64,000 nt of DNA from Methanobacteriota archaeon (lineage in GTDB: Archaea > Thermoplasmatota > Poseidoniia > Poseidoniales > Thalassarchaeaceae), in the NCBI GenBank assembly GCA_004195615.1, contig PSPW01000005.1:1-64000 (forward strand), in the 5' to 3' direction. This document shows, in pieces, positions 1 to 64,000 of the stretch (the first letter of the stretch is position 1; each line of letters begins with the position of its first letter). The position numbers and the translations under genes were made by a program. The notes under the pieces were generated by a model, which was not told where the DNA came from, did no database searches, and worked only from the letters and a program-made list of their open reading frames with translations.

Positions 1-51
1 GCATCAGTGCTGGGCGCGGCGATACTAGTCGCCGGAAGACGCAAGGACTGA
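1..51 (+). CDS. C-terminal end of a membrane-anchored protein (5' truncated by window)
   Basis: An open frame enters from the window edge and ends at the TGA at 49-51. The 16 visible residues are a hydrophobic stretch (ASVLGAAILVAG) followed by a basic, polar tail (RRKD). This is the usual C-terminal membrane anchor with a cytoplasmic stop-transfer tail, as seen in archaeal surface proteins. The protein's identity cannot be told from this fragment. Two small hairpins follow the stop. Confidence 0.6.
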   Translation, partial: ASVLGAAILVAGRRKD

Positions 52-57
52 GCGGTT

Positions 58-88
58 CTCGCCAATACTGGCGAGGGCCCTCAGGGCC
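58..88 (+). terminator. Two back-to-back stem-loops after the first gene
   Basis: Bases 58-64 (CTCGCCA) pair perfectly with 69-75 (TGGCGAG) around a 4-base loop. Bases 76-80 (GGCCC) pair with 84-88 (GGGCC) around TCA. A short T run (about 96-99) follows. They lie between the stop at 51 and the next start at 169, so they probably mark or protect a transcript 3' end. Archaeal termination depends mainly on the T run, so the hairpins may serve stability instead. Confidence 0.4.
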
Positions 89-168
89 ATGACTCCTTTT
101 GTAACGCAGCCAAACTAGGAAAAAGTGACCACAAGGGGTTTAGGTTAAGTATTCGAGAAATTCGAGAA

Positions 169-3100
169 ATGATGATGCAGCCCATCCGCAGATTCGACAA
201 GGAAGGAATATCGAGCAAGAGGAGCGGTACAACCATTGTTTTGCTGATGCTACTCAGCCTTCTAGCATCATTATCGTCTCCGGCCAGTGCTAGTGATATC
301 GTAATCACTGATCCAATAGAGATTGTACAGAGTGGCGCTCATAATGACAGAATGATGGCTATGGGTGCAGACTCACAAGGTAACGTGCATGTGGTCTGGA
401 GTCGGAACACAAATCACCTGTATTACAAGATGCTAGACCCTAGGGGCGAAGCTCTGATTTCAGAGACTCAGATTTCAGATCCGGGTGCTCATCGAGCGTG
501 GCATCCTGACGTCACGGTGGATAGTGATGACATGGTTCACGTGGTATGGACGGACAGAGCTGGTCAGCACAAAATCATGTACACTCTTCTCGACCCATCA
601 CTTGACGACCAGAGTGGTGACTCCTCCTTAGACTCAGTTCTGTCGATAGTTCCCAATGACGTCGAAGTAGTAAACAATCCACAGAATCGAGATTGGCCGG
701 CGATTGACGTAGACTCAGAAAACAATCCACACATCGTCTGGGAGGACTCTTTCGAACCCCTAGAACTCTACTACCAGCAGTCACAGATTTACTACAAGAT
801 GATCTCAATCGACCAAATTGCTAGAGTGGCTATCGTTGAGATCGACAGCACACTTCTGACCCCGATTCTTGGCCAGAAGGGACACCCCGACATCGCCGTC
901 GACATCAACGATTTCGTTCAGATAGTTTGGGATGATACTAGGGGCGGCCAGGTAGAGATGGTTGTCCCAATCGACACTTCTGGATCGATGAACGCAGAAT
1001 GGGCAGACATGTGCGCGGTCTTCTACGGTGGTAATTTCGCTAGTGGAGGATACTTCGTGGGATTGAAGCCAATGTTAACTAGTGCCAACATGAGCGTATA
1101 TGAGACGCTCTATGCCCTTAGTGGCAACTGGCCAGCCGCTGCAACCAGTGGAAACTGTGCCGACGCCTATCAGACAGGTGGCTCCGGCAGTCAAGGACCC
1201 AGAGCTACTCCACTCGGGCCAGGGGATTCGTCGGGAGGTATCAGGGAATTAACTGAGGTCGTTTACAATAACCAAGCTACCAACCTCCCTGCAGATGGCG
1301 GGTACTACAGCGAATTCTGGGGACCAGCGGCAACCTGGGCATGCCTCTCTTACAGAGATATTCAAGCTAGACAGGGACTTTCCGCAAACCCCCCAACCAC
1401 CCTAGATCATCGATGGAACGACAATGCCACCCGCGTAGTCATTCCGATTTCTGACGAGGGGCCCTATGGAGGGACTCCAATGGACAATGACGACACCTCG
1501 AGCATTAATCAGGCACACGACGCATGTGTATTGGCTCAGACTAAGCCATACCCTCTCTGGGCTGGTTCCGACACCGCGGTTGGAAGCTATATGCTTGACC
1601 TCGCACAGTGCCCAGTTGGATCCGGACTGAACACCAGAACATGCAATGGTGCGACAACCCGAACCACTACTGCTGAGGGTCAGATGTACCAGTTCCCGAC
1701 CAGTGCAGGATCTTCTTCCGAGTTAGAGATAATGGTCGAGGCTATGGTTTACCTAGCTACGAACAACTCTCGCGAGATATACATGACAGTTCTAGATCCA
1801 CACTCTCTATTGGAGAATCCATGGCCAGGTTGGAGTCGAGGAGATTCCGGAACCGAGACACACCAGAATGGGTATTACATCGAGGATATCGGTCCTTCCG
1901 AAGACGAGCAGGGCTATGGACATTTGATAGTCGTAAACGACACCCAGATTACCAACAACCCAGCCTACAGCTTACACCCTTCGATTGCCATTGATAGCTC
2001 AGGCAACACACACCTCGCTTGGCAGGACGGGCGACTCTATCCCGGTTGCGATGGTCCCACGGGAGGCATAGATATCGAGGGAGCCTACGAGATCTACTAC
2101 ACCAGGCTTCGACTAAGGGGCGCTGCAGAGTGGGACGGCGTTCCAGAAGGACTTCCAGCATATGGAATAAAGCAGATTGCATCAAGCGCAATCTCGACCC
2201 CAGAACAATGCGAAGGGGCCTCTGAAGAATATCCATATGCGCCCAGCTCCGTGGCACCGCAGATACTGACCGACACTTTCGACAATGTCCACCTCGCTTG
2301 GATTGACTATAGCTTTACAGAGTGGCAGGAGACAATAATGTACGCTAGGCTGAACAATACTAACGAAAAGTTCCCTCAGGGCTTCCCGTTAAATTCCGCA
2401 GCCTCGGCCATTCTTGACCCTTGGGAGGCGCGTGAGGTCACCAACTGGTCCTCTGACAAACTCGGACCAGCGATGTGTCAGCCAGAGTGCAACACCGCTG
2501 ACGGGCATCACCTATTCCCCGATTTCAATCTCGACAGGGGCATGCCTCCTGCCTTTGCAAATGATCTTGGCAGCGGATCACACATAGGTTGGTCCGACAA
2601 GAGGTGTGATTGGGAAAGTTCCAATGCAAACAAGTGGACCCTCTGCTATGTTCACGTGCTCACCGGTCTAGTTGACCTTTCACTGGCTTGCGATGACAAG
2701 ATACAGACAAATGCAAACATAGAGGGATATCCATACGAGTGTCCTCTGGAGGCTGAGACATTCTACCACACAATCCAACCCGGCGAGCTAACATCGTTCA
2801 ACATCACAATAGCGAATCCGACTCCAGGACCAGCCGAGTTGGTGAGGGACACGTTCACGGTCACCATGGAGGGCGTTCCCAACAATTGGACAGCTACTCT
2901 ATTCTACACGACCAACAATACACCAATTTTCGACTCTACTCCCGTTTTCCTAGACGGAGGGGCAATCGATCCACTCTATCTTAGAGTCAGAACTCCCACA
3001 ATCTATCAGGCGAAAGACGACGAGTTGGCCCAAATCAGCATCGTTGCCATTTCCTCCAAGGACCCAGCAATACGCAACAAACTCACCCTTCTGACTTTGA

Positions 3101-5442
3101 TGGATGTAGTCCATGGCATCAAACTCGATACCAGCCACTACCAAGTAGATGTCGAGCAAGGTAAGTCAGCAGTGTTCTCCATATCAATCAAGAATACTGG
3201 GAACGTGTTCGATACCTTCGCATTCTATGATCCTGCCACATTAGAGGGACAGAATGAGTGGTCACTACCATTTGGTTGGGGGATAGATTTCCCTCTTTTT
3301 ATCTCTCTTGACCCCGGTCAGTCAGTCACGAGAAACCTCAAGGTAAGCGTCCCAGAGTCACAAGATCCCGGAACATTCGCGATTTATTTGAAGGGATGGT
3401 CTACAGGGGAACCGGTCCTATCTATCGATAGAGGAACATTCGACGTGCTCGAGCTCTGGATTAACGTCTCAATAAGGACTACTGGAAACATCGTATTCGA
3501 CATTGGGGATACGAAGTTGTACGTTCTCCCAGGAGAGTGCGCTAGATTTCCCATTCAAGTGAATAAATTCTTCACTCCCGGACATCTTGTTTTCTCAACT
3601 CCGGGAGCCCCGATGGACAGGCCAGCAGAATCTGACATCAACTCTTGGAGATTCGACCATTGGACGGTGGATTTGGACTTCTCTGAATGGCCAGGGAGTT
3701 CTTCATCAGCTGATCGGGACATTTATTGGGCCCAAGTAGGGACTACCTACACAGTTACTGCAGAGATGTGTTCTCCATACAATGCAACAGCTGGAATAGG
3801 TGAGTCAATCACCGCACGCGCACACCTAGACGGAACACCCAAGGTTCGAGATTCAGTCCTGATTCTGACAAACGTGGTTCAGAGATATGAGCTCGAGTCA
3901 TTCGTCCCGGAAACCATCGTTGACCTTTACCCTGGCCAATCCTATCAGATGAATACAACTGTGTCCAATCTAGGCAACGGACAAGACAGGTACGATATCA
4001 CCATCGAATCAATAGTGGATAATCAGGGCGGAGCTCACGTATGGGATATTGATATCCCTCGAATTCTGTTCGAGGAGTTGAATAGGAACGAAGCACAAAC
4101 CGTTCCAATTTACATCAATGTCCCAGTTCAGACGCTAGCAGGCGAGTATGCGATTACCTTCAATGTACTGAGCGAGGAACCATTCCCCTGCACCGAGGAT
4201 CCTTGTGAGGGAACCAAGGTTCAGAATCAGATAGTAATCAGAGCCACCATCATCGAGTTCCATGACATGCAAATCTCTCTGGATCCAACGGTCGAGAGTA
4301 AGATAAAGACCACAGCACCTAGCAGAATTGTAAGATACACGGTGAACGTCTCCAATTACGGGAACGTCGAGGATCAGCCAACCATACACAACCACACCTA
4401 TGACGACGTAACCAATACCTGGTCAGTGAGACCAGGGCTCGGAGCCCTCAGTACATGGAAGATTAATTACGCCCTCTTGGAGGGATTTGGTACAGAGTTC
4501 CCGTTGGAGAAGCCATGCGTTGAGTTAACCGTGAAACAGGAGAACGAAATCACCCAACAATTGTCGCAAGGAGATGGTCCGGACTACTGTTATGTGACAG
4601 CTGGAAACACACTCACGCTTCCAATGATGCAACCTTACACAACGTTGCAGTTGGTGGTAATAGTGACGGTTGCACCGGACGCAGCTCTCACAGATAGGAA
4701 TATAGGAATCAAGGTGCTTTCTATGTACGGCTCATCTGATCAGGGAGGAGACTTCGATGAAACCGAAGTTTGGACCGACTCATGCACTTTGGATAGCAAC
4801 TCAGACGGCCTACCGGACAACCTTCCTCCCGATTGCGATACTAATGAACAGGTCCTCGAGATGCGACTCAGGGCTCCGGATTTGGTTCTGGAGAGCGTCA
4901 TAGCGCCCATCAAAGAGGCAGCGATTGGAGAAATGCTCTCTATCAACGTCTTCATTACTAATAGAGGAAATGCCCATGCGACCGACGTCAACATCATCCT
5001 TTGCAAGGACCAGTCCGCGTCTGACATCAAGAGGAATGGTTGCAAAGAAGAGAACATTGTCTATAGACAGATAATCAACGCTATCATGCCCATAGGACAG
5101 TCCGATACAGATCAGTCTGATCCAATAACGCTGCTATACATGGTTGAGCCAGGGAACCACGATATCGTCGTGGTAGTAGACCCAGACAACACCATCGTAG
5201 AGACAGACGAGAACAACAACATAGAGAAGGTAGGGACAATGAAATCCCCTTTGGGTTCACTCGATGTTGGAAGAGAACTCGTCATTATTTATGCAGTACC
5301 TGCAATCATCATCGGCGCCACGTTCTCTCTCTTTGGAGTTGCAGGATTCGTCATCTGGGGTAGGAGAATCGAAGCCCTCGCAAGATTCTCCGAGCTGAGT
5401 AGCCTTCTACCGGGCTCCAACGACGATGACATGGTCTTCTGA
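169..5442 (+). CDS. Giant secreted surface protein: beta-propeller with nested VWA-like domain, CARDB/NEW3-type repeats, C-terminal TM
   Basis: 1757 aa. A signal peptide lies at about residues 22-42 (hydrophobic TIVLLMLLSLLASL, then PASAS). Residues about 50-840 hold seven blade-like repeats with the pattern HVVW-x-D...YYxxLDP. Blade 4 is interrupted after the DDTRGG motif by about 270 residues that start with a MIDAS-like DTSGS at about 269-273 and end before SREIYMTVLDP at about 534. About five Ig-like repeats follow, each with a TNxGN-type motif resembling the CARDB/NEW3 families, for example NTGN, NLGN, NYGN and NRGN. A TM helix lies at about 1703-1729, then a short cytoplasmic tail. The family similarities are recognised by eye. 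The likely role is adhesion or envelope function outside the cell; the ligand is unknown. Two direct copies of TTCGAGAA lie just before the ATG. The gene ends tail-to-tail with the next one, with no spacer. Confidence 0.85.
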   Translation: MMMQPIRRFDKEGISSKRSGTTIVLLMLLSLLASLSSPASASDIVITDPIEIVQSGAHNDRMMAMGADSQGNVHVVWSRNTNHLYYKMLDPRGEALISETQISDPGAHRAWHPDVTVDSDDMVHVVWTDRAGQHKIMYTLLDPSLDDQSGDSSLDSVLSIVPNDVEVVNNPQNRDWPAIDVDSENNPHIVWEDSFEPLELYYQQSQIYYKMISIDQIARVAIVEIDSTLLTPILGQKGHPDIAVDINDFVQIVWDDTRGGQVEMVVPIDTSGSMNAEWADMCAVFYGGNFASGGYFVGLKPMLTSANMSVYETLYALSGNWPAAATSGNCADAYQTGGSGSQGPRATPLGPGDSSGGIRELTEVVYNNQATNLPADGGYYSEFWGPAATWACLSYRDIQARQGLSANPPTTLDHRWNDNATRVVIPISDEGPYGGTPMDNDDTSSINQAHDACVLAQTKPYPLWAGSDTAVGSYMLDLAQCPVGSGLNTRTCNGATTRTTTAEGQMYQFPTSAGSSSELEIMVEAMVYLATNNSREIYMTVLDPHSLLENPWPGWSRGDSGTETHQNGYYIEDIGPSEDEQGYGHLIVVNDTQITNNPAYSLHPSIAIDSSGNTHLAWQDGRLYPGCDGPTGGIDIEGAYEIYYTRLRLRGAAEWDGVPEGLPAYGIKQIASSAISTPEQCEGASEEYPYAPSSVAPQILTDTFDNVHLAWIDYSFTEWQETIMYARLNNTNEKFPQGFPLNSAASAILDPWEAREVTNWSSDKLGPAMCQPECNTADGHHLFPDFNLDRGMPPAFANDLGSGSHIGWSDKRCDWESSNANKWTLCYVHVLTGLVDLSLACDDKIQTNANIEGYPYECPLEAETFYHTIQPGELTSFNITIANPTPGPAELVRDTFTVTMEGVPNNWTATLFYTTNNTPIFDSTPVFLDGGAIDPLYLRVRTPTIYQAKDDELAQISIVAISSKDPAIRNKLTLLTLMDVVHGIKLDTSHYQVDVEQGKSAVFSISIKNTGNVFDTFAFYDPATLEGQNEWSLPFGWGIDFPLFISLDPGQSVTRNLKVSVPESQDPGTFAIYLKGWSTGEPVLSIDRGTFDVLELWINVSIRTTGNIVFDIGDTKLYVLPGECARFPIQVNKFFTPGHLVFSTPGAPMDRPAESDINSWRFDHWTVDLDFSEWPGSSSSADRDIYWAQVGTTYTVTAEMCSPYNATAGIGESITARAHLDGTPKVRDSVLILTNVVQRYELESFVPETIVDLYPGQSYQMNTTVSNLGNGQDRYDITIESIVDNQGGAHVWDIDIPRILFEELNRNEAQTVPIYINVPVQTLAGEYAITFNVLSEEPFPCTEDPCEGTKVQNQIVIRATIIEFHDMQISLDPTVESKIKTTAPSRIVRYTVNVSNYGNVEDQPTIHNHTYDDVTNTWSVRPGLGALSTWKINYALLEGFGTEFPLEKPCVELTVKQENEITQQLSQGDGPDYCYVTAGNTLTLPMMQPYTTLQLVVIVTVAPDAALTDRNIGIKVLSMYGSSDQGGDFDETEVWTDSCTLDSNSDGLPDNLPPDCDTNEQVLEMRLRAPDLVLESVIAPIKEAAIGEMLSINVFITNRGNAHATDVNIILCKDQSASDIKRNGCKEENIVYRQIINAIMPIGQSDTDQSDPITLLYMVEPGNHDIVVVVDPDNTIVETDENNNIEKVGTMKSPLGSLDVGRELVIIYAVPAIIIGATFSLFGVAGFVIWGRRIEALARFSELSSLLPGSNDDDMVF

Positions 5443-6189
5443 CTACTTGGCCATCCACCATGGCAGAGGCATAGAATCCCTTCCCGAGACAAAGGAACCA
5501 GATTTCGTCGCGAAGTCCCTCATCAGCCGCTCCCTCAAGGTATCCATCATCTTCTCAGCATGCATCGATTGAATACGCATTCCCTGTGAGAATGCATCTA
5601 GATCTAGGGGTCTCCTTGGGTGCCTCATCATTGCATGTGCAAGCTGCCTCTCCTCGTAAGATTCGAAATTCTCCTCAACACTTGGAGATACTTTGTGCAT
5701 GACCTGTTGATGGAGTGCAATTATCGAGTCCCTCTGGCGGTCAACACTCTCCAAAGCCGCATCCAACTCTGATAGTATCCCCATTGCATCAACCATCGGG
5801 AGAGTCTTCCTCGAACCTATTCTTCCAACCACCTTCTCCAGTTCGCTAGGCAGACTTCCCGATAGTCGCATGCCCCTTGGCATCTTTCGATGCTCAGCCC
5901 TGAACAAGTCTGGCCCCAAGTCCAAGCGAATCGAGAATGACTGATTTACCCTGTAGACCTTCTTTGGCGGTCCTCCCTTGTCCGATTTCTTGATCTCAGA
6001 ATCAACGAAGCCTGCTTCCTCTAGGACTTTGAGGTGTTTTACTACCGCCTGTTGACTGACATCTAGTAACTCAGAGAGTTGAAGGGGGTAGTGAGGCTCT
6101 TTGACTAGGTGCCTGAGAATCGACCTTCTAGTTTGGTTCTCTAGAATACTGAGGGACTCATCAAACCCAATCATCACTTGCCAACTCAA
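5443..6189 (-). CDS. ArsR/MarR-like winged-helix transcriptional regulator
   Basis: 248 aa. The N-terminal 90 residues form a typical archaeal winged-helix domain: LENQTRRSILRHL, then the recognition-helix region LSELLDVSQQAVVKHLKVLEEAGFV (split in the sequence as SELLDVSQQ and VVKHLKVLEE), then a wing containing KKVYRV. The rest is helical and charged with no recognised ligand pocket, suggesting dimerisation or an unknown sensor. It is convergent with the giant surface-protein gene and shares its stop boundary, so they are not co-transcribed. A DNA-binding role is well supported by the domain; the regulon cannot be inferred. Confidence 0.8.
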   Translation of the reverse strand: MSWQVMIGFDESLSILENQTRRSILRHLVKEPHYPLQLSELLDVSQQAVVKHLKVLEEAGFVDSEIKKSDKGGPPKKVYRVNQSFSIRLDLGPDLFRAEHRKMPRGMRLSGSLPSELEKVVGRIGSRKTLPMVDAMGILSELDAALESVDRQRDSIIALHQQVMHKVSPSVEENFESYEERQLAHAMMRHPRRPLDLDAFSQGMRIQSMHAEKMMDTLRERLMRDFATKSGSFVSGRDSMPLPWWMAK

Positions 6190-6254
6190 GGTTGGGTAGT
6201 CAACATCCTCTAAAAACCCAATCTAGATAATTTTGGAGGAAACTTGGATTTCCG

Positions 6255-6983
6255 TCAACCTTCGTCCCACGACTTCCAAGAATCCCCAATCTCCTCTTCT
6301 TGTGGATTTTCGACATTCTGACTGCTAACTCCGACGAATGGGCTTGGAGCTACTCCAGACTCCTCAACTACTGAATCTTCATCATGAACATTGTCCATTA
6401 TCACGCTTCCATCTTCGATAATTACGAATTGGTCAGGCATCTTCCTTTTGTCCGTCCACACCATAATAGCAAGAATAACACCTACTATCCCAATGGGAGA
6501 GCCAATACAGCATCCGATGTAGAATAGATACATCCAGAAATTTCCGAGTAATTTGTTCGCTGATTCGTCATCGTCAACAAGCCAAAGGTCCGAACTCCCT
6601 TGGTTTTGTAGCGTGTAACTCCCCTCCATGTCCTTGAATACCCTCACTGGAGAATATACGGTCTTCTCGTCTGCCCCCATGCGATCAGGATCCGACCATT
6701 TAGGCTCCTTTCCAGGTATTTCGTTTCCGTCACTATCGAACATAGTCAGATCGGAATCTGGTGTCTCGCCGTCAGAGACTCTCACAGCCGATAGTAAATT
6801 AGAACCCTCGACCTCGAAAGTTTCCGATTCTCCAGGGTCCAATTTCACGATATAATTTGACTCCGGATCGTAAGTTTCGATAAATTCCTCAGACACCTGC
6901 CATAGTGATATTACGGCTACCAGTAGTAGGATTGCAGACGACGAAGTCGTGATACGAGCCCATCGCCTCCTTCCGTCAGTCAT
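6255..6983 (-). CDS. Two-TM membrane protein with an extracytoplasmic beta-rich domain, unknown function
   Basis: 242 aa. One TM helix lies near the N-terminus (AILLLVAVISLWQV, about 18-31). An external domain of about 120 residues contains VKLDPGESETFEVEGSNL-type beta strands. A second TM helix lies at about 150-175 (LFYIGCCIGSPIGIVGVILA). An acidic cytoplasmic tail of about 65 residues follows. I do not recognise a family. The layout resembles small envelope proteins common in marine euryarchaea. It may share a transcript with the regulator downstream (65-base gap). Confidence 0.7.
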   Translation of the reverse strand: MTDGRRRWARITTSSSAILLLVAVISLWQVSEEFIETYDPESNYIVKLDPGESETFEVEGSNLLSAVRVSDGETPDSDLTMFDSDGNEIPGKEPKWSDPDRMGADEKTVYSPVRVFKDMEGSYTLQNQGSSDLWLVDDDESANKLLGNFWMYLFYIGCCIGSPIGIVGVILAIMVWTDKRKMPDQFVIIEDGSVIMDNVHDEDSVVEESGVAPSPFVGVSSQNVENPQEEEIGDSWKSWDEG

Positions 6984-7020
6984 AACCCTCCCCCTAGGCT
7001 CCTATCTATCAGGGTTGTTT

Positions 7021-8130
7021 TCAGTAAGTGATGCCTAGCGCGCCTAGCTTTTCCGGCAAGTAGGTGTCTGTCACGAAGTCTAGACCGTACTTTGCAAGGG
7101 ACTGCTGCTCCGCCTTCTTCCCAATCTCTTGCATTAGCTGAATCTGCTCCTGCCACCAACCCGTTGAGAATCGAGGGTCACTTAGCTCTGCGGTCAGAGC
7201 ATTCAGATCTTGTTTGGTCAGGTCATCGCTCGGCAGGTCATAGGCTAGGATGTCATCAGCGGTTATCCCGAGATATGTTGCCTCCTTTGTAGCTAAGTAC
7301 TCAGAGATATGAGCCGTCTTGATAGCACCATAGGCTATACTAGCGAAAATCCTGAATGACCATGGGTCGCAGTCTGCGAAGACAACTACCGGCTTCTTCC
7401 ACTCATCGCTCATTCTCTTCATTATGCGTCTAGTGGATCTTGCCGGCTGACCCTTCAGATGAACGAGTGCGCACCTTGATTCCTCATCGAAGCCGTTCTC
7501 AACCAATCGGTCGAACATACCACCTGTCTCTATTGCCATGACGAAATCAATGTCCTCCTCGATAAATCTCAACTTCTCCTTTTCCACATTATACGGCACC
7601 CCATATCCCGAGTCGCCTACGTCATCTCTGCAATTTATTCTCATCCAGTCCCCTCGTCGATTCATCTCCTCGACTGTGATGTTGCCGATTATCCTAGCCC
7701 CATCCTCCTCAGGTCTCAGTTTGAAGTCCTCCCTAAGGCACTTGGTGACTATCTCTAGGTCCTCGGCTAGGTTGTTGCTCTCATTCTGGGACCCGAACTT
7801 GCCGTGACCCCATCCCTCTGAAATGTAGTACATTTCCCTAAGTGTGGATGACTTACCGCTATCTATCATCTCCTCGATGAACTCAGTAATGTGAAGCGTC
7901 CTGAGGAGTTGCCGTGCGGAACCAAGGCTAGTCGCATCCCGTACCGTCTTTTTCTTACCGTACTTGAATACGCCAAGTCTGTTGTCGAATGTGATGTTGC
8001 TCTTGGATCTGACAGGAAGCGTCATTCTAGGCGGATCTCCCCTCTGCATCCTGTTATGCATCTCTGCTGCCACGTCATGCAGAGCATCGACTACTTGTTC
8101 CTTGCTTCTCCTAGGGGCAGCATCGCTCAT
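7021..8130 (-). CDS. top6A: DNA topoisomerase VI subunit A (Spo11-like)
   Basis: 369 aa, the usual length. This is the DNA-cleaving subunit of the type IIB topoisomerase that relaxes and decatenates duplex DNA. The catalytic tyrosine lies in REMYYISE (Tyr101/102). The Toprim metal-binding acids are in the AIETGG segment (Glu201) and the FADCDPWSF segment (Asp253, Asp255). The ATG overlaps the stop of the upstream subunit B gene by 4 bases (8127-8130), so the two are translationally coupled and made in equal amounts. This is a core archaeal replication function. Confidence 0.97.
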
Positions 8131-10262
8131 TGGTCATCACCCTCTAGTCCGAACCACTCTGCACCTGTTTTTGGTAGAGTTTCTTCCGTTCGGGTTTCTT
8201 TTGGTGGGTATGTCACCAATACAGAAGCAATCTCCTCAGCTCTGACAGCTAGTTTTCTAATCACTGCGTCATCCTCTCTCTTGCGGACCTCTTCCATTGC
8301 AGCCTCGAGGGCTTCTGTCTTCCTCTGTTCTTCGAGCAGTTTCTCGTCCATCTTCGTGGCCCCGATTATCTCACCGTTTCCTCTGAAGAAGATGTCTGTC
8401 TCATTCCATTCTCCATTACTAAGTCCGGAAATTCCGAATTCGAGCAATGTGGAAGTTCCCGGGTTGAGGGTGTCTAGCCTCCATGCCCACAAACCTCGTG
8501 TTTCCTTCCTCCCTCCTGTTGGGTTGTATGACATCGCGGTTCCATCACCTTCTGGCCATTTTGACAGTATCGTGTACGCACGGGCCCTCGCTGTGTAGTT
8601 GTGTAATGTGATGGAGCACATTGCTAGCTTTTTCTCCTTGTCCCAAGACAACTCCTCTTCTAGGAACACGGCATTCATTATCTGAGTAATCACAGGTGCC
8701 AAATCCGGCTCTTCTCTACTTAGCAGCTCGGAAGATTTTCTAGAGATTTCCGGGAGTATGATATTGACTAACTCGAATTTCTCCTTTGCTTTCTTTCGTT
8801 GCGAACTCTTCTTCAGGTGGTTCTTCAGACCCCTTCCTACCTCAAGCATGGCCTTGCGAATCTCGTCAAACACATCTTCATCATAGGAGACCGCTTCCTT
8901 GGCCTCGCTAGTGAATTGGACATTAGTGGATGCTAGATGAATCAGAATTGCAACCGGACCCTTTGGAATCCCACTTCCACCCGGTTGTTCCAAACCGTAC
9001 CTTTTCCAATCGACCGACTCTAGGGCCTTGGTCAGCAAGCATCCCCCTTGCTGATACATGAGGGGCACTCGATTGGCAAACCTCAGAATCTCTATCGGAC
9101 CTTCTGATTGCAGGTCCCCTCCGAAAACAAGTCCCACTTCTATTTGGAACGGATTTCCCTGACTGGCTTTCGGCTTCCTGGTAACCGTTGAGGCAAATCT
9201 TGAGTCTATCGCCTTGGAAAGCCCCTTCTTGATTAGTAGATCCTCAATGGGTGAAAGACAGTCTGTGGGCGGGTCTCGCAGTGATACGGTCTGGAATGCC
9301 GATACTAATGCTCGTGACTCTTCGGGTTTAATCCTCTTTGGTGTTCTAGTTTCCTCTATCTTTGCAGCTTCCAGTATTCGCTTCGAGGCAGAGGGGGGGA
9401 CCATGGAGAAGTTACGTTGAAGAAACGACGTCATCCTCCTTTCCTTAGTGTCCCTTAGTAATCTCTGGAGGGTTCCAAGATGCACTCCTCTGGGGTGAGG
9501 CCTGATTTCTTTGACTTCCCTAGGAAGCTTGTCAGTGGTTCTATTCCATTGTCCTTCCTCTATCACACCCCCATCCTCGCCGGTCACGACCAAGGATATC
9601 GATGCGTGAGGGTTCACGATCGAAGTCATCCTCAAGTATTGGTAGACCGATTTCTTCCCTCTTTGGTACTTGGCTTTCATCAGGGTCTCGATTCGTAATC
9701 CTTGTTCTGTCCTTTCATCCGGCCACGTGTCTCTTTTTTCACCTGACTTGATTGCCTTATTCTTCTTGGTGTCTATTCCCAAGTCGACGAATACTGCAGT
9801 TGAATCGCTCTTAATCTTCGAGACAACGTGCGTCTTGGAGCCTGTTGTGAGTTGGCTGTACATGACCACTCCAGTTATCCCGATTCCTTGCTGACCACGC
9901 GTTTGTCTAATAGCGTGGAATCTGGACCCTAGGAGGAACTTCCCGAAAACATTCTCTATCGCATCCCTAGGGATTCCTGGCCCGTTATCCTGTGCGATGA
10001 GCTTTAATTCGTCATTTTTTGTTCTGTGAATCTTCACACTTATATCCGGAAGAATCCTTGCTTCTTCACAGGCATCGAGAGAGTTGTCCACTGACTCTTT
10101 GACTGCAGTGATTATTGATCTCTGAAGAGTGTCGAATCCTAGGAAGTGTTTGTTTTTCTCAAAGAACTCACTGATTGATACTTGCTTCTGTTTACTTGAG
10201 ATTTCTTCTGCTTCACCCACGCGAATCACCCCAATCAGGTCCTCCCAGTACCCTAATGGCAT
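8127..10262 (-). CDS. top6B: DNA topoisomerase VI subunit B (GHKL ATPase)
   Basis: 711 aa, somewhat longer than many archaeal homologues. It is the ATP-driven clamp of topoisomerase VI. The Bergerat fold is clear: N-box VDNSLDACEEA (Asn60), DNGPGI (92-97) and GQQGIG (123-128). The H2TH and transducer regions follow, then a C-terminal beta domain of the kind found in the longer archaeal versions. The start is the ATG at 10262; it has no clear Shine-Dalgarno sequence, as is common for leaderless archaeal mRNAs. It is the first gene of the B-A pair. Confidence 0.97.
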   Translation of the reverse strand: MPLGYWEDLIGVIRVGEAEEISSKQKQVSISEFFEKNKHFLGFDTLQRSIITAVKESVDNSLDACEEARILPDISVKIHRTKNDELKLIAQDNGPGIPRDAIENVFGKFLLGSRFHAIRQTRGQQGIGITGVVMYSQLTTGSKTHVVSKIKSDSTAVFVDLGIDTKKNKAIKSGEKRDTWPDERTEQGLRIETLMKAKYQRGKKSVYQYLRMTSIVNPHASISLVVTGEDGGVIEEGQWNRTTDKLPREVKEIRPHPRGVHLGTLQRLLRDTKERRMTSFLQRNFSMVPPSASKRILEAAKIEETRTPKRIKPEESRALVSAFQTVSLRDPPTDCLSPIEDLLIKKGLSKAIDSRFASTVTRKPKASQGNPFQIEVGLVFGGDLQSEGPIEILRFANRVPLMYQQGGCLLTKALESVDWKRYGLEQPGGSGIPKGPVAILIHLASTNVQFTSEAKEAVSYDEDVFDEIRKAMLEVGRGLKNHLKKSSQRKKAKEKFELVNIILPEISRKSSELLSREEPDLAPVITQIMNAVFLEEELSWDKEKKLAMCSITLHNYTARARAYTILSKWPEGDGTAMSYNPTGGRKETRGLWAWRLDTLNPGTSTLLEFGISGLSNGEWNETDIFFRGNGEIIGATKMDEKLLEEQRKTEALEAAMEEVRKREDDAVIRKLAVRAEEIASVLVTYPPKETRTEETLPKTGAEWFGLEGDDQ

Positions 10263-10345
10263 GGGGCCTGCTTATGGTTGCTCAACCACGTCCGCTGATA
10301 CCTATTGAATACTGCTGATGTCAGAGGCTTAGGGAGCTTAATTAA

Positions 10346-12343
10346 TCACTTGGAAAACACGTCCGGACTCCAAGCGGTTATCTTCCCAGTGAATGCGCTA
10401 GTCATCACGGTTAGCGGACTCGCTAGGTACAGTCGACCGGGCCCCGACCTACCCTGAAAGTTCCGGTTGATGGCAGAAACCGTCACTTGATCCAAGTTGT
10501 CTGAAATGCCAGGACCCGCCCCTATGCATGCACCACAACCCGGGTCAATCAATTTCACACCGGCTTCCTCGAACAGATCCGTCCAACCCATCCTAGATGA
10601 TAGACTCTTGACGCTCTTTGAGCCGAACTGTATGTAGCATTCAACGTCATCGTGGATCTTAATTCCCTCCTCCAGAGCCGCCTCAGTTACCTTTGCGTAA
10701 TAGGCGAAGTCATCATCCTTACCCGCGGTGCAAGAACCTGCGTATGCGATGTCGATTGCGATGTCCCCCAGCTCGTCAATGTAGGCACCATTGGTCGGGT
10801 CTGATGGAATTCCCCTGTCCGGGTCACCCGGATGAGCCACCATGGGGCGGATTTTGTTCAAATCTATTGTATGGGTTCCTCCATCATATGTCGCGCCTTC
10901 ATCGGGACTAACGAATGAGGCTCTGATTTCCTCATCGGTGAGATTGTCCCTCCTCTTCAATATCCATTCAACAGTCAGATCATCCGCTTCGCAGATGCCT
11001 GTCTTCGCGCTGCACTCGGTAGCCATGTTGCAGAGTGTTGCCCTTTCGTCCATCGATAGAGAAGAGAGTCCCGGGCCACCAAACTCCATAGAACGATCTA
11101 GGGTATCTGAATTCTTGGCGTATTTCTCCAGAATGTGGAGAATAACGTCCTTGGCCGTGCACCCGGGATCTAGTTCTCCGATCAGTTCGAATCTAATGCT
11201 CTCTGGCACTTTCACGAAGGAGAACTGATTGTGGACAAGATTGGCATATTCACTGGACCCAACTCCGTAGGTCAGAGCGTTGGATGCTCCTCCCATGCAT
11301 GTGTGGCTATCTGTCGCCTGAATGAAGTCTCCAACATCGATGAACTCCTCTCGAGCCACTTGATGGCAAATACCAGGACTAACGCCATCCTCTGCTGAGT
11401 AGTCTCGGACACCCGTGTGCTTCTGGAAAACCCTCTGCATCGCTCTCAACGTCTCGATTTTTGTTACAAAGGGCCCGTATCGGGGGACGTCTGTTGCGTA
11501 TAGGAGATGATCCTCAAAAACGGCAAATTTTGAGGGATTGGAAATTCCATAATCCTCCCCATATTCCTCAGAGAGGAATGCGTGAACCTGTGCAGTGGTA
11601 TACTCATGGGAATATCCACCATCGACTGAGGCTAGTACAGCATCACCTGGTGCGACACTTACATCATCACCGGGACTCTCGATTAGCTTACTCGATATTA
11701 TCTTCTCAGCCATCGTCATTGGGCGAACTCCAGTCCTTACATTGGGAAGTGTTACTCTACCTTCCTTCAATTCCCTAGCGAAAGAAAGCAGTCCTCCATT
11801 CTCAAGAATCAGCTTAGTGACTGGATCGTACTTCTCTGTGAACTCCTCAAGAGATATGTTCTCTCCGTTCTGTAATCGTTCCAATATAGAGTAATCAGCC
11901 ATCAACTGACCCAAGTTGATGTTGTTCCTCTCATGTATGGGTGCGAAGGAGGCTGCAATTGCAATCCTGATTCCCGACCACCTCTCGCATTGGGATGCGG
12001 TTTCTCGACTGCTCCCCGTTCCCTTGCGATGCCCACTTACTATGACTTCGAATCCTCCTCCTTTCAGAGTACCCTTGTCTAGTACCCTTCTCCCTTCGTG
12101 CATGAGGCCGGCGTAAGCGTTTTCTGCTATTGCGGCTGGTTCGTGGTCGAAGCAGACCCAGGCCGGAGTCATTACGTCGGTATTGATGTCATCTAGTAGA
12201 TACTCCACAGACATATCCTCCATTCTGAGATCCAAGCCCTCGTAGAGTTGCCTTCGAATCAAATCCAAGTCCTTTGTTAGGAACAGAACGCGTTTCCCAG
12301 GGGTCAGGCTGATATTCTCAGGCGGCCATTCTGCTCCCGACAT
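10346..12343 (-). CDS. Aconitase/isopropylmalate-isomerase superfamily enzyme, swivel domain fused N-terminal to catalytic domains
   Basis: 665 aa. Residues about 40-170 are a LeuD-like swivel domain: DDINTDVMTPA, and the substrate-loop motif GTGSSRETAS. From about 205 onward it is a LeuC/aconitase core: the TDSHTCMGG motif, a first Fe-S cysteine in GSCTAGKDDD, and the paired cysteines in DPGCGACIGAGPG. So it should carry a [4Fe-4S] cluster and isomerise a 2- or 3-hydroxy acid through a dehydration step. The domain order is the reverse of classical mitochondrial-type aconitase (swivel last) and fuses what LeuC/LeuD split. Substrate is undecided between citrate, homocitrate and isopropylmalate. 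The isocitrate dehydrogenase 5 kb away makes aconitase attractive but does not prove it. Confidence 0.85.
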   Translation of the reverse strand: MSGAEWPPENISLTPGKRVLFLTKDLDLIRRQLYEGLDLRMEDMSVEYLLDDINTDVMTPAWVCFDHEPAAIAENAYAGLMHEGRRVLDKGTLKGGGFEVIVSGHRKGTGSSRETASQCERWSGIRIAIAASFAPIHERNNINLGQLMADYSILERLQNGENISLEEFTEKYDPVTKLILENGGLLSFARELKEGRVTLPNVRTGVRPMTMAEKIISSKLIESPGDDVSVAPGDAVLASVDGGYSHEYTTAQVHAFLSEEYGEDYGISNPSKFAVFEDHLLYATDVPRYGPFVTKIETLRAMQRVFQKHTGVRDYSAEDGVSPGICHQVAREEFIDVGDFIQATDSHTCMGGASNALTYGVGSSEYANLVHNQFSFVKVPESIRFELIGELDPGCTAKDVILHILEKYAKNSDTLDRSMEFGGPGLSSLSMDERATLCNMATECSAKTGICEADDLTVEWILKRRDNLTDEEIRASFVSPDEGATYDGGTHTIDLNKIRPMVAHPGDPDRGIPSDPTNGAYIDELGDIAIDIAYAGSCTAGKDDDFAYYAKVTEAALEEGIKIHDDVECYIQFGSKSVKSLSSRMGWTDLFEEAGVKLIDPGCGACIGAGPGISDNLDQVTVSAINRNFQGRSGPGRLYLASPLTVMTSAFTGKITAWSPDVFSK

Positions 12344-12428
12344 TCAATCCCCCATATACGCCCAACGAAGAATCTTATTTCACAATTCTCGATGACTATT
12401 GAACAGGTTTTCTGAATCACAGGCAATT

Positions 12429-12443
12429 TTTAATAAATTATAA
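12429..12443 (+). promoter_or_regulatory. AT-rich TATA-like element upstream of TFB
   Basis: The stretch TTTAATAAATTATAA stands out against the surrounding sequence and lies about 65 bases before the TFB start. A second TATA-like TTTAATA is at 12469-12475. Either could bind TBP. A strong ribosome site (GGGGGTGAGG, 12491-12500) then precedes the ATG at 12506, so the message probably has a leader. Confidence 0.45.
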
Positions 12444-12505
12444 CCTTAAATACGATGTCAATTGCGAATTTAATACCTTTTTACCGAAAGGGGGGTGAGG
12501 ATGCT

Positions 12506-13429
12506 ATGTCATATCTTGTTGAAGATACCGTAAAGTGCGATGAATGTGGAAGCCGACAATTGAAGAAAGACGAATCTAGAGGAGAAGTAGTTTGTGAAGA
12601 CTGCGGCCTCGTTCTGGAGGACAAGGTGATTGATCAGGGTGCCGAATGGCGAGTCTTCAGTCCTGAGCAAGGAGATCAGCGTGCAAGAACCGGTGCCCCC
12701 ATGACTGTGATGCTCCATGATAAGGGACTTTCCACAGATATTGATTGGCAGAACAAGGACTACTCTGGAAAGTCAATCTCTAGTAGGTACCGGAGCCAGT
12801 TCTACAGGATGAGGAAATGGCAAAAGAGATCACGAGTCAGCAATGCCACCGAGCGAAACAAGGCAATGGCCTTGGCAGAACTTGACAGAATGGCTAGCCG
12901 ATTGGAACTTCCAAAGACGATTAGAGAGACAGCTGCTGTAACCTATGGAAAAGCAGTAGATGCCAGACTGATTCGCGGTAGATCCATTGAGGGAGTAGCA
13001 GCTGCAAGCCTATACGCTGCCTGCCGAATTTGTGAGAATCCACGTACCCTCGACGAGATTGGTGAGGCTAGTAGGACAGGTAGGAAGGAGATTGGCCGCA
13101 CATACCGTTTCATGGTCCGAGAACTAAGGATGAAGATCCCACCTACCAAGCCAGAGGACTACATACCCAGATTCTGCTCAGGTCTTGATTTAGACGCAGA
13201 GGTCCAATCTAAGGCATACGAGTTGATTGCCGCAGCCCAGGAGAAGGAACTGACAAGCGGACGTGGCCCAACAGGAATCGCTGCATCGATAATCTACATT
13301 GCAAGCGTTCTCTGTGGAAAGAGGAGAACCCAGCGTGAGGTTGCTGAGGTGGCTGGGGTCACTGAAGTAACTATCAGGAACAGATACAAGGAACTGATTC
13401 AGAATCTAAACATAGAACTCGAGATATGA
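12506..13429 (+). CDS. tfb: Transcription initiation factor IIB (TFB)
   Basis: 307 aa from this start. TFB bridges TBP-bound promoter DNA and RNA polymerase. The N-terminal zinc ribbon is CDECG...CEDCG. The B-reader/linker region follows, then two cyclin-like repeats with the typical [18 protein letters not shown] and [15 protein letters not shown] motifs. The frame stays open 17 codons upstream to 12455, but the GGGGGTGAGG ribosome site at 12491-12500 points to the ATG at 12506 (MSYLVEDT). Divergent from the aconitase-family gene. Confidence 0.97.
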
Positions 13430-13438
13430 GTTCTAAGA

Positions 13439-16400
13439 TTACGAGCAACCAGTTGTCGAACCGCACTCGTTGCACTTCAGGCAGGTTCCGTTCCTGACCA
13501 TCTGGCTGCCACCGCAGTCATCACAGATGTCCCCTGTGAAACCCCTCTCCTTGGCTGCCTTTCTGATACTTGCTTCCGAGTCAACAATCGGAGCTACAGT
13601 GGCCTCGAGCGTCATTTGAACTTCTCTCCTTTCTCCTTGAGTTCTGGCTAAGCCTTCCGCAGTCATCTCTGGTCTACTAATTGAGAATGGATCCAGATCC
13701 ACTGCCTCCACGTGAGCAAGATCATCCCTCTCATCATATTTTATCCCCAGTTCTCTGAAGACCCAGTCGATTATGCTGGAGGACATCTTGACCCGGCCGC
13801 TTCCGCCTTCAATCACCCCACTGGGCTCAAACTTGGTGAAGGTGAATGATTTTATGAATGCATCAACAGGAACACCGTGTTGAAGACCAATCGAAATGGC
13901 GATTGCGAATTGGGATAGGAGGGCCCTCCATGCCGCTCCTTCTTTGGATGTCAGGAGGAATATCTCTCCAAGTTTACCGTCTTCGTACTCTCCAGTGATG
14001 AGTCTGACACTATGACCGCCGACCCTTGCCTTGAAGTTAGTTCCAGTCTTCATATCGGGAAGAGGTCTTCTTGCCGCAATGTAGTTGTGGACCAGTGCTT
14101 CTGCCAAGGGCTTTGCAACTGGTTCCGGGGCCGGGATGGCGAAAATCGCTTCCTCAATCATTTTCTCCGCAACGTCCTCTTCTTCCTCAATGAGCTCCAT
14201 CGAATCGACCAATTGACTCATCAGGGGCTGAGATAGTTTACTACCGTCCCTATAAACAGCACAGGCCTTGTTCATTGTGGCATGACTTAGGTTGTATGCC
14301 TCTCTGACGTCTTCGATAGAAGATCCTGAAGGCATGTTAATAGTCTTGGAAATCGCACCGGAGATGAACGGCTGAGCTGCTGCCATCATTTTGACATGAC
14401 CTTCAGGTGCAATTGATCTAACACCAGAACCAGATGGTTGTGCGCAATCAAAAATGGGCAGATGTTCATCTTTCAGACCAGGTGCGCCTTCAATCGTTCC
14501 GTGCCCGCAAATGATTTTGTTTGCAGTCTCGATCTCTTGATGGTCAAAACCAATTGAAGCCAGAGTATCGAACCAAGAGTTTTCACACTTTTCCTCTCCC
14601 CCTTCATCGACATACCAGTCCTCTTCTGTCATACCAAAAATATCAGGATTTTCCAGACAGAATTCTCTACCCATAATTTCTGGAGAAAAGGCATTCCTTA
14701 GATGAAAAACTTCCCCTGTTTTCGCCTCGATCTTGTCTAATATCTCCTTGGTCAGTCCTGCATTGGTTAACCTATCAATAGGTAGTGCGGGATTTAGCCT
14801 GCTAGTACCGACTACATATTCTTCAATTTCCTTGGCCTCGCTCTTCGAGTAACCAATTCTGAATAGCGCGCTCGGAAGGCCTTTGTTGACCACTCTCAGG
14901 ACTCCACCACCAGCGAGTGTTTTGAACTGGACCATTGAGAATTGCGGCTCTATCCCAGTCGAATCAGCACCCATCACCAGTCCAATGGTTCCGGTTGGTG
15001 CGACCACTGTCGTCTGTGCATTTCTATATCCATGCTCCTCTCCTTCCATTACAGCACGATCCCAGCAACTGCGGGCGGCATCTAGCAGATCCTTCGGGCA
15101 CTTCTTTGAGTCAATACCCATTGGAAGCACGGTTAATCCCTCGTATTCCTGTGGTTGCGCATTGTATGCTGCTCGCCTGTGGTTGCGCATCACCTTCAGC
15201 ATGTCTTCCGCATTCCTTTCATAATCGGAAAACGGCCCCAAGAACGAGGCCATCTCAGCACTGGTAGCATAGGATTCTCCACACATTATAGCGGTAATTG
15301 CCCCACAAATCGAAAAACCTCTCTCATCGTTGTAAGGAATTCCCATATGGGTTAGAAGTGAACCGATGTTGCAGTATCCGAGTCCTAGCGTCCTGTAGTC
15401 ATAAGATCCCCTAGCGATTGATTCAGAAGGGAATTGCGCCATGAGGACACTAATCTCCAAAGTAGTAGTCCAAAGTCGGACGCTGTGTCTGAAATCATCT
15501 ATCTGGAACTTGTGTGTTTCGAGATCGTAATAGTGCAGGAGGTTGATGCTGGCAAGGTTGCAAGCCGTGTCGTCTAGGAACATGTACTCTGAGCAGGGAT
15601 TGGATCCATTTATCTTACCAGCTTGGGGACAAGTGTGCCACTCGTTGATTGTGGTGTCGAACTGGACTCCAGGGTCGGCGCAAGCCCAGGCAGTGTATGC
15701 CACTTTATCCCAAAGAGCCCTTGCATCGACCGTTTTGCAGGGCACTGCCTCTCTTCCTTCGAGTTCAGCGGTACCCCTTTCGGTTCTGAAATAGAGATTC
15801 CATCCATCACCAGACTTGACTGCATCCATGAACGAGTTCGGAACTCTAACCGAATTGTTGCTGTTCTGACCTGAAACTGTCATGTACGCCTCCCCTTGCC
15901 AGTCGGTGTCGAGAGTTTCGAACTCTAGTCCCTTCCATCCCTGCTCGGCTAAGTCCAGTATCCTTTGGATGTGAGCATGTGGAACACTGTCGTTAATCGC
16001 CCGTACCATCGCCTTTCGAAGCCCTACGTTGGTTTTCTGATTGAACCTCTCCTCGTCATCTCCAAACGACCAAATCGACTCCATGATGGAATCAGCATGC
16101 TTCTGTAGTATTGTACTTCCAATGACAAGAGCGGACACCTTCTCCTCTTCAGTCGGCTTCCAGTCAATGTATTCCTCGATGTCTGGGTGATCCATATCCA
16201 ATGTGACCATCTTCGCAGCTCTTCGGGTAGTACCTCCAGATTTTATCGCTCCAGCAGCTCTGTCCCCAATCTTCAGGAATGAAAGAAGACCACTCGAAGT
16301 TCCACCACCGGAGAGAGGCTCCCCCCTCCCTCTGATGTTGGAGAAGTTCGATCCGGTCCCCGACCCGTACTTGAACAGCAGGGCTTCTCGGTTCCAAAGC

Positions 16401-17101
16401 CCCATTATCGAATCCGTCCCGCCAACGAGAGAATCTGATACAGATTGGATGAAGCAAGCATGTGGCTGAGGGTGCTCATAGGCGCTGGTGGATAGACCAA
16501 CTTCCCCAGTATCTGGATCGACGAAACTGTGGCCTTGAGCAGGCCCTTCAATGCCATAGGCCCAGTGAAGTCCTGTGTTGAACCACTGGGGGCTGTTTGG
16601 TGCCGATCTCTGACTAGCAATCAGGTAGCACATCTCATCGAAGTACGCACGGGCATCTGCCTCGCTAGCGAAGTAGCCGTACTTCCAGCCCCAGTAGGTC
16701 CAGGTCCCTGCGAGTCGACGGAAGAGTTGTCTTCCATCAGTCTCACCACCCATTCTCTCGGCAGCATTCATTGATTGAAGCCGCTCGTGGTCTGGCTCAC
16801 TTCGCTGTAGCCAGATGGGAATTCCGTCTTCGGGAACGTTTCGAAGGTGCTTCGGAACACCTGCCTTGCGCAAATACTTCTGAGCACAGACCTTCCCTGG
16901 GATTCCCGTGAATTCAGAGGGCAACTTCACCCCCTCAATTGAGTCGGCCATGGAGCCATCAGGATTCCTGATCTCTACATCCATGTCAATCCAATCGAAG
17001 GAGTCGAAGGGATCTTGGCCTGCAGAAGTGAATCTGCGCTCTACAACCAACCCGCTCTCAACGTCAGGCTCGCCTCCTGCCGCCTTGATTTTCGTCTGCA
17101 T
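13439..17101 (-). CDS. nrdJ: Adenosylcobalamin-dependent (class II) ribonucleotide reductase
   Basis: 1220 aa. It reduces ribonucleotides to deoxyribonucleotides using a radical made from adenosylcobalamin. Evidence: the glycine-rich GSGTGSNFSNIRGRG segment; the active-site motif NPCSEY near residue 500; the downstream TACNLASINL motif; the PTGTIGLVMGADS loop; and a C-terminal cysteine-rich ribbon (CDDCGG...CLKCNECGSTTGCS) with the redox-relay cysteines. There is no ATP-cone at the N-terminus. The architecture resembles the long NrdJ type common in bacteria. A GGGAGGT ribosome site lies 8 bases before the ATG. Its cofactor supply fits the adenosyltransferase at 21154 and the candidate corrinoid uptake genes at 61817-63131. 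Confidence 0.96.
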   Translation of the reverse strand: MQTKIKAAGGEPDVESGLVVERRFTSAGQDPFDSFDWIDMDVEIRNPDGSMADSIEGVKLPSEFTGIPGKVCAQKYLRKAGVPKHLRNVPEDGIPIWLQRSEPDHERLQSMNAAERMGGETDGRQLFRRLAGTWTYWGWKYGYFASEADARAYFDEMCYLIASQRSAPNSPQWFNTGLHWAYGIEGPAQGHSFVDPDTGEVGLSTSAYEHPQPHACFIQSVSDSLVGGTDSIMGLWNREALLFKYGSGTGSNFSNIRGRGEPLSGGGTSSGLLSFLKIGDRAAGAIKSGGTTRRAAKMVTLDMDHPDIEEYIDWKPTEEEKVSALVIGSTILQKHADSIMESIWSFGDDEERFNQKTNVGLRKAMVRAINDSVPHAHIQRILDLAEQGWKGLEFETLDTDWQGEAYMTVSGQNSNNSVRVPNSFMDAVKSGDGWNLYFRTERGTAELEGREAVPCKTVDARALWDKVAYTAWACADPGVQFDTTINEWHTCPQAGKINGSNPCSEYMFLDDTACNLASINLLHYYDLETHKFQIDDFRHSVRLWTTTLEISVLMAQFPSESIARGSYDYRTLGLGYCNIGSLLTHMGIPYNDERGFSICGAITAIMCGESYATSAEMASFLGPFSDYERNAEDMLKVMRNHRRAAYNAQPQEYEGLTVLPMGIDSKKCPKDLLDAARSCWDRAVMEGEEHGYRNAQTTVVAPTGTIGLVMGADSTGIEPQFSMVQFKTLAGGGVLRVVNKGLPSALFRIGYSKSEAKEIEEYVVGTSRLNPALPIDRLTNAGLTKEILDKIEAKTGEVFHLRNAFSPEIMGREFCLENPDIFGMTEEDWYVDEGGEEKCENSWFDTLASIGFDHQEIETANKIICGHGTIEGAPGLKDEHLPIFDCAQPSGSGVRSIAPEGHVKMMAAAQPFISGAISKTINMPSGSSIEDVREAYNLSHATMNKACAVYRDGSKLSQPLMSQLVDSMELIEEEEDVAEKMIEEAIFAIPAPEPVAKPLAEALVHNYIAARRPLPDMKTGTNFKARVGGHSVRLITGEYEDGKLGEIFLLTSKEGAAWRALLSQFAIAISIGLQHGVPVDAFIKSFTFTKFEPSGVIEGGSGRVKMSSSIIDWVFRELGIKYDERDDLAHVEAVDLDPFSISRPEMTAEGLARTQGERREVQMTLEATVAPIVDSEASIRKAAKERGFTGDICDDCGGSQMVRNGTCLKCNECGSTTGCS

Positions 17102-17277
17102 TCTTTACTACCTCCCATATTGTACCAGTCGGAAACGGTCCCGTCTGTGCAAGGGAATTGCGATTCTGATTGGGGGGTGTTTAATGCTTAGGATTGAAGT
17201 CACTATTCGAATGAGTATTTTGACGAAAAAAGTGACAGTTCCGTTTTCCCTGAAGTTCTAATTATTCGCTCTATTAA
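17102..17277. other. Intergenic region before nrdJ
   Basis: 176 bases separating the 5' end of nrdJ from the 3' end of the OsmC gene, both on the minus strand. It should hold the nrdJ promoter. It is AT-rich at the OsmC side (the minus-strand start reads TAATTAATAGAG), with a run of A/T near 17222-17232. I looked for the conserved elements of a cobalamin riboswitch and saw none. Confidence 0.5.
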
Positions 17278-17712
17278 TTAGGACTCCATTTCTAGAGACC
17301 ACTCAAGGCTAGCACCAGATCGAGTAATCATTATGCCAACGCTGCAGTACTTATCGTGACTGCTTTCAATTAGGCGTTTAACAAGAGTTTCTGGAACATC
17401 CCCCTTCACTATGTATCGCATTCTTATCGATGTGAATACTTTCGGGGTTTGATCCGCCCTATCCGCTTCGATCTCTATCTTGATAAATTCCACATTTTCC
17501 CTTCTATGCTTTAGTCCATCTATGACGTCTATTAGAGAGCAGGCGGCATGGCCGTGTAGAACCATTTCCATGGGGCTTGGAGAATCTGAACCATAAATTC
17601 CGAACCTCTTCCCTCTATCCGTGGTTCCGATATATCCCGCAGCTTCAGTCCAAACCACTTCTCCGTTCATGCCCTCTCGACCCAACTCGCCCCCTTGAAG
17701 GGTTGGCTTCAT
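17278..17712 (-). CDS. OsmC-family peroxiredoxin-like protein
   Basis: 144 aa, full family length. OsmC/Ohr proteins are small dimeric thiol proteins that detoxify organic or fatty-acid peroxides. Visible marks are [21 protein letters not shown], which carries the first conserved cysteine on the central helix, and [10 protein letters not shown], which carries the second. The ATG at 17712 has GGAGAGG five bases upstream. A second possible ATG at 17670 is less well placed. It starts only about 24 bases from the divergent isocitrate dehydrogenase gene, so the two promoters must overlap. Confidence 0.88.
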
Positions 17713-17736
17713 CTATGCCTCTCCGGTGGGAGTGTG

Positions 17737-18975
17737 ATGAGGGACATGTCAGACAGCGAGCGCATTTCTATTTCAGACGGACAACTGACAGTCCCAAGCA
17801 ACCCTGAGATACACTATATTGAGGGTGATGGAATAGGCATAGACATCACTCCAGTAATGATTAATGTGGTTGATAGCGCCGTCGAAAAAGCCTATGGAAG
17901 CGAGAGAAGAATACACTGGTCCGAGGTGCTAGCCGGTCAGAAAGCATTTGATGCGACCGGTGAGTGGCTACCGAAGGTCACCAAGCAATCAATGAGAGAC
18001 GGGCTCGTCTCGATCAAAGGACCACTGACGACACCAGTAGGAGGCGGAATTAGAAGCCTTAACGTTGCATTGAGACAGCAATTGGATCTTTTCGCGTGTG
18101 TTAGGCCTGTTCGATGGTTCGATGGCACCCCTAGCCCGGTCAAGGATCCGGGTGCCGTGGACATGATTATTTTCAGAGAAAATAGTGAAGATGTCTATGC
18201 GGGAATAGAATGGGAAGCAGGAAGCGACGACGTGCGGAAGGTAATCGATTTCCTTCAGAATGAGATGGGGGTCGATAAAATTCGGTTCCCTGATACCGCG
18301 GGTTTGGGAATCAAACCAATTAGCAAAGAGGGAACTGTTAGAATTGTGAGGGCCGCGATAAAGTATGCCATAGAAAACGATAGAGATTCCATTACTTTGG
18401 TTCACAAAGGCAACATAATGAAGTTTACAGAGGGTGGATTCAGAGATTGGGGATACATGTTGGCAAAGGAAGAATTCGGCGCCTCAGAGCTCGATGGTGG
18501 TCCATGGTGCACATTCGATAATCCCAATACTGGAACTACGATTACTGTGAAGGATGTGATAGCAGATGCAATGCTTCAGCAGATTCTAACACGTCCAAGA
18601 GAATATGGTGTACTTACTACAATGAACCTCAATGGCGACTATATCTCAGACGCACTGGCGGCACAGGTTGGGGGGATAGGAATTGCTCCGGGTGCCAATA
18701 TCAACTACGACACAGGAGTCGCCATCTTTGAGGCAACTCATGGAACCGCACCCAAGTATGCAGGCCAGGACAAGGTCAATCCAGGCAGCCTGATTCTCTC
18801 AGCTGAGATGATGTTGAGACACATGGGATGGTTCGAAGCGGCAGACCTGATTGTCAGGGGGATGGAGGGCGCGATTTCCTCAAAGACGGTGACTTACGAC
18901 TTTGAGAGACTAATGGATGACGCGACTCTCCTTTCATGCTCAGATTTCGGAAATGCAGTTGTTTCTCACATGTAG
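17737..18975 (+). CDS. icd: NADP-dependent isocitrate dehydrogenase
   Basis: About 412 aa. It oxidises isocitrate to 2-oxoglutarate in the cytoplasm. Substrate-site motifs are [14 protein letters not shown] and the [16 protein letters not shown] segment. The cofactor loop [17 protein letters not shown] has the Lys-Tyr pair known to select NADP+ in bacterial Icd. The sequence is very close to the E. coli type across the whole length, which suggests bacterial ancestry. The frame opens at 17695; the ATGs at 17737 and 17746 are the likely starts, with GGTGGGAG just upstream. Confidence 0.96.
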
Positions 18976-18985
18976 GTCTGAGAAA

Positions 18986-19657
18986 ATGGACGAGATCCGT
19001 GAGAGAATGCTCGAAATGGCAAACAAAGCCGAATACTCCGAGCAGCCGCTATCCTGGTTTGAGGACCTTTACCGCTCTTCAAACAGAGACAGAGGACAAA
19101 TTCCGTGGGATTGGAAGGAACCACACCCTTTCTTGATTGACTGGACAAACGAAAATAAGATCTCTGGAAGAGCACTAGTTGTCGGCTCAGGATTGGGAGA
19201 GGATGCAGCTTTCCTTTACGAAAGAGGATGGAAAGTCACTGCCTTCGATGTCTCTGAATCAGCGATTGAGTGGGCTCGATATTTACATCAAGAAACTGAT
19301 ATTGATTGGGTGGTGGGAGACTTACTGAACCCCGAAGAAGACTGGTTCGGCGAATTTCACTTAGTACTGGAGGTGCACATACTACAAGCAATCCCCGAAG
19401 AAATAAGGAAAAAGGCATACAGAAACCTAGCACCAATGCTTGCAAGTGGAGGACTATTGGTCTGCATAGGGAGACTGGGAGAAGAATCGGATGAGGGGGA
19501 TAACGGCCCTCCATGGCCTTTGACTTGGGATTTTATCCATCAGATCGGCGAAGGGTTAGAAAAAGTTGAACTCCACTCTGCGACCATCCCTGAGAAGGAA
19601 GGAAAACGATATCGAGCAGTTTGGAAAAACACACGGCAAACTCACAAGTTCGACTAA
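18986..19657 (+). CDS. Class I SAM-dependent methyltransferase (thiopurine-methyltransferase-like)
   Basis: 223 aa. The Rossmann-fold SAM site is ALVVGSGLGEDAAFL, followed by the acidic ribose-binding end of strand 2 (VTAFDVSESAIEW) and VVGDLL. The N-terminal WFEDLYRSSNRDRGQIPWDW resembles the W-rich cap of the TPMT/TehB-like small-molecule methyltransferases. The substrate is unknown. The ATG at 18986 lies 10 bases after the icd stop and avoids overlapping it, so the two genes are likely co-transcribed. Confidence 0.85.
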   Translation: MDEIRERMLEMANKAEYSEQPLSWFEDLYRSSNRDRGQIPWDWKEPHPFLIDWTNENKISGRALVVGSGLGEDAAFLYERGWKVTAFDVSESAIEWARYLHQETDIDWVVGDLLNPEEDWFGEFHLVLEVHILQAIPEEIRKKAYRNLAPMLASGGLLVCIGRLGEESDEGDNGPPWPLTWDFIHQIGEGLEKVELHSATIPEKEGKRYRAVWKNTRQTHKFD

Positions 19658-20700
19658 CGCTCAGACCACATCTGAAGCCATGCCCCAATGTTCCTCTCAA
19701 TGTCATCTTTCGAGACCTCTCTCTCTTCTATTTCAAGACCATCGATTGGCTTAATCCGGCACCCGCATGCATTTGCATGACCACCTCCATCCGAATCGAA
19801 ACGGGTAGCCATTGCAGTCAAGTCGTATATCCCTCCATTTCGATGAAGGAAAGAATTAGTGTAGAATGATGCTGAGACGGGGTAATTGGCACCATCACCG
19901 AATTTCGCGCCCAGCTCCCCATGAATCACCATGCAGGCATCACACTTTTCTCCTGCCATGGCGGAAACTTGGTAGCCGTTCGACCGGATTCCCGTTCCAT
20001 CCAACCTAACGATTGCCATCCTATCCTCGACTAGCATGCTATCCCGAATGGCTTCTATGATCACCCCCATCTCTCTCTTTTTCTCAGAAATAATCCCTGA
20101 TATTTCTGGATTGGATAATATGCTATCGACAGAGACTCCTTCTTGCAACTCCTCGAGGACTCTCATTGCTGTCCCCTCTCCCGCATCGATAACCCTGCTA
20201 AGCCACAAAACAGGAATATCCGATAGATACTCCTCTTGAGAAATCATTCCACTATCGAGTTTGTCTACCCATTCTAGAAGACTTTCAAGATCCGACAGAT
20301 CAACTCGCTCTGAGAAAATCTCGTATGCAATCCGCGCTGCCGAAGGGCTCTCTCTCCAAATTATCACCGCACCCTCGTCCTCTCCACCTGGTTTGTTGGA
20401 TTGGTGGTGGTCAATACTCAGTCCACAACTAGGATGCATTGGTAGATCACAAACAGCGGTCCAACGGTCGATTATTCCATCGAACACACCCGCTCTCAAC
20501 TCTCCTGGATGCCCGAATATGACTTCTGCATCTGTCCACCAGCGTCGAAGTATAGCCCCCGTTACAACGCCATCAAGATCACTATCCGTGACAATGCGTC
20601 TAATTTCTATATCGAACGGGGACACTGCCATATCTCTGGGCAAGTAACCACACCAATGGTGATTTCGGATTTCAAAAACACGTTCACGGAAGGTTTTCAT
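19654..20700 (-). CDS. DHH-family phosphoesterase
   Basis: 348 aa. It has the DHH signature: motif I TDSDLDGVVTG, the LSIDHHQSN motif, and a C-terminal DHHA1 domain with GGGHANACGC. Members hydrolyse phosphodiesters, from oligonucleotides (RecJ, NrnA) to cyclic dinucleotides. The compact size favours a nanoRNase, cyclic-dinucleotide phosphodiesterase or archaeal RecJ-like enzyme over full-length RecJ. The start may be the ATG at 20700 or 20631 (MAVSPFDIEI); neither has a well-spaced ribosome site. Its last bases overlap the end of the convergent methyltransferase gene by 4 bases. Confidence 0.88.
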   Translation of the reverse strand: MKTFRERVFEIRNHHWCGYLPRDMAVSPFDIEIRRIVTDSDLDGVVTGAILRRWWTDAEVIFGHPGELRAGVFDGIIDRWTAVCDLPMHPSCGLSIDHHQSNKPGGEDEGAVIIWRESPSAARIAYEIFSERVDLSDLESLLEWVDKLDSGMISQEEYLSDIPVLWLSRVIDAGEGTAMRVLEELQEGVSVDSILSNPEISGIISEKKREMGVIIEAIRDSMLVEDRMAIVRLDGTGIRSNGYQVSAMAGEKCDACMVIHGELGAKFGDGANYPVSASFYTNSFLHRNGGIYDLTAMATRFDSDGGGHANACGCRIKPIDGLEIEEREVSKDDIERNIGAWLQMWSER

Positions 20701-20724
20701 CCCTCACCGAAGCATGCTGTCGCA

Positions 20725-21159
20725 ATGCAGAGCAAACCCAGACCCCCCGAAACCTCTTGCGGCTTCATCTTACTAAACTTCGACAGCATATTGCTGCTTC
20801 AGTATCCTCAGGGGCACTGGAGCTTCCCAAAGGGGCACGTAGAGAAGGTGGACTCTGATCATCATTCAACTGCCCTTCGCGAACTCACCGAGGAGACGGG
20901 AATCTCAGAAGTCAGAATCGATAAATCGTGGTGTGAAAAGACCGAGTACACATTTGTCAGTAGAGGTAGGAAAACTCCGAAACAGGTCTACTGGTACCTA
21001 GCCGAGACGGATGAAATTGATGTGAACCTCTCTCATGAGCATACTAACTATCTCTGGCTACAGTTGGACGATGCCGAGGAACAAATTACATTCGAACAGG
21101 AGAAGGATCTTCTTCGTTCTGCCCGCAAACATCTCCGTTCAAGCGGGCGAAACCTATGA
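20725..21159 (+). CDS. Nudix hydrolase
   Basis: 144 aa. The Nudix box is present as PKGHVEKVDSD then ALRELTEETGI, so the metal-binding REL-x-EE core is intact. It is one residue longer than the consensus before RE, and the usual Glu is Asp. The size and the FPKGH start resemble the diadenosine-polyphosphate hydrolase group; the substrate is inferred. The frame is open upstream to 20509, but the ATG at 20725 starts just before the fold and leaves room for the divergent DHH gene. The 3' end overlaps the convergent adenosyltransferase by 6 bases. Confidence 0.9.
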   Translation: MQSKPRPPETSCGFILLNFDSILLLQYPQGHWSFPKGHVEKVDSDHHSTALRELTEETGISEVRIDKSWCEKTEYTFVSRGRKTPKQVYWYLAETDEIDVNLSHEHTNYLWLQLDDAEEQITFEQEKDLLRSARKHLRSSGRNL

Positions 21160-21771
21160 CTCGCTCTCTCTTTTCCCAAGCGGCGTCCACAGAGTCTCCT
21201 CTTCCCCAGTATTCTTCGCTATCCACCTCGCTAGAACAAAAAGCCAGTCTGAGATTCTATTTAGGTAACAAATCACCTCATCTCTGACTGATCCATCGCC
21301 TTCGATGTTCCTTAGATGACAAGCCTCCCTTTCTGCCCTCCTAGCTACTGTTCTTGCTACATGTAGAAATGCTACTGGGGCGGATCCCATTGGCAAGATG
21401 AACGACTCGAGAGGCGTCAGATCTTCGATCCATTGATCCATCTCGTGGATTAATCGATCACATTGTTCCATTCCCACTAGAGCCATTTGTTCGGGAATCT
21501 TCCCAGGGCTACACGCGCACTCACCACCCAGATCAAAGAGATCCTGTTGTACTCTAATCAACGACTCATCAGCCTCACCGGGCCGATGGAATCTTGTTAC
21601 GCCCGGCATTCTTTCAAACTCCATCCTAACCACCCCCACATGAGAGTTCAATTCGTCAATCGTTCCGAATAGTCCCACCCTGACGCTTTCCTTTCCAACT
21701 TTCGATCCGTCAAGAAGGAAGGTCTCACCCCGGTCACCGGTTCCAGTGTGAACTCTGTTAATCCGGACCAT
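21154..21771 (-). CDS. pduO: ATP:cob(I)alamin adenosyltransferase, PduO type
   Basis: 205 aa. It transfers the adenosyl group of ATP to cob(I)alamin to make adenosylcobalamin. The N-terminal ATP site is GTGDRGETFLLDGSKVGK, followed by the FGTIDELNSHVG helix. Later the signature ARRAEREA and a C-terminal YLNRISDWLFVLAR are all typical of the PduO/MMAB family. This is the cofactor-making partner for the B12-dependent RNR at 13439-17101. It lies 34 bases downstream of a membrane-protein gene on the same strand and is probably in its operon. Confidence 0.96.
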   Translation of the reverse strand: MVRINRVHTGTGDRGETFLLDGSKVGKESVRVGLFGTIDELNSHVGVVRMEFERMPGVTRFHRPGEADESLIRVQQDLFDLGGECACSPGKIPEQMALVGMEQCDRLIHEMDQWIEDLTPLESFILPMGSAPVAFLHVARTVARRAEREACHLRNIEGDGSVRDEVICYLNRISDWLFVLARWIAKNTGEEETLWTPLGKRESES

Positions 21772-21805
21772 GGATGCCCGAGGGGTTCCACGCTTTCAAT
21801 CGTAC

Positions 21806-22507
21806 TCAGATTGGCGCTGAAGCCAAAAGCCCCTCTTCGACCGCCTGAGTCCACGAAGAATCAACTGATTCCCAACCTCCCAAATTCTCTAACTCCACTA
21901 GGTTCCTGGCTTCGTCCTCCGAGTTCCCCAAATACCTATGAATCAGAATCAGGGCTGCATGGCTCATTGAATTAATCCACTGGTCTTCCACGTCCCATGA
22001 TCTCTCAAAGTGAGCAATTGCCCCATTGGGGCCGAGAATAAGCCCCCTGTGAATCTGTCTCAGACCCGACTTCGACCACGCAATACCCGGAACTCCAATC
22101 ACAAGCCCTCTGAAGGCAATGTACAACTCTACTGTCACCATGGTGCTAGCTAGAACGAATGAACCGATTTGTTCTGTCTGATCGGCCACCTCCCACCTCG
22201 AGGCGAGCAGACTTATCCCCCCAACACAGAACAGTATGCCAGCCAAAGGTGCCACAATGACATCCGTTTTCGTCGTGCTCATATCCCTAATTCCTATAAT
22301 AACGAAGAAAGCCCCCAGAAAAACCGAAATCGCTGCCGGCATATCCTCACCGGTTCCCTCAGGGCTCGTGCTCGAGATCCAAAGAATCAGCGCACCAATA
22401 AAGAGAACAATAGCAAAGCGATTGCCCTTTTCTGGAAATGGCTGTAGTCTGCTGAGATAGTAGCAATAGACTCCCAGACCAGATAGTAGAACAATCCACA
22501 GTAGCAT
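21806..22507 (-). CDS. Four-TM membrane protein, unknown function
   Basis: 233 aa from this start. Four hydrophobic helices fill the first 125 residues (LLWIVLLSGLGVYCY, FAIVLFIGALILW, AISVFLGAFFVIIGI and the LAGILFCVGGISLLAS stretch). A soluble C-terminal domain of about 100 residues ends in charged, amphipathic helices. I recognise no family. The frame opens at 22591, but the ATG at 22507 is preceded by an excellent GGTGGAGG site and lies one base after the stop of the upstream gene, so it is the likely start. It is in line with the adenosyltransferase gene. Confidence 0.75.
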   Translation of the reverse strand: MLLWIVLLSGLGVYCYYLSRLQPFPEKGNRFAIVLFIGALILWISSTSPEGTGEDMPAAISVFLGAFFVIIGIRDMSTTKTDVIVAPLAGILFCVGGISLLASRWEVADQTEQIGSFVLASTMVTVELYIAFRGLVIGVPGIAWSKSGLRQIHRGLILGPNGAIAHFERSWDVEDQWINSMSHAALILIHRYLGNSEDEARNLVELENLGGWESVDSSWTQAVEEGLLASAPI

Positions 22508-22508
22508 T

Positions 22509-22826
22509 TTATTCCTCCACCTTGCTACCCCATCCAGCCTTCCAAAAATCCTCATTATCCAGTAGTAAGGTCCATTCTGAATCTCCTGCATCGATTAGCA
22601 ACAATGACCTCCTTTCCAGACCACTAAGCAAAGAGTCGTCAATCTCTCCATCAGAGTAAGACTTTTGCCATTTTTCTCTAATTTTCTCAACTTCTAATTG
22701 CCCCTCAACTCTGTGATCGAAATTCTTCTCGCAAATCTCTCTGAGATCCTGAATCCACATTTTCGAACCCCTGATATACGGTTCGCTATGAAAACTTCTC
22801 TTCTTTCGGAAAGGTGACCATCCCAT
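22509..22826 (-). CDS. Small charged protein, unknown function
   Basis: 105 aa, soluble, rich in Glu, Lys and Trp, predicted mostly helical. I do not recognise it. It is the first gene of a minus-strand set with the four-TM protein and cobalamin adenosyltransferase, and its stop is one base from the next start. The start could instead be the internal ATG at 22760 (MWIQDLRE), which has AGGGG about seven bases upstream. Confidence 0.55.
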   Translation of the reverse strand: MGWSPFRKKRSFHSEPYIRGSKMWIQDLREICEKNFDHRVEGQLEVEKIREKWQKSYSDGEIDDSLLSGLERRSLLLIDAGDSEWTLLLDNEDFWKAGWGSKVEE

Positions 22827-22901
22827 GCTACAGGTGGACGCCTATGCTCAATGCCTTGATGCTTTGTGAAGTCCTAAGTGCCGACGTCCATACGAGTCCT
22901 C

Positions 22902-23333
22902 ATGGGTCGAGTGATTGTCCATTTGGACAGCAATCCCAAAGACGGGTCAATCGCCTCTATTATCAGAGAGTATGAGGAAAGAGTAAGATCAAGGGGAATA
23001 TCAGTTCAATTTTCTAAAAAAAGAGATAGCAACAACTACGAATCAGAACTGTCCGACCTACCCGGACATCTAGTTCTACTAGACGAGAGAGGGATTTCGA
23101 TGACTAGTGAGGAAATGGCTAATTGGTTTCATTCAGCACAACTAGATAGTAAAACAACAAACATAGCAGTAGGTCCTCCTGATGGATTCAGTAAGGAAAT
23201 TAGGGAGTCGGCCAACCAAATGATATCCCTATCTTCTCTCACGCTAACCCACGAAATGGCCGGTGCTTTACTCATGGAGCAACTCTACAGGGCCTCGGAA
23301 ATCAGCAGAGGATCAGCATATCACAGGAATTGA
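22902..23333 (+). CDS. rlmH: RlmH-like 23S rRNA (pseudouridine1915-N3)-methyltransferase (SPOUT family)
   Basis: About 143 aa. RlmH methylates a pseudouridine in helix 69 of 23S rRNA. The trefoil-knot signature is visible: VLLDERGISMTSEEMANW, then IAVGPPDGFS, then SLTLTHEMAGALLMEQLYRA and a terminal YHRN. These match the order and spacing in bacterial YbeA/RlmH. The usual GGxxG of the SAM loop is GPPDG here. The frame also allows a GTG start at 22878. The N-terminal MGRVIVHLDSN fits strand 1 of the family. Confidence 0.88.
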   Translation: MGRVIVHLDSNPKDGSIASIIREYEERVRSRGISVQFSKKRDSNNYESELSDLPGHLVLLDERGISMTSEEMANWFHSAQLDSKTTNIAVGPPDGFSKEIRESANQMISLSSLTLTHEMAGALLMEQLYRASEISRGSAYHRN

Positions 23334-23393
23334 TAGTATCGAGATGATACATCGGCGCCACTGTGATACGGAACCATCCGTAGCATGTCATCT

Positions 23394-23402
23394 ATTCATA
23401 AG
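23394..23402 (+). promoter_or_regulatory. Possible TATA box for the giant surface protein gene
   Basis: ATTCATAAG lies 40-50 bases upstream of the start in the 108-base gap after rlmH. Position and AT content suit an archaeal TATA box giving a short leader with the GAGGG at 23431-23435. Weak evidence. Confidence 0.3.
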
Positions 23403-23441
23403 CACGTAGAATCGGGACATCACTCTACCCGAGGGTAAGCA

Positions 23442-26400
23442 GTGATTTGCATGATTAGCAAGGAAGAGAGAAACACAAAGAAGAGAATACTACCAGCTAT
23501 TTCGATAATCGCACTAATGCTCCTGAGCACTCAGCTTTCTATGCTACTAGAGTCAGGCGATGCAGCAGAAAGAACGGGAACGGACGACATACCCAAGAGA
23601 ACGGCTTACCAGCAGATCGAGCAGATCGGAGGACCCGTCCAGGGCGAGAATCAAAACCAACCAGCAGCCACTAACTCATTCCAAGGGGCTGCCTTCCAGG
23701 ACCCGTTCTACAACGATCCAGCTGCCATTTATGGGAAGGTTTCGGATCCATCGGCTCTAGCCCTCGATCCAAGTTACGGTTTCTTCCTCGAGGAGACCAA
23801 CACCGAGGATCACGATAACGACGGAATCGATGATCTGAACGATTTGGATGACGATAACGACGGAATCAACGATCTCATCGAGAGGTTCGATGGCTGTTAC
23901 GGAACAGACCCGCTGGATCACGACAACGATGGAATCCAGGACGAGTTCGACTGGGATGACGATAACGACGGTATTCTTGAGGGGCCCGTGGACTACTCTC
24001 AAGGCAACGATCCGTGGAACGTTTCATCAGACCGCCACGTCGATCCCAGTACCATCCACCCGTGGACAGGACAGGCTGTTGGATTCAACTACCCGGTAGA
24101 TCAGAACCCAATGGATCACGACAACGATGGAATACCCGACGAAGACATCGATGGGTCCGGTCGAGGATCCTATGACGAGGACGACGATAACGATGGGAGA
24201 ATAGATCAATTCGTCTGGCCATGCGATTTCGACTCTGATGGCATCCAGGACTACTTCGATCTGGACGACGACAACGATGGAATACCCGACATCTCGGATA
24301 TCCACCCATGGGACCCAGAGCAGACGTCATCCATAGAATCCGATCCAAACATTCTCTGGGATGACTGGGAGAGGTGGGATCCAGAGGATTACTCGGAATA
24401 CGTGGACGGTCTCGACTATGTTGCCCTTCACGCTCTAGAACACCCGAGGGAGCAGGCATTCTCAGAAATTGTCGATGGAGATCTCGACGGGGACGGTATT
24501 CCGAACTTCCTCGATCCAGACAACGACAACGATGGAATACCCGACTCATCAGATACGGATGACGATAACGACGGCCTCGCCGATATGTACGATGTCGATG
24601 ACGACAACGATGGAATACCCGACTCATGCAGGCAACTTGACACCAATGGAGATGGGCAGGGTGACTATCCGATCCAAGCATTCAACGGTTCGGTGGTCGA
24701 TATCCAGACCCCTGGAATCGATTGCGAAATCGACTATGACGGAGACTTGGATGACGATCAATTCAGGTCCATAGATGCAGATTACGACATGGTGTGGGAC
24801 TGGCTAGACAGCGATATGGGAGGATCCGCAAATCCTGACAATTTGTTCGGCGGGTCCCAGCCATGGGACCTCGACAACGACGGTCTCGAAAATGAAGTGG
24901 ACCCCTATCCCCTCAACTCATCGGCGGAGGTAGCTACATGGGATTGCGCTAGCGTTTCCAATCCCAACCCTCAGAATCCTAGTGACAAATGCGTACTTTG
25001 GAGGACCTCCTACACTGGATTCAATGACTGGGATGGAGACGGATTAAACAACTGGGTAGACGTAGATGACGACGGCGACGGAATCCTCGACTGGCTCGAC
25101 ATAGACCCCGACTGCGACTTTGATAACGATGCGGACCTGCATGAGCTCAACGGTTCCATGTACAGGGATGACGGTGCAAACGACATCGATACCGACGTGG
25201 ATGGGGATGGCTTGGCGAACGACGAGGACTGGGATGATGACAACGACGGAATCAACGACTTTTACGATCCCGATGACGGAAACTGCGGCATTGTTGACAC
25301 GGACAACACGGACAACTTTTGGGGCAACAGTTGGCCTCAGAATGACGGGGACTCAATAGACGGCTCCGAGGACGGTGCCGCATACGTAGCCGTCCCCCAC
25401 TATTACTGGAACCTCACTTGGGGATTCAACCCATTCAACGAAAATAACAATTTCATGCTCGACTACAACGGATATGACCCGACCTCTCTCGACTCGGTCA
25501 GTGGAATAATCCCAGAGATGTACTGGTTCCTGATGATGAAGTGGAGTCCTTACAATGGTGGTAACTTCTTCGATATAGATGATGATGGTGATTCATTGGT
25601 GAATGGGATCGACGTAGATCAGGATGGTGACGGAATGCCCGACTGGTGGGACCAGGACGAGGGTAACGATGGCATTTTGGACGTCGACGATGTGAAGATG
25701 GGAGGTTCGCTTGATGGCAACTCCTGTGGAACAGTCCTCCTCTCGGCCACTCAGGAGAGGTTCTGTGGACACCTTTACGGATTCTTGTTCAAGGCACCCC
25801 TCCTAACTCCGACGCAGTCGGGAGGGCAATCATTCACGGTCCCATACAGCACAAGACCGGATTCAGAATGGGATGACGGAGCATATGACGGCACCAACCA
25901 TCCAACTGGATTAGGAAGCTGCGACATGAACTGCTTTTGGTTCACCTTCGATCCAACTAGCAACCCATCACCCTCGGTGGCCTACACATATGCCGACATG
26001 AAGCACAATCGAGATCTCTGGATAGCATGGCTTGGCACCTCAGGGTTTTCCTCCATCGGGGCCCAACCCTTCTTCCAATGGACTTCCGACGTGAACAACA
26101 ATTTCTTCCCAGATGAGATTGCAGACCATCTGAATGATGACGTCGACCCAGACGTAGATTGCGGTCAACCAATGCCCGAAGTCTCATGGTCTCCGGATTG
26201 TATGTACAACAACACCAATGATCTCGATGATGATTGGGATATTGTCTACGACCACTTCGACGTCGATGATGACAACGACGGAATCTGGGACTACTTCGAA
26301 GTCGACAGCAACGACGATTTTGACGATGACGCAACCGTGGAGGAACCATACTACTTCACAGGGAGCAACTGCGAAGATAACGACGATGATGGCCTTGATA

Positions 26401-29400
26401 CCGACCCGGATGATGATGGAATCTATCAGGCGGTCTGGGACCGAGGTGTCCTCGGACAAGCGCTCCTCTTCCCTCTGTACTATGACGTGGACAACGACAA
26501 CGACGGGGTACCCGACGGGGAAGATCCCGACGACGATAACAATGGGCTGCTAGATGAGATCCAAGAGACCTTCCCCGGATGTTTCACCGGGGAGGAGCAG
26601 AGCACATGGGATCACGACAACGACGGCATCGTGAACTGGGCTGATGACGACTGGGACGGAGACGGAATCCTCAACTCCCTGGAGCTCCAGAATTTCAATG
26701 ATACGAATGGAACGGCTGATCCAATTGACGATACCTGCTGTCTGAACTTCCCAATAGCCCCATGGGACCACGACAACGACGGCATCCGGGACGACTTCGA
26801 TGACGATGACGATTACGATGGGATGAAGGACGAAGACGAAGTGATGCTTTGGCCTTCGAGATTCGGATTAGAGTCCACCAATCCATGGGATCACGATGAC
26901 TTCGGAGGAGGGGTCGGTCTGGCCAATCCGACAAATAACTCGACTGGACCAGACTACTTCGACATGGACGACGACAACGATGGGAGAGAGGACGCAGATT
27001 GGAACAACCCGTCTTCTGGCGACTGGCCCACACCAGCAAACAAGATAGAGGAGGCCTCTGGATTGAGTTCCGATTGGGACTCCGACAACAACGGCATACT
27101 GGATAACGACGACAAGGTCACCACTAGGATTACTCTGACTGCGCAACCAGTACTGTGGTTAGATGAGACGACACCAGCGATATTCAATGGCTCAGTATAC
27201 TGGTTGGTTGACATTGGCTTCGTGCCTGCGCCAGACCTCCCGGTCCAAGTCCACATCCGATACACCACGAATGGAACCTCAGTGATCGAAACAATAGACG
27301 TGCTGACCAATGAAAACGGGGAGTACATTGTCGGGCAATTCCTGTTCCCTGAGGACATCGATGTCGGCCCCAACTCCACCTACGAGATATACTCCGAGGT
27401 AACGGAGATGTTCATCCACGATTACAGCTCCACTCTGACAGATACCGACGGCGACGGTATCGGGGACTCGGGCTACCCAGTCGAGGTAAGAGCGAACACC
27501 ACCATTGGTTTCGTCGCCGGACAGAGGTTCAGGGCCGATGAGCAGCCCCTGAAGCTCGATTTCAAGGTCCACTACACGGCAGACTACAATCGCGGAATTT
27601 TCGACAACAGACTCCCATACGCACCAGTTTCCTTCACCGTTAGCGACTCCGGGACCCAGTTCGGGAACATCACCGAACCAACGGTATACGATGGTTATGC
27701 AAACCAGGGCTACAGAGCGGACTCCGGTGGCTGGGTTTCCTTGGCATACGACCAGTCGGAAGACCAATGGGAGCAAGTTCAGTGGAACTCTCTTCTTAAC
27801 AACGGCCCTGGGATACCCACTGGTGGTTATGAGGAGATAATCTGGAACAACTGCAATCCACTTGCCCTTGTCGAGGTTGGTTATCACGAAATCCTTGGTA
27901 CCTATGAGTACAGGAACACCACTCTACCGATCGGAGACTACAACTTCATCGGATACGCTCGACCCGACCTCGGAGTATGCTTAGGCGATGATTCATATGA
28001 ATGGCCTTGGGCACACCTAGAGGGATCCAAGACTGACACGTTCTTCATTCGCGCTATGCATAGGATGTATATGGAGGCGGAGATGTTCACGCCCTCGTTC
28101 AGACCCGTTTACTTCTGGGACGCGACACAGTTCACAGGTTCCTCCTTCGGGGCATGGAGAGCTCTATTCCACGCCCCCTCTCTCGCAAACGCGGGAACTA
28201 CATTCGAGGAGGCTGGACTCGGAAAGCCGTACCCAATCCTCTGGGATGGGACACCAGCAGAATTGTTAGGAATTGCAGCAGGGGCACTCTCTCCCTTCCT
28301 GTCTTCGAACGGGACACATTGGGCCATCACATTGCAGAATGGAGCCAATTTTGACTCCCCTCCATGCGGGCCCGTCGACCCCCTGACCTCATCCAGCAAA
28401 GTCCGATGTGAGATTATTCCCGAGGTTTTCACTGGCGAGTCGATTAGGGTCAGAGGTCACGTATGGAACAGGACCTTAGATCCTGTGTATGAGATCAACG
28501 GCAATCCCATTGCCGTCGCACTTCAGGTCGACTTCGACCAAAACGAGATATTCATTGGGAACATCGAGACTCTACATAACAGAAAGCCAAACACCGTCGA
28601 CGGTCTGGCAACCTTTGACTACACCCTAACGTGGGAGAACTGGGTGCAAGCGGGAACCTTCGGATTGAGGGCAGACTTCAGCCAACCTGCCTACTTTTTC
28701 ACTGGAGACCAGGACCAGGTTCTTGCTGCCACCGGTGCCTATGGTAACGTTTCCGTGATAGGCACGACTCAATTCGACGGTACCTCACTGAATTCTCTGC
28801 CTCGGTTGTACAGAGGGCAAAACACGTCGGTCCAGATTCGCCTGGCTGACAATGCCGCCCGACCAGTGCGGGAGGTGCCTGTGAACTGGACATGGTCCGA
28901 GGATCAGTCTAGCGGTATCGCGATTACTGACAACAACGGCTACTTCATGGTCAATCTGACGGACATCGACAACCTAGGGAACTACACCCTCGGGTTCACG
29001 TATCTCGGAGACGAGCGTCGTCTGGGAACCCATTCCGAGGTCGGCCTATGGGTCGTCTCTAGGACATTCATCTTCGTTGATTCCGTCAGTCCAAACATTA
29101 GATCAAGTGGTGATGAATGGAGATTCACGGCTGTGGTAACGGATGATAACAGAACCCCATTCTTGAAGGACGGGGGAGCGGAACTGAACACTAGGGGCCA
29201 GGATAACGATTGCGAACCAATGCAAGGGAACGGGTACGACTTAGGCGGCAACGTCACCATTATTTTCGAAGGGATAGACTTCGAGGATAGGACTCACAGG
29301 CAGATTGTAAATGTGACTTGTCCATCTTCTGGGAACATATTCTATGAAACAATTCTCGACCCGCAACTCCTGAAGGACGACCCATTCTCCTACCTTCCCG

Positions 29401-31400
29401 ATGGCTTCGGTCCGGTGAACGTAATCATAAGGTTCGAGGAGAACCTCCCTCACGAGGGATGCGAGCCCCTTGATGCAGGAATGCTGTCGACATCTGGGGC
29501 GTGGGATCCCTGTGTAACCATTCAGAACAGCGACCACTACAGGAAGGTTCTACAGTTCCAAGTTGATGGGTTCAGCCTGATTGGTAACACAGCACTTAAT
29601 GTCGATCAGCAGATAGTCTACACATCCGAGATAGACCCCGACACGGGGCTGATTCTAGAGAAGCCCATGTTGGTTACCGGCCAGCTAACCGATGAACTGG
29701 GGGGGAACCTATCCAACAGGCAAATCAGAATCACCTTCGAGATGGGCTCGATGATTTTCGATCCGATAGAAAACAGAATGAAATTCCGAGTAGGAGACAC
29801 GGGAATCGAAGCATGTATCCCCGGAGCCACCGATGAGAACGGCTTCTTCGACATCAACTGCCCTCTTGCCGGAGTCGATGCGGGTATGGCCAAGGTGAAG
29901 GTGGAATACAACTCATGGGACCCATTGAACAACGATCGCTATAGATACAAAAACAAGACACAAACAATGTTCTTCCCGGTGTTCTCAAACTCAACGATAG
30001 ACGTCTCGGAAGTGGGTCCTTTCAGGTCCGACTACCTGACCTACACGTTCCCCAATGGGTCAACCTTCGAAGTCCTCTACCTCAAGGAGGCGTTTCACAT
30101 CAACGCCAAGCTTTCCCAGTCAAATGGAAAGCCAGTCGGCGGCAAATGCGTCAACATCTACCTAGATCCAGAGGTAAACACCAGACCGGTTGCAATAGCG
30201 TTCACTACCGATGGAACAGGGGAGTTCGTATGGTACTCCGCCGATCCCGAAGATAACCCGAGTAGACGAGGAGTTGAGCCAAGCGGCAACAATCTCGAAG
30301 GATTCAGGACGGTCAGGGTAGCATACGAACCCGAGAAGTACGTGCCCGGTGGCTGTGACTACGAAGCACTAGAGCCAAACCCAGTGTTAAACAGCTCCAT
30401 AGTCGACGTCGAGGTTCTAGTCAGGAGCAAGGTAGACATACTGCTGAAGGAACACTGGTCAAGCCCGGCCGGCTACCAAGAGGGAGACATCATTGCCGGA
30501 GAGGTTGCAATACTCAGGGACCGTCTGGATCTCACCGTAGAGGGGCAGAGGGTGGAGTTCCATCGGCAGTTCTGGAACGGTTCAGGATGGCAGACAGAGA
30601 GAGTCGAGATATTCATCACAAACGAGAGGGGTTCTGCAAACTTCTCATTCCCATACACGGGAGAGTTGATCCCGGGTCATCCGGAATGGTCGGCACTAGG
30701 AGGAAAATGGAGAGTCCTGGTTCACTTCGAATCAGCAGATGCAAACCAGCCTTACTTCGTTGAGCAATGGCTGAACAGCACCCCTGAGATAAAACTTGGA
30801 GAAACACCCTCGGGAATTAGCGGAGGACTTTGGACGACCCAAGTCTTAGTCTTAGCAGGCATCTCTCTTTCCACAATCATCCTAGTCGGGGCTATGATGT
30901 ACAACAACTACAGAGAGCGCCGCAAGATCGAGGTTCTGAGAGGGATACTGACTGACGCCCTAATGTCGCTCAAGGCATCCAACAACTACATCGAGGCAAT
31001 TTTCTCATGCTACAAGGACCTGATCAAGTACTTCAGGATGAGAGGCGCGATGAAGAAGGTCTTCGAGACTACAAGGGAGTTCGAGGACGTGATAAACAAC
31101 ATGCTGGGTGGAATTGTCCCACCCGAGGAGCTAGACACGTTCTTCTCCATCTTCGAGGAGGCCCGTTACTCGGACCACGAGATTGGCTCCCAGGAGAGAG
31201 ATAGGGCGGTCCAGATATTCCAATCGCTGATTGGCAGGATGAACAGCTCCTTGGGAGACAGCATGCTGAACAGAGCATCGGTAGACGAGTCTTCCCTGTA
31301 CGGCCAATCCGTCAAGGCAGGCCAGTTTGTTGACGCTGAGGGCAATGTCAGGTTCGCTGGCATTGACGATACTGAGGAAGGTGACGGGTTCAAGATTTGA
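23442..31400 (+). CDS. Giant surface protein: signal peptide, about 1100 residues of thrombospondin-type-3-like Ca2+ repeats, Ig-like region, TM, cytoplasmic DUF4129-like tail
   Basis: 2652 aa from the GTG at 23442 (ribosome site GAGGG, good spacing) or 2649 aa from the ATG at 23451. A signal peptide covers about residues 15-40. Residues about 120-1220 carry dozens of D-x-DNDGI-xD loops, the type-3 thrombospondin/calcium-loop pattern, broken by Trp- and aromatic-rich segments. About 1240 residues of beta-rich, Ig-like or carboxypeptidase-regulatory-like segments follow, with repeated TDxNGxF motifs. A TM helix lies at about 2465-2487. The cytoplasmic tail of about 160 residues contains AYK/CYKDLIKYFRMRG-like and EEARYSDHEIG motifs resembling DUF4129. 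It probably forms a long, calcium-stiffened stalk at the cell surface with a signalling or anchoring tail inside. The function is inferred from architecture only. Confidence 0.88.
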   Translation: MICMISKEERNTKKRILPAISIIALMLLSTQLSMLLESGDAAERTGTDDIPKRTAYQQIEQIGGPVQGENQNQPAATNSFQGAAFQDPFYNDPAAIYGKVSDPSALALDPSYGFFLEETNTEDHDNDGIDDLNDLDDDNDGINDLIERFDGCYGTDPLDHDNDGIQDEFDWDDDNDGILEGPVDYSQGNDPWNVSSDRHVDPSTIHPWTGQAVGFNYPVDQNPMDHDNDGIPDEDIDGSGRGSYDEDDDNDGRIDQFVWPCDFDSDGIQDYFDLDDDNDGIPDISDIHPWDPEQTSSIESDPNILWDDWERWDPEDYSEYVDGLDYVALHALEHPREQAFSEIVDGDLDGDGIPNFLDPDNDNDGIPDSSDTDDDNDGLADMYDVDDDNDGIPDSCRQLDTNGDGQGDYPIQAFNGSVVDIQTPGIDCEIDYDGDLDDDQFRSIDADYDMVWDWLDSDMGGSANPDNLFGGSQPWDLDNDGLENEVDPYPLNSSAEVATWDCASVSNPNPQNPSDKCVLWRTSYTGFNDWDGDGLNNWVDVDDDGDGILDWLDIDPDCDFDNDADLHELNGSMYRDDGANDIDTDVDGDGLANDEDWDDDNDGINDFYDPDDGNCGIVDTDNTDNFWGNSWPQNDGDSIDGSEDGAAYVAVPHYYWNLTWGFNPFNENNNFMLDYNGYDPTSLDSVSGIIPEMYWFLMMKWSPYNGGNFFDIDDDGDSLVNGIDVDQDGDGMPDWWDQDEGNDGILDVDDVKMGGSLDGNSCGTVLLSATQERFCGHLYGFLFKAPLLTPTQSGGQSFTVPYSTRPDSEWDDGAYDGTNHPTGLGSCDMNCFWFTFDPTSNPSPSVAYTYADMKHNRDLWIAWLGTSGFSSIGAQPFFQWTSDVNNNFFPDEIADHLNDDVDPDVDCGQPMPEVSWSPDCMYNNTNDLDDDWDIVYDHFDVDDDNDGIWDYFEVDSNDDFDDDATVEEPYYFTGSNCEDNDDDGLDTDPDDDGIYQAVWDRGVLGQALLFPLYYDVDNDNDGVPDGEDPDDDNNGLLDEIQETFPGCFTGEEQSTWDHDNDGIVNWADDDWDGDGILNSLELQNFNDTNGTADPIDDTCCLNFPIAPWDHDNDGIRDDFDDDDDYDGMKDEDEVMLWPSRFGLESTNPWDHDDFGGGVGLANPTNNSTGPDYFDMDDDNDGREDADWNNPSSGDWPTPANKIEEASGLSSDWDSDNNGILDNDDKVTTRITLTAQPVLWLDETTPAIFNGSVYWLVDIGFVPAPDLPVQVHIRYTTNGTSVIETIDVLTNENGEYIVGQFLFPEDIDVGPNSTYEIYSEVTEMFIHDYSSTLTDTDGDGIGDSGYPVEVRANTTIGFVAGQRFRADEQPLKLDFKVHYTADYNRGIFDNRLPYAPVSFTVSDSGTQFGNITEPTVYDGYANQGYRADSGGWVSLAYDQSEDQWEQVQWNSLLNNGPGIPTGGYEEIIWNNCNPLALVEVGYHEILGTYEYRNTTLPIGDYNFIGYARPDLGVCLGDDSYEWPWAHLEGSKTDTFFIRAMHRMYMEAEMFTPSFRPVYFWDATQFTGSSFGAWRALFHAPSLANAGTTFEEAGLGKPYPILWDGTPAELLGIAAGALSPFLSSNGTHWAITLQNGANFDSPPCGPVDPLTSSSKVRCEIIPEVFTGESIRVRGHVWNRTLDPVYEINGNPIAVALQVDFDQNEIFIGNIETLHNRKPNTVDGLATFDYTLTWENWVQAGTFGLRADFSQPAYFFTGDQDQVLAATGAYGNVSVIGTTQFDGTSLNSLPRLYRGQNTSVQIRLADNAARPVREVPVNWTWSEDQSSGIAITDNNGYFMVNLTDIDNLGNYTLGFTYLGDERRLGTHSEVGLWVVSRTFIFVDSVSPNIRSSGDEWRFTAVVTDDNRTPFLKDGGAELNTRGQDNDCEPMQGNGYDLGGNVTIIFEGIDFEDRTHRQIVNVTCPSSGNIFYETILDPQLLKDDPFSYLPDGFGPVNVIIRFEENLPHEGCEPLDAGMLSTSGAWDPCVTIQNSDHYRKVLQFQVDGFSLIGNTALNVDQQIVYTSEIDPDTGLILEKPMLVTGQLTDELGGNLSNRQIRITFEMGSMIFDPIENRMKFRVGDTGIEACIPGATDENGFFDINCPLAGVDAGMAKVKVEYNSWDPLNNDRYRYKNKTQTMFFPVFSNSTIDVSEVGPFRSDYLTYTFPNGSTFEVLYLKEAFHINAKLSQSNGKPVGGKCVNIYLDPEVNTRPVAIAFTTDGTGEFVWYSADPEDNPSRRGVEPSGNNLEGFRTVRVAYEPEKYVPGGCDYEALEPNPVLNSSIVDVEVLVRSKVDILLKEHWSSPAGYQEGDIIAGEVAILRDRLDLTVEGQRVEFHRQFWNGSGWQTERVEIFITNERGSANFSFPYTGELIPGHPEWSALGGKWRVLVHFESADANQPYFVEQWLNSTPEIKLGETPSGISGGLWTTQVLVLAGISLSTIILVGAMMYNNYRERRKIEVLRGILTDALMSLKASNNYIEAIFSCYKDLIKYFRMRGAMKKVFETTREFEDVINNMLGGIVPPEELDTFFSIFEEARYSDHEIGSQERDRAVQIFQSLIGRMNSSLGDSMLNRASVDESSLYGQSVKAGQFVDAEGNVRFAGIDDTEEGDGFKI
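23808..27117 (+). repeat. Coding repeat array of D-x-DNDGI-xD calcium-loop units
   Basis: Short coding repeats built on GAYGAYAAYGAYGG with variable spacing, each encoding an acidic loop such as DHDNDGIQDEFD, DDDNDGINDL or DLDGDGIPNFLD. The DNA copies are diverged at third positions, so this is an old, selected protein repeat and not a recent tandem expansion. Long non-repeat segments (for example about 25380-26100) split the array into blocks. Confidence 0.85.
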
Positions 31401-31407
31401 TACAGAC

Positions 31408-31443
31408 GCGGTATTAGTGCTGCTTTACCGCCCCTAAGGGGCG
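31408..31443 (+). promoter_or_regulatory. Two overlapping, mutually exclusive hairpins between the giant gene and the r-protein operon
   Basis: Bases 31408-31413 (GCGGTA) can pair with 31426-31431 (TACCGC). Bases 31429-31434 (CGCCCC) can pair with 31438-31443 (GGGGCG) around TAA. They share 31429-31431, so only one can form at a time. They sit 60 bases before L18e. They could be the 3' end of the giant transcript or a leader switch; no T run follows. Confidence 0.35.
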
Positions 31444-31502
31444 CCCGCAGGATTCATAACACCGACTTTGGTGGCCGCGCTACCTAACCATGAGGGGATG
31501 CT

Positions 31503-31868
31503 ATGAGTAAGCCAGACAGGAAGACCAATGCTGCGCTAGTTTCTCTCATTGGGGATTTGAAGAACCACGGTCGTTCCACGGGCTCTCCAATCTGGAGAGA
31601 CACCGCAGCAAGACTGGAGTCCAGCAAGAAAAACTGGGCCCAACCCAATCTAAGCCACATCTCCCGCCACTCCACAAAGAAGGAGACCGTGCTCGTACCA
31701 GGGAAGGTCCTGGGTAGTGGGGAGATTAGCGGTGGTCAGTCTGTTGCAGCATTCAGCTTCAGCGACGGTGCCAAGAGCAAGATCGAGGCATCAGGAGGCC
31801 GGACCTTAAGCATCAGGGAACTTATGGACGAGAACCCAAACGGCAAGGGGGTGCGAATACTTGTCTGA
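31503..31868 (+). CDS. rpl18e: Large-subunit ribosomal protein L18e
   Basis: 121 aa, archaeal/eukaryotic-specific 50S protein of the L15/L18e fold. Recognised from NLSHISRHSTKKETVLVPGKVLGSG and the C-terminal GKGVRILV. It is the first gene of the conserved archaeal cluster L18e-L13-S9-RpoN. GAGGGGA just upstream of the ATG is a good ribosome site. Its stop overlaps the TTG start of L13 by 8 bases. Confidence 0.97.
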   Translation: MSKPDRKTNAALVSLIGDLKNHGRSTGSPIWRDTAARLESSKKNWAQPNLSHISRHSTKKETVLVPGKVLGSGEISGGQSVAAFSFSDGAKSKIEASGGRTLSIRELMDENPNGKGVRILV

Positions 31869-32343
31869 GACAACCATGGTCTTCGATGCCACCGACAAGA
31901 TCCTCGGCCGTCTGGCCAGCCGGGTTGCCAAGGAGATGCTCTCAGCTAGGAAGTCAGGAAGGCAGCAGAGAGTCATCATCATCAATGCCGAGGATGCCAT
32001 AGTCTCCGGTGCTAGGACTCAGGTCCTAAGCGACTACAGGGCGAAATACAAACTCAACCATGCAAGAAAGGGGCCATTCTTCCCTAGAATGCCTGACAAG
32101 ATAATCAAAAGGACAGTCAGGGGCATGCTTCCATACCAGAAGAACAGCAGCGGCAGAGGGGCATTCAGGGACCTTCGAGTCATGATTGGGACTCCTCAGA
32201 ACCTCTCCAACGACGAACTGCCAGAGGGGCACGAGTGGGGCTCCACGGAGCACATCACTCGCAACACTCCTAACAAGTACGTGCGACTAGGCGAGATCAG
32301 CTCCCACCTGGGAGTCGAAGGATCGAGATGGGGAGGCGAGTGA
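31861..32343 (+). CDS. rpl13: Large-subunit ribosomal protein L13 (uL13)
   Basis: 160 aa. The N-terminal DATDKILGRLASRVAKEML and PFFPRMPDKIIKRTVRGMLP are diagnostic for archaeal L13. The start is a TTG at 31861 with GGGGGTG about eight bases upstream; the ATG at 31876 has no ribosome site. The overlap with the L18e stop suggests translational coupling, which may explain why a weak start codon is tolerated. Confidence 0.95.
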   Translation: MSETTMVFDATDKILGRLASRVAKEMLSARKSGRQQRVIIINAEDAIVSGARTQVLSDYRAKYKLNHARKGPFFPRMPDKIIKRTVRGMLPYQKNSSGRGAFRDLRVMIGTPQNLSNDELPEGHEWGSTEHITRNTPNKYVRLGEISSHLGVEGSRWGGE

Positions 32344-32344
32344 T

Positions 32345-32782
32345 TTGGCTAAGAAGAAGGCACCCAAGATAGTGAACACTAGCGGCAAGCGCAAGACTGC
32401 GATTGCCCGAGCAACCATCAAGGCGGGCAAGGGACGAGTCAGAGTAAATGGACAGCCAATCCATATCATGGAGCCCGAGCTAGCTCGAAGAAAGGCTCTG
32501 GAACCAATCAGGATCGCTGAAGCCATGAACAGAATAGACAGAGTGGACATTTCTGTCGATGTCAAGGGCGGAGGTCAGATGGGGCAGGTCGACGCAATTC
32601 GCACTGCAATAGCCCGTGGTTTGGTCAAGTATAACGATGGTGCAGAGGGCGATGACGAAGAACTCAGGGACGAGTTCGTTAGATTTGAGAGGAAGATTAT
32701 GGTCAATGACCCACGTAGAAAGGAGCCCAAGCATCAAATGGGACGCGGTGCTCGAAAGAAATGGCAGAAGTCGTACAGGTAG
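32345..32782 (+). CDS. rps9: Small-subunit ribosomal protein S9 (uS9)
   Basis: 145 aa. It shows SGKRKTAIARATIKAGKGRVRVNG at the start, GGGQMGQVDAIRTAIARGLV in the middle and a basic GRGARKKWQKSYR tail that reaches the P-site tRNA in ribosomes. The start is TTG at 32345 with GGAGG eight bases upstream, only one base after the L13 stop. The N-terminus carries extra lysines (MAKKKAPK). Confidence 0.96.
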   Translation: MAKKKAPKIVNTSGKRKTAIARATIKAGKGRVRVNGQPIHIMEPELARRKALEPIRIAEAMNRIDRVDISVDVKGGGQMGQVDAIRTAIARGLVKYNDGAEGDDEELRDEFVRFERKIMVNDPRRKEPKHQMGRGARKKWQKSYR

Positions 32783-32791
32783 GTGAAAGAA

Positions 32792-32998
32792 GTGCTAATC
32801 CCAGTAAGATGTTGGAGTTGTGGAAAGGTGATTGCTCACAAGTACCAGGCTTTCTTGGACGCAGTTGAAGAGGGCAAGGACGCAGGTCAGGTACTGCACG
32901 ATCTGGGTTTCGAAAGGTATTGCTGCAGGCGTATGTTCATCGGACACATCGATCTCATCGATGAGGTCGCACCATTCAGCATCGAAAGGCAGCAATGA
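32792..32998 (+). CDS. rpoN: DNA-directed RNA polymerase subunit N (Rpb10 homologue)
   Basis: 68 aa. The zinc-binding signature is intact: PVRCWSCGK at the start and the RYCCRR motif later (CxxC...CC). It is a small structural subunit shared with eukaryotic Rpb10. I place the start at the GTG at 32792, which gives the canonical MLIPVRC N-terminus with AGGTGA five bases upstream; an in-frame GTG at 32783, touching the S9 stop, would add three residues. RpoK and enolase, which often follow in archaea, are absent here. Confidence 0.95.
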   Translation: MLIPVRCWSCGKVIAHKYQAFLDAVEEGKDAGQVLHDLGFERYCCRRMFIGHIDLIDEVAPFSIERQQ

Positions 32999-33022
32999 GG
33001 TCCGTCAGGGCTTTGACTGATT

Positions 33023-33039
33023 GCTCGCTCGCAGCGAGC
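33023..33039 (+). terminator. Stem-loop between rpoN and tRNA-Pro
   Basis: GCTCGC (33023-33028) pairs with GCGAGC (33034-33039) around TCGCA. It is followed immediately by the near-palindrome CCCAATTGGG at 33039-33048, which runs into the tRNA 5' end. It may separate the r-protein message from the tRNA by processing; no T run is present. Confidence 0.35.
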
Positions 33040-33046
33040 CCAATTG

Positions 33047-33124
33047 GGGCCTGTAGGTTAGTTTGGCCTATACTTCGCGGCTGGGGGTCGCGCGACCCAG
33101 GTTCAAATCCTGGCAGGCCCACCA
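33047..33124 (+). tRNA. tRNA-Pro (anticodon GGG), CCA possibly encoded
   Basis: Acceptor GGGCCTG pairs with CAGGCCC. The anticodon arm is CGCGG-CTGGGGG-TCGCG, giving anticodon GGG with G37 as in other proline tRNAs. The T arm is CCAGG-TTCAAAT-CCTGG. The D arm is weak (G10-T25 wobble and a U13-U22 mismatch). Discriminator A73 is followed by CCA at 33122-33124. No intron. It sits 48 bases after rpoN, so it may be co-transcribed with the r-protein operon. Confidence 0.93.
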
Positions 33125-33181
33125 CACTGTTTTACCCATACAAAAGGTCAGTTTGAAGGCCCTCGCCCCCTTTGCACCAAC

Positions 33182-35293
33182 ATGAGTGATGGCAATTCAG
33201 AGGGAGGCATTCCCGATGCCCGAATCGAGTGGTTGATCGAGCAACTGGGAAAGCACTCTGAGCTTTACTACAACAAGGCAAAACCGGAGATCTCCGATGC
33301 GGAATTCGATGCATTAAGGGAGGAGCTCCAGAGCCTTTCCCCAGGTCATCCCCAATTGAACAGAGTTGGTTCTGACCCACCTCCCGGCTCGACAAAGGTC
33401 GACCATCTCTTCAGGATGATGAGTCTAGATAAGGCGACTTCAGAGGGAGAGGTGGCTCACTACGTTGCCGAGACAACCGCCAAGGGGAGGAGGTTCGTCT
33501 GTCAACCAAAACTCGACGGGTCCGCTCTTTCCCTAGAGTACCGCAGGGGCCGACTAGTTAGGGCCGCTACAAGAGGGAATGGGAGAAGGGGAGAGGATGT
33601 TACTGCTAACGCCAGGAGAATGATGAACGTCCCAGAGAATCTTGACTGGAAGGGGGATTGCCATGTCAGGGGAGAGGTGGTCATGCCTCTGCAGATATTC
33701 AGGGAGAAGTACTCCGAAGTCGCACCCAATCCCAGAAATCTCGCAGCAGGAGCACTGCGTCAGAAGTACGTAGATGCAGGCAAGGGAAGCCCCGAGGACT
33801 TGCAGTTCCTGGCATACAGTGTGGAATTCCCTAGCGGACAGGACCGTCACCCCGAGAGTCCAAATCCTCCAGATTTCAAACTTGATTCTGAGGTCATCTC
33901 TTGGATTAGTGAGTTGGGGATTGAGGCTGCCGGGAATAACGTTGTCTCGGGCGAGAACGACTCAACCACCACCGAAGCCATCCTCGCCGTGACGAGGGAG
34001 TGGTTCCAGTCACGAGACTCAGCCGAGTGGGAAATTGACGGTGTGGTGGTCAAGTTGGACCGTCTAGACAAGCGCACTCTGCTGGGGGAGACCGCACACC
34101 ATCCTCGATGGGCATTGGCATGGAAGTTTCCACCAGAGGAAGCCGTGACGGTACTGATGGATGTCTTCTGGCAGACCGGCAGAACAGGAAACGTCACTCC
34201 CGTTTCCAGAGTAGCCCCAGTAGTCGTCTCCGGAGTTACCGTCGAAAACACCACTCTTCACAACAAGGGCGAGGTTGAGCGCCTCGGCATAATGATTGGA
34301 GACAAGGTCAGGGTGGTTAGGAGGGGGGACGTAATTCCGAAAATCACAGAGGTGATGGGTCCAGCGGTCGAGGATGACTTAGCAGACAGGTCACATTCTG
34401 ACGGGACTCCCTTCTCAGAACCACTCCCCTCAAGATTGAAGGTCTCAATACCCCTAAATTGCCCTCGTTGCTCAACCGATCTGATTGTGAACGGGGCTTT
34501 CATCAGATGCACGAACATAGAATGCCCATCCCGCCTCGAGAGAGCAATCCTATACTGGTGTAGAAAGCTGGGGATGGACGGCATCGGCGAGAAGTTAGCC
34601 GAACAACTATGCTCATCGGGGTTGGTGTCCAGTTTGGCCGACCTTTACCGCCTAGAGGATCGTGAACAGGAACTCATAGGCCTAGAGAGGATGGCGCAGA
34701 AGTCTGTTAGCAACGTTCTGGAGCAGCTCAATTCGACTAGGTCCATGACCTTCAGCACATTCATCTCGGCTCTCGGCCTTCCACGGATAGGCCCCGAAAT
34801 AGCAACATTGGTTTGCTCCGAGGTAAGGAATCTGGAGGAGCTAATTCAGATGACCGAAGACAGAGAGGAAGCGGTTCGACGACTGGTCTCAATTGACAGG
34901 GTTGGGGAGACCGTGGCAACACTACTCCTGGATGGCATCTCTGAGAGGAAGGACGCGATCATAGACCTGCATGAACAGATACAGATTATCCAAGGAAAAC
35001 AGGAATTCAGCGAAGGAATACTCTCAGGCTCAACCTTCTGCATCACGGGCACCCTCAGCAGACCCAGAAAGGAGATTTCTCTCTCTATAAAGTCACAAGG
35101 CGGGAAAGTCGTATCTTCAGTCTCTGGGAATCTGAGCTTCCTAGTCACTGGAAAATCCTCCGGTTCGAAGCGGGGGAGAGCGAACAATCTGGGGGTTCGC
35201 GTGATTACTGAATCCGAGTTGGACGAAATGCTGGGTGGGTCAATCCTCGAGGACCTTCCAGAAGAGAGACAGGCTAACCTCGGGGAGTTCTGA
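33182..35293 (+). CDS. ligA: NAD+-dependent DNA ligase (LigA, bacterial type)
   Basis: 703 aa, full length. It seals nicks using NAD+ as AMP donor. Domains in order: Ia (YYNKAKPEISDAEFDALREEL), adenylation domain with the KLDG motif (Lys110), OB fold, a four-cysteine zinc finger (CPRCS...CTNIECP), tandem HhH repeats (LGMDGIGEKLAEQL and following) and a C-terminal BRCT domain (GSTFCITGTLSRPRKEI). Most archaea use an ATP-dependent ligase, so this is probably of bacterial origin, as known for haloarchaea. It begins 57 bases after tRNA-Pro and ends flush against the convergent PAC2 gene. Confidence 0.97.
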   Translation: MSDGNSEGGIPDARIEWLIEQLGKHSELYYNKAKPEISDAEFDALREELQSLSPGHPQLNRVGSDPPPGSTKVDHLFRMMSLDKATSEGEVAHYVAETTAKGRRFVCQPKLDGSALSLEYRRGRLVRAATRGNGRRGEDVTANARRMMNVPENLDWKGDCHVRGEVVMPLQIFREKYSEVAPNPRNLAAGALRQKYVDAGKGSPEDLQFLAYSVEFPSGQDRHPESPNPPDFKLDSEVISWISELGIEAAGNNVVSGENDSTTTEAILAVTREWFQSRDSAEWEIDGVVVKLDRLDKRTLLGETAHHPRWALAWKFPPEEAVTVLMDVFWQTGRTGNVTPVSRVAPVVVSGVTVENTTLHNKGEVERLGIMIGDKVRVVRRGDVIPKITEVMGPAVEDDLADRSHSDGTPFSEPLPSRLKVSIPLNCPRCSTDLIVNGAFIRCTNIECPSRLERAILYWCRKLGMDGIGEKLAEQLCSSGLVSSLADLYRLEDREQELIGLERMAQKSVSNVLEQLNSTRSMTFSTFISALGLPRIGPEIATLVCSEVRNLEELIQMTEDREEAVRRLVSIDRVGETVATLLLDGISERKDAIIDLHEQIQIIQGKQEFSEGILSGSTFCITGTLSRPRKEISLSIKSQGGKVVSSVSGNLSFLVTGKSSGSKRGRANNLGVRVITESELDEMLGGSILEDLPEERQANLGEF

Positions 35294-36097
35294 CTAACCA
35301 TACATCCCAGTCGACGCACCGCCGGTGTCCTGAGGGGGGTTGAGGTGAAGCGACATCATCTCCCTGATCTGCCCCTCTATCCTCTGTGCCTCTTCCATTA
35401 GCGGCTCTGGATCGAGTTGAACAGCTGGAAGGAGCCCATCAAGGCATCCGATGATCCTGGCTGCTGCGCGTGCATCGGGGATAGTGCCCTGACCAAGCTC
35501 ACCATCCGATTCGGCAAGGATCGCCAATGCGTCAATCCCTCTCCTTCTGCATTCTCCCATCATCACTCCGGTCATCCCTCCGACAACTCCTTGTTTCAGA
35601 AGTGGAACACCGATTCCCTTCAGCAGTTTGTGAGTGGAGTCGGTTGATCCTATTCCAAGCATCGAATCCATCCCTTCGTCGTCGTCGAAAATGCTGTGGC
35701 TACTTTCTATTCCGTGTGCGAAGGAGTCGACCATGATTGTCGAACTAACGCCAGAGTTCACAATCCAATCAATCAGACTAGAGGAAAGTGGCAGGTTAAG
35801 TTCCGGGGGGATATGAATTTCTGAGGCAATTAGAACCACCTTGTCGCACTGCTCCATATTGCAGATTGGCTCGCCAGCATAGAACCTCAAAGGAGGGAGT
35901 GGTTTACCGTCTTGGACTAGGCATACCGGAGAGAGATTTGGATGTCTGACGCCTCCAACCAATTCTAATTCCAGTTTTTCAACCAAGAAGTGCGCAACAA
36001 TACTACCGACAAATCCTACTGATGGAAAACAACTTACTAGCAGGGCTCCAGAAGAATTCACCCCCTCATCAACCTCGACAAGAGGTCCCTCCGCCAT
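35294..36097 (-). CDS. PAC2-family protein (proteasome-assembly-chaperone-like) with a C-terminal HbYX motif
   Basis: 267 aa. PAC2 fold marks are LLVSCFPSVGFVGSIVAHFLVEK-type N-terminus (start SCFPSVGFVG), the central VLIASEIHIP strand, KQGVVGGMTGVMMGE and the late DARAAARII. Archaeal PAC2 proteins (PbaA/PbaB) bind the 20S proteasome. The protein ends in Gly-Met-Tyr-Gly, a hydrophobic-Tyr-X tail of the kind that docks into the proteasome alpha ring, so a proteasome-binding role is plausible. It has a paralogue at 41328-42098. It is divergent from the RecB-like nuclease gene. Confidence 0.87.
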   Translation of the reverse strand: MAEGPLVEVDEGVNSSGALLVSCFPSVGFVGSIVAHFLVEKLELELVGGVRHPNLSPVCLVQDGKPLPPLRFYAGEPICNMEQCDKVVLIASEIHIPPELNLPLSSSLIDWIVNSGVSSTIMVDSFAHGIESSHSIFDDDEGMDSMLGIGSTDSTHKLLKGIGVPLLKQGVVGGMTGVMMGECRRRGIDALAILAESDGELGQGTIPDARAAARIIGCLDGLLPAVQLDPEPLMEEAQRIEGQIREMMSLHLNPPQDTGGASTGMYG

Positions 36098-36168
36098 GAA
36101 TCCAAAATCCCCTCAATGGTGTTAATCGTTGCCACTCATCCGTCTCAATTCTGCGGGATGGAGATAAG

Positions 36169-37320
36169 ATGGATGCGACCTCCCAAGATTACCAGATTTC
36201 CCCCTCCTCTTGGAACAGGTTTGAGGAGTGCCCTAGGAAGTATTGGCTTTCCCGCCAAAGACTCCCCCGAAAGGCAAGTATGCCTGCTTCCTTGGGAACC
36301 GCAATCCACAACTCTGTCGAGGATTTGTGCAATCTGGAACTTTCAAACAGAGAGGGGGATGAGGTGGGTTGGCTCCAATCTACAGCCAGAGATGTCCTTG
36401 AAGGAAACTGGGAGGACGAGAGGAAGGAGTTCATGGGCACCCCGAGGCATCCAAGGTGGAAACCTGAGATGTTTCCCAAGGCTTTCGAAGGCCTAGTCGG
36501 CGCACTGAGTATCCTGTTCGAGAAGGCGGCGTTACCCAAATCTGAACTCACAGAAGTATCGATTCAGAGCTGGAGGAAAGTACAAGCAATCATACTCGCA
36601 ACGGAGGCCACCCTAGAATCCGATTGTGGGAGGCTGCTTGGCAGACTCGATCTACTGATTCTTGACAAGGAGAGCGAAGGGAAAGAAGGTTGGATCGTTG
36701 CCGATCTCAAGACTGGAAAACCACCAAGAACAGAACTTAGTGAGAAGGTCAGTAGGCAGTTACTATTCTACAGGGACCTAATGAAGCAGAGGAATCCCGA
36801 ACACCCACCGGTAATTACCGAGGGTTGGTACTCTTCCAACCAGACCGTCTACAGTGCAGATGGCCCCTCCATCTTGGAGGAAGCCATAGAGGCTTGGAAA
36901 TTGATGGAACTGTCCGAAACCCCATTCCACGCGACCCCCAGTCAAGCTGCTTGCTCATTCTGCGAGTGGAAGGCATGGTGTCCGAAGTGGTGGATTGCAC
37001 GGTATGAGGGGCAACTCGATGGCCGAGGAATCTTCCGAGACGAAGTAGTCAGCCTTGTGAGACTTGACCGAGAGTCAGGAGCGGCACTTTTCGAACGAAC
37101 CACCCCCGTCGGCGAAGATGGGGAGCTGAACCGTTCAGACTACCGATTCGGAGCTATCCTCAAGGACCAAGCCCTAGAACAAATCAAGCAGTTGGAGCAA
37201 GTCGAACTAGATGACCACCTGTTTCTGGGGAGTGTCAGAGTCGATGGCAAGATTGTGCATATGGGGGATTGGTCAGAGGTTATCCCATGGTCTCCAATCC
37301 TAAGGTCGACTTCCGATTGA
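36169..37320 (+). CDS. PD-(D/E)XK nuclease, RecB/Cas4-like with predicted Fe-S cluster
   Basis: 383 aa. The N-terminal SPSSWNRFEECPRKYWL contains the first cysteine. The nuclease core is GRLDLLIL followed by WIVADLKTGKPP, giving the D...(D/E)XK metal site. QLLFYRDLM follows (QxxxY motif). A C-terminal cluster CSFCEWKAWCP supplies three more cysteines, the arrangement that holds a [4Fe-4S] cluster in Cas4 and AddB. About 100 further residues follow the cluster. No cas genes or CRISPR are nearby, so a DNA-repair role is more likely. GGAGATAAG lies just before the ATG. The 3' end overlaps the exonuclease gene by 21 bases. Confidence 0.87.
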   Translation: MDATSQDYQISPSSWNRFEECPRKYWLSRQRLPRKASMPASLGTAIHNSVEDLCNLELSNREGDEVGWLQSTARDVLEGNWEDERKEFMGTPRHPRWKPEMFPKAFEGLVGALSILFEKAALPKSELTEVSIQSWRKVQAIILATEATLESDCGRLLGRLDLLILDKESEGKEGWIVADLKTGKPPRTELSEKVSRQLLFYRDLMKQRNPEHPPVITEGWYSSNQTVYSADGPSILEEAIEAWKLMELSETPFHATPSQAACSFCEWKAWCPKWWIARYEGQLDGRGIFRDEVVSLVRLDRESGAALFERTTPVGEDGELNRSDYRFGAILKDQALEQIKQLEQVELDDHLFLGSVRVDGKIVHMGDWSEVIPWSPILRSTSD

Positions 37321-37884
37321 GTCCAGCACTTCTTGGACGGAACCTCTGAACTTATTCGGATACGCTTTCATCAGCTTCCATAGAAGGAGAAGAGTTGCCC
37401 CTGCATCTGCATCGGCCCTGTGAGATCTTTCCAACCTGATGCCGAATCTCTCGCACAGCAACCCGAGCTTGTGCCGTCCAGGTACTCCGAAACTCCTCGC
37501 AACAACCAAGGTATCGACAATCGCGAGTGGTTGGGGAACCTCTCTACCAATCCTGATGCATTCCATTTCCATGAACCTCCAGTCGAATGCGACAACATTG
37601 TGGCCGACAATCACGGCACCATCAATCAATCCTCTCATCGATTCAATATGCTCCTCGAACACACCCGCACCTCGGACGTCATCATCCATTATCCCATGCA
37701 CTTTGCTCGACTCATTGGGAATCTTGCACCCGGGATCAACTAGCGAATGCAGATTCACATGAGATCCATCGGAATCACTCCCTACCAGTGCGAATTGCAC
37801 CACTCTATCCTGTCTAGGATTGAATCCTGTAGTCTCTAAATCGAAACCAAGGACTCTCAAACCATCCAGAATGCCAGAATCCAT
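37300..37884 (-). CDS. DnaQ-like 3'-5' exonuclease (DEDDh)
   Basis: 194 aa. The DEDDh catalytic set is present: GFDLETTG (Asp, Glu), GHNVVAFDWRFME (Asp), and HRADADA (His, Asp). This matches the proofreading-exonuclease family of DNA polymerase III epsilon. It stands alone without a polymerase domain, so it could proofread in trans, trim repair intermediates, or degrade RNA or small DNA. The frame opens at 38001, but the ATG at 37884 follows GAGAGGGGGG, is the only start with a ribosome site, and begins right before the fold. Confidence 0.9.
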   Translation of the reverse strand: MDSGILDGLRVLGFDLETTGFNPRQDRVVQFALVGSDSDGSHVNLHSLVDPGCKIPNESSKVHGIMDDDVRGAGVFEEHIESMRGLIDGAVIVGHNVVAFDWRFMEMECIRIGREVPQPLAIVDTLVVARSFGVPGRHKLGLLCERFGIRLERSHRADADAGATLLLLWKLMKAYPNKFRGSVQEVLDSIGSRP

Positions 37885-37983
37885 GATGCCCCCCTCTCGC
37901 CGTCGTCCATGAACCCTACCAAACGGTACCCATCTAACTCCCAAACCCAACACCCATATGAGGGACCTCATCTTTCTAGTACC

Positions 37984-39153
37984 ATGGAAGAGGGCGGACA
38001 AAGAGTATCGACCCTCTTGATTCTCCTACTGCTGATCCAGTCTCTTGCAGGATGTGGTGGAATTGGTCCAGGTAGCCCAAATGCAAGCCTCAGCTCGGAT
38101 AGAGACACAATAAATTCTGGAGAGTCCGTCAACTTCGATGCTCGCTCTTCCACAACCCCGGAACCCACAATCATTGACGAATACAGGTGGAACTTCGGGG
38201 ATGGGGAAACGAAGACAACCAAGCAGGGTGTGATTAACCATGTTTTTGACAAAGCAGGAGTTTTCGAGATCAATGTAGAAGTATTCAATGACAATGGAGA
38301 CTCCGACTCGGCAAGCCTCTCCATCTTCGTAAACGCAATCCCAGAAATAATCCTCGATCTACCCGATTTTGTCAAGACTGGACAGGAGGCTAGACTAGAC
38401 GCCAGCGACTCCTTCGACCCAGAGGGCGCAGGTGTCGAGATAGTCTGGGATTTTGACGCAAACACTGACTCGGACGGAGACAGCGACCCTCTCAACGACG
38501 AAGATGGGAGCGGACCCGTGACAAGACTAACTGTCTCGACACCAGGGAATATCACGGGAACAGTCACAGTTACTGACGATAGTGGAGGGACGAACACCAC
38601 CTTCTGGACACTCAGGATTATCTCTCGCTCTTTCCGCGTTATCTGGGAGGAGGTGCGCGTCGATTACGAATGGTCCGGATACCTCGAGCAAGGTGACTTT
38701 CACGAAATCCAGTTCCAACCAGGTGAAGGAGCTAGGTTGATGGAGGTAACAGCAACCTTGTCGCTTGCTCGTGACATCCTACCAATCACATGGCCGGAGG
38801 ACAATTTCACCTTGGAGGTCGACAACCCCTCATCAGGATGGTCCTATAGCGTCGCGACCACTCAGGAAAACATCACCCAGAATGCCTCAGCGACAATAGA
38901 GAGGAACGAAATGAATTCTCTCCCTCAGTCCGATTACATAGTATTCGCAGATTCAAAGGAAGGGTTGGAGGAGGCTCTTCTCAGTGACCCTAATGGGCGG
39001 TTCGGCCAGGGTGACTGGTTCTGGACGATTACAGCATTGGAATGCGATCCGGATACTCCAGTGGATGGTGTAGATCCCGATCAGGGGAACGATTGGACAT
39101 TGGATGCTCAATTCGTGATCCTAGTACTTAGGATCAGCGAAGTCAGCGTCTGA
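37984..39153 (+). CDS. PKD-domain surface lipoprotein
   Basis: 389 aa. The N-terminus is a lipoprotein signal: a hydrophobic LLILLLLIQS stretch and lipobox LAGC. Two PKD-type Ig domains follow. The first has the strand motif EYRWNFGDGE and ends near IFVNA; the second has VEIVWDFDAN. A C-terminal beta domain of about 190 residues (from about 200) has no match I recognise. The protein is exported and anchored to the outer face of the membrane. An in-frame ATG at 37909 would put polar residues before the signal, so the ATG at 37984 is preferred. Confidence 0.85.
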   Translation: MEEGGQRVSTLLILLLLIQSLAGCGGIGPGSPNASLSSDRDTINSGESVNFDARSSTTPEPTIIDEYRWNFGDGETKTTKQGVINHVFDKAGVFEINVEVFNDNGDSDSASLSIFVNAIPEIILDLPDFVKTGQEARLDASDSFDPEGAGVEIVWDFDANTDSDGDSDPLNDEDGSGPVTRLTVSTPGNITGTVTVTDDSGGTNTTFWTLRIISRSFRVIWEEVRVDYEWSGYLEQGDFHEIQFQPGEGARLMEVTATLSLARDILPITWPEDNFTLEVDNPSSGWSYSVATTQENITQNASATIERNEMNSLPQSDYIVFADSKEGLEEALLSDPNGRFGQGDWFWTITALECDPDTPVDGVDPDQGNDWTLDAQFVILVLRISEVSV

Positions 39154-39199
39154 TTCCTCATGAGCGAAGACCTTTCAACCACTAGTCGCTGGCCGAGTC

Positions 39200-39550
39200 A
39201 TGGCAAAGTCGTTCGAGATTACCAAGGTATCCGTTCGTGGCCGCTTGGTCGTAGATGCCAAGGTGAGCATGAACGACCCCCAAGACTTCGACTTCTCCCC
39301 CAGAGCCAGTTTGTCTGGTTCAATACTAAGTCTGATCAACGATTCGGGAAAACCCTCCTCGACATTTGAGCTTGATGCGGAACAGGTCACGACCGCTGAG
39401 AGGGACCGGATGGTCGAGCTTCGAGTCAAATTCAACGTTCAGGGAATGCACGGGGTTCTCACTCAGAAGACCCTCAACCCGAAAACGGGACCCAAGTCGA
39501 AGAAGCTCGCGGAGCCGAGTTGGAAGACCATCCTGCCGCTCTCGATGTGA
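39200..39550 (+). CDS. Small basic protein, unknown function
   Basis: 116 aa, positively charged, with alternating strands at the start (SFEITKVSVRGRLVVDAKVSM in part) and a lysine-rich end (PKTGPKSKKLAEPSWK). I do not recognise it. Its coding pattern is consistent with a real gene. It follows the PKD lipoprotein by 46 bases and precedes the tRNA-Arg pair. Confidence 0.55.
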   Translation: MAKSFEITKVSVRGRLVVDAKVSMNDPQDFDFSPRASLSGSILSLINDSGKPSSTFELDAEQVTTAERDRMVELRVKFNVQGMHGVLTQKTLNPKTGPKSKKLAEPSWKTILPLSM

Positions 39551-39597
39551 TTTCGAACCGTCGGGATTAAGTCGGGCCCTACATTCCATTAGTCGCT

Positions 39598-39674
39598 GGA
39601 CCCATAGTGTAGCCTGGATATCACATGAGCTTGCGGAGCTTGTAACCCGTGTTCAAATCGCGGTGGGTCCGCCA
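39598..39674 (+). tRNA. tRNA-Arg (anticodon GCG), CCA encoded
   Basis: Acceptor GGACCCA pairs with TGGGTCC, discriminator G73, encoded CCA at 39672-39674. The anticodon arm is TGAGC-TTGCGGA-GCTTG, giving anticodon GCG. The T arm is CCGTG-TTCAAAT-CGCGG. No intron. It differs at only eight positions from the tRNA at 39726-39802. Confidence 0.93.
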
Positions 39675-39725
39675 ATCAACGATAAGCGACCGATTCAATT
39701 AGTTCCAGTCATTGGAACCCATGCT

Positions 39726-39802
39726 GGACCCATAGTGTAGCCTGGATATCACTCTAGCCTCCGGAGCTGGAAACCCGTGTTCGAATCGCGGTGGGTCCGC
39801 CA
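39726..39802 (+). tRNA. tRNA-Arg (anticodon CCG), CCA encoded
   Basis: Acceptor GGACCCA pairs with TGGGTCC, G73, encoded CCA at 39800-39802. The anticodon arm is CTAGC-CTCCGGA-GCTGG, giving anticodon CCG for CGG codons. The T arm is CCGTG-TTCGAAT-CGCGG. The first 27 bases are identical to the upstream tRNA-Arg, showing a tandem duplication with anticodon-arm divergence. Confidence 0.93.
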
Positions 39803-39854
39803 CCACTGGTGCCTCACAGGTTAGGTTCAAGCCAAATTCCACCCACGAGACAGC

Positions 39855-40274
39855 ATGGCATTCGTCTCGGAGAGGAGAGTCGACTTCCCCATGGTGGACC
39901 TTGCAAAGATCGTCTACTACCCGAGGTTTTGGGACTTGGCCCACAGGTTCTACGAGGAGTCATGGGAGTTCTCATGTGGCTTACACTACAACGAGATTTT
40001 GTCATCGCACAACATTGGATTCCCGTTGGTCCATAGCGAGGCCCAGTTCACCCACCCCATTTTCTATGGCGATACAGTGCAATGCACAATCACCGTCCCG
40101 AGAATCGGCAGGACCTCCATACATTGGCACTATGAATTCCGAAATCAAGAGGGTACGCTTTGCTGGACTGCCGATCAGGTTACCGTTTGCACTGACATGC
40201 GTGAGATCAAGTCAAAGTTGGAAGTTCCAGATTGGATGAGAGAAGGCCTAGCCAAGATGGGGACAAAGAACTAA
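39855..40274 (+). CDS. Hotdog-fold acyl-CoA thioesterase (4-hydroxybenzoyl-CoA thioesterase-like)
   Basis: 139 aa, normal family length. The N-terminal VDFPMVDLAKIVYYPRFWDLAHR is the family's active-site segment (Asp followed by YYPRFW). The central helix and the strands VHSEAQFTHPIFYGDTV and SIHWHYEFRN follow the hotdog pattern. It would hydrolyse an acyl- or aryl-CoA in the cytoplasm; the substrate is unknown. The 3' end overlaps the convergent pentapeptide-repeat gene by 4 bases. Confidence 0.88.
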   Translation: MAFVSERRVDFPMVDLAKIVYYPRFWDLAHRFYEESWEFSCGLHYNEILSSHNIGFPLVHSEAQFTHPIFYGDTVQCTITVPRIGRTSIHWHYEFRNQEGTLCWTADQVTVCTDMREIKSKLEVPDWMREGLAKMGTKN

Positions 40275-40657
40275 TTCTTTGGCCACTTCTTCGACAGTGC
40301 CTTCGTCAGAGACTCATCCATAATCGAATCCCACCAGTTGGCATCCTTCCAAACCGCATACTTCCCTCGAATCCCTCGCATGTCTGTACCGTCGAGCCTA
40401 GCTCCCTGCATATTGGATAACCCAAGGCGAGCCTTCACCATTCTCGCCCCGCGTAGGTCAGCACCATCCAACGCCGCTTTCATTAGATTCGCATCTCGCA
40501 TGGATGCATTCCGTAGATCAGCACCAGACAAATCTGCTCCTTCCAAATCAGCCCTGTCTAGTATTGCTCGGCGGAGATTGGCCCCGGATAAATCGACCCC
40601 GCGCAAATCCTCCCCAACATGGGATGTGAATGACCAGTCCTTGCCTTCCCCGGTCAA
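40271..40657 (-). CDS. Pentapeptide-repeat protein
   Basis: 128 aa. About twelve A(D/N)LXX repeats run in phase (for example GANLRRAILDRADLEGADLS in part), which fold into a right-handed quadrilateral beta helix. The function is unknown; some relatives mimic DNA or protect gyrase. The frame opens with a TTG at 40687, but the TTG at 40657 has GGAGAGGTGA four bases upstream and lies just past the previous stop, so it is preferred. Confidence 0.85.
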   Translation of the reverse strand: MTGEGKDWSFTSHVGEDLRGVDLSGANLRRAILDRADLEGADLSGADLRNASMRDANLMKAALDGADLRGARMVKARLGLSNMQGARLDGTDMRGIRGKYAVWKDANWWDSIMDESLTKALSKKWPKN

Positions 40658-40661
40658 TGGC

Positions 40662-41213
40662 TCACCTCTCCAGTGACAACTTGTCAAGATGGTCTCTGCC
40701 CGCTTCCGTCAGAACAACGTACGAATTCTTCCGTGGCCTTCTCCTAGGGTACTCCAAGAATGAGTCAACACCACCAGATCCTCCCTCGAGCATCCTCCCG
40801 ATATACAAGGACACATTCCACTTCTTGACCGATCTTTTGGTCCACTCCCCAGTCTCTTCAATCAACTTCCTGAGCTCCCTGGGGGGCGTATTGCCTTCCT
40901 TCTCAACTGATCTCATGTATTGGATCGCAGCCAGAATCACGTCAGATTTGTTTTCGATACCACATGAGTTCAGAAGCCTCGCGAATGACGTCCCTCTGTC
41001 AGGAAACCCACTGGCTCGGACGGCTTCGAGAGTAATTTCCAAAGCCTCTTGCCTCGCTACTCTAACTCTAGAAAGGGTCGATGACCATGTATCCTGATTG
41101 GTTACTTTCAACCAACGATCGCTGGCCTCCCTTGTGTAATCTGCCAAATTGATGTCCTGGGAACCTAGCCTTAGGAAAAGGCCACCCAATTCTTCGGACT
41201 TCTTTGCTGACAT
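40662..41213 (-). CDS. Helical protein with a C-terminal winged-helix-like segment, unknown
   Basis: 183 aa. Mostly helical and charged. The C-terminus (RRRPRKNSYVVLTEAGRDHL) has the basic wing and terminal helix of many archaeal winged-helix proteins, so DNA or RNA binding is possible. No family is recognised. It is the first gene of a minus-strand pair with the pentapeptide-repeat gene (4-base gap). Its promoter shares a T-rich 114-base gap with the divergent PAC2 gene. Confidence 0.65.
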   Translation of the reverse strand: MSAKKSEELGGLFLRLGSQDINLADYTREASDRWLKVTNQDTWSSTLSRVRVARQEALEITLEAVRASGFPDRGTSFARLLNSCGIENKSDVILAAIQYMRSVEKEGNTPPRELRKLIEETGEWTKRSVKKWNVSLYIGRMLEGGSGGVDSFLEYPRRRPRKNSYVVLTEAGRDHLDKLSLER

Positions 41214-41327
41214 GGCAACTCCTGAGAGGCAGCACTTATCAGGTTATTTTTTTCTTTCTTTCCTTTACATTTGGCACCAAACCCATCGAGCCGTGAGATT
41301 CAAAGAGCGCCCACCCAACGCTGTGCC
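41214..41327. promoter_or_regulatory. Divergent promoter region with a long pyrimidine tract
   Basis: On the plus strand about 41243-41268 is almost pure T/C (ATTTTTTTCTTTCTTTCC). Read on the minus strand it is an A-rich run ending in ATAACC, a fair TATA-like element for the helical protein gene. The same tract could act as an archaeal T-run terminator on the plus strand. Confidence 0.35.
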
Positions 41328-42098
41328 ATGAGCGACGAACCCGACGGCGGTTATCCACTGGTCTTACACTCTGAGGCAGACCCATCTCGATTGGGTGGGA
41401 CGGCAGTTTGTGGCTTCTCGACTGTCGGCTCTGTCGGCGTGATAGCCACATCCCACCTAATCAACTCCCTGCAACTAAGTCCAATGGGAACTGTTCTTCA
41501 TCCAAAGTTCCCCGCAGTAGCCCTAATTCACGATTCAGTGCCAAAGCATCCAGTTAGAGTATACCAAGGCGATGGAATCGGAGTCTTCACTTCTGAGATA
41601 CAATTCACAAGTGAGCACGACATCTACTTCGCGAACACCGTTCTAGAGTGGTTCACCAAAGGCGGATTTGACCGGTTGGTCGTCATCGATGGGGTGGTAA
41701 GCAATGATTTGGGGATCAAGGAGGATAGTGAGCTCTGGGGGGTTTCATCCACTTCAATAGGACGAGATCAACTTGACAGTTCCAGCATTCAGAGGATTCA
41801 ACAGGGTGTAGTAACAGGCATTGCAGGATACCTTATCGCAGAGGGGGAGAGAAGAGGACTAGATGTCACAGCCCTGTTGGCAGAGTGTAATCCAATTTAC
41901 CCAGACGCAAGAGCTGCTCTGATTGCCGTGGAAGGTCTGAGTGAGCTGGTCGGAGTCGAGGTTCCGGTTGACGGTCTACTGGAGGATGCTAGGAATATCG
42001 AAGAAAAGGTTCGTGAAGCCTTCGAGAGGGCCCAGTTGAATGCCCTCCCAGCACCAGATTCAGGAGACGACGAGGACGACATCCCAATGATTTACTGA
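41328..42098 (+). CDS. PAC2-family protein, second copy
   Basis: 256 aa. Same fold as the protein at 35294-36097: AVCGFSTVGSVGVIATSHLI near the start, a QQGVVTGIAGYLIAEGERRG segment, then PDARAALIAVE. It ends in Met-Ile-Tyr, so the tyrosine is the last residue and not followed by X; the tail is not a canonical HbYX. The two copies may form a hetero-oligomeric chaperone, as in PAC1-PAC2 of eukaryotes, but this is inference. The ATG at 41328 is preferred to an upstream in-frame ATG at 41271. Its stop abuts the NfuA stop. Confidence 0.86.
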   Translation: MSDEPDGGYPLVLHSEADPSRLGGTAVCGFSTVGSVGVIATSHLINSLQLSPMGTVLHPKFPAVALIHDSVPKHPVRVYQGDGIGVFTSEIQFTSEHDIYFANTVLEWFTKGGFDRLVVIDGVVSNDLGIKEDSELWGVSSTSIGRDQLDSSSIQRIQQGVVTGIAGYLIAEGERRGLDVTALLAECNPIYPDARAALIAVEGLSELVGVEVPVDGLLEDARNIEEKVREAFERAQLNALPAPDSGDDEDDIPMIY

Positions 42099-42656
42099 TT
42101 AGTAGAATGGGTTGGTCCCCGCATCGTGATCTGTCATATCGACAACTGCAGTTATCCCCGGAACTCCCTCGGTAATCATCACCTCTATCCCTTCCTTCAG
42201 GGTTACGTCGACCATGCCACAGCCTTGGCAACCACCTCCAAAGGAGATCATCGCCTTCCCATCATCTACTCCGACTAGATCAACATGCCCGCCGTGAGAG
42301 GCGACAAGAGGATTAACCTGGCTCTCGATAACCTCTGCAACGGACTTCGATACATCATCGATCCAGAGCGGATTAGGGTTCTCGAAACTAAAACCACCTC
42401 CCATCAGTGTCTCTTTGTAGTCAAGAATCGTTCCTTCTAGGTAGGGAGCACTCCTAGAGCCAACGAAAAGCATCATCCCATCGACTTCAGTCTGTACATC
42501 ATCCTCCATGGCATCCCCAGTACCAATGAGTTGCAAGTCATACTGGAACCCCTTGGGTCCTCTACCAAGAATCACAATCTTGAGCGCAACCTCATCATCG
42601 GCCTGCTCAGCGAACTTATCCAGCATCTCTCTTGCCTTGTCAGTAATCTCTAGCAT
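42099..42656 (-). CDS. nfuA: NfuA-type Fe-S carrier (degenerate A-type domain plus NifU C-terminal domain)
   Basis: 185 aa. Residues 1-95 resemble the IscA/HesB fold but lack the cluster cysteines (GPKGFQYDL and GGGFSFENPNP stand where cysteines would be). Residues about 105-185 are a NifU domain with the GGGCQGCGMVDVTLKEGIE motif, whose CxxC holds a [4Fe-4S] cluster at a dimer interface. This is exactly the E. coli NfuA layout, including an aromatic C-terminus. It delivers clusters to apo-proteins; the aconitase-family enzyme and MoaA are candidate clients in this window. Confidence 0.94.
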   Translation of the reverse strand: MLEITDKAREMLDKFAEQADDEVALKIVILGRGPKGFQYDLQLIGTGDAMEDDVQTEVDGMMLFVGSRSAPYLEGTILDYKETLMGGGFSFENPNPLWIDDVSKSVAEVIESQVNPLVASHGGHVDLVGVDDGKAMISFGGGCQGCGMVDVTLKEGIEVMITEGVPGITAVVDMTDHDAGTNPFY

Positions 42657-42737
42657 CCTATCGGGTGCAGTGAACCATCATTCTTCAACCTGTTCTCTTT
42701 CAGATAAACTATTCATCTGTGACCGAATCGAACATTC

Positions 42738-43736
42738 GTGGTGCTGGACACAATGGGCAGACCTCTGAGGGATCTGAGGGTCTCTGTTACCGACAGATGC
42801 AACTTCAGATGCAGGTACTGCATGCCCAGAGAAAGGTTCGGGAAGGAGCACAACTTCCTGCCCAAGAGCAAAATCCTATCCTACGAGGAGATTCAGAAGT
42901 TCGTTCTCGCATGCAAACCATTGGGCCTGAGTAAGGTGAAAATCACCGGTGGCGAGCCGCTTCTCAGGAGGGACCTCCCTAAGCTGGTTAGACAAATCTC
43001 TTCATTGGACTTGGAAGTGGCTCTAACCACGAATGGCTCATTCCTGTCTAGAGAGGCAGCAAGACTTGCCGAAGCTGGCCTAGACAGGGTCACGATCAGT
43101 CTCGATGCAATCGACCAAGAACTCCACTCCATAATTACGGATTCCAATGTCCCGGTCAGCGATGTTCTCAAAGGAATCGCGGATGCGGTCCGTAGTGGAT
43201 TGGGCCCGGTCAAGGTGAATTGCGTGGTACAGCGAGGAGTAAACGAGTCACAGATACCAAAACTCGTCCAACAATTCAGGGGAACCGGGGTCATCATTCG
43301 CTTCATCGAGTTCATGGACGTGGGAAGGACGAACGGTTGGACGCCCGGGCAGGTCGTGCCAACAACCGAGATCATGGACTTCCTTTCCAAGGAGTTCGAC
43401 CTAGTCCCACTGATGCGAGATTCCCCCAGTGACGTTGCTTCGAGATGGGCCCATTCCGACGGCACTGGGGAGATTGGATTCATCTCCTCCGTCTCACAGC
43501 CCTTCTGCGGAGATTGTGTGAGGGCCCGACTCTCATCGGATGGAAAACTGTTCACCTGCCTGTTCACCACTCTTGGGCATGATCTGTCCAACCTCATTCG
43601 AGATGGGCCCGATGTGTCCGAACTGACTGAGGCAATCACGGAAGTCTGGACCAGAAGATCCGACAGGTACAGTGAGGAGCGATCATCCGATGCCTATTCT
43701 CTGCCCAAGGTGGAGATGTCCTACATCGGGGGCTGA
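42738..43736 (+). CDS. moaA: GTP 3',8-cyclase MoaA (molybdopterin biosynthesis, radical SAM)
   Basis: 332 aa. It performs the first step of molybdopterin synthesis. The radical-SAM cluster motif is CNFRCRYC (CxxxCxxC), preceded by RVSVTDR. The C-terminal cluster cysteines appear in QPFCGDCVRARLSSDGKLFTC in part (FCGDC...FTC). The protein ends in Gly-Gly, the conserved MoaA tail. The start is GTG at 42738, or the ATG at 42753. No other moa genes lie in the window. It overlaps the convergent trm1 gene by 16 bases. Confidence 0.95.
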   Translation: MVLDTMGRPLRDLRVSVTDRCNFRCRYCMPRERFGKEHNFLPKSKILSYEEIQKFVLACKPLGLSKVKITGGEPLLRRDLPKLVRQISSLDLEVALTTNGSFLSREAARLAEAGLDRVTISLDAIDQELHSIITDSNVPVSDVLKGIADAVRSGLGPVKVNCVVQRGVNESQIPKLVQQFRGTGVIIRFIEFMDVGRTNGWTPGQVVPTTEIMDFLSKEFDLVPLMRDSPSDVASRWAHSDGTGEIGFISSVSQPFCGDCVRARLSSDGKLFTCLFTTLGHDLSNLIRDGPDVSELTEAITEVWTRRSDRYSEERSSDAYSLPKVEMSYIGG

Positions 43737-45061
43737 ATAGACATCGCCGCCTCCACTATGTCCTCCCAAGGTGCACCGGTTCTGAATGAAGGCCTACCAT
43801 AGCTAGACACTCCGGCCGAGTGCCCTGCCTCCCTAAGCGTGTCCACAATCCTCCTAGGGCTCGGTGGAGCACCCGTACCTAGCCATGCAGCGAGGTCGTC
43901 CACGACAACCAGATGACTGGCCGAAATCACCTCGGATTCTTCCGAGATGTGCCTTACGCTCCTAACCACCTTCCTCCTTTCGGCTTCGAACCTCCGCTCA
44001 TCCCATCCAAGTGGGTCATCAATCGTGAATTCTGGTCCACAGCTCTCTAGTGCCCGCTCTTTAGTCATCGATGACATTGTCCCTTGGTCTCCCATCGGAC
44101 CTACCCACAGGGGGCCGGAAACTCGGGGATCACTTCTGTCGAGGGGGAATTCCAGCGGAAGCATGCAGTGCATCGGAAGCAACTCGACAGCACTCCCATG
44201 GTGCAACCCCGCACCGATGGAGGCCAATACCTCCTCCCTGGTCGGAGAGTGCACTCTCCAACCAATATTATCTTCCAACTTGTTAGCTGCAGAAACTCCT
44301 TTCAGAACTCTGAAAGACACCCTGAGGTGGTGGGAGTCCCAAACTGAAACCAGAGGGACAATCGACCTATCGTGTCTTGCAGCAACTCGGGAGAATGTAG
44401 CCAGCATTACCCTCATTCCAGAGTCATGAGAAAGACTATCCGTCCTCACTCTAGCACCGTATCGTCTCATCAGGGCGGTTCTAGACGAGCCAGTCAGTGC
44501 AGCGGTGTCAGTCGCACTAACTTCCATCACACCACTCCTAGCCATAGACTGCATGGCGGAGTCAATGAATGGAATCGGGGATCCATAGGGGTCGATGTCT
44601 ACCCAATGCCTTCCACTGCTTAGGACCGCCACTCTGAGGTCCCCCTTCGTAGATTCTAGACTCCCTCCTCCATGTGATGGGGGGAACTCACTGTGAGAGG
44701 CCTTAGCCCATTCCAACGCCGCCTCCTCGAGATCCACTATTGTTGCAGTTATTCTGCTAGATTTCTCCGAAGACAACTCGTTCAACCATCTTCGCGCCCT
44801 GAGCCCAGATGCGGTCAGACCGTCGAGTGCATACACGGTCCCATCACCGAGCATTCCCTCATCCATAGCATGCCTGAACAGGAGAACACTCCTTGTTCTG
44901 CTACCTGCCATCGCGGGGTTGTAGAACACCTTCCCTGAAGCCTTTGTTCCCGGTCCCTGAGATTCCTCTGGGAGATTTGGAAGGAGCATCAGGGTCCTGC
45001 CCTCTCTATGAGGGACTCCCCCACCGCCAATTGACATGGTTCCCGGAGGGGGACCTGACAA
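43721..45061 (-). CDS. trm1: tRNA (guanine26-N2)-dimethyltransferase Trm1
   Basis: 446 aa. It dimethylates G26 of tRNAs. The archaeal signature KVFYNPAMAGSRTRSVLL and the catalytic DIDPYGSPIPFID motif are both present, with the SAM site ALDGLTASGLRARR in the right place. The start may be the TTG at 45061 or the ATG at 45037 (MSIGGGG); neither has a strong ribosome site. It follows purM on the same strand with a 17-base gap, so the two are probably co-transcribed. Confidence 0.94.
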   Translation of the reverse strand: MSGPPPGTMSIGGGGVPHREGRTLMLLPNLPEESQGPGTKASGKVFYNPAMAGSRTRSVLLFRHAMDEGMLGDGTVYALDGLTASGLRARRWLNELSSEKSSRITATIVDLEEAALEWAKASHSEFPPSHGGGSLESTKGDLRVAVLSSGRHWVDIDPYGSPIPFIDSAMQSMARSGVMEVSATDTAALTGSSRTALMRRYGARVRTDSLSHDSGMRVMLATFSRVAARHDRSIVPLVSVWDSHHLRVSFRVLKGVSAANKLEDNIGWRVHSPTREEVLASIGAGLHHGSAVELLPMHCMLPLEFPLDRSDPRVSGPLWVGPMGDQGTMSSMTKERALESCGPEFTIDDPLGWDERRFEAERRKVVRSVRHISEESEVISASHLVVVDDLAAWLGTGAPPSPRRIVDTLREAGHSAGVSSYGRPSFRTGAPWEDIVEAAMSIQPPM

Positions 45062-45078
45062 AAGGAATTGGCCAACAA

Positions 45079-46200
45079 TCAGTAGTGAGAGAAGACCACA
45101 TCGGAGTCTGAGTGAGTAACCAATCTGCCATTATCAACAACTTGCCCCACCCTTCTGCTTCCTGGAAGCCGATCACCAAGCCATTCCTCTACTAACTCAG
45201 CACAACTCTCCGAGACAGCAATCACCATCCCCATCCCCATGTTGAATGTCCGATGCATCTCCAATGCGGTGACAGATCCAACCTTGGAGATCCATCCGAA
45301 CTCGGGTTGTGGGTCCAGAGGTTCGTCGATGTGCCACCCAAGGTTGCCATGGAGTCGAAGAAGGTTGGACAAACCCCCTCCTGTGATATGCACTATTGCC
45401 TTGATCGATTCAGGCTCCACAAAACCCCCCTCACGCCTAGATTCCAAAACAAGATCTACCACTGGATCAACATAGATCCGCGTTGGGTTCAGCACCACTT
45501 CGCCTAGAGTTATCGGGCCATCTCGTCCGGAAAACCTCTCGATTTTCCTAGAATTGTGTTCCGGATTGAATGGAGAGGAATCTTCTAACGAGCATCCCGA
45601 CCTCTCAATTACCGCACGAACCAGGGTGTACCCGTTAGAGTGAATTCCACTGCTGGGTAGCCCGATCAGTACGTCACCTTCCATCAGATTCTGGCCGGTG
45701 ATTCCACAGTTCTTCGGAAACCAACCTAGAGCGGTTCCCGAGAGATCGAGTTCCTTCACTATCCCAGGCAGGGTTGCAGTCTCACCACCCGCAAGCGTCA
45801 CTCTGGCTGTTTCGCAAGCCCTAGAAAGAGAACCACCAAGCGAAGCGTGAACCTCTGGATCCGCTATTGGAACTGCGATGTAGTCCACAAAGGCAAGCGG
45901 CTCTGCTCCAACACAAATCAGGTCGTTCACGTTCATGGCAACGCAGTCGAACCCCACTCCCCCTAGTTGGCCAACCTCACTCGCAATCTGCAACTTGGAG
46001 CCAACTCCATCAGTAGCCAACGCAAGACAGGATTCTCCGAATTCGATTACTCCTCCGAACCCCCCAGGCAGGTCTACTGGCGCTCCTAGTTCTCCCGGGG
46101 ATCTCTTTGAGCGGGACAAGGACCCGATCAAGCTAGCCACAGCCCTCCCCTCCAGAGCTATGTCAACCCCACTGGATGCGTAGTCTAGGGGGTCTTCCAT
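45079..46200 (-). CDS. purM: Phosphoribosylformylglycinamidine cyclo-ligase (AIR synthetase)
   Basis: 373 aa. It closes the imidazole ring in purine synthesis using ATP. Motifs: YASSGVDI near the start, ALATDGVGSKL, DCVAMNVNDLICVGAEPL, LAGGETATLPG and GLPSSGIHSNGYTLVR, all in family order. The C-terminal domain has HITGGGLSNLLR. First gene of a purM-trm1 pair. No other pur genes are present here. Confidence 0.96.
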   Translation of the reverse strand: MEDPLDYASSGVDIALEGRAVASLIGSLSRSKRSPGELGAPVDLPGGFGGVIEFGESCLALATDGVGSKLQIASEVGQLGGVGFDCVAMNVNDLICVGAEPLAFVDYIAVPIADPEVHASLGGSLSRACETARVTLAGGETATLPGIVKELDLSGTALGWFPKNCGITGQNLMEGDVLIGLPSSGIHSNGYTLVRAVIERSGCSLEDSSPFNPEHNSRKIERFSGRDGPITLGEVVLNPTRIYVDPVVDLVLESRREGGFVEPESIKAIVHITGGGLSNLLRLHGNLGWHIDEPLDPQPEFGWISKVGSVTALEMHRTFNMGMGMVIAVSESCAELVEEWLGDRLPGSRRVGQVVDNGRLVTHSDSDVVFSHY

Positions 46201-46314
46201 GGCATACCGCAGGGAGGTAGCAATTTCATCCTTCGGAAGACCACTCTCCGATGTGAAAATCTCTTCTAAAAAACCTCAATATTCAGGTAATAAACCGCTT
46301 TTTCGGACATTTAG

Positions 46315-46322
46315 TTATAAAG
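46315..46322 (+). promoter_or_regulatory. TATA box of the Liv transporter operon
   Basis: TTATAAAG lies 63 bases before the binding-protein start, in the 184-base divergent gap with purM. Transcription would begin near 46345 and give a leader of about 40 bases. This is the clearest TATA element in the window. Confidence 0.5.
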
Positions 46323-46384
46323 AAACAATCCACATACTCTATAGGTGGAAGTTATTTCGCCGGGCCCACGGATAGTGTAACACT

Positions 46385-49300
46385 ATGTATAACAAGAAAA
46401 CAATAGCAATGATGCTTACCCTGAGCATGCTAGCGGCTAGTCTCGCTGGATGCGCAGGTGGGGACGACGACTGGGACGCAGAAAATGCAGCTAGTGATGT
46501 CAGCGTAGTATGGGTGGAGTCCGCTTGGGACCCCATCATCCCCAACCTGAATGCCGGCGAGATGTGCGATCTAATCATCTCGGCCATGACCAAGACAGAT
46601 GAGCGCGATCAGGTCGTCGACTTCACCAGGGCTTACTACACAAGTAGCCAGGGAGTAATCGGCGGAACCGGATCAACCGCCATCAGCGATGTCTCCGAGC
46701 TTAATGCTGCTGGAGTCACCATCGGAGTACAGTCCGGGACGACCTCTGACCTGTACGCTGACGCGAACCTTGCAATGGCAACCACCTCTGCATACGAGGA
46801 CTTCCCATCAGTCATCGCTGCCCTAAACAACGGGGACGTGATGTACGCAATGGGCGACGCACCTGTGCTATCGCTAGAGTCTGACCTGTTGACGACCTTC
46901 TCCGATGAGAACTTCGGTTTCGCTGTCCGCGAGGACTCGGGCGACCTTCTAGATGCCCTCAACGCGGCTATCGGCGCAATAATCGACTCGGGAGAGTACG
47001 ACGCGATCTATTCAGCATCCTTCAATGGAGCAGTCACCCTTGCGGATGACAGCACCACTGACACGGCTACCGCGTACCCTGCTACACCCAGTGGATCAAG
47101 CGACCTTGCTGGTGTTCTGGACTCCGGAGCACTGAACATCTGCACAGACCCGTTCTACGCTCCTTTCGAGAGCTATGACGCAGACATGAACGTGGTCGGC
47201 TTCGACGCAGATATCGCGCACGCAATCGCAGATGAGATTGCAGCCCACTACATGGGCACCGCGAATCCGATGTTCGCCGGCGATCCACTACCACTGCCAA
47301 CGACTGTCATCAGGATCGGAGCAATGTACGACTCTACCGGCCCAATCGGTAACTTCGGACCTGGTTTCGACTTCGCCACGGCAGCAGCCATCACGGCTCT
47401 GAATGCAATGGGCAATGATGACGCTAACGGAAACGACATCGTCTACGAGATAGTATACGGTGACACCGGATGCGACGGAACGACCGCAGGAACCTCTGCT
47501 CAGACTCTGGTAGACTCCGGAGTCGTCGCAGTGGCCGGAGCGGCTTGCTCTGGCGCTTCGATAGGTGCCAACGCAGTCCTTTCCGCAGCTGGAATCCCGA
47601 TGGTCTCCTTCGCGAGCACATCACCAGCACTCAGTGATGCAACGACATACCCTGACTTCTTCAGGGTCGTCCCAAGCGATGCGATCCAGGGAGAGGCAAT
47701 GTCTGACATGGTCGCGGCAGCCGGAGTAACCACCCCCGCGCTCCTGCACATGGTCAACGCATACGGTGCTGGCCTAGCTGACTCGTTCAAGATGAACTGG
47801 GAAGCAGCAGGGAACACCCTATGCACGCAGGCTGGATACGATGAGACCGCCCTAACTGATGCTGCAAGCATCGTCCAGGGCGTCATCGACGCTGGAACCT
47901 GCGACTCTGTCGTGCTAATCGCGTACAACACGGACGCGGCACTGATCCTCGAGACTATGGCCGGACTGGGCGCAACCCTACCGGTCTTCGGGGCTGATGG
48001 ATTCGCTGGAGAGGCGGCTCTTGAGTCGTTCAACGCACCCGAGGTTACCAACGGTGTCCAGAACACCAAACCAAGGGCAGCTTCCGGAAGCGGCGACTTC
48101 GCCGCTAATTGCGCTGCTGACACAGTTTGCTCGGCTGGCATCTTCACCTCCGAGGCTTACGACGCGGTCATGATAATCGGAATGGCAGCCTCTCATGAGG
48201 ACGGAGCCAATATGGCGAACCACATCAACATGGTCGGCGCTGGAGACGGATACGCAGGAGCAAGCGGGAACCAGGTGTTCCTGTCCAACGGAGACGTCGG
48301 CGGATCGGGGTACGATGTGTGCACCTTCCACCACGTTCCAACATTCGGCCAGTACTTCAACTGTGACAGGATGTGGACGGCAACCGGTGGACTGGCTGAC
48401 GTGACCTTCGCGGGCACGACAGTCAAGATTGGCTTCATGGGTGACGCAACCAGCCCTGCGATTGGCGACTTCTGGGTTCCATTCCAGGCAGCCGCTGGAG
48501 TCGGCCTTTCTCTGGCTAACATCGTCGCTTACAGCAACGGTGTGCAGTTCGAGATTGTCTGGGGCGACACGGCTTGCGACGGAACGACTGCAGCCACAGC
48601 GGCTCAGTCCCTAGTCGACGCAGGTGTATGGGGAGTAGTCGGAGCAGCATGCTCCGGAGCATCCATTGGCGCCAACGCGGTTCTTTCCGCAGCTGGAATC
48701 CCGATGATATCGTACGCGAGCACGTCACCAGCACTCAGTGATGCAACGACATACCCTGACTTCTTCAGGGTCGTCCCAAGCGACGCAGGGCAGGGTCTGG
48801 CACTATCTGACCTTCTAACTGCAAACTCAGAGACCGACGTTGCGTTGGTCCACATGGTCAACGCATACGGCGCAGGTCTGGCTGACGCGTTCAAGATGAA
48901 CTGGGAAGCAGCAGGGAACACCCTCTGCACGCAGATCGGATACGACGAGACCGCTACCACCGACTACTCAGCAATCATCCAGCAGGTTACGGATGCTCAG
49001 TGCGGTGCAGTAGTCACTGTGTCCTACAACTCTGACGGCGGCCTAATCATCGGCGAGCTGGCAGCAGCTGGCTTCGCCGGGCAGATCTACGGTACCGACG
49101 GAATCGCAGAGACAGCAATCGGGAACTACACGAGCGCAGCCAACCTGAACGGCGTCATCGCAACCAAGCCGGCATCGGCATCGGCAAGCGAGGTCTCCAT
49201 GACCTTCGCCTACCTGTGTGCAACGACACCCCCATGCGGCGACGGTATCTTCACCGCTGAGGCGTTCGACGCTCTGACCATGATGGCGTTCTCCGCCTTC

Positions 49301-49525
49301 ACCTTCCTGACCACACCAGGCATCACCGCCTCTCAGGCGATTGCTGGTACGGCAGGATCGGGATGGAACGGTGCCTCTGGCACCATCACGTTCCTAGCGA
49401 ACGGTGACACCCCAGGATCCGGTTACTGTATCGGATCCTACACTGGGACTTCAGTCAACGGCGTTGATACGCTGTCCTTCGACTGCAATCAGCACTGGGG
49501 CTCCAACGGCCTGACTGATCTCTGA
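46385..49525 (+). CDS. Substrate-binding lipoprotein: rearranged SBP_bac_3 domain fused to two LivJ-type (Peripla_BP_6) domains
   Basis: 1046 aa. Lipobox LAGC with Cys23. Residues about 39-225 match an amino-acid-binding SBP_bac_3 domain from its middle onward (SAWDPIIPNLNAGEMCDLI, SGTTSDLYAD, SGEYDAIY). The missing first part of that fold appears afterwards at about 249-290 (ALNICTDPFYAPFE, VVGFDADIAHAIADE), so the domain looks circularly permuted. Two LivJ-type domains follow (about 306-670 and 672-1046), each with VGAACSGASIGANAVLSAAG-type and YPDFFRVVPSD motifs, very similar to each other. It binds ligand outside the cell for the downstream permease and ATPases; ligands are probably amino acids or similar, by family. 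Confidence 0.88.
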   Translation: MYNKKTIAMMLTLSMLAASLAGCAGGDDDWDAENAASDVSVVWVESAWDPIIPNLNAGEMCDLIISAMTKTDERDQVVDFTRAYYTSSQGVIGGTGSTAISDVSELNAAGVTIGVQSGTTSDLYADANLAMATTSAYEDFPSVIAALNNGDVMYAMGDAPVLSLESDLLTTFSDENFGFAVREDSGDLLDALNAAIGAIIDSGEYDAIYSASFNGAVTLADDSTTDTATAYPATPSGSSDLAGVLDSGALNICTDPFYAPFESYDADMNVVGFDADIAHAIADEIAAHYMGTANPMFAGDPLPLPTTVIRIGAMYDSTGPIGNFGPGFDFATAAAITALNAMGNDDANGNDIVYEIVYGDTGCDGTTAGTSAQTLVDSGVVAVAGAACSGASIGANAVLSAAGIPMVSFASTSPALSDATTYPDFFRVVPSDAIQGEAMSDMVAAAGVTTPALLHMVNAYGAGLADSFKMNWEAAGNTLCTQAGYDETALTDAASIVQGVIDAGTCDSVVLIAYNTDAALILETMAGLGATLPVFGADGFAGEAALESFNAPEVTNGVQNTKPRAASGSGDFAANCAADTVCSAGIFTSEAYDAVMIIGMAASHEDGANMANHINMVGAGDGYAGASGNQVFLSNGDVGGSGYDVCTFHHVPTFGQYFNCDRMWTATGGLADVTFAGTTVKIGFMGDATSPAIGDFWVPFQAAAGVGLSLANIVAYSNGVQFEIVWGDTACDGTTAATAAQSLVDAGVWGVVGAACSGASIGANAVLSAAGIPMISYASTSPALSDATTYPDFFRVVPSDAGQGLALSDLLTANSETDVALVHMVNAYGAGLADAFKMNWEAAGNTLCTQIGYDETATTDYSAIIQQVTDAQCGAVVTVSYNSDGGLIIGELAAAGFAGQIYGTDGIAETAIGNYTSAANLNGVIATKPASASASEVSMTFAYLCATTPPCGDGIFTAEAFDALTMMAFSAFTFLTTPGITASQAIAGTAGSGWNGASGTITFLANGDTPGSGYCIGSYTGTSVNGVDTLSFDCNQHWGSNGLTDL
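47621..48783 (+). repeat. Pair of identical 59-base segments within the binding-protein gene (47621-47679 and 48725-48783)
   Basis: The two segments begin TCACCAGCACTCAGTGATGC and are identical for 59 bases, coding the same stretch of each LivJ-type domain (SPALSDATTYPDFFRVVPSD). A further near-37-base identity lies around 47784-47820 and 48888-48924. Synonymous sites are also conserved, so the duplication is recent or maintained by gene conversion. Confidence 0.85.
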
Positions 49526-49554
49526 TCAGAACGGCTATTTGGTACACGTAAAGG

Positions 49555-49584
49555 CGCCTTGGCGGGCTTCGGTCCGCCAAGGCG
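49555..49584 (+). promoter_or_regulatory. Strong cUUCGg-capped hairpin between binding-protein and permease genes
   Basis: CGCCTTGGCGG (49555-49565) pairs perfectly with CCGCCAAGGCG (49574-49584). Inside, G66-T73 and C67-G72 extend the stem (numbers within 495xx) to cap a TTCG tetraloop, the exceptionally stable cUUCGg. It lies 30 bases after the binding-protein stop. No T run follows, so it looks like an mRNA stabiliser or attenuation point and not a simple terminator. Confidence 0.7.
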
Positions 49585-49633
49585 TCCCCAACAACAATGA
49601 TTACTTCGACACCCCCACATCCGTGGGGCAGTC

Positions 49634-52600
49634 GTGCCGGAGGGAAGAAACATCGAACTAATTTCCAGCCTCAAGAGTCTGAAAGAGTATCACTGGGATG
49701 ATCTAGCGCGGATTAGGAAGAGACTCATTATCGCAACCCTGCTGATAGCAGACGCATTCGTAGGACTCCTATACCACACTAGCTCTCTGAACCTTCTTGA
49801 CTACATACTCGCGGACAACCTTCCCTTCGAAATGGTATTTCTCCTTCAGAGTGTTCAAGCAATCTCCTGTGGTTTCTTCTACGTAAAGATACTATTCGAT
49901 GACGCCAAGTCAGGAATCCTTCGTAGCCTGGGAATGTTTGGCTCTCCATTCTTCCTCCTTGCAGTCATATTCATCACACTAGAATTCCTGTTTACAGGGC
50001 AGGGTTTGGCCACTGACATCAACATAGACTCGATTGCTATCGTGAGGGAAACACTCACTCACTCCTCCACCTTCCTCTCAATTGCCCTTGGCCTAACTCT
50101 CACTTACAAGGTCCAGAGGTACGGAAACTTCGCGCAGTCGGAGTTCTTCATGATTGGAATGTTCACTACTTTCGTCATTTCCTGGACCGGCGTATACTCC
50201 CCAATATTCGATTCCCCGAGAGACGACGTGATAGTATGGACACTCTTGTTCAGAGTCATCGTGGCCGCCTTCATAATCACGGGCATTGCAGGGGTCATGG
50301 TCGACCTCCTCGTCTACCGAGGTTTCAGGCTAAGGGATGCGACTCCACAGGTCATGATGATCGGATCTCTGGGTGTTGCTTTGGCCCTGAGAGCAATATT
50401 CTACCTCAGATTCACCTCGGATAAGAGACAATGGTTCCCTGACATGGACTTCTCCGACCAGTATACGCAGAAATGGATATTTCCCACTACCAAATTACGA
50501 ATTTGGCTCGGAGACAGGTCGTTAGCGGGCAGCGAGGACGTCAATGGAAACGGTGTGTTTGACGTTGAAACCTACACTCAAGCCCACGCTAACGCAGGAG
50601 AAATCCCAATGGGGGCCGCCATTGGAGATATTATCCCCGGAACAGGTGAGGACCTAGATGGCGATGGCCGCCTCGATGTCGCACAGTCGTACACTCACAA
50701 TAACTGCGAGCAGTCGACGAACCCCGAAACAGGCGAACTGATGTTCGACGAGGCGTCTGGAGATCCAATTCTAGAGAGGATAGTGACCGAGGGCTGGAGT
50801 CCCGGCAATCCCGGTTCAGGTGGATCCAGGCCAGCCTTCGAGCTCTACGACGTGGGTGTCGACTGCGTTTCTCAGGCTACTAACTACTATTCTTACCTGA
50901 AGGGATCCGTTGCAGCCACGATTTTCACCGCCTCAATCCTACTCTACCTGTTCCTAACCAAGTCTCGTCTCGGCATGCAAATGCGGGCTGTGGCCGATAA
51001 CCCCGAACTCGCAGCAAGCAGTGGAATCAACGTGGAGAGGGTGCAGACGATCAGTGCTTTCCTCTCTGCAGGCATCTCCGGAATCGGCGGTTCGGTGTTC
51101 GCTATGACATACCTGTGGAACCCAGTCTCTGCCTTCACACTCCTGCTCCCCGCCTTCGCCATAATCGTACTGGGGACGATAGGTTCGATTCCCGGCGCCA
51201 TAGTCGCGTCCATTATCGTGGGATTCACCAAGGCCGTTTCTGCTGTAATCCTCATGGGGATCGGTCCTGACTTGCATGACAGATACTCCTACTTCACTTT
51301 GGCCGATGTGATGCCCTACGCATTCCTGATAGCTATCCTGCTGATTATGCCCCAGGGGATAGGACATGCATGGGAGGAGTGGAAGATAGAGCGCATGAGG
51401 AAGACGACCACCCCCGATCCAGAGGATTCGAGGAACTCTAGGGCTGCTCTCGCTTTCCTGCCGACAGGGATATTCGGCCTTCATCACTGGTGGGGCGGTC
51501 GCTCAGACAAGGCCCAGAACTACTCCCTAGTGGCTATCGCCGCCTATCTCTTTCACAGGTTCTCCTCCTTCATCGGCCGAGAGTCTCTCTCCGATGATGG
51601 CTGCGGGAACGTTTGCTCCGAATCACTAGATGACATGAAGGAGGAGCTGGCCGACCTCGCAATAATCATCGAACCATCCACCGAAGAAGTCGGACGCATG
51701 GATGAACTAATCATCTCAATTGACGACTACTCGAAAACCAACCTAGAGGTATTGACTGGCAGGGAAGACGGTACTCTGATGGTCGAAGACTCACCATACT
51801 TCTCCGAAGCACCGTCTACACTGGACGAATCGTGGCTCGACTTGATGCAGACCGAGATCCAGACCGTGGACCTGATTGCCGATGCAGGTGATCTGATATG
51901 GCCACTGATACCACTTTTGCTTTGGGCACTAGCAATCTACGAGGGAACTAGGATCTTGAGGGAGGGTAAACTTCCCTCCTCTGTGAGCGAAAGAAGTCGA
52001 ATTCGCGGTATTACTTCGCCTTTCAATGAGATTTCAACTCTCATTCAAATTCTCAGAACCCCCTGGGAAAGGGGCAGATCACTAATCAGGACTGCTGACA
52101 GAAGACACTCCGACACAGTCCTTTCCGTGAAAGCCTGGATGACAAACCAGGTAGCACCGACCAAGGATTTGTTCGCGCGGGAGTCAACTGGAGGTCCCTA
52201 CGTTCTCCAGTTTCCAACTCTCAGTAGGCTCCCATCTTGGCTCAATATCCCTTATGGCAGACGTGGTAAGACGGGTTCAAACATAGCATTCCTTGTTCTA
52301 TTACTAGTTTTGTTAGGCTTCCTTTGGTGGCTACCAATCACCGATTCAGATACATGGAGGTGGAACAAGGTGTTCCAAGTCTCAAACGTAGTCTCCTTAC
52401 TTTGCGTCTTCATCCTGATGAGCTTCTCCTTGAACCTCCATACCGGTTACACTGGAATGGTAAACTTCGGAGTGATTTTCTTCGTCGCAATCGGTGGGGT
52501 TACGGTCGCAATCCTGACTGCACCGAAATCAGTGAACGGCTATGACTGGGGCTTCCCATCAGCAATAATCGCTTCCACAGTTCTCGCTGCGGCCATTGGT

Positions 52601-53659
52601 TGGGGTCTCGCATACCCCACTGCAAGACTTAGGACGGATTACTTCGCGATAGTCACGATATCGCTGGGTGAGATACTAAGGCAACTACTCGCCGTAGAAC
52701 CACTCCTTAGGACTGGATCAGCGGCGCAGGGGATATACAGTTATCCCAAGCCGCTGTACGAATGGTGGTTCTGCGGTAGCACGAATAGCGGCCCGGGAGA
52801 GGAATACTTCAGTCCCAACGATTGCAGGTCTGCCATGCTCGACTCGCCATCGATGGCCATCAGTAACCTCCTCGATCTGGGCAATCCAGCGCCCTACTTC
52901 ACTCTGCTGTCAATAATCGGACTCATCGCGGTCATAGCAGTTTGGATCCTACTCGAATCTCTGATTTCATCACCTTGGGGAAGGGTACTGAAGGCCATTA
53001 GGGAGGACGAAGAAGTGGCACAGCACCATGGCCACAACGTCCTGACTCACAAAGCGGCAAGCCTGGCACTCGGTGCTGTCATTGCTTCATTCGCGGGCTC
53101 CCTTTGGGTATGGAAACTGTCAGGGATAGAGTCACCATGGATGGCCCCCGCCACATCCACATTCCTAGTATGGGCCGCGTTTGTTATCGGTGGGACAGGG
53201 AACAACCGGGGGATGATCATCGGCTCATTCATCATGGTCCTGATGCACTTTGTCTTCAACGTCCTGATTGCAGCTAGCTCCCCCGATCTGCCACTATACG
53301 CGACTGCGAATAGTATCGACAACCTCTTCGCGTGGATCGTCACCGAGCAGTGGGAGGTTACCAGGATATTCTTCCTAATCCTCCTATTTGGAATCCTGAT
53401 AAGATCCCGAGCCACAATTGAGATAGGAGCATGCGGGTCAATATTATTCGCATTCACCGCCCTAGTGCTGGGAGAAAGGACGATTCTCGAGGTAAACAAC
53501 ATCTACGGGGAGGTGTCCATCGCAGGTGCAGGGATGTCATACGTGAAGCTTCTCCTAATCGGGCTGCTGATGATATTCTCCATGAAGTTCAACCCAAGAG
53601 GACTTCTCCCAGAGGTGCCCAACAGGCCAGATAGACCATCAGGAGGCGACTCTCGATGA
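49634..53659 (+). CDS. Fused LivH-LivM branched-chain-amino-acid-type permease with two extra soluble regions
   Basis: 1341 aa; both permeases of the transporter on one chain. The LivH half (about 30-580) shows YGNFAQSEFFMIGMF and NPELAASSGINVERVQTISA. A soluble insert at about 265-415 carries two calcium-loop-like motifs, DVNGNGVFD (about 302) and DLDGDGRLD (about 340). A mostly soluble linker with one or two hydrophobic segments spans about 590-880. The LivM half (about 882-1330) shows NLHTGYTGMVNFGVIFFVA and AIREDEEVAQHHGHNV, the loop that meets the ATPase. The start is a GTG at 49634 with a weak ribosome site. The stop overlaps livG by 4 bases. Confidence 0.92.
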   Translation: MPEGRNIELISSLKSLKEYHWDDLARIRKRLIIATLLIADAFVGLLYHTSSLNLLDYILADNLPFEMVFLLQSVQAISCGFFYVKILFDDAKSGILRSLGMFGSPFFLLAVIFITLEFLFTGQGLATDINIDSIAIVRETLTHSSTFLSIALGLTLTYKVQRYGNFAQSEFFMIGMFTTFVISWTGVYSPIFDSPRDDVIVWTLLFRVIVAAFIITGIAGVMVDLLVYRGFRLRDATPQVMMIGSLGVALALRAIFYLRFTSDKRQWFPDMDFSDQYTQKWIFPTTKLRIWLGDRSLAGSEDVNGNGVFDVETYTQAHANAGEIPMGAAIGDIIPGTGEDLDGDGRLDVAQSYTHNNCEQSTNPETGELMFDEASGDPILERIVTEGWSPGNPGSGGSRPAFELYDVGVDCVSQATNYYSYLKGSVAATIFTASILLYLFLTKSRLGMQMRAVADNPELAASSGINVERVQTISAFLSAGISGIGGSVFAMTYLWNPVSAFTLLLPAFAIIVLGTIGSIPGAIVASIIVGFTKAVSAVILMGIGPDLHDRYSYFTLADVMPYAFLIAILLIMPQGIGHAWEEWKIERMRKTTTPDPEDSRNSRAALAFLPTGIFGLHHWWGGRSDKAQNYSLVAIAAYLFHRFSSFIGRESLSDDGCGNVCSESLDDMKEELADLAIIIEPSTEEVGRMDELIISIDDYSKTNLEVLTGREDGTLMVEDSPYFSEAPSTLDESWLDLMQTEIQTVDLIADAGDLIWPLIPLLLWALAIYEGTRILREGKLPSSVSERSRIRGITSPFNEISTLIQILRTPWERGRSLIRTADRRHSDTVLSVKAWMTNQVAPTKDLFARESTGGPYVLQFPTLSRLPSWLNIPYGRRGKTGSNIAFLVLLLVLLGFLWWLPITDSDTWRWNKVFQVSNVVSLLCVFILMSFSLNLHTGYTGMVNFGVIFFVAIGGVTVAILTAPKSVNGYDWGFPSAIIASTVLAAAIGWGLAYPTARLRTDYFAIVTISLGEILRQLLAVEPLLRTGSAAQGIYSYPKPLYEWWFCGSTNSGPGEEYFSPNDCRSAMLDSPSMAISNLLDLGNPAPYFTLLSIIGLIAVIAVWILLESLISSPWGRVLKAIREDEEVAQHHGHNVLTHKAASLALGAVIASFAGSLWVWKLSGIESPWMAPATSTFLVWAAFVIGGTGNNRGMIIGSFIMVLMHFVFNVLIAASSPDLPLYATANSIDNLFAWIVTEQWEVTRIFFLILLFGILIRSRATIEIGACGSILFAFTALVLGERTILEVNNIYGEVSIAGAGMSYVKLLLIGLLMIFSMKFNPRGLLPEVPNRPDRPSGGDSR

Positions 53660-54453
53660 AACCGGCACTAAGCGTCAGGGATCTTCGCAAGATGTTTGGA
53701 GGATTGGTAGCCGTTGATGATGTCTCGTTCGAGGTACAGCAGGGCGAATTCGTAGGCCTGATTGGACCAAATGGGTGTGGCAAATCAACGACGTTCAACT
53801 GCATCAGCGGCTTACTGGAAAAGACGGCGGGCGCAGTCGAGGTCTTCGGGGAGGACGTCACGGATCTGAGGCCCGACCAGATCCAGAAATTCGGCCTGAC
53901 ACGGACGTTCCAACATACTCGTCTATGGCGTGAGATGACAGTGATTGAGAACGATCTAGTCCCCCCGAGAAACCAGTTTGGAACGACAATACTGGAGCGT
54001 CTAACTTCACTCTTGCTGTCCAAATCAAACCCAGCCGAGACGGAGAGGTTGGAGACGGCCTACTCGATCCTAGACCAGCTCGAGGTCCCTCACATGGCGC
54101 ACAACCTGACTAGCGAGCTCTCAGGCGGGCAGAGCAAGCTCGTCGATATCGGTAGGTCGATGATGGGAGAGCCGAAACTACTCCTGCTGGACGAGCCCGT
54201 TGCAGGCGTGGCAGGACCCCTAGCGATGAAGATCTTCGAAAACCTAAGGAAGATGGTTGACGAGACGGGGATATCGGTCCTGATAATCGAACACAACATG
54301 GATTTCATCCTCCAACAGGGTGTTGACAGGATTGTGGTGATGAACGAGGGGAGGATACTCATGGAGGGAACTCCCGACGAGGTCAAGGGCAATAGGGCAG
54401 TAATTGAGGCGTATCTCGGAGCCGCTGGAGAGCCAAGGGAGGATGAGGAATGA
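53656..54453 (+). CDS. livG: ABC transporter ATPase, LivG type
   Basis: 265 aa. Walker A is GPNGCGKST, the signature is LSGGQSKLVDIG, and Walker B LLLLDEPVAGV. The long Q-loop region with FGLTRTFQHTRLW is typical of LivG. It powers the fused permease upstream. The ATG overlaps the permease stop by 4 bases (ATGA), and its own stop overlaps livF the same way, so the set is translationally coupled. An in-frame alternative start was not needed. Confidence 0.96.
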   Translation: MKPALSVRDLRKMFGGLVAVDDVSFEVQQGEFVGLIGPNGCGKSTTFNCISGLLEKTAGAVEVFGEDVTDLRPDQIQKFGLTRTFQHTRLWREMTVIENDLVPPRNQFGTTILERLTSLLLSKSNPAETERLETAYSILDQLEVPHMAHNLTSELSGGQSKLVDIGRSMMGEPKLLLLDEPVAGVAGPLAMKIFENLRKMVDETGISVLIIEHNMDFILQQGVDRIVVMNEGRILMEGTPDEVKGNRAVIEAYLGAAGEPREDEE

Positions 54454-55169
54454 CTCGTGTCCTAGATGTCTCAGGTCTCGAAGGGGGCTATGGTTCAGTG
54501 CAGATTCTATATGGAATAGACATGCATGTCGATGAGGGAGAATTCATCACAATCATCGGCCCGAACGGATGCGGCAAGTCCACGTTCATCAAGACGATTT
54601 TCGGAATCGCCACTTATTATCGCGGTGGGATTGAGTACATGGGCCACGACGTCTCTAGTTGGCGTACTGACCAGCTCGTCAACCATGGAATCGCATACGT
54701 CCCACAAGTGGACAACGTGTTCCCATCCCTGTCAGTACTCGAGAACCTCCAGATGGGCGGTAAATCACTCTCTAAGGGAGTACTGGACGAGAGGATTGAG
54801 AGGTCACTGGAGATGTTCTCGGATCTCAGGAATCGGGAGTACGACCTCGCAGCCTCCCTTTCGGGAGGAGAGAGGCAGATGCTGGCGATATCCCGAGCCC
54901 TGATCTCCGATCCGAAGTTCCTCCTGCTGGACGAGCCGACAGCAGCCCTCTCTCCCCTCTACCAACAGCAGATAATCGAGAGCATAGACTCCCTAAGAGA
55001 CAAGGGGATCACCATCCTGATTGTCGAGCAGAACGCTAGGCTCTCCCTTGCCAGATCCGATCGTGGCTACATCATCTCCAATGGCAAGGTGGTGCATTCG
55101 GGCGATGCTCAGCACATCCTGACTGATCCCGAGATCGGCGAGTACTTCCTCGGTTCCACCGGGAAATGA
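54450..55169 (+). CDS. livF: ABC transporter ATPase, LivF type
   Basis: 239 aa. Walker A is GPNGCGKST, signature LSGGERQMLAISRAL, Walker B LLLDEPTAALSP, and the switch-region IVEQNARLSL with the expected Gln in place of the usual His seen in LivF-type ATPases. The GIAYVPQVDNVFPSLSV stretch is LivF-typical. It pairs with LivG as the heterodimeric motor. Last gene of the operon. Confidence 0.96.
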   Translation: MTRVLDVSGLEGGYGSVQILYGIDMHVDEGEFITIIGPNGCGKSTFIKTIFGIATYYRGGIEYMGHDVSSWRTDQLVNHGIAYVPQVDNVFPSLSVLENLQMGGKSLSKGVLDERIERSLEMFSDLRNREYDLAASLSGGERQMLAISRALISDPKFLLLDEPTAALSPLYQQQIIESIDSLRDKGITILIVEQNARLSLARSDRGYIISNGKVVHSGDAQHILTDPEIGEYFLGSTGK

Positions 55170-55194
55170 GAATAAACCTCTAGTCCAACAGGAT

Positions 55195-56934
55195 CTAACC
55201 CTTCATTAGTGTCTTGGCCTGCTCCGCCCACATCATCTTTGAGACCCTGCCAGGCATCAAGCCAAGGGCGCCATTCACTGCTTCGGCAGTCTCTTTGTCC
55301 ATCTTTGAGATCTGATCGAACGTCCTGATTCCCAATACCTTCAGTTTCTTCAGTGTCTCAGCATTGACTCCCTTGATTAGAGTCAGGTCATCGGATTTCC
55401 TGTCTCCCGCTTCGCCTATCTGAGCCCACTTGATTTGAGACGCGCTGAGGTCTGTAACGACATCATCATCTTCTTCCAGTTTACTGGAAGACTTGTCGAC
55501 TCCCTTCAGCTCCAGCATGGTGATGGCCTGTTGAGTCCAAGCAAGCTCCACAATCTTCTCAGGCAGAAGCTCCAGAGAGTCATTGACCTCATTGGAAGCT
55601 TCGGAATCAATATTGGAGATTTGCCTGTAGGTGAAAATGCCCAGCGCATTCAACTTCTTCTGCGTGAATTCATCAATCCCGTTGATCATGGTGAGATCAT
55701 CAGGATTACTGCCCTCAGAAATGCCAATCGTAGCCCAATCGAGCGAATCCCCTCTCTGGGCAATTCTCTCTAGGATCAAACCCTCCCTCTTCTCCTTCTC
55801 CATTTCCTCAGTGTATTGCTCAGCATTCTTCCCAGCCATCTCAGCTTTCCTGAACGCCTCGTCGAGCTTACTCTTGGCTGCATCGGCATCGACCTTGGCC
55901 TCCTGCGCCTCGTCTTCCTCTATCTCAGCGATCAATCTGGCTTCCTCAGCCTCAGCCTCTTCTTGATCCGCTCTCTTGATTGCCTGCTCTGCCTCTGCCT
56001 TGGCCAGCTCCACTTCCTCTTCAGCCTTGATGATCGCATCGCTAGCCTCTATCGACATTCGTTCCTTCTCTTCTTCCAGATCCTCCTTTTCCAGAGTTAT
56101 TTGTTCTGAAAGAACCTCTTTCTTCGACGTCTCGAGAGCCGCCTTCTTCTTTTCCATCTCGGCTTCGAGCTTCCTCATCTCAGCCTCTAACTGTTCAATA
56201 TCGGCTTGGCTCTCGACAACCCCCCCAACATCTCCAATTTCACTCACTTCCTCCGATAGTTCCGCGGGTACCTCAAGTTTCTCCTCACCATCTGGAGAAT
56301 GACCACCGCCGGTTCCAGAAATTTCGACCGATGAAATCACCAATCCTTTCATTAGATTGGAAACGACTTCCGGAATGAACCGCATTGAGTCCTTCATTCG
56401 ATGACTGTCATCGGTCTCATGTAGACTAACGTTTTCACAACCTTCCGCGATCTTCCGAGAAAAGCTGATTGGAACCACTTCGTCGTATTTCCCGTGCATT
56501 ATTGTCGTTGGATGGGCTGGGTTGGGCCACGACATCTTCTCTGCCGATTCCATGAACTCCCATGGGAGGACTATGTCTAGCTCGAAGCCCGTGTAACGTC
56601 TCTCTCCAGTCGTCTTCCATGCGTTCCTGCCCGTTTCCTCCATTCCTTCCCAGTTTTCTGCTAGCCCAAAGGCAGGAGCAATCAGCAGCAACCTAGTTTC
56701 TACCTGTGGCCTCATGGAGGAAGCATTTGCTGCGGCTAGCCCCCCCATCGAGGAGCCCACGACTAGGTCAAATTGCCCTCCATCCAGATGACGAATGAGA
56801 ACCTCTGTCTGATTTGCTATGCTCCACCCCAACTCTGACATCTTAGGTGCAGTGACATCCCACCCTAGGGCTTCCTTCATGTATGTGGGTTTGGAACCGA
56901 TCGGACTGCCTTCGAAACCATGTGCAAAGAGCAC
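55195..56934 (-). CDS. Alpha/beta hydrolase fused to a long coiled coil and two HhH-like domains
   Basis: 579 aa. Residues 1-195 are a small YqiA-like hydrolase: FAHGFEGSP oxyanion segment, nucleophile Ser62 in GSSMGG, MHGKYDEVVP (Asp) and DDSHRM (His). Residues about 240-400 are a long Glu/Lys/Ala coiled coil. Two similar domains follow, each with DDLT-(M/L)I-(N/K)G and a (L/A)LGI-x-T(Y/F)-x-QIS motif (about 411-440 and 515-545), resembling the HhH domains of DUF4332 and related proteins, which bind DNA or protein. GTG start at 56934, 8 bases after the PPC-domain gene stop, so likely an operon. The role is unknown. Confidence 0.83.
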   Translation of the reverse strand: MLFAHGFEGSPIGSKPTYMKEALGWDVTAPKMSELGWSIANQTEVLIRHLDGGQFDLVVGSSMGGLAAANASSMRPQVETRLLLIAPAFGLAENWEGMEETGRNAWKTTGERRYTGFELDIVLPWEFMESAEKMSWPNPAHPTTIMHGKYDEVVPISFSRKIAEGCENVSLHETDDSHRMKDSMRFIPEVVSNLMKGLVISSVEISGTGGGHSPDGEEKLEVPAELSEEVSEIGDVGGVVESQADIEQLEAEMRKLEAEMEKKKAALETSKKEVLSEQITLEKEDLEEEKERMSIEASDAIIKAEEEVELAKAEAEQAIKRADQEEAEAEEARLIAEIEEDEAQEAKVDADAAKSKLDEAFRKAEMAGKNAEQYTEEMEKEKREGLILERIAQRGDSLDWATIGISEGSNPDDLTMINGIDEFTQKKLNALGIFTYRQISNIDSEASNEVNDSLELLPEKIVELAWTQQAITMLELKGVDKSSSKLEEDDDVVTDLSASQIKWAQIGEAGDRKSDDLTLIKGVNAETLKKLKVLGIRTFDQISKMDKETAEAVNGALGLMPGRVSKMMWAEQAKTLMKG

Positions 56935-56942
56935 TCGCAGGA

Positions 56943-57380
56943 TTACTCCCCCAGGTCACAGAATGATATTCTGAGGAATTCGCTTTCAGTGGCTTCTCGC
57001 TCCATGGGCGTTACGTCATCACTTAGGACCCTCATGTGAATCTCTGCAGTTATCTCCACGGTGGCTTCGAAAAGATGCCCGCCCCTGACCACATGATCGT
57101 CGTCTGAGGCTACAATGTGAATATGCGAGAAGGGACCATCTGGTCCCGGAGCTAGATTCCCTTGCATCGAGAGAAGCTCCATCGGCTCATCTATGATTAC
57201 CTTCTGATAGACTCCTTCAGAGTCGAGAAATCCGAATGCAGTGTTCCGAACTCTGCCTATTCCGCTGGTTAGAGCAGCCGCCGTAATGCCATGTTCGCTA
57301 AGACTCCTGATTGAGTTATGCAACTCCTCGCCTTTGTCGAGTCGGATGAATAGGTCTCGACCAATACGTCGGTGTTCCAT
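56943..57380 (-). CDS. PPC-domain protein (DUF296)
   Basis: 145 aa, a single PPC fold. Recognised from LTSGIGRVRNTAFGFLD, the strand with SMQGNLAPGPDGPFSHIHIV, and VVRGGHLFEATVEITAEI. The family forms trimers; plant members carry an AT-hook, archaeal ones do not. Three metal-binding-like residues (His in SHIHI and GGH) may bind zinc. The function is not settled. It is first in an operon with the hydrolase fusion. Confidence 0.9.
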   Translation of the reverse strand: MEHRRIGRDLFIRLDKGEELHNSIRSLSEHGITAAALTSGIGRVRNTAFGFLDSEGVYQKVIIDEPMELLSMQGNLAPGPDGPFSHIHIVASDDDHVVRGGHLFEATVEITAEIHMRVLSDDVTPMEREATESEFLRISFCDLGE

Positions 57381-57588
57381 GTGTGTCCATTCGGGTCTCA
57401 GATTTCAAACTCACCATAACTCATTCACTCGGCGAACTTCCAAAACGAAGTCCAGTAGAAGTGGAAATTTACCAGAAAAGCATCCTGAGAGTACAACATT
57501 TCTCCACTGGAAGCAAAGGGGTTTGATATTACGACCATACTGTTCATAGACCGTATCTTCGGAGTTGCAAAGCCCGGTGACAAATCAA
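57381..57588. other. Divergent intergenic region between PPC gene and mcm
   Basis: 208 bases holding promoters for both directions. GGTTTGATATTA (about 57520-57531) is a possible TATA region for mcm, and GGTGA at about 57573-57577 a possible ribosome site. I see no repeat or RNA gene. Confidence 0.35.
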
Positions 57589-59754
57589 ATGACAATGGCA
57601 GCACATGACGCCTCCTCAAGATGGAGGACCTTCCTCGAGGAGGCAAAGGAGACAGAGGTGATGACCCTGCTCTCCAGACAGTCCAATTTCCCATTCCTCT
57701 CAATTCCCTTCCACGAACTGCAGACCTTCGACCCAGACTTCGCTGAGGACATACTGCAGTATCCGAAGCAAGTTCTCTCTGCTGGATCCAAGACCCTAAT
57801 GGAGATTTGCCGAGAAAGAGGGGAAGAAATAGACGCATTGCTCCGAGTTGGGGAACTCCCCGGGGACACTCGCAAGCCTTTGCGAGAGATTGGCAGCTCA
57901 GACATAGACAAACTGCGCAGCGTTGACGTAATCGTGACGAAGATCTCAGAGATTAAGCCCAGGATTCACAGGGCCGTTTTCAGGTGCGAGTCATGTCACG
58001 CGGAAATCGAAGTAGACCAATTGAACGAGAGAGAGCTAAAGGAGCCATTAAAGTGCCCAGATACTGACGGCTGCGGTCTTCCTAAAGCACAGACTAGGTT
58101 CGATTTGATTCTCATTAGCTCTAGGATGGTTAACAACCAGTGGATCGAGATTCAGGAGCAACCCGAATACGTCCCCAGCGGCGCACAGCCAAGGAGGGGC
58201 ATGGTTCTGATTGAGGGTGACCAAGTCAACAAGCACCTCCCCGGAGAGAGGATTACTGCGAACGTTATTCCCGTCGTCCGTAGCGAGGTTAGGAACCGAA
58301 AGAAAACCCCAATGTTCGATGTGATCTTCCATTTGATCAGCTCAGAGCATGAGAGTACTCCATTCACTGAGATTTCGATCGATGAGGAAGATAGTGATAG
58401 GATTCTAGAGGTATCAAAAAGAGACGATCTGATGTATCTCATTCAGCGATCGATAGCCCCATCCATCTTTGCAACAGGTATTCTAGGACACGTGAAACGT
58501 TCACTCGCTCTGCAACTCTTCGGAGGGGTGTCACGAAGATTGAATGACAAGACTAGGTCCAGAGGGGACATTCATATCCTCCTAATGGGCGATCCAGGAG
58601 TCGCCAAGTCACAACTACTCACATTCATTTCTGACCTATCTCCAAGGGGGAGATTTGCCACAGGTGGAGGCGTATCTGGAGCAGGGCTAACCGCTGCTGC
58701 GGTTCGAGATGCCTTCGGAGATGGAAGGTTCGCTCTAGAGGCGGGAGTACTTCCTTTGTCTGACAGGGGGCTAGCTGCAATTGACGAGTTCGACAAGATC
58801 TCCCCTGAAGATAGGAGGATGATGCACCCTGCTATGGAGCAACAGAAGGTCCATGTTGCAAAGGGCGGAATTACCGCAACTCTTCATTCCAGATGCGCTA
58901 TTCTTGCTGCTGCAAACCCAAAGGACGGGAGATTCAGCAAAAGAGGACCAAACCAGAGTGTTATGAGATCATTCCAGGAGACAGGTCTACCACCACCCCT
59001 CGCCTCCAGATTCGACATAATATGGATGATTAGGGACGAGGTGAGGATACATGACGACGAGAAGATAGCCCGGCACATCCTCAATAACAGGACTTCTGGG
59101 AAGACTGAGTCCATAATGGATAATTCAATTGAGTTGAGCCCACCAGACCTCGAAGAGTCGTTCATAGTCACCTTGGAGAACGGGGAAGAGCACCTCACTC
59201 AGAATTTCCTCAGGAAGTACATCGCATTCGCAAAGAGAACCATCCATCCGCAATTGGATGAAGAATCTAAGAATGTCATTCTCAAGTACTACACCGAGGA
59301 GAGGCAATCTTTCGGAAGGGAGGACCAAAGTGCCTCACAATACGAGTCTAATCAGGGCAAGGATACAGTCATCCCTATCACTGCCAGAGCTTTGGAGGCG
59401 CTCATCCGTCTCACGGAAGCCCATGCTCGAATGCATCTCCAGGAAGTCGCCACAGTCGAAAACGCCAACGTGGCGCTAGCAGTTTTCAGGCACTGGCGGG
59501 AGGAATCCGGAATTGAAGACGAATCAGAGCTCCATTCGGGTGTTTCCGTAAGGGCCCGTTCAAACAATTCGGCAATAATGAACATGGTCAGGGATCTTTG
59601 TTCCGAAAAAGGGGAGGCGGTTTTGGTCGAAATCTACAATCTTGCACTTCCAAGAAAGATATCTGAGGACGTGGTCAACCGAGTCATTAGCAAGATGCTC
59701 CAAAATGGAGAGTTGTTCGAATCATCGACCGATAAATATCGATTCGCCCGCTGA
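57589..59754 (+). CDS. mcm: Replicative DNA helicase MCM
   Basis: 721 aa. The N-terminal domain has a zinc motif (FRCESCHAEI...LKCPDTDGCG). The AAA+ core has Walker A GDPGVAKSQ (about 334), Walker B LAAIDEFDK (about 399) and arginine-finger motif LASRFDIIW (about 474). A C-terminal winged helix ends the protein. It forms the hexameric 3'-5' fork helicase. The frame opens at a TTG (57565); the ATG at 57589 lies after GGTGA and gives the family-like N-terminus. It is divergent from the PPC gene. Confidence 0.97.
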   Translation: MTMAAHDASSRWRTFLEEAKETEVMTLLSRQSNFPFLSIPFHELQTFDPDFAEDILQYPKQVLSAGSKTLMEICRERGEEIDALLRVGELPGDTRKPLREIGSSDIDKLRSVDVIVTKISEIKPRIHRAVFRCESCHAEIEVDQLNERELKEPLKCPDTDGCGLPKAQTRFDLILISSRMVNNQWIEIQEQPEYVPSGAQPRRGMVLIEGDQVNKHLPGERITANVIPVVRSEVRNRKKTPMFDVIFHLISSEHESTPFTEISIDEEDSDRILEVSKRDDLMYLIQRSIAPSIFATGILGHVKRSLALQLFGGVSRRLNDKTRSRGDIHILLMGDPGVAKSQLLTFISDLSPRGRFATGGGVSGAGLTAAAVRDAFGDGRFALEAGVLPLSDRGLAAIDEFDKISPEDRRMMHPAMEQQKVHVAKGGITATLHSRCAILAAANPKDGRFSKRGPNQSVMRSFQETGLPPPLASRFDIIWMIRDEVRIHDDEKIARHILNNRTSGKTESIMDNSIELSPPDLEESFIVTLENGEEHLTQNFLRKYIAFAKRTIHPQLDEESKNVILKYYTEERQSFGREDQSASQYESNQGKDTVIPITARALEALIRLTEAHARMHLQEVATVENANVALAVFRHWREESGIEDESELHSGVSVRARSNNSAIMNMVRDLCSEKGEAVLVEIYNLALPRKISEDVVNRVISKMLQNGELFESSTDKYRFAR

Positions 59755-59789
59755 CCCTATGAGCCCGAACCCCTTCCTAGGTAACGCAA

Positions 59790-61820
59790 ATGGAGCCAAT
59801 CGGAGACACCACTAACCCCGAATCACTTGACCCAGTCTCTCTGGGATTCATGTGTGGTCTCGAGATTCATCAGCAATTGGCCACTGCAAAACTCCACTCC
59901 AGAATGCCAAGCAAGCTCTATGAGTACAAGTCAGAGGACATTCCTTCCGACTGGCCCAGATCAACTAGGAGACTGAGAGCGTCTCAGGGAGAGAGTGGGG
60001 AGACCGATGTGGCAGCCAGGTTCGAGCAGAGAAGGAACCGAACCTTCGAGTATGTCCAACCCCCGAATGCGGGATTAATTGAGTTAGACGAATCCCCTCC
60101 CAGAAACCACGAACCAGAAGCCGTTGACGTAGTTCTAACCATGGCAGCACTAATGGATGCAAAGCCCATCCCAAATCTCCAGACAATGCGGAAGACAGTT
60201 GTAGACGGTTCCAATACCAGCGGCTTCCAGAGAACAACGATAGTAGCGACCGGTGGAAAGATTGAGGCCGACTCCAGCCAAGTGGGAATAGACGTCATTT
60301 CTCTCGAGGAGGACTCGGCTAGGAAGCTGGAAACAAAGAGAAGCGAATCGGGAGAGACAGTCGTCTACAACCTTGACAGGCTAGGAGTACCCCTAGTGGA
60401 GGTCGCAACCGCCCCTGATGTCCGTTCACCAGAACACGCAAAGGACACCGCATTGGCCCTTGGTAGATTGCTTAGGGACACTCGCAGAGTCAGAAGGGGG
60501 CTCGGATCCATCAGGCAGGATCTCAATGTCAGCATTGCATGTGGTGACAGAGTTGAGATCAAGGGGTGCCAGGATCTGGATTGGATCCCTCGAATAATCC
60601 GCCTTGAAATGGCCCGCCAACTGCACTTCTATCGCCTAGCCAATGAACTTCGGAGCGCAGAGTCTCTCCCACTACTTCCTCCAGACAGAGAAATGGACTC
60701 CAAACCTGTCGAGAACCGTGTCCATCTTGCCACATCGAACAGGATACCATTGGATATCCACGAACTCACTGAGATATTCTCAGAATGCGCATCAGAGATG
60801 GTTTTGTCGTCGTTAGAGGCCGGGTCTTCCGTCCTTGGCGTCCCCCTGCCGGGCTTCTCAGGCCGTCTGGGCAAGAAGACAGCCAATGGAAACGAAGCTC
60901 AACTTCCAAGGTTGGGCAGAGAACTAGCGAGCGCTGCTAAACTGGCTGGAGTGGCTGGAATTTTCCACTCTGACGAACTCCCTGCGTACGGGATTTCCAC
61001 ATCCGAAGTTGGCGCTGTCAGAAGTGCGCTGTCGCTTTCCGAACAGGATGCCTTCGTGCTATGCGTCGCCCCCAGTTGGCAGGGAGAATTGGCACTGGAG
61101 TCCGTGGTCTATAGGGCTAGGAGGGCTTTCCACAGAATTCCCAAGGAGGTCAGAAACGTAGTCATTCGGAAGGGCAAACCGGAGGATGGGACCACCACGG
61201 CATTGCGTCCTCTGCCAGGAGGGGCTAGAATGTACCCAGAGACTGACATTCCAGTCTTGGAAATCACCTCCGATAGGTGGAGTTCGATATGTGAAAACCT
61301 TCCATTGACAGTCCATGAGAGGAAGGAGCGACTCAACGTTCTAGAACTATCCACAAATCAAGTGGAGGCACTTCTGAATGGTGAGATTGATGACCTCCTT
61401 TTCCAGGGTATCGAAGGCCCTCTTGAGCTCCCTCCAAAAGCTTGGGCCAGTGCTCTATTGGAGACTGGTATCGACAAGCCAAACGCCTTGGCTGCGTCAG
61501 TGCACCTACGTGAACAGGGTTTGTTGACCAGGGAAGGCGCTGAGACTCTACTGATGGAATCGACGGAAGGACCCATCGAAACACTGGTGTCATGGATGTC
61601 TTCCGAATCCGAATCACGAGGTTTCGTCCCCGCTGACACATCTTCGATAGAGGAAGCGGTGGATGCAGTTCTCAGTGAACGGGCCGACTTCATTAAAGAG
61701 CGAGGGATGGGTGCCGTGGGACCTCTGATGGGGATGGTAATGCAGAAACTTGGCGGTTCGGCCGATGGCAAGGCGGTGAGCCAGATTCTGAGAGGCAGAA
61801 TCAATGAGAAGATTGGGTGA
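59790..61820 (+). CDS. gatE: Glutamyl-tRNA(Gln) amidotransferase subunit E
   Basis: 676 aa. It works with GatD to convert Glu-tRNA(Gln) into Gln-tRNA(Gln), the archaeal route. It starts with the kinase/amidotransferase core (LGFMCGLEIHQQLAT), with QRTTIVATGGKI and GLGSIRQDLNVSI. The GAD domain specific to GatE lies in the middle (LPGFSGRLGKKTANGNEAQLP and following). A tail domain with MGMVMQKLGGSADGKAVSQIL binds tRNA. GatD is not in this window. The stop overlaps the next gene's GTG. Confidence 0.96.
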   Translation: MEPIGDTTNPESLDPVSLGFMCGLEIHQQLATAKLHSRMPSKLYEYKSEDIPSDWPRSTRRLRASQGESGETDVAARFEQRRNRTFEYVQPPNAGLIELDESPPRNHEPEAVDVVLTMAALMDAKPIPNLQTMRKTVVDGSNTSGFQRTTIVATGGKIEADSSQVGIDVISLEEDSARKLETKRSESGETVVYNLDRLGVPLVEVATAPDVRSPEHAKDTALALGRLLRDTRRVRRGLGSIRQDLNVSIACGDRVEIKGCQDLDWIPRIIRLEMARQLHFYRLANELRSAESLPLLPPDREMDSKPVENRVHLATSNRIPLDIHELTEIFSECASEMVLSSLEAGSSVLGVPLPGFSGRLGKKTANGNEAQLPRLGRELASAAKLAGVAGIFHSDELPAYGISTSEVGAVRSALSLSEQDAFVLCVAPSWQGELALESVVYRARRAFHRIPKEVRNVVIRKGKPEDGTTTALRPLPGGARMYPETDIPVLEITSDRWSSICENLPLTVHERKERLNVLELSTNQVEALLNGEIDDLLFQGIEGPLELPPKAWASALLETGIDKPNALAASVHLREQGLLTREGAETLLMESTEGPIETLVSWMSSESESRGFVPADTSSIEEAVDAVLSERADFIKERGMGAVGPLMGMVMQKLGGSADGKAVSQILRGRINEKIG

Positions 61821-62425
61821 CGGTGGAAGAAAGTTACCTTGATAGGCCAACTTTGCTACCATCAGAATCCATGTCCGCCATCCTGAAACCAGTATCAGTT
61901 GTAGCATTGTTTACATTAGTAATTCTGGCTCCATCAATTCAGGATATACTGACCGATGAGGCATACAAATACGTCGATGATAACGAGTCTGCTCATGACG
62001 GTCTCCCGACGGAATGGGGGAATAAACAAGTAATCTGCATATTTTTTCCAGCTGACTCCTCTCAAGGGGAGGAGTTTTCCAAAGGAGTCACCATGATTGA
62101 TGCGGATGGAGTTGAGTTAGGGGAAAATCAAAATCTCAACAAGACGGGGGCTTGCGTAGGTGGTTTTGAGGGATACTCAAATGGCTTGGATTTCATGATG
62201 GATTCAACGAGATTAGGGAGGGGTGCTCTGTCCATTGGTTACGATGTTGGACAATGGGGTCACTACGTTCATACCATAGGCGGTCTGAATGCAGATGCTA
62301 TGACAGGAGACTTCAATGGGGCATATTGGAATCTAGATCACAATGGTGTCGTGTCGATGATTGGCATTGGTGACTTGGTAATGTCGGAGGGAGATATCAT
62401 CTCCTGGAGCATCGCGACTTGGTAG
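61817..62425 (+). CDS. Exported DUF4430 (transcobalamin-like) protein
   Basis: 202 aa. A hydrophobic segment near residues 22-45 (VVALFTLVILAPSI) exports or anchors it. The last 60 residues, with YWNLDHNGVV, IGIGDLVMSEGD and ISWSI, match DUF4430, a domain related to the C-terminal half of transcobalamin. An immediately downstream ECF-type S component makes it a candidate external corrinoid-binding subunit. GTG start overlapping the gatE stop by 4 bases; an ATG at 61871 is the alternative. Ligand identity is inference. Confidence 0.72.
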   Translation: MTVEESYLDRPTLLPSESMSAILKPVSVVALFTLVILAPSIQDILTDEAYKYVDDNESAHDGLPTEWGNKQVICIFFPADSSQGEEFSKGVTMIDADGVELGENQNLNKTGACVGGFEGYSNGLDFMMDSTRLGRGALSIGYDVGQWGHYVHTIGGLNADAMTGDFNGAYWNLDHNGVVSMIGIGDLVMSEGDIISWSIATW

Positions 62426-62477
62426 AAATTCGCAACCATGAAGTGATGAGGGGTAGGCAGAGGACCGGGGTGAATCA

Positions 62478-63131
62478 TTGTACGACTTCCATAATGTTGC
62501 TCTTTCTCCAACTCAGTCACTTTTCCTCAATGTTGCAATTCTGTCGATAATAGTTCTATCATTGATTAGGAGCGAGCGCTCATTGAGGAATCAGAGTCAG
62601 TGGGGGATGCTCGTTCTGCTCGCAGTCTTCGGAGTTTCGGGCAGAATTCTCCTAGACCCAATTCCAAATGTTCAACCGGTAACGGTACTGGTTCTTTTGG
62701 CAGGGGCCTATTACGGGGCACCCCGTGCTATCGCGCTCGCTGCAACCATTGCATTGGTATCAAACGTCATTTACATGGGACACGGTCCTTGGACTCTGTT
62801 CCAGACAATTGGATGGGGGGCAATAGGCCTCACTGGCGCAATCCTGGCGAATCACATTATCGTGGGTGGGAGAATCAGAATCGGCCTGCTAGCCATAATT
62901 GCAGCTGCATCTGGATTGGCTTTCAACTGGTTCGTTTCACTAAGCATCTTGTTCGAAACCGACCCCTCTATGTTGGTTCCCTACTTGTTGAATGGTCTAG
63001 TTTTCGACTTGTATCACGCAGTGGGGAATGTAGTGTTCGTAGCATGGATGGCCTCTCCGCTAGGAGAGATGATGGCCAGACATCGGTCTTCCCCAGCATT
63101 CGAATTGGTGAGAGAAGGTGCCCCCAACTGA
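62478..63131 (+). CDS. ECF-type transporter S component (candidate corrinoid)
   Basis: 217 aa with about six TM helices. The motifs SGRILLDPIPNVQPVT, YYGAPRAIAL and GHGPWTLFQTIGWGAIG are typical of the ECF substrate-binding (S) family that includes cobalamin-type CbrT proteins. No ECF ATPase or T component lies in the window, so it would share an energy module encoded elsewhere. The upstream neighbour is a transcobalamin-like DUF4430 protein, 52 bases away on the same strand, which supports a B12 ligand. The substrate is inferred, not shown. Confidence 0.75.
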   Translation: MYDFHNVALSPTQSLFLNVAILSIIVLSLIRSERSLRNQSQWGMLVLLAVFGVSGRILLDPIPNVQPVTVLVLLAGAYYGAPRAIALAATIALVSNVIYMGHGPWTLFQTIGWGAIGLTGAILANHIIVGGRIRIGLLAIIAAASGLAFNWFVSLSILFETDPSMLVPYLLNGLVFDLYHAVGNVVFVAWMASPLGEMMARHRSSPAFELVREGAPN

Positions 63132-63486
63132 AGAACTTACCATGGTCCTAGTGACTAGGCAGGACTTGCAACTATCGAAGGGGAAACTAGCCGCACAATG
63201 CGCTCATGCCTCAGCAGAGTGCGTGCTTTCAGCAAAAAGAAGCAACCCTAGGTCACTTGACCAGTATCTCAGGAGGGGCGCTAGGAAAATCGTCTGTAAG
63301 GTCCCGAACCTAGTCTCCCTGAAGCAGGTTCACTCCAGAGCGAAGAAGGCAGGGCTGGTATGCCACTTGGTTACCGACGCTGGTCATACCGAGATCCCCC
63401 CAGGAACCGAGACAGTAGTCGGAATCGGGCCGGGCCCAAGAGAGCAAATCGACAAGATTACCGGTCAACTATCACTGGTCAACTAG
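63118..63486 (+). CDS. pth2: Peptidyl-tRNA hydrolase (Pth2)
   Basis: 122 aa, archaeal/eukaryotic type. It recycles peptidyl-tRNA. Signature segments: VTRQDLQLSKGKLAAQCAHAS, GARKIVCKV and VTDAGHTEIPPGTETVVGIGP. The GTG at 63118 has GGTGAG five bases upstream and overlaps the S-component stop; the ATG at 63142 would match the shorter family N-terminus. The overlap suggests co-transcription with the candidate uptake genes, perhaps only by proximity. Confidence 0.95.
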   Translation: MPPTEELTMVLVTRQDLQLSKGKLAAQCAHASAECVLSAKRSNPRSLDQYLRRGARKIVCKVPNLVSLKQVHSRAKKAGLVCHLVTDAGHTEIPPGTETVVGIGPGPREQIDKITGQLSLVN

Positions 63487-63561
63487 TCTAGGGATTTTCT
63501 ATAGGCAGACAACGGCGTGTTTTGTCATAAGAGTCTTGAGCCAAACCCGCATGCGAGGGAT

Positions 63562-64000
63562 GTGGTGACTCGAACTCTCTTGACAGAAGAGGTTCGCTCC
63601 ACCCTCCTTTCCCAGTGTGATGGCCTCCGGGACCTCACTAGTTGGCTCGACGGCCTAGATAGGCGACCCGGTCTAGACGAACTTGATTCGAGACTATCGT
63701 CTCTGGAGCTTAATGTCGGAGCACTGGAGGGTTGCATCGGCTACTCCGAGGATGGATATCAGAGAAACGTGATCAAGAAGAACGAGCACTACGAGCTAGT
63801 AGCCATTTGCTGGAACCCGGGTCAGGAAACCCCAATCCACGATCACATAGGGAGTAACTGTGCATTCTTGATTGCCTCTGGTGTAACCACTGAGACGATT
63901 TACGAGACCAATCAGGAAGGTCTTGCTTACCCCGTATCGGACAGGAGATACCTGCCAGGGGAGGTTTGTGCCGCTGCTGAGCCAGACATCCACCGAGTTT
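63562..64000 (+). CDS. Cysteine dioxygenase family protein (3' truncated by window)
   Basis: The first 146 residues are visible before the window ends. The cupin core GYQRNVIKKNEHYELVAICW then PGQETPIHDHIGSNCAFL has the His-x-His metal pair of type I cysteine dioxygenase, and ...PDIHRV near the cut supplies the third His. The family oxidises cysteine or a related thiol to the sulfinate. GTG start at 63562 or 63565 after GAGGGA. No ORF stop is reached. Confidence 0.82.
   Translation, partial: MVTRTLLTEEVRSTLLSQCDGLRDLTSWLDGLDRRPGLDELDSRLSSLELNVGALEGCIGYSEDGYQRNVIKKNEHYELVAICWNPGQETPIHDHIGSNCAFLIASGVTTETIYETNQEGLAYPVSDRRYLPGEVCAAAEPDIHRV

Follow-up and report, generated by a model that had tools for sequence, protein, structure and literature searches.

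The gene at 46385–49525 of the window (the whole stretch of 64,000 nucleotides of contig PSPW01000005.1 that was analyzed) encodes a predicted lipoprotein carrying an SBP_bac_3 domain with its two halves in swapped order, followed by two LivJ-type domains (Table 1). As judged from sequence and structure prediction, the SBP_bac_3 domain is a natural circular permutation that has been kept across a family. The overall reading that we favor, and consider fairly probable, is of a permuted three-domain receptor whose first domain would deliver to a PAAT importer and whose LivJ domains would deliver to the LivHMGF importer.

Table 1. The receptor gene, its domains and the flanking genes.
Feature	Position	Strand	Basis or remark
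Three-domain lipoprotein (lipobox, permuted SBP_bac_3 domain, two LivJ domains)	46385–49525	+	1046 aa, ATG start
Signal peptide and lipobox LAGC, putative lipidation at Cys23	46385–46453	+	sequence (LSMLAASLAGC); Cys23 invariant in the full-length alignment
SBP_bac_3 C-half, family positions 37–128, residues 38–224, placed first	46496–47056	+	profile match, alignment, model
Permutation joint, linker from old C-terminus to old N-terminus	47057–47104	+	motif DDxTxDTATAYPxPSEGS common to all permuted relatives
SBP_bac_3 N-half, family positions 1–37 (strand 1, helix 1), residues 241–297, placed second	47105–47275	+	profile match, alignment, model
First LivJ-type domain (Peripla_BP_6 / ANF_receptor), residues 305–672	47297–48400	+	profile matches, model
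Second LivJ-type domain, residues 677–1046	48413–49522	+	profile matches, model
LivH-LivM fused permease (BPD_transp_2), presumed partner of the LivJ domains	49634–53659	+	1341 aa
LivG ATPase	53656–54453	+	
LivF ATPase	54450–55169	+	
PurM-like gene, divergent, conserved flank, outside the system	45079–46200	-	sequence, synteny

The initial annotation had described swapped SBP_bac_3 halves ahead of two LivJ domains and had placed the halves at residues 39–225 and 249–290. Profile matches in swapped order and the two LivJ domains bore out this layout, and the boundaries proved right to within about ten residues. Specifically, a profile scan of the genome matched PF00497 positions 37–128 to residues 38–211 (6.7e-20) and positions 1–37 to 47132–47242 of the window (residues about 250–286; 1.8e-6), the latter with 27.9 bits against a gathering score of 26.4 bits. 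When the halves were rearranged into the usual order, a single continuous match to positions 1–128 was obtained with 100.6 bits, the unrearranged domain giving 98.4 bits, above the same 26.4 cut-off. In all members profile positions 37–128 preceded positions 1–37, the reverse of the usual order of SBP_bac_3 elements; every element was found once, the order was rotated and the old termini were joined, with the new termini lying between helix 1 and strand 2. The linker joining the old ends spans about 16 residues (DDxTxDTATAYPxPSEGSxL in alignment A1, the basis of a domain profile of 33 sequences), and the joint shows the linker tail and the linker head of neighboring copies. In the LivJ part, ANF_receptor and Peripla_BP_6 each matched in two stretches, and these matches together with the Liv operon context identify domains 2 and 3 as LivJ-type.

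The residues that contact the amino acid in this family are distributed over both halves (Asp255, Tyr258, Glu262, Trp48, Thr69/71, Arg74, Thr119/120 and Asp158) and were invariant or nearly so in 24/24 permuted domains and likewise in alignment A1, in which the two halves were conserved to an equal degree. Each half also contains one cysteine, Cys61 (46565–46567) and Cys253 (47141–47143), both present in 42/42 Thalassarchaeaceae sequences covering three arrangements and in 0/15 sequences from elsewhere; a disulfide joining the two halves was considered as a possibility, and on the GlnBP fold a count of the register would presumably place the two about four residues apart in neighboring strands. 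The linkers of several homologues (L011, L055, L072, L246 and L247) contain a module, GCxDxxAxNYNxxAxxDDGSC, that has the look of an exchangeable spacer.

Relatives of the permuted domain were found in two further arrangements. Two genomes encode an SBP_bac_3 domain in ordinary order (L115 and L116) that shares 51–56% identity with the permuted domain. These are large secreted proteins with open frames of 894 and 1219 aa and Cys-rich repeats (GExIPxxWxxDGxxDCxDGSDE), with LDL-receptor class A in L116. CP2, a permutation of another kind, is cut at the lobe boundary and occurs in stand-alone proteins of about 320–350 aa (loci L117–L122, L128–L144, L149–L152, L162, L175, L254 and L255), running from lobe 2 and the last helix through a linker to strand 1, helix 1, the remaining lobe 1 and a C-terminal membrane anchor. 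The CP2 linker is of the same kind as that of the fused domain, the version in family f3 being DDTxANTATxYPxxPTG. Ligand residues were intact in CP2 of f3, which belongs to a different order of the same class, and were lost in CP2 of three Thalassarchaeaceae genera, where Arg74 was replaced by Ile, Val or Met and Asp158 was kept in 1/16 sequences. The joint is alike and the cut different in the two permutations, which fits a tandem-duplicated ancestor whose ends were trimmed differently, and both kinds may have arisen in this way. A tree of the reordered domains grouped permuted and ordinary Poseidoniia domains together against those of other Thermoplasmatota (100/100) and put the ordinary-order pair inside the permuted clade; as a single permuted clade was not rejected (AU p 0.38), a reversion to ordinary order is not claimed. 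Among the inspected matches in the genomes sampled from the phylum outside the class, the order was the ordinary one, with lobe 1 followed by lobe 2.

The protein would be an amino-acid receptor that is held at the membrane by its lipid and bears three binding domains. Its permuted domain would capture a polar amino acid and hand it to an importer encoded elsewhere in the genome, on contig C9, and its LivJ domains would deliver to the adjacent LivHMGF importer. The candidate importer (L185, C9 1404–4568) comprises an ATPase and a permease, termed YCF48-PAAT, in which BPD_transp_1 is fused to a YCF48 beta-propeller (PSII_BNR), and has no binding protein adjacent to it. The assignment is suggested by several observations: a CP2 sibling stands head-to-head with the permease, the permuted domain co-occurs with the permease, LivHMGF exists without the domain, and the C9 permease stands without a neighboring binding protein. 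The first was made in f3, where CP2 and a YCF48-PAAT permease, the latter accompanied by its ATPase, are encoded head-to-head, and again for the Thalassarchaeaceae CP2 genes (n = 17), which are head-to-head with the orthologous permease at less than 350 bp. A conserved in-frame TGA in the YCF48-PAAT gene of genus g7 was considered and turned out to be merely the ordinary gene end.

With regard to co-occurrence, the YCF48-PAAT permease was present in 72/79 genomes with the fused permuted domain and undetected in seven, and a further 14 genomes had the permease with the fused domain undetected, mostly with the receptor locus missing or cut. It was found in 0/28 genomes, in a set compiled by hand, whose visible LivJ locus is without the permuted domain. 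The corresponding Fisher p value of about 1e-19 is inflated by kinship. On the LivJ tree the co-occurrence represents few independent events, a single gain and a single loss, and the absences are weakened by incomplete MAGs. Genera g1, g5, g6, g7, g8 and g11 contained both domain and permease, and g2, g3 and g9 neither. The loss was seen in genomes G128 and G145 (L246 and L247), where at the orthologous locus the same lipobox leads straight into LivJ-LivJ and the permuted domain is gone; both fall inside the domain-bearing clade of the LivJ tree, which indicates domain loss, and no YCF48-PAAT permease was detected in either MAG (76% and 63% complete).

These genomic associations make it most likely that the permuted domain serves the PAAT importer and the LivJ domains serve LivHMGF, and there is about an even chance that one lipoprotein feeds two unrelated ABC permeases in this manner. 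Several observations speak against the PAAT partnership, namely that the receptor gene sits in the LivHMGF operon, apart from the PAAT permease, that seven genomes with the domain lack a detected permease, and that the window's genome contains further PAAT permeases (C47, C20 and C17), one of them with its own ordinary binding protein. It is conceivable, if unlikely, that the permuted domain feeds the adjacent LivHMGF as the LivJ domains do and broadens its ligand range, as would suit their location in the same gene and its invariant linkage to LivHM, LivG and LivF. SBP_bac_3 proteins, however, normally serve BPD_transp_1 permeases, and LivHM is of the BPD_transp_2 type; genus g3 and genomes G128, G136 and G145 have LivHM with LivJ and no permuted domain, and it is the PAAT permease whose presence the domain follows. 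The initial annotation had also proposed that several kinds of ligand could be presented to a single Liv-type permease, which for the permuted domain is probably wrong, given the CP2 sibling and the co-occurrence. Less probable again is a role as a high-affinity scavenger or sensor that concentrates ligand or regulates capture by the LivJ domains, with no hand-over. No permease is encoded with the domain, and the model of the full-length receptor (pTM 0.49, uninformative as to how the domains are arranged) shows no fixed packing between them, both of which would agree with such a role and the latter of which is also compatible with beads on a string, but strict conservation of the ligand site and a presence/absence pattern matching that of the PAAT permease argue against it. 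Among the adjoining genes, the LivH-LivM fusion has large extra loops, many relatives aligning only in part at about 50% identity, and the name PurM-like for the divergent gene is our own reading of the protein.

Residues 38–224 and 241–297 almost certainly form a single Venus-flytrap domain in which the amino-acid site is intact, as suggested by sequence conservation and by the predicted structure. An AlphaFold model of residues 25–306, computed with 33 relatives, packed both halves as one domain, with a pLDDT of 90.5 and a pTM of 0.86, the N-half blocks having pLDDT values mostly of 93–96. A Foldseek search of the PDB aligned the C-half only (about 170/225 residues) with amino-acid-binding proteins at 1.7–2 Å, the best match being AncCDT-1 (5t0w); a match limited to the C-half is expected when a permuted domain is compared in sequence order. 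Against the GlnPQ tandem 6h30, Foldseek gave 260 columns at an rmsd of 17 Å, so that the N-half is not positioned as the start of a next domain. The fold assignment is a predicted one, drawn from confidence scores, secondary structure and Foldseek. That the two half-domains are vestigial, or pack with a second molecule by swapping rather than together in one chain, is very improbable in view of the confident monomer model over both, a 16-residue linker that is long enough and the equal conservation of the two halves.

The permuted order is also widely conserved. Relatives were gathered by a protein search of the family and a peptide-pattern search of public genomes, the latter providing the named public loci from which the Thalassarchaeaceae label of relatives is taken. 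The receptor was present in assemblies of Ca. Thalassarchaeaceae (Marine Group IIb), among them single-cell-style isolates by annotation (AH-287-M04, AG-422-I20, AG-457-A01, AG-313-L18 and AG-447-I14), and the order C-half, N-half, LivJ, LivJ was found in every relative ORF of sufficient length, as the initial annotation had suggested checking by homologue alignment. Searching profile A1 against 319 genomes of the order gave matches across the joint in 73 genomes (counted from the match table), all of the window's family, and none outside that family; the permuted domains of these 73 genomes, produced with several assemblers, shared 57–91% identity. Wherever the contig extends, the locus layout was kept as PurM (on the other strand), receptor, LivHM, LivG and LivF. 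An assembly error, or the collapsed tandem pair of SBP_bac_3 domains raised in the initial annotation, can be dismissed, since the swapped order recurs in this many independent and single-cell assemblies at such divergence, the frame is open with no stops, and if tandem copies had collapsed, the result would be the ordinary order. The other proposal of the initial annotation, a genuine circular permutation, is supported by the order in the 73 genomes, the one confidently modeled domain, the retained ligand-site residues and the ordinary-order relatives.

There is precedent for circular permutation in itself, for tandem binding domains (GlnPQ) and for lipoprotein receptors. What appears to be new, in that we have not found it described, is a permutation of SBP_bac_3 that is natural, extends through a family, has two cut points and is mixed with LivJ domains; no description of a natural permuted SBP_bac_3 domain was found in the literature searched, a limited library. 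The fullest version of the proposal is held tentatively, at somewhat less than even chances: one receptor would serve two importers at once, with the permuted type II domain on the propeller-fused PAAT permease and the two type I domains on LivHM, and the SBP_bac_3 order would have been rotated at least twice in the lineage (at the helix 1/strand 2 cut and at the lobe-boundary cut), possibly returning to ordinary order in two relatives. If the partner assignment is true, it would break the rule that an importer usually works with a single class of binding protein. A natural permutant of abundant ocean archaea, with ordinary and differently cut relatives alongside, offers a direct case of a two-lobed fold being rotated with its ligand site retained. 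The genes for the LivK and AapJ receptors rank with the most transcribed of Ca. Thalassarchaeaceae (PMC9723583), so that such receptors may be important in marine amino-acid uptake, though the livK of that study is not equated with the gene at 46385–49525.

In comparison with known systems, the permuted domain shares ligand-site residues and family profile, and by prediction the fold, with the PAAT binding proteins GlnH, ArtJ, ArgT and AncCDT-1, but its order is rotated and it is the first of three domains in a lipoprotein encoded in a Liv operon. Domains 2 and 3 correspond to LivJ/LivK (Peripla_BP_6), with the same gene order with LivHM, LivG and LivF, but here a single chain contains a pair of them, preceded by an SBP_bac_3 domain. 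For use in biosensors, circularly permuted binding proteins have been made in the laboratory. GlnPQ (6h30; PMC8025302) likewise has several binding domains per chain, giving more local receptors and a wider ligand range, but its domains are unpermuted, both SBP_bac_3, and fused to the permease, whereas here two families are mixed in a lipid-anchored chain. Engineered permutants, such as the permuted halves of ribose-binding protein, a laboratory construct (PMC9815098), represent the same operation on the binding-protein class, but these are laboratory-made and type I, whereas the permutation described here is natural and type II.
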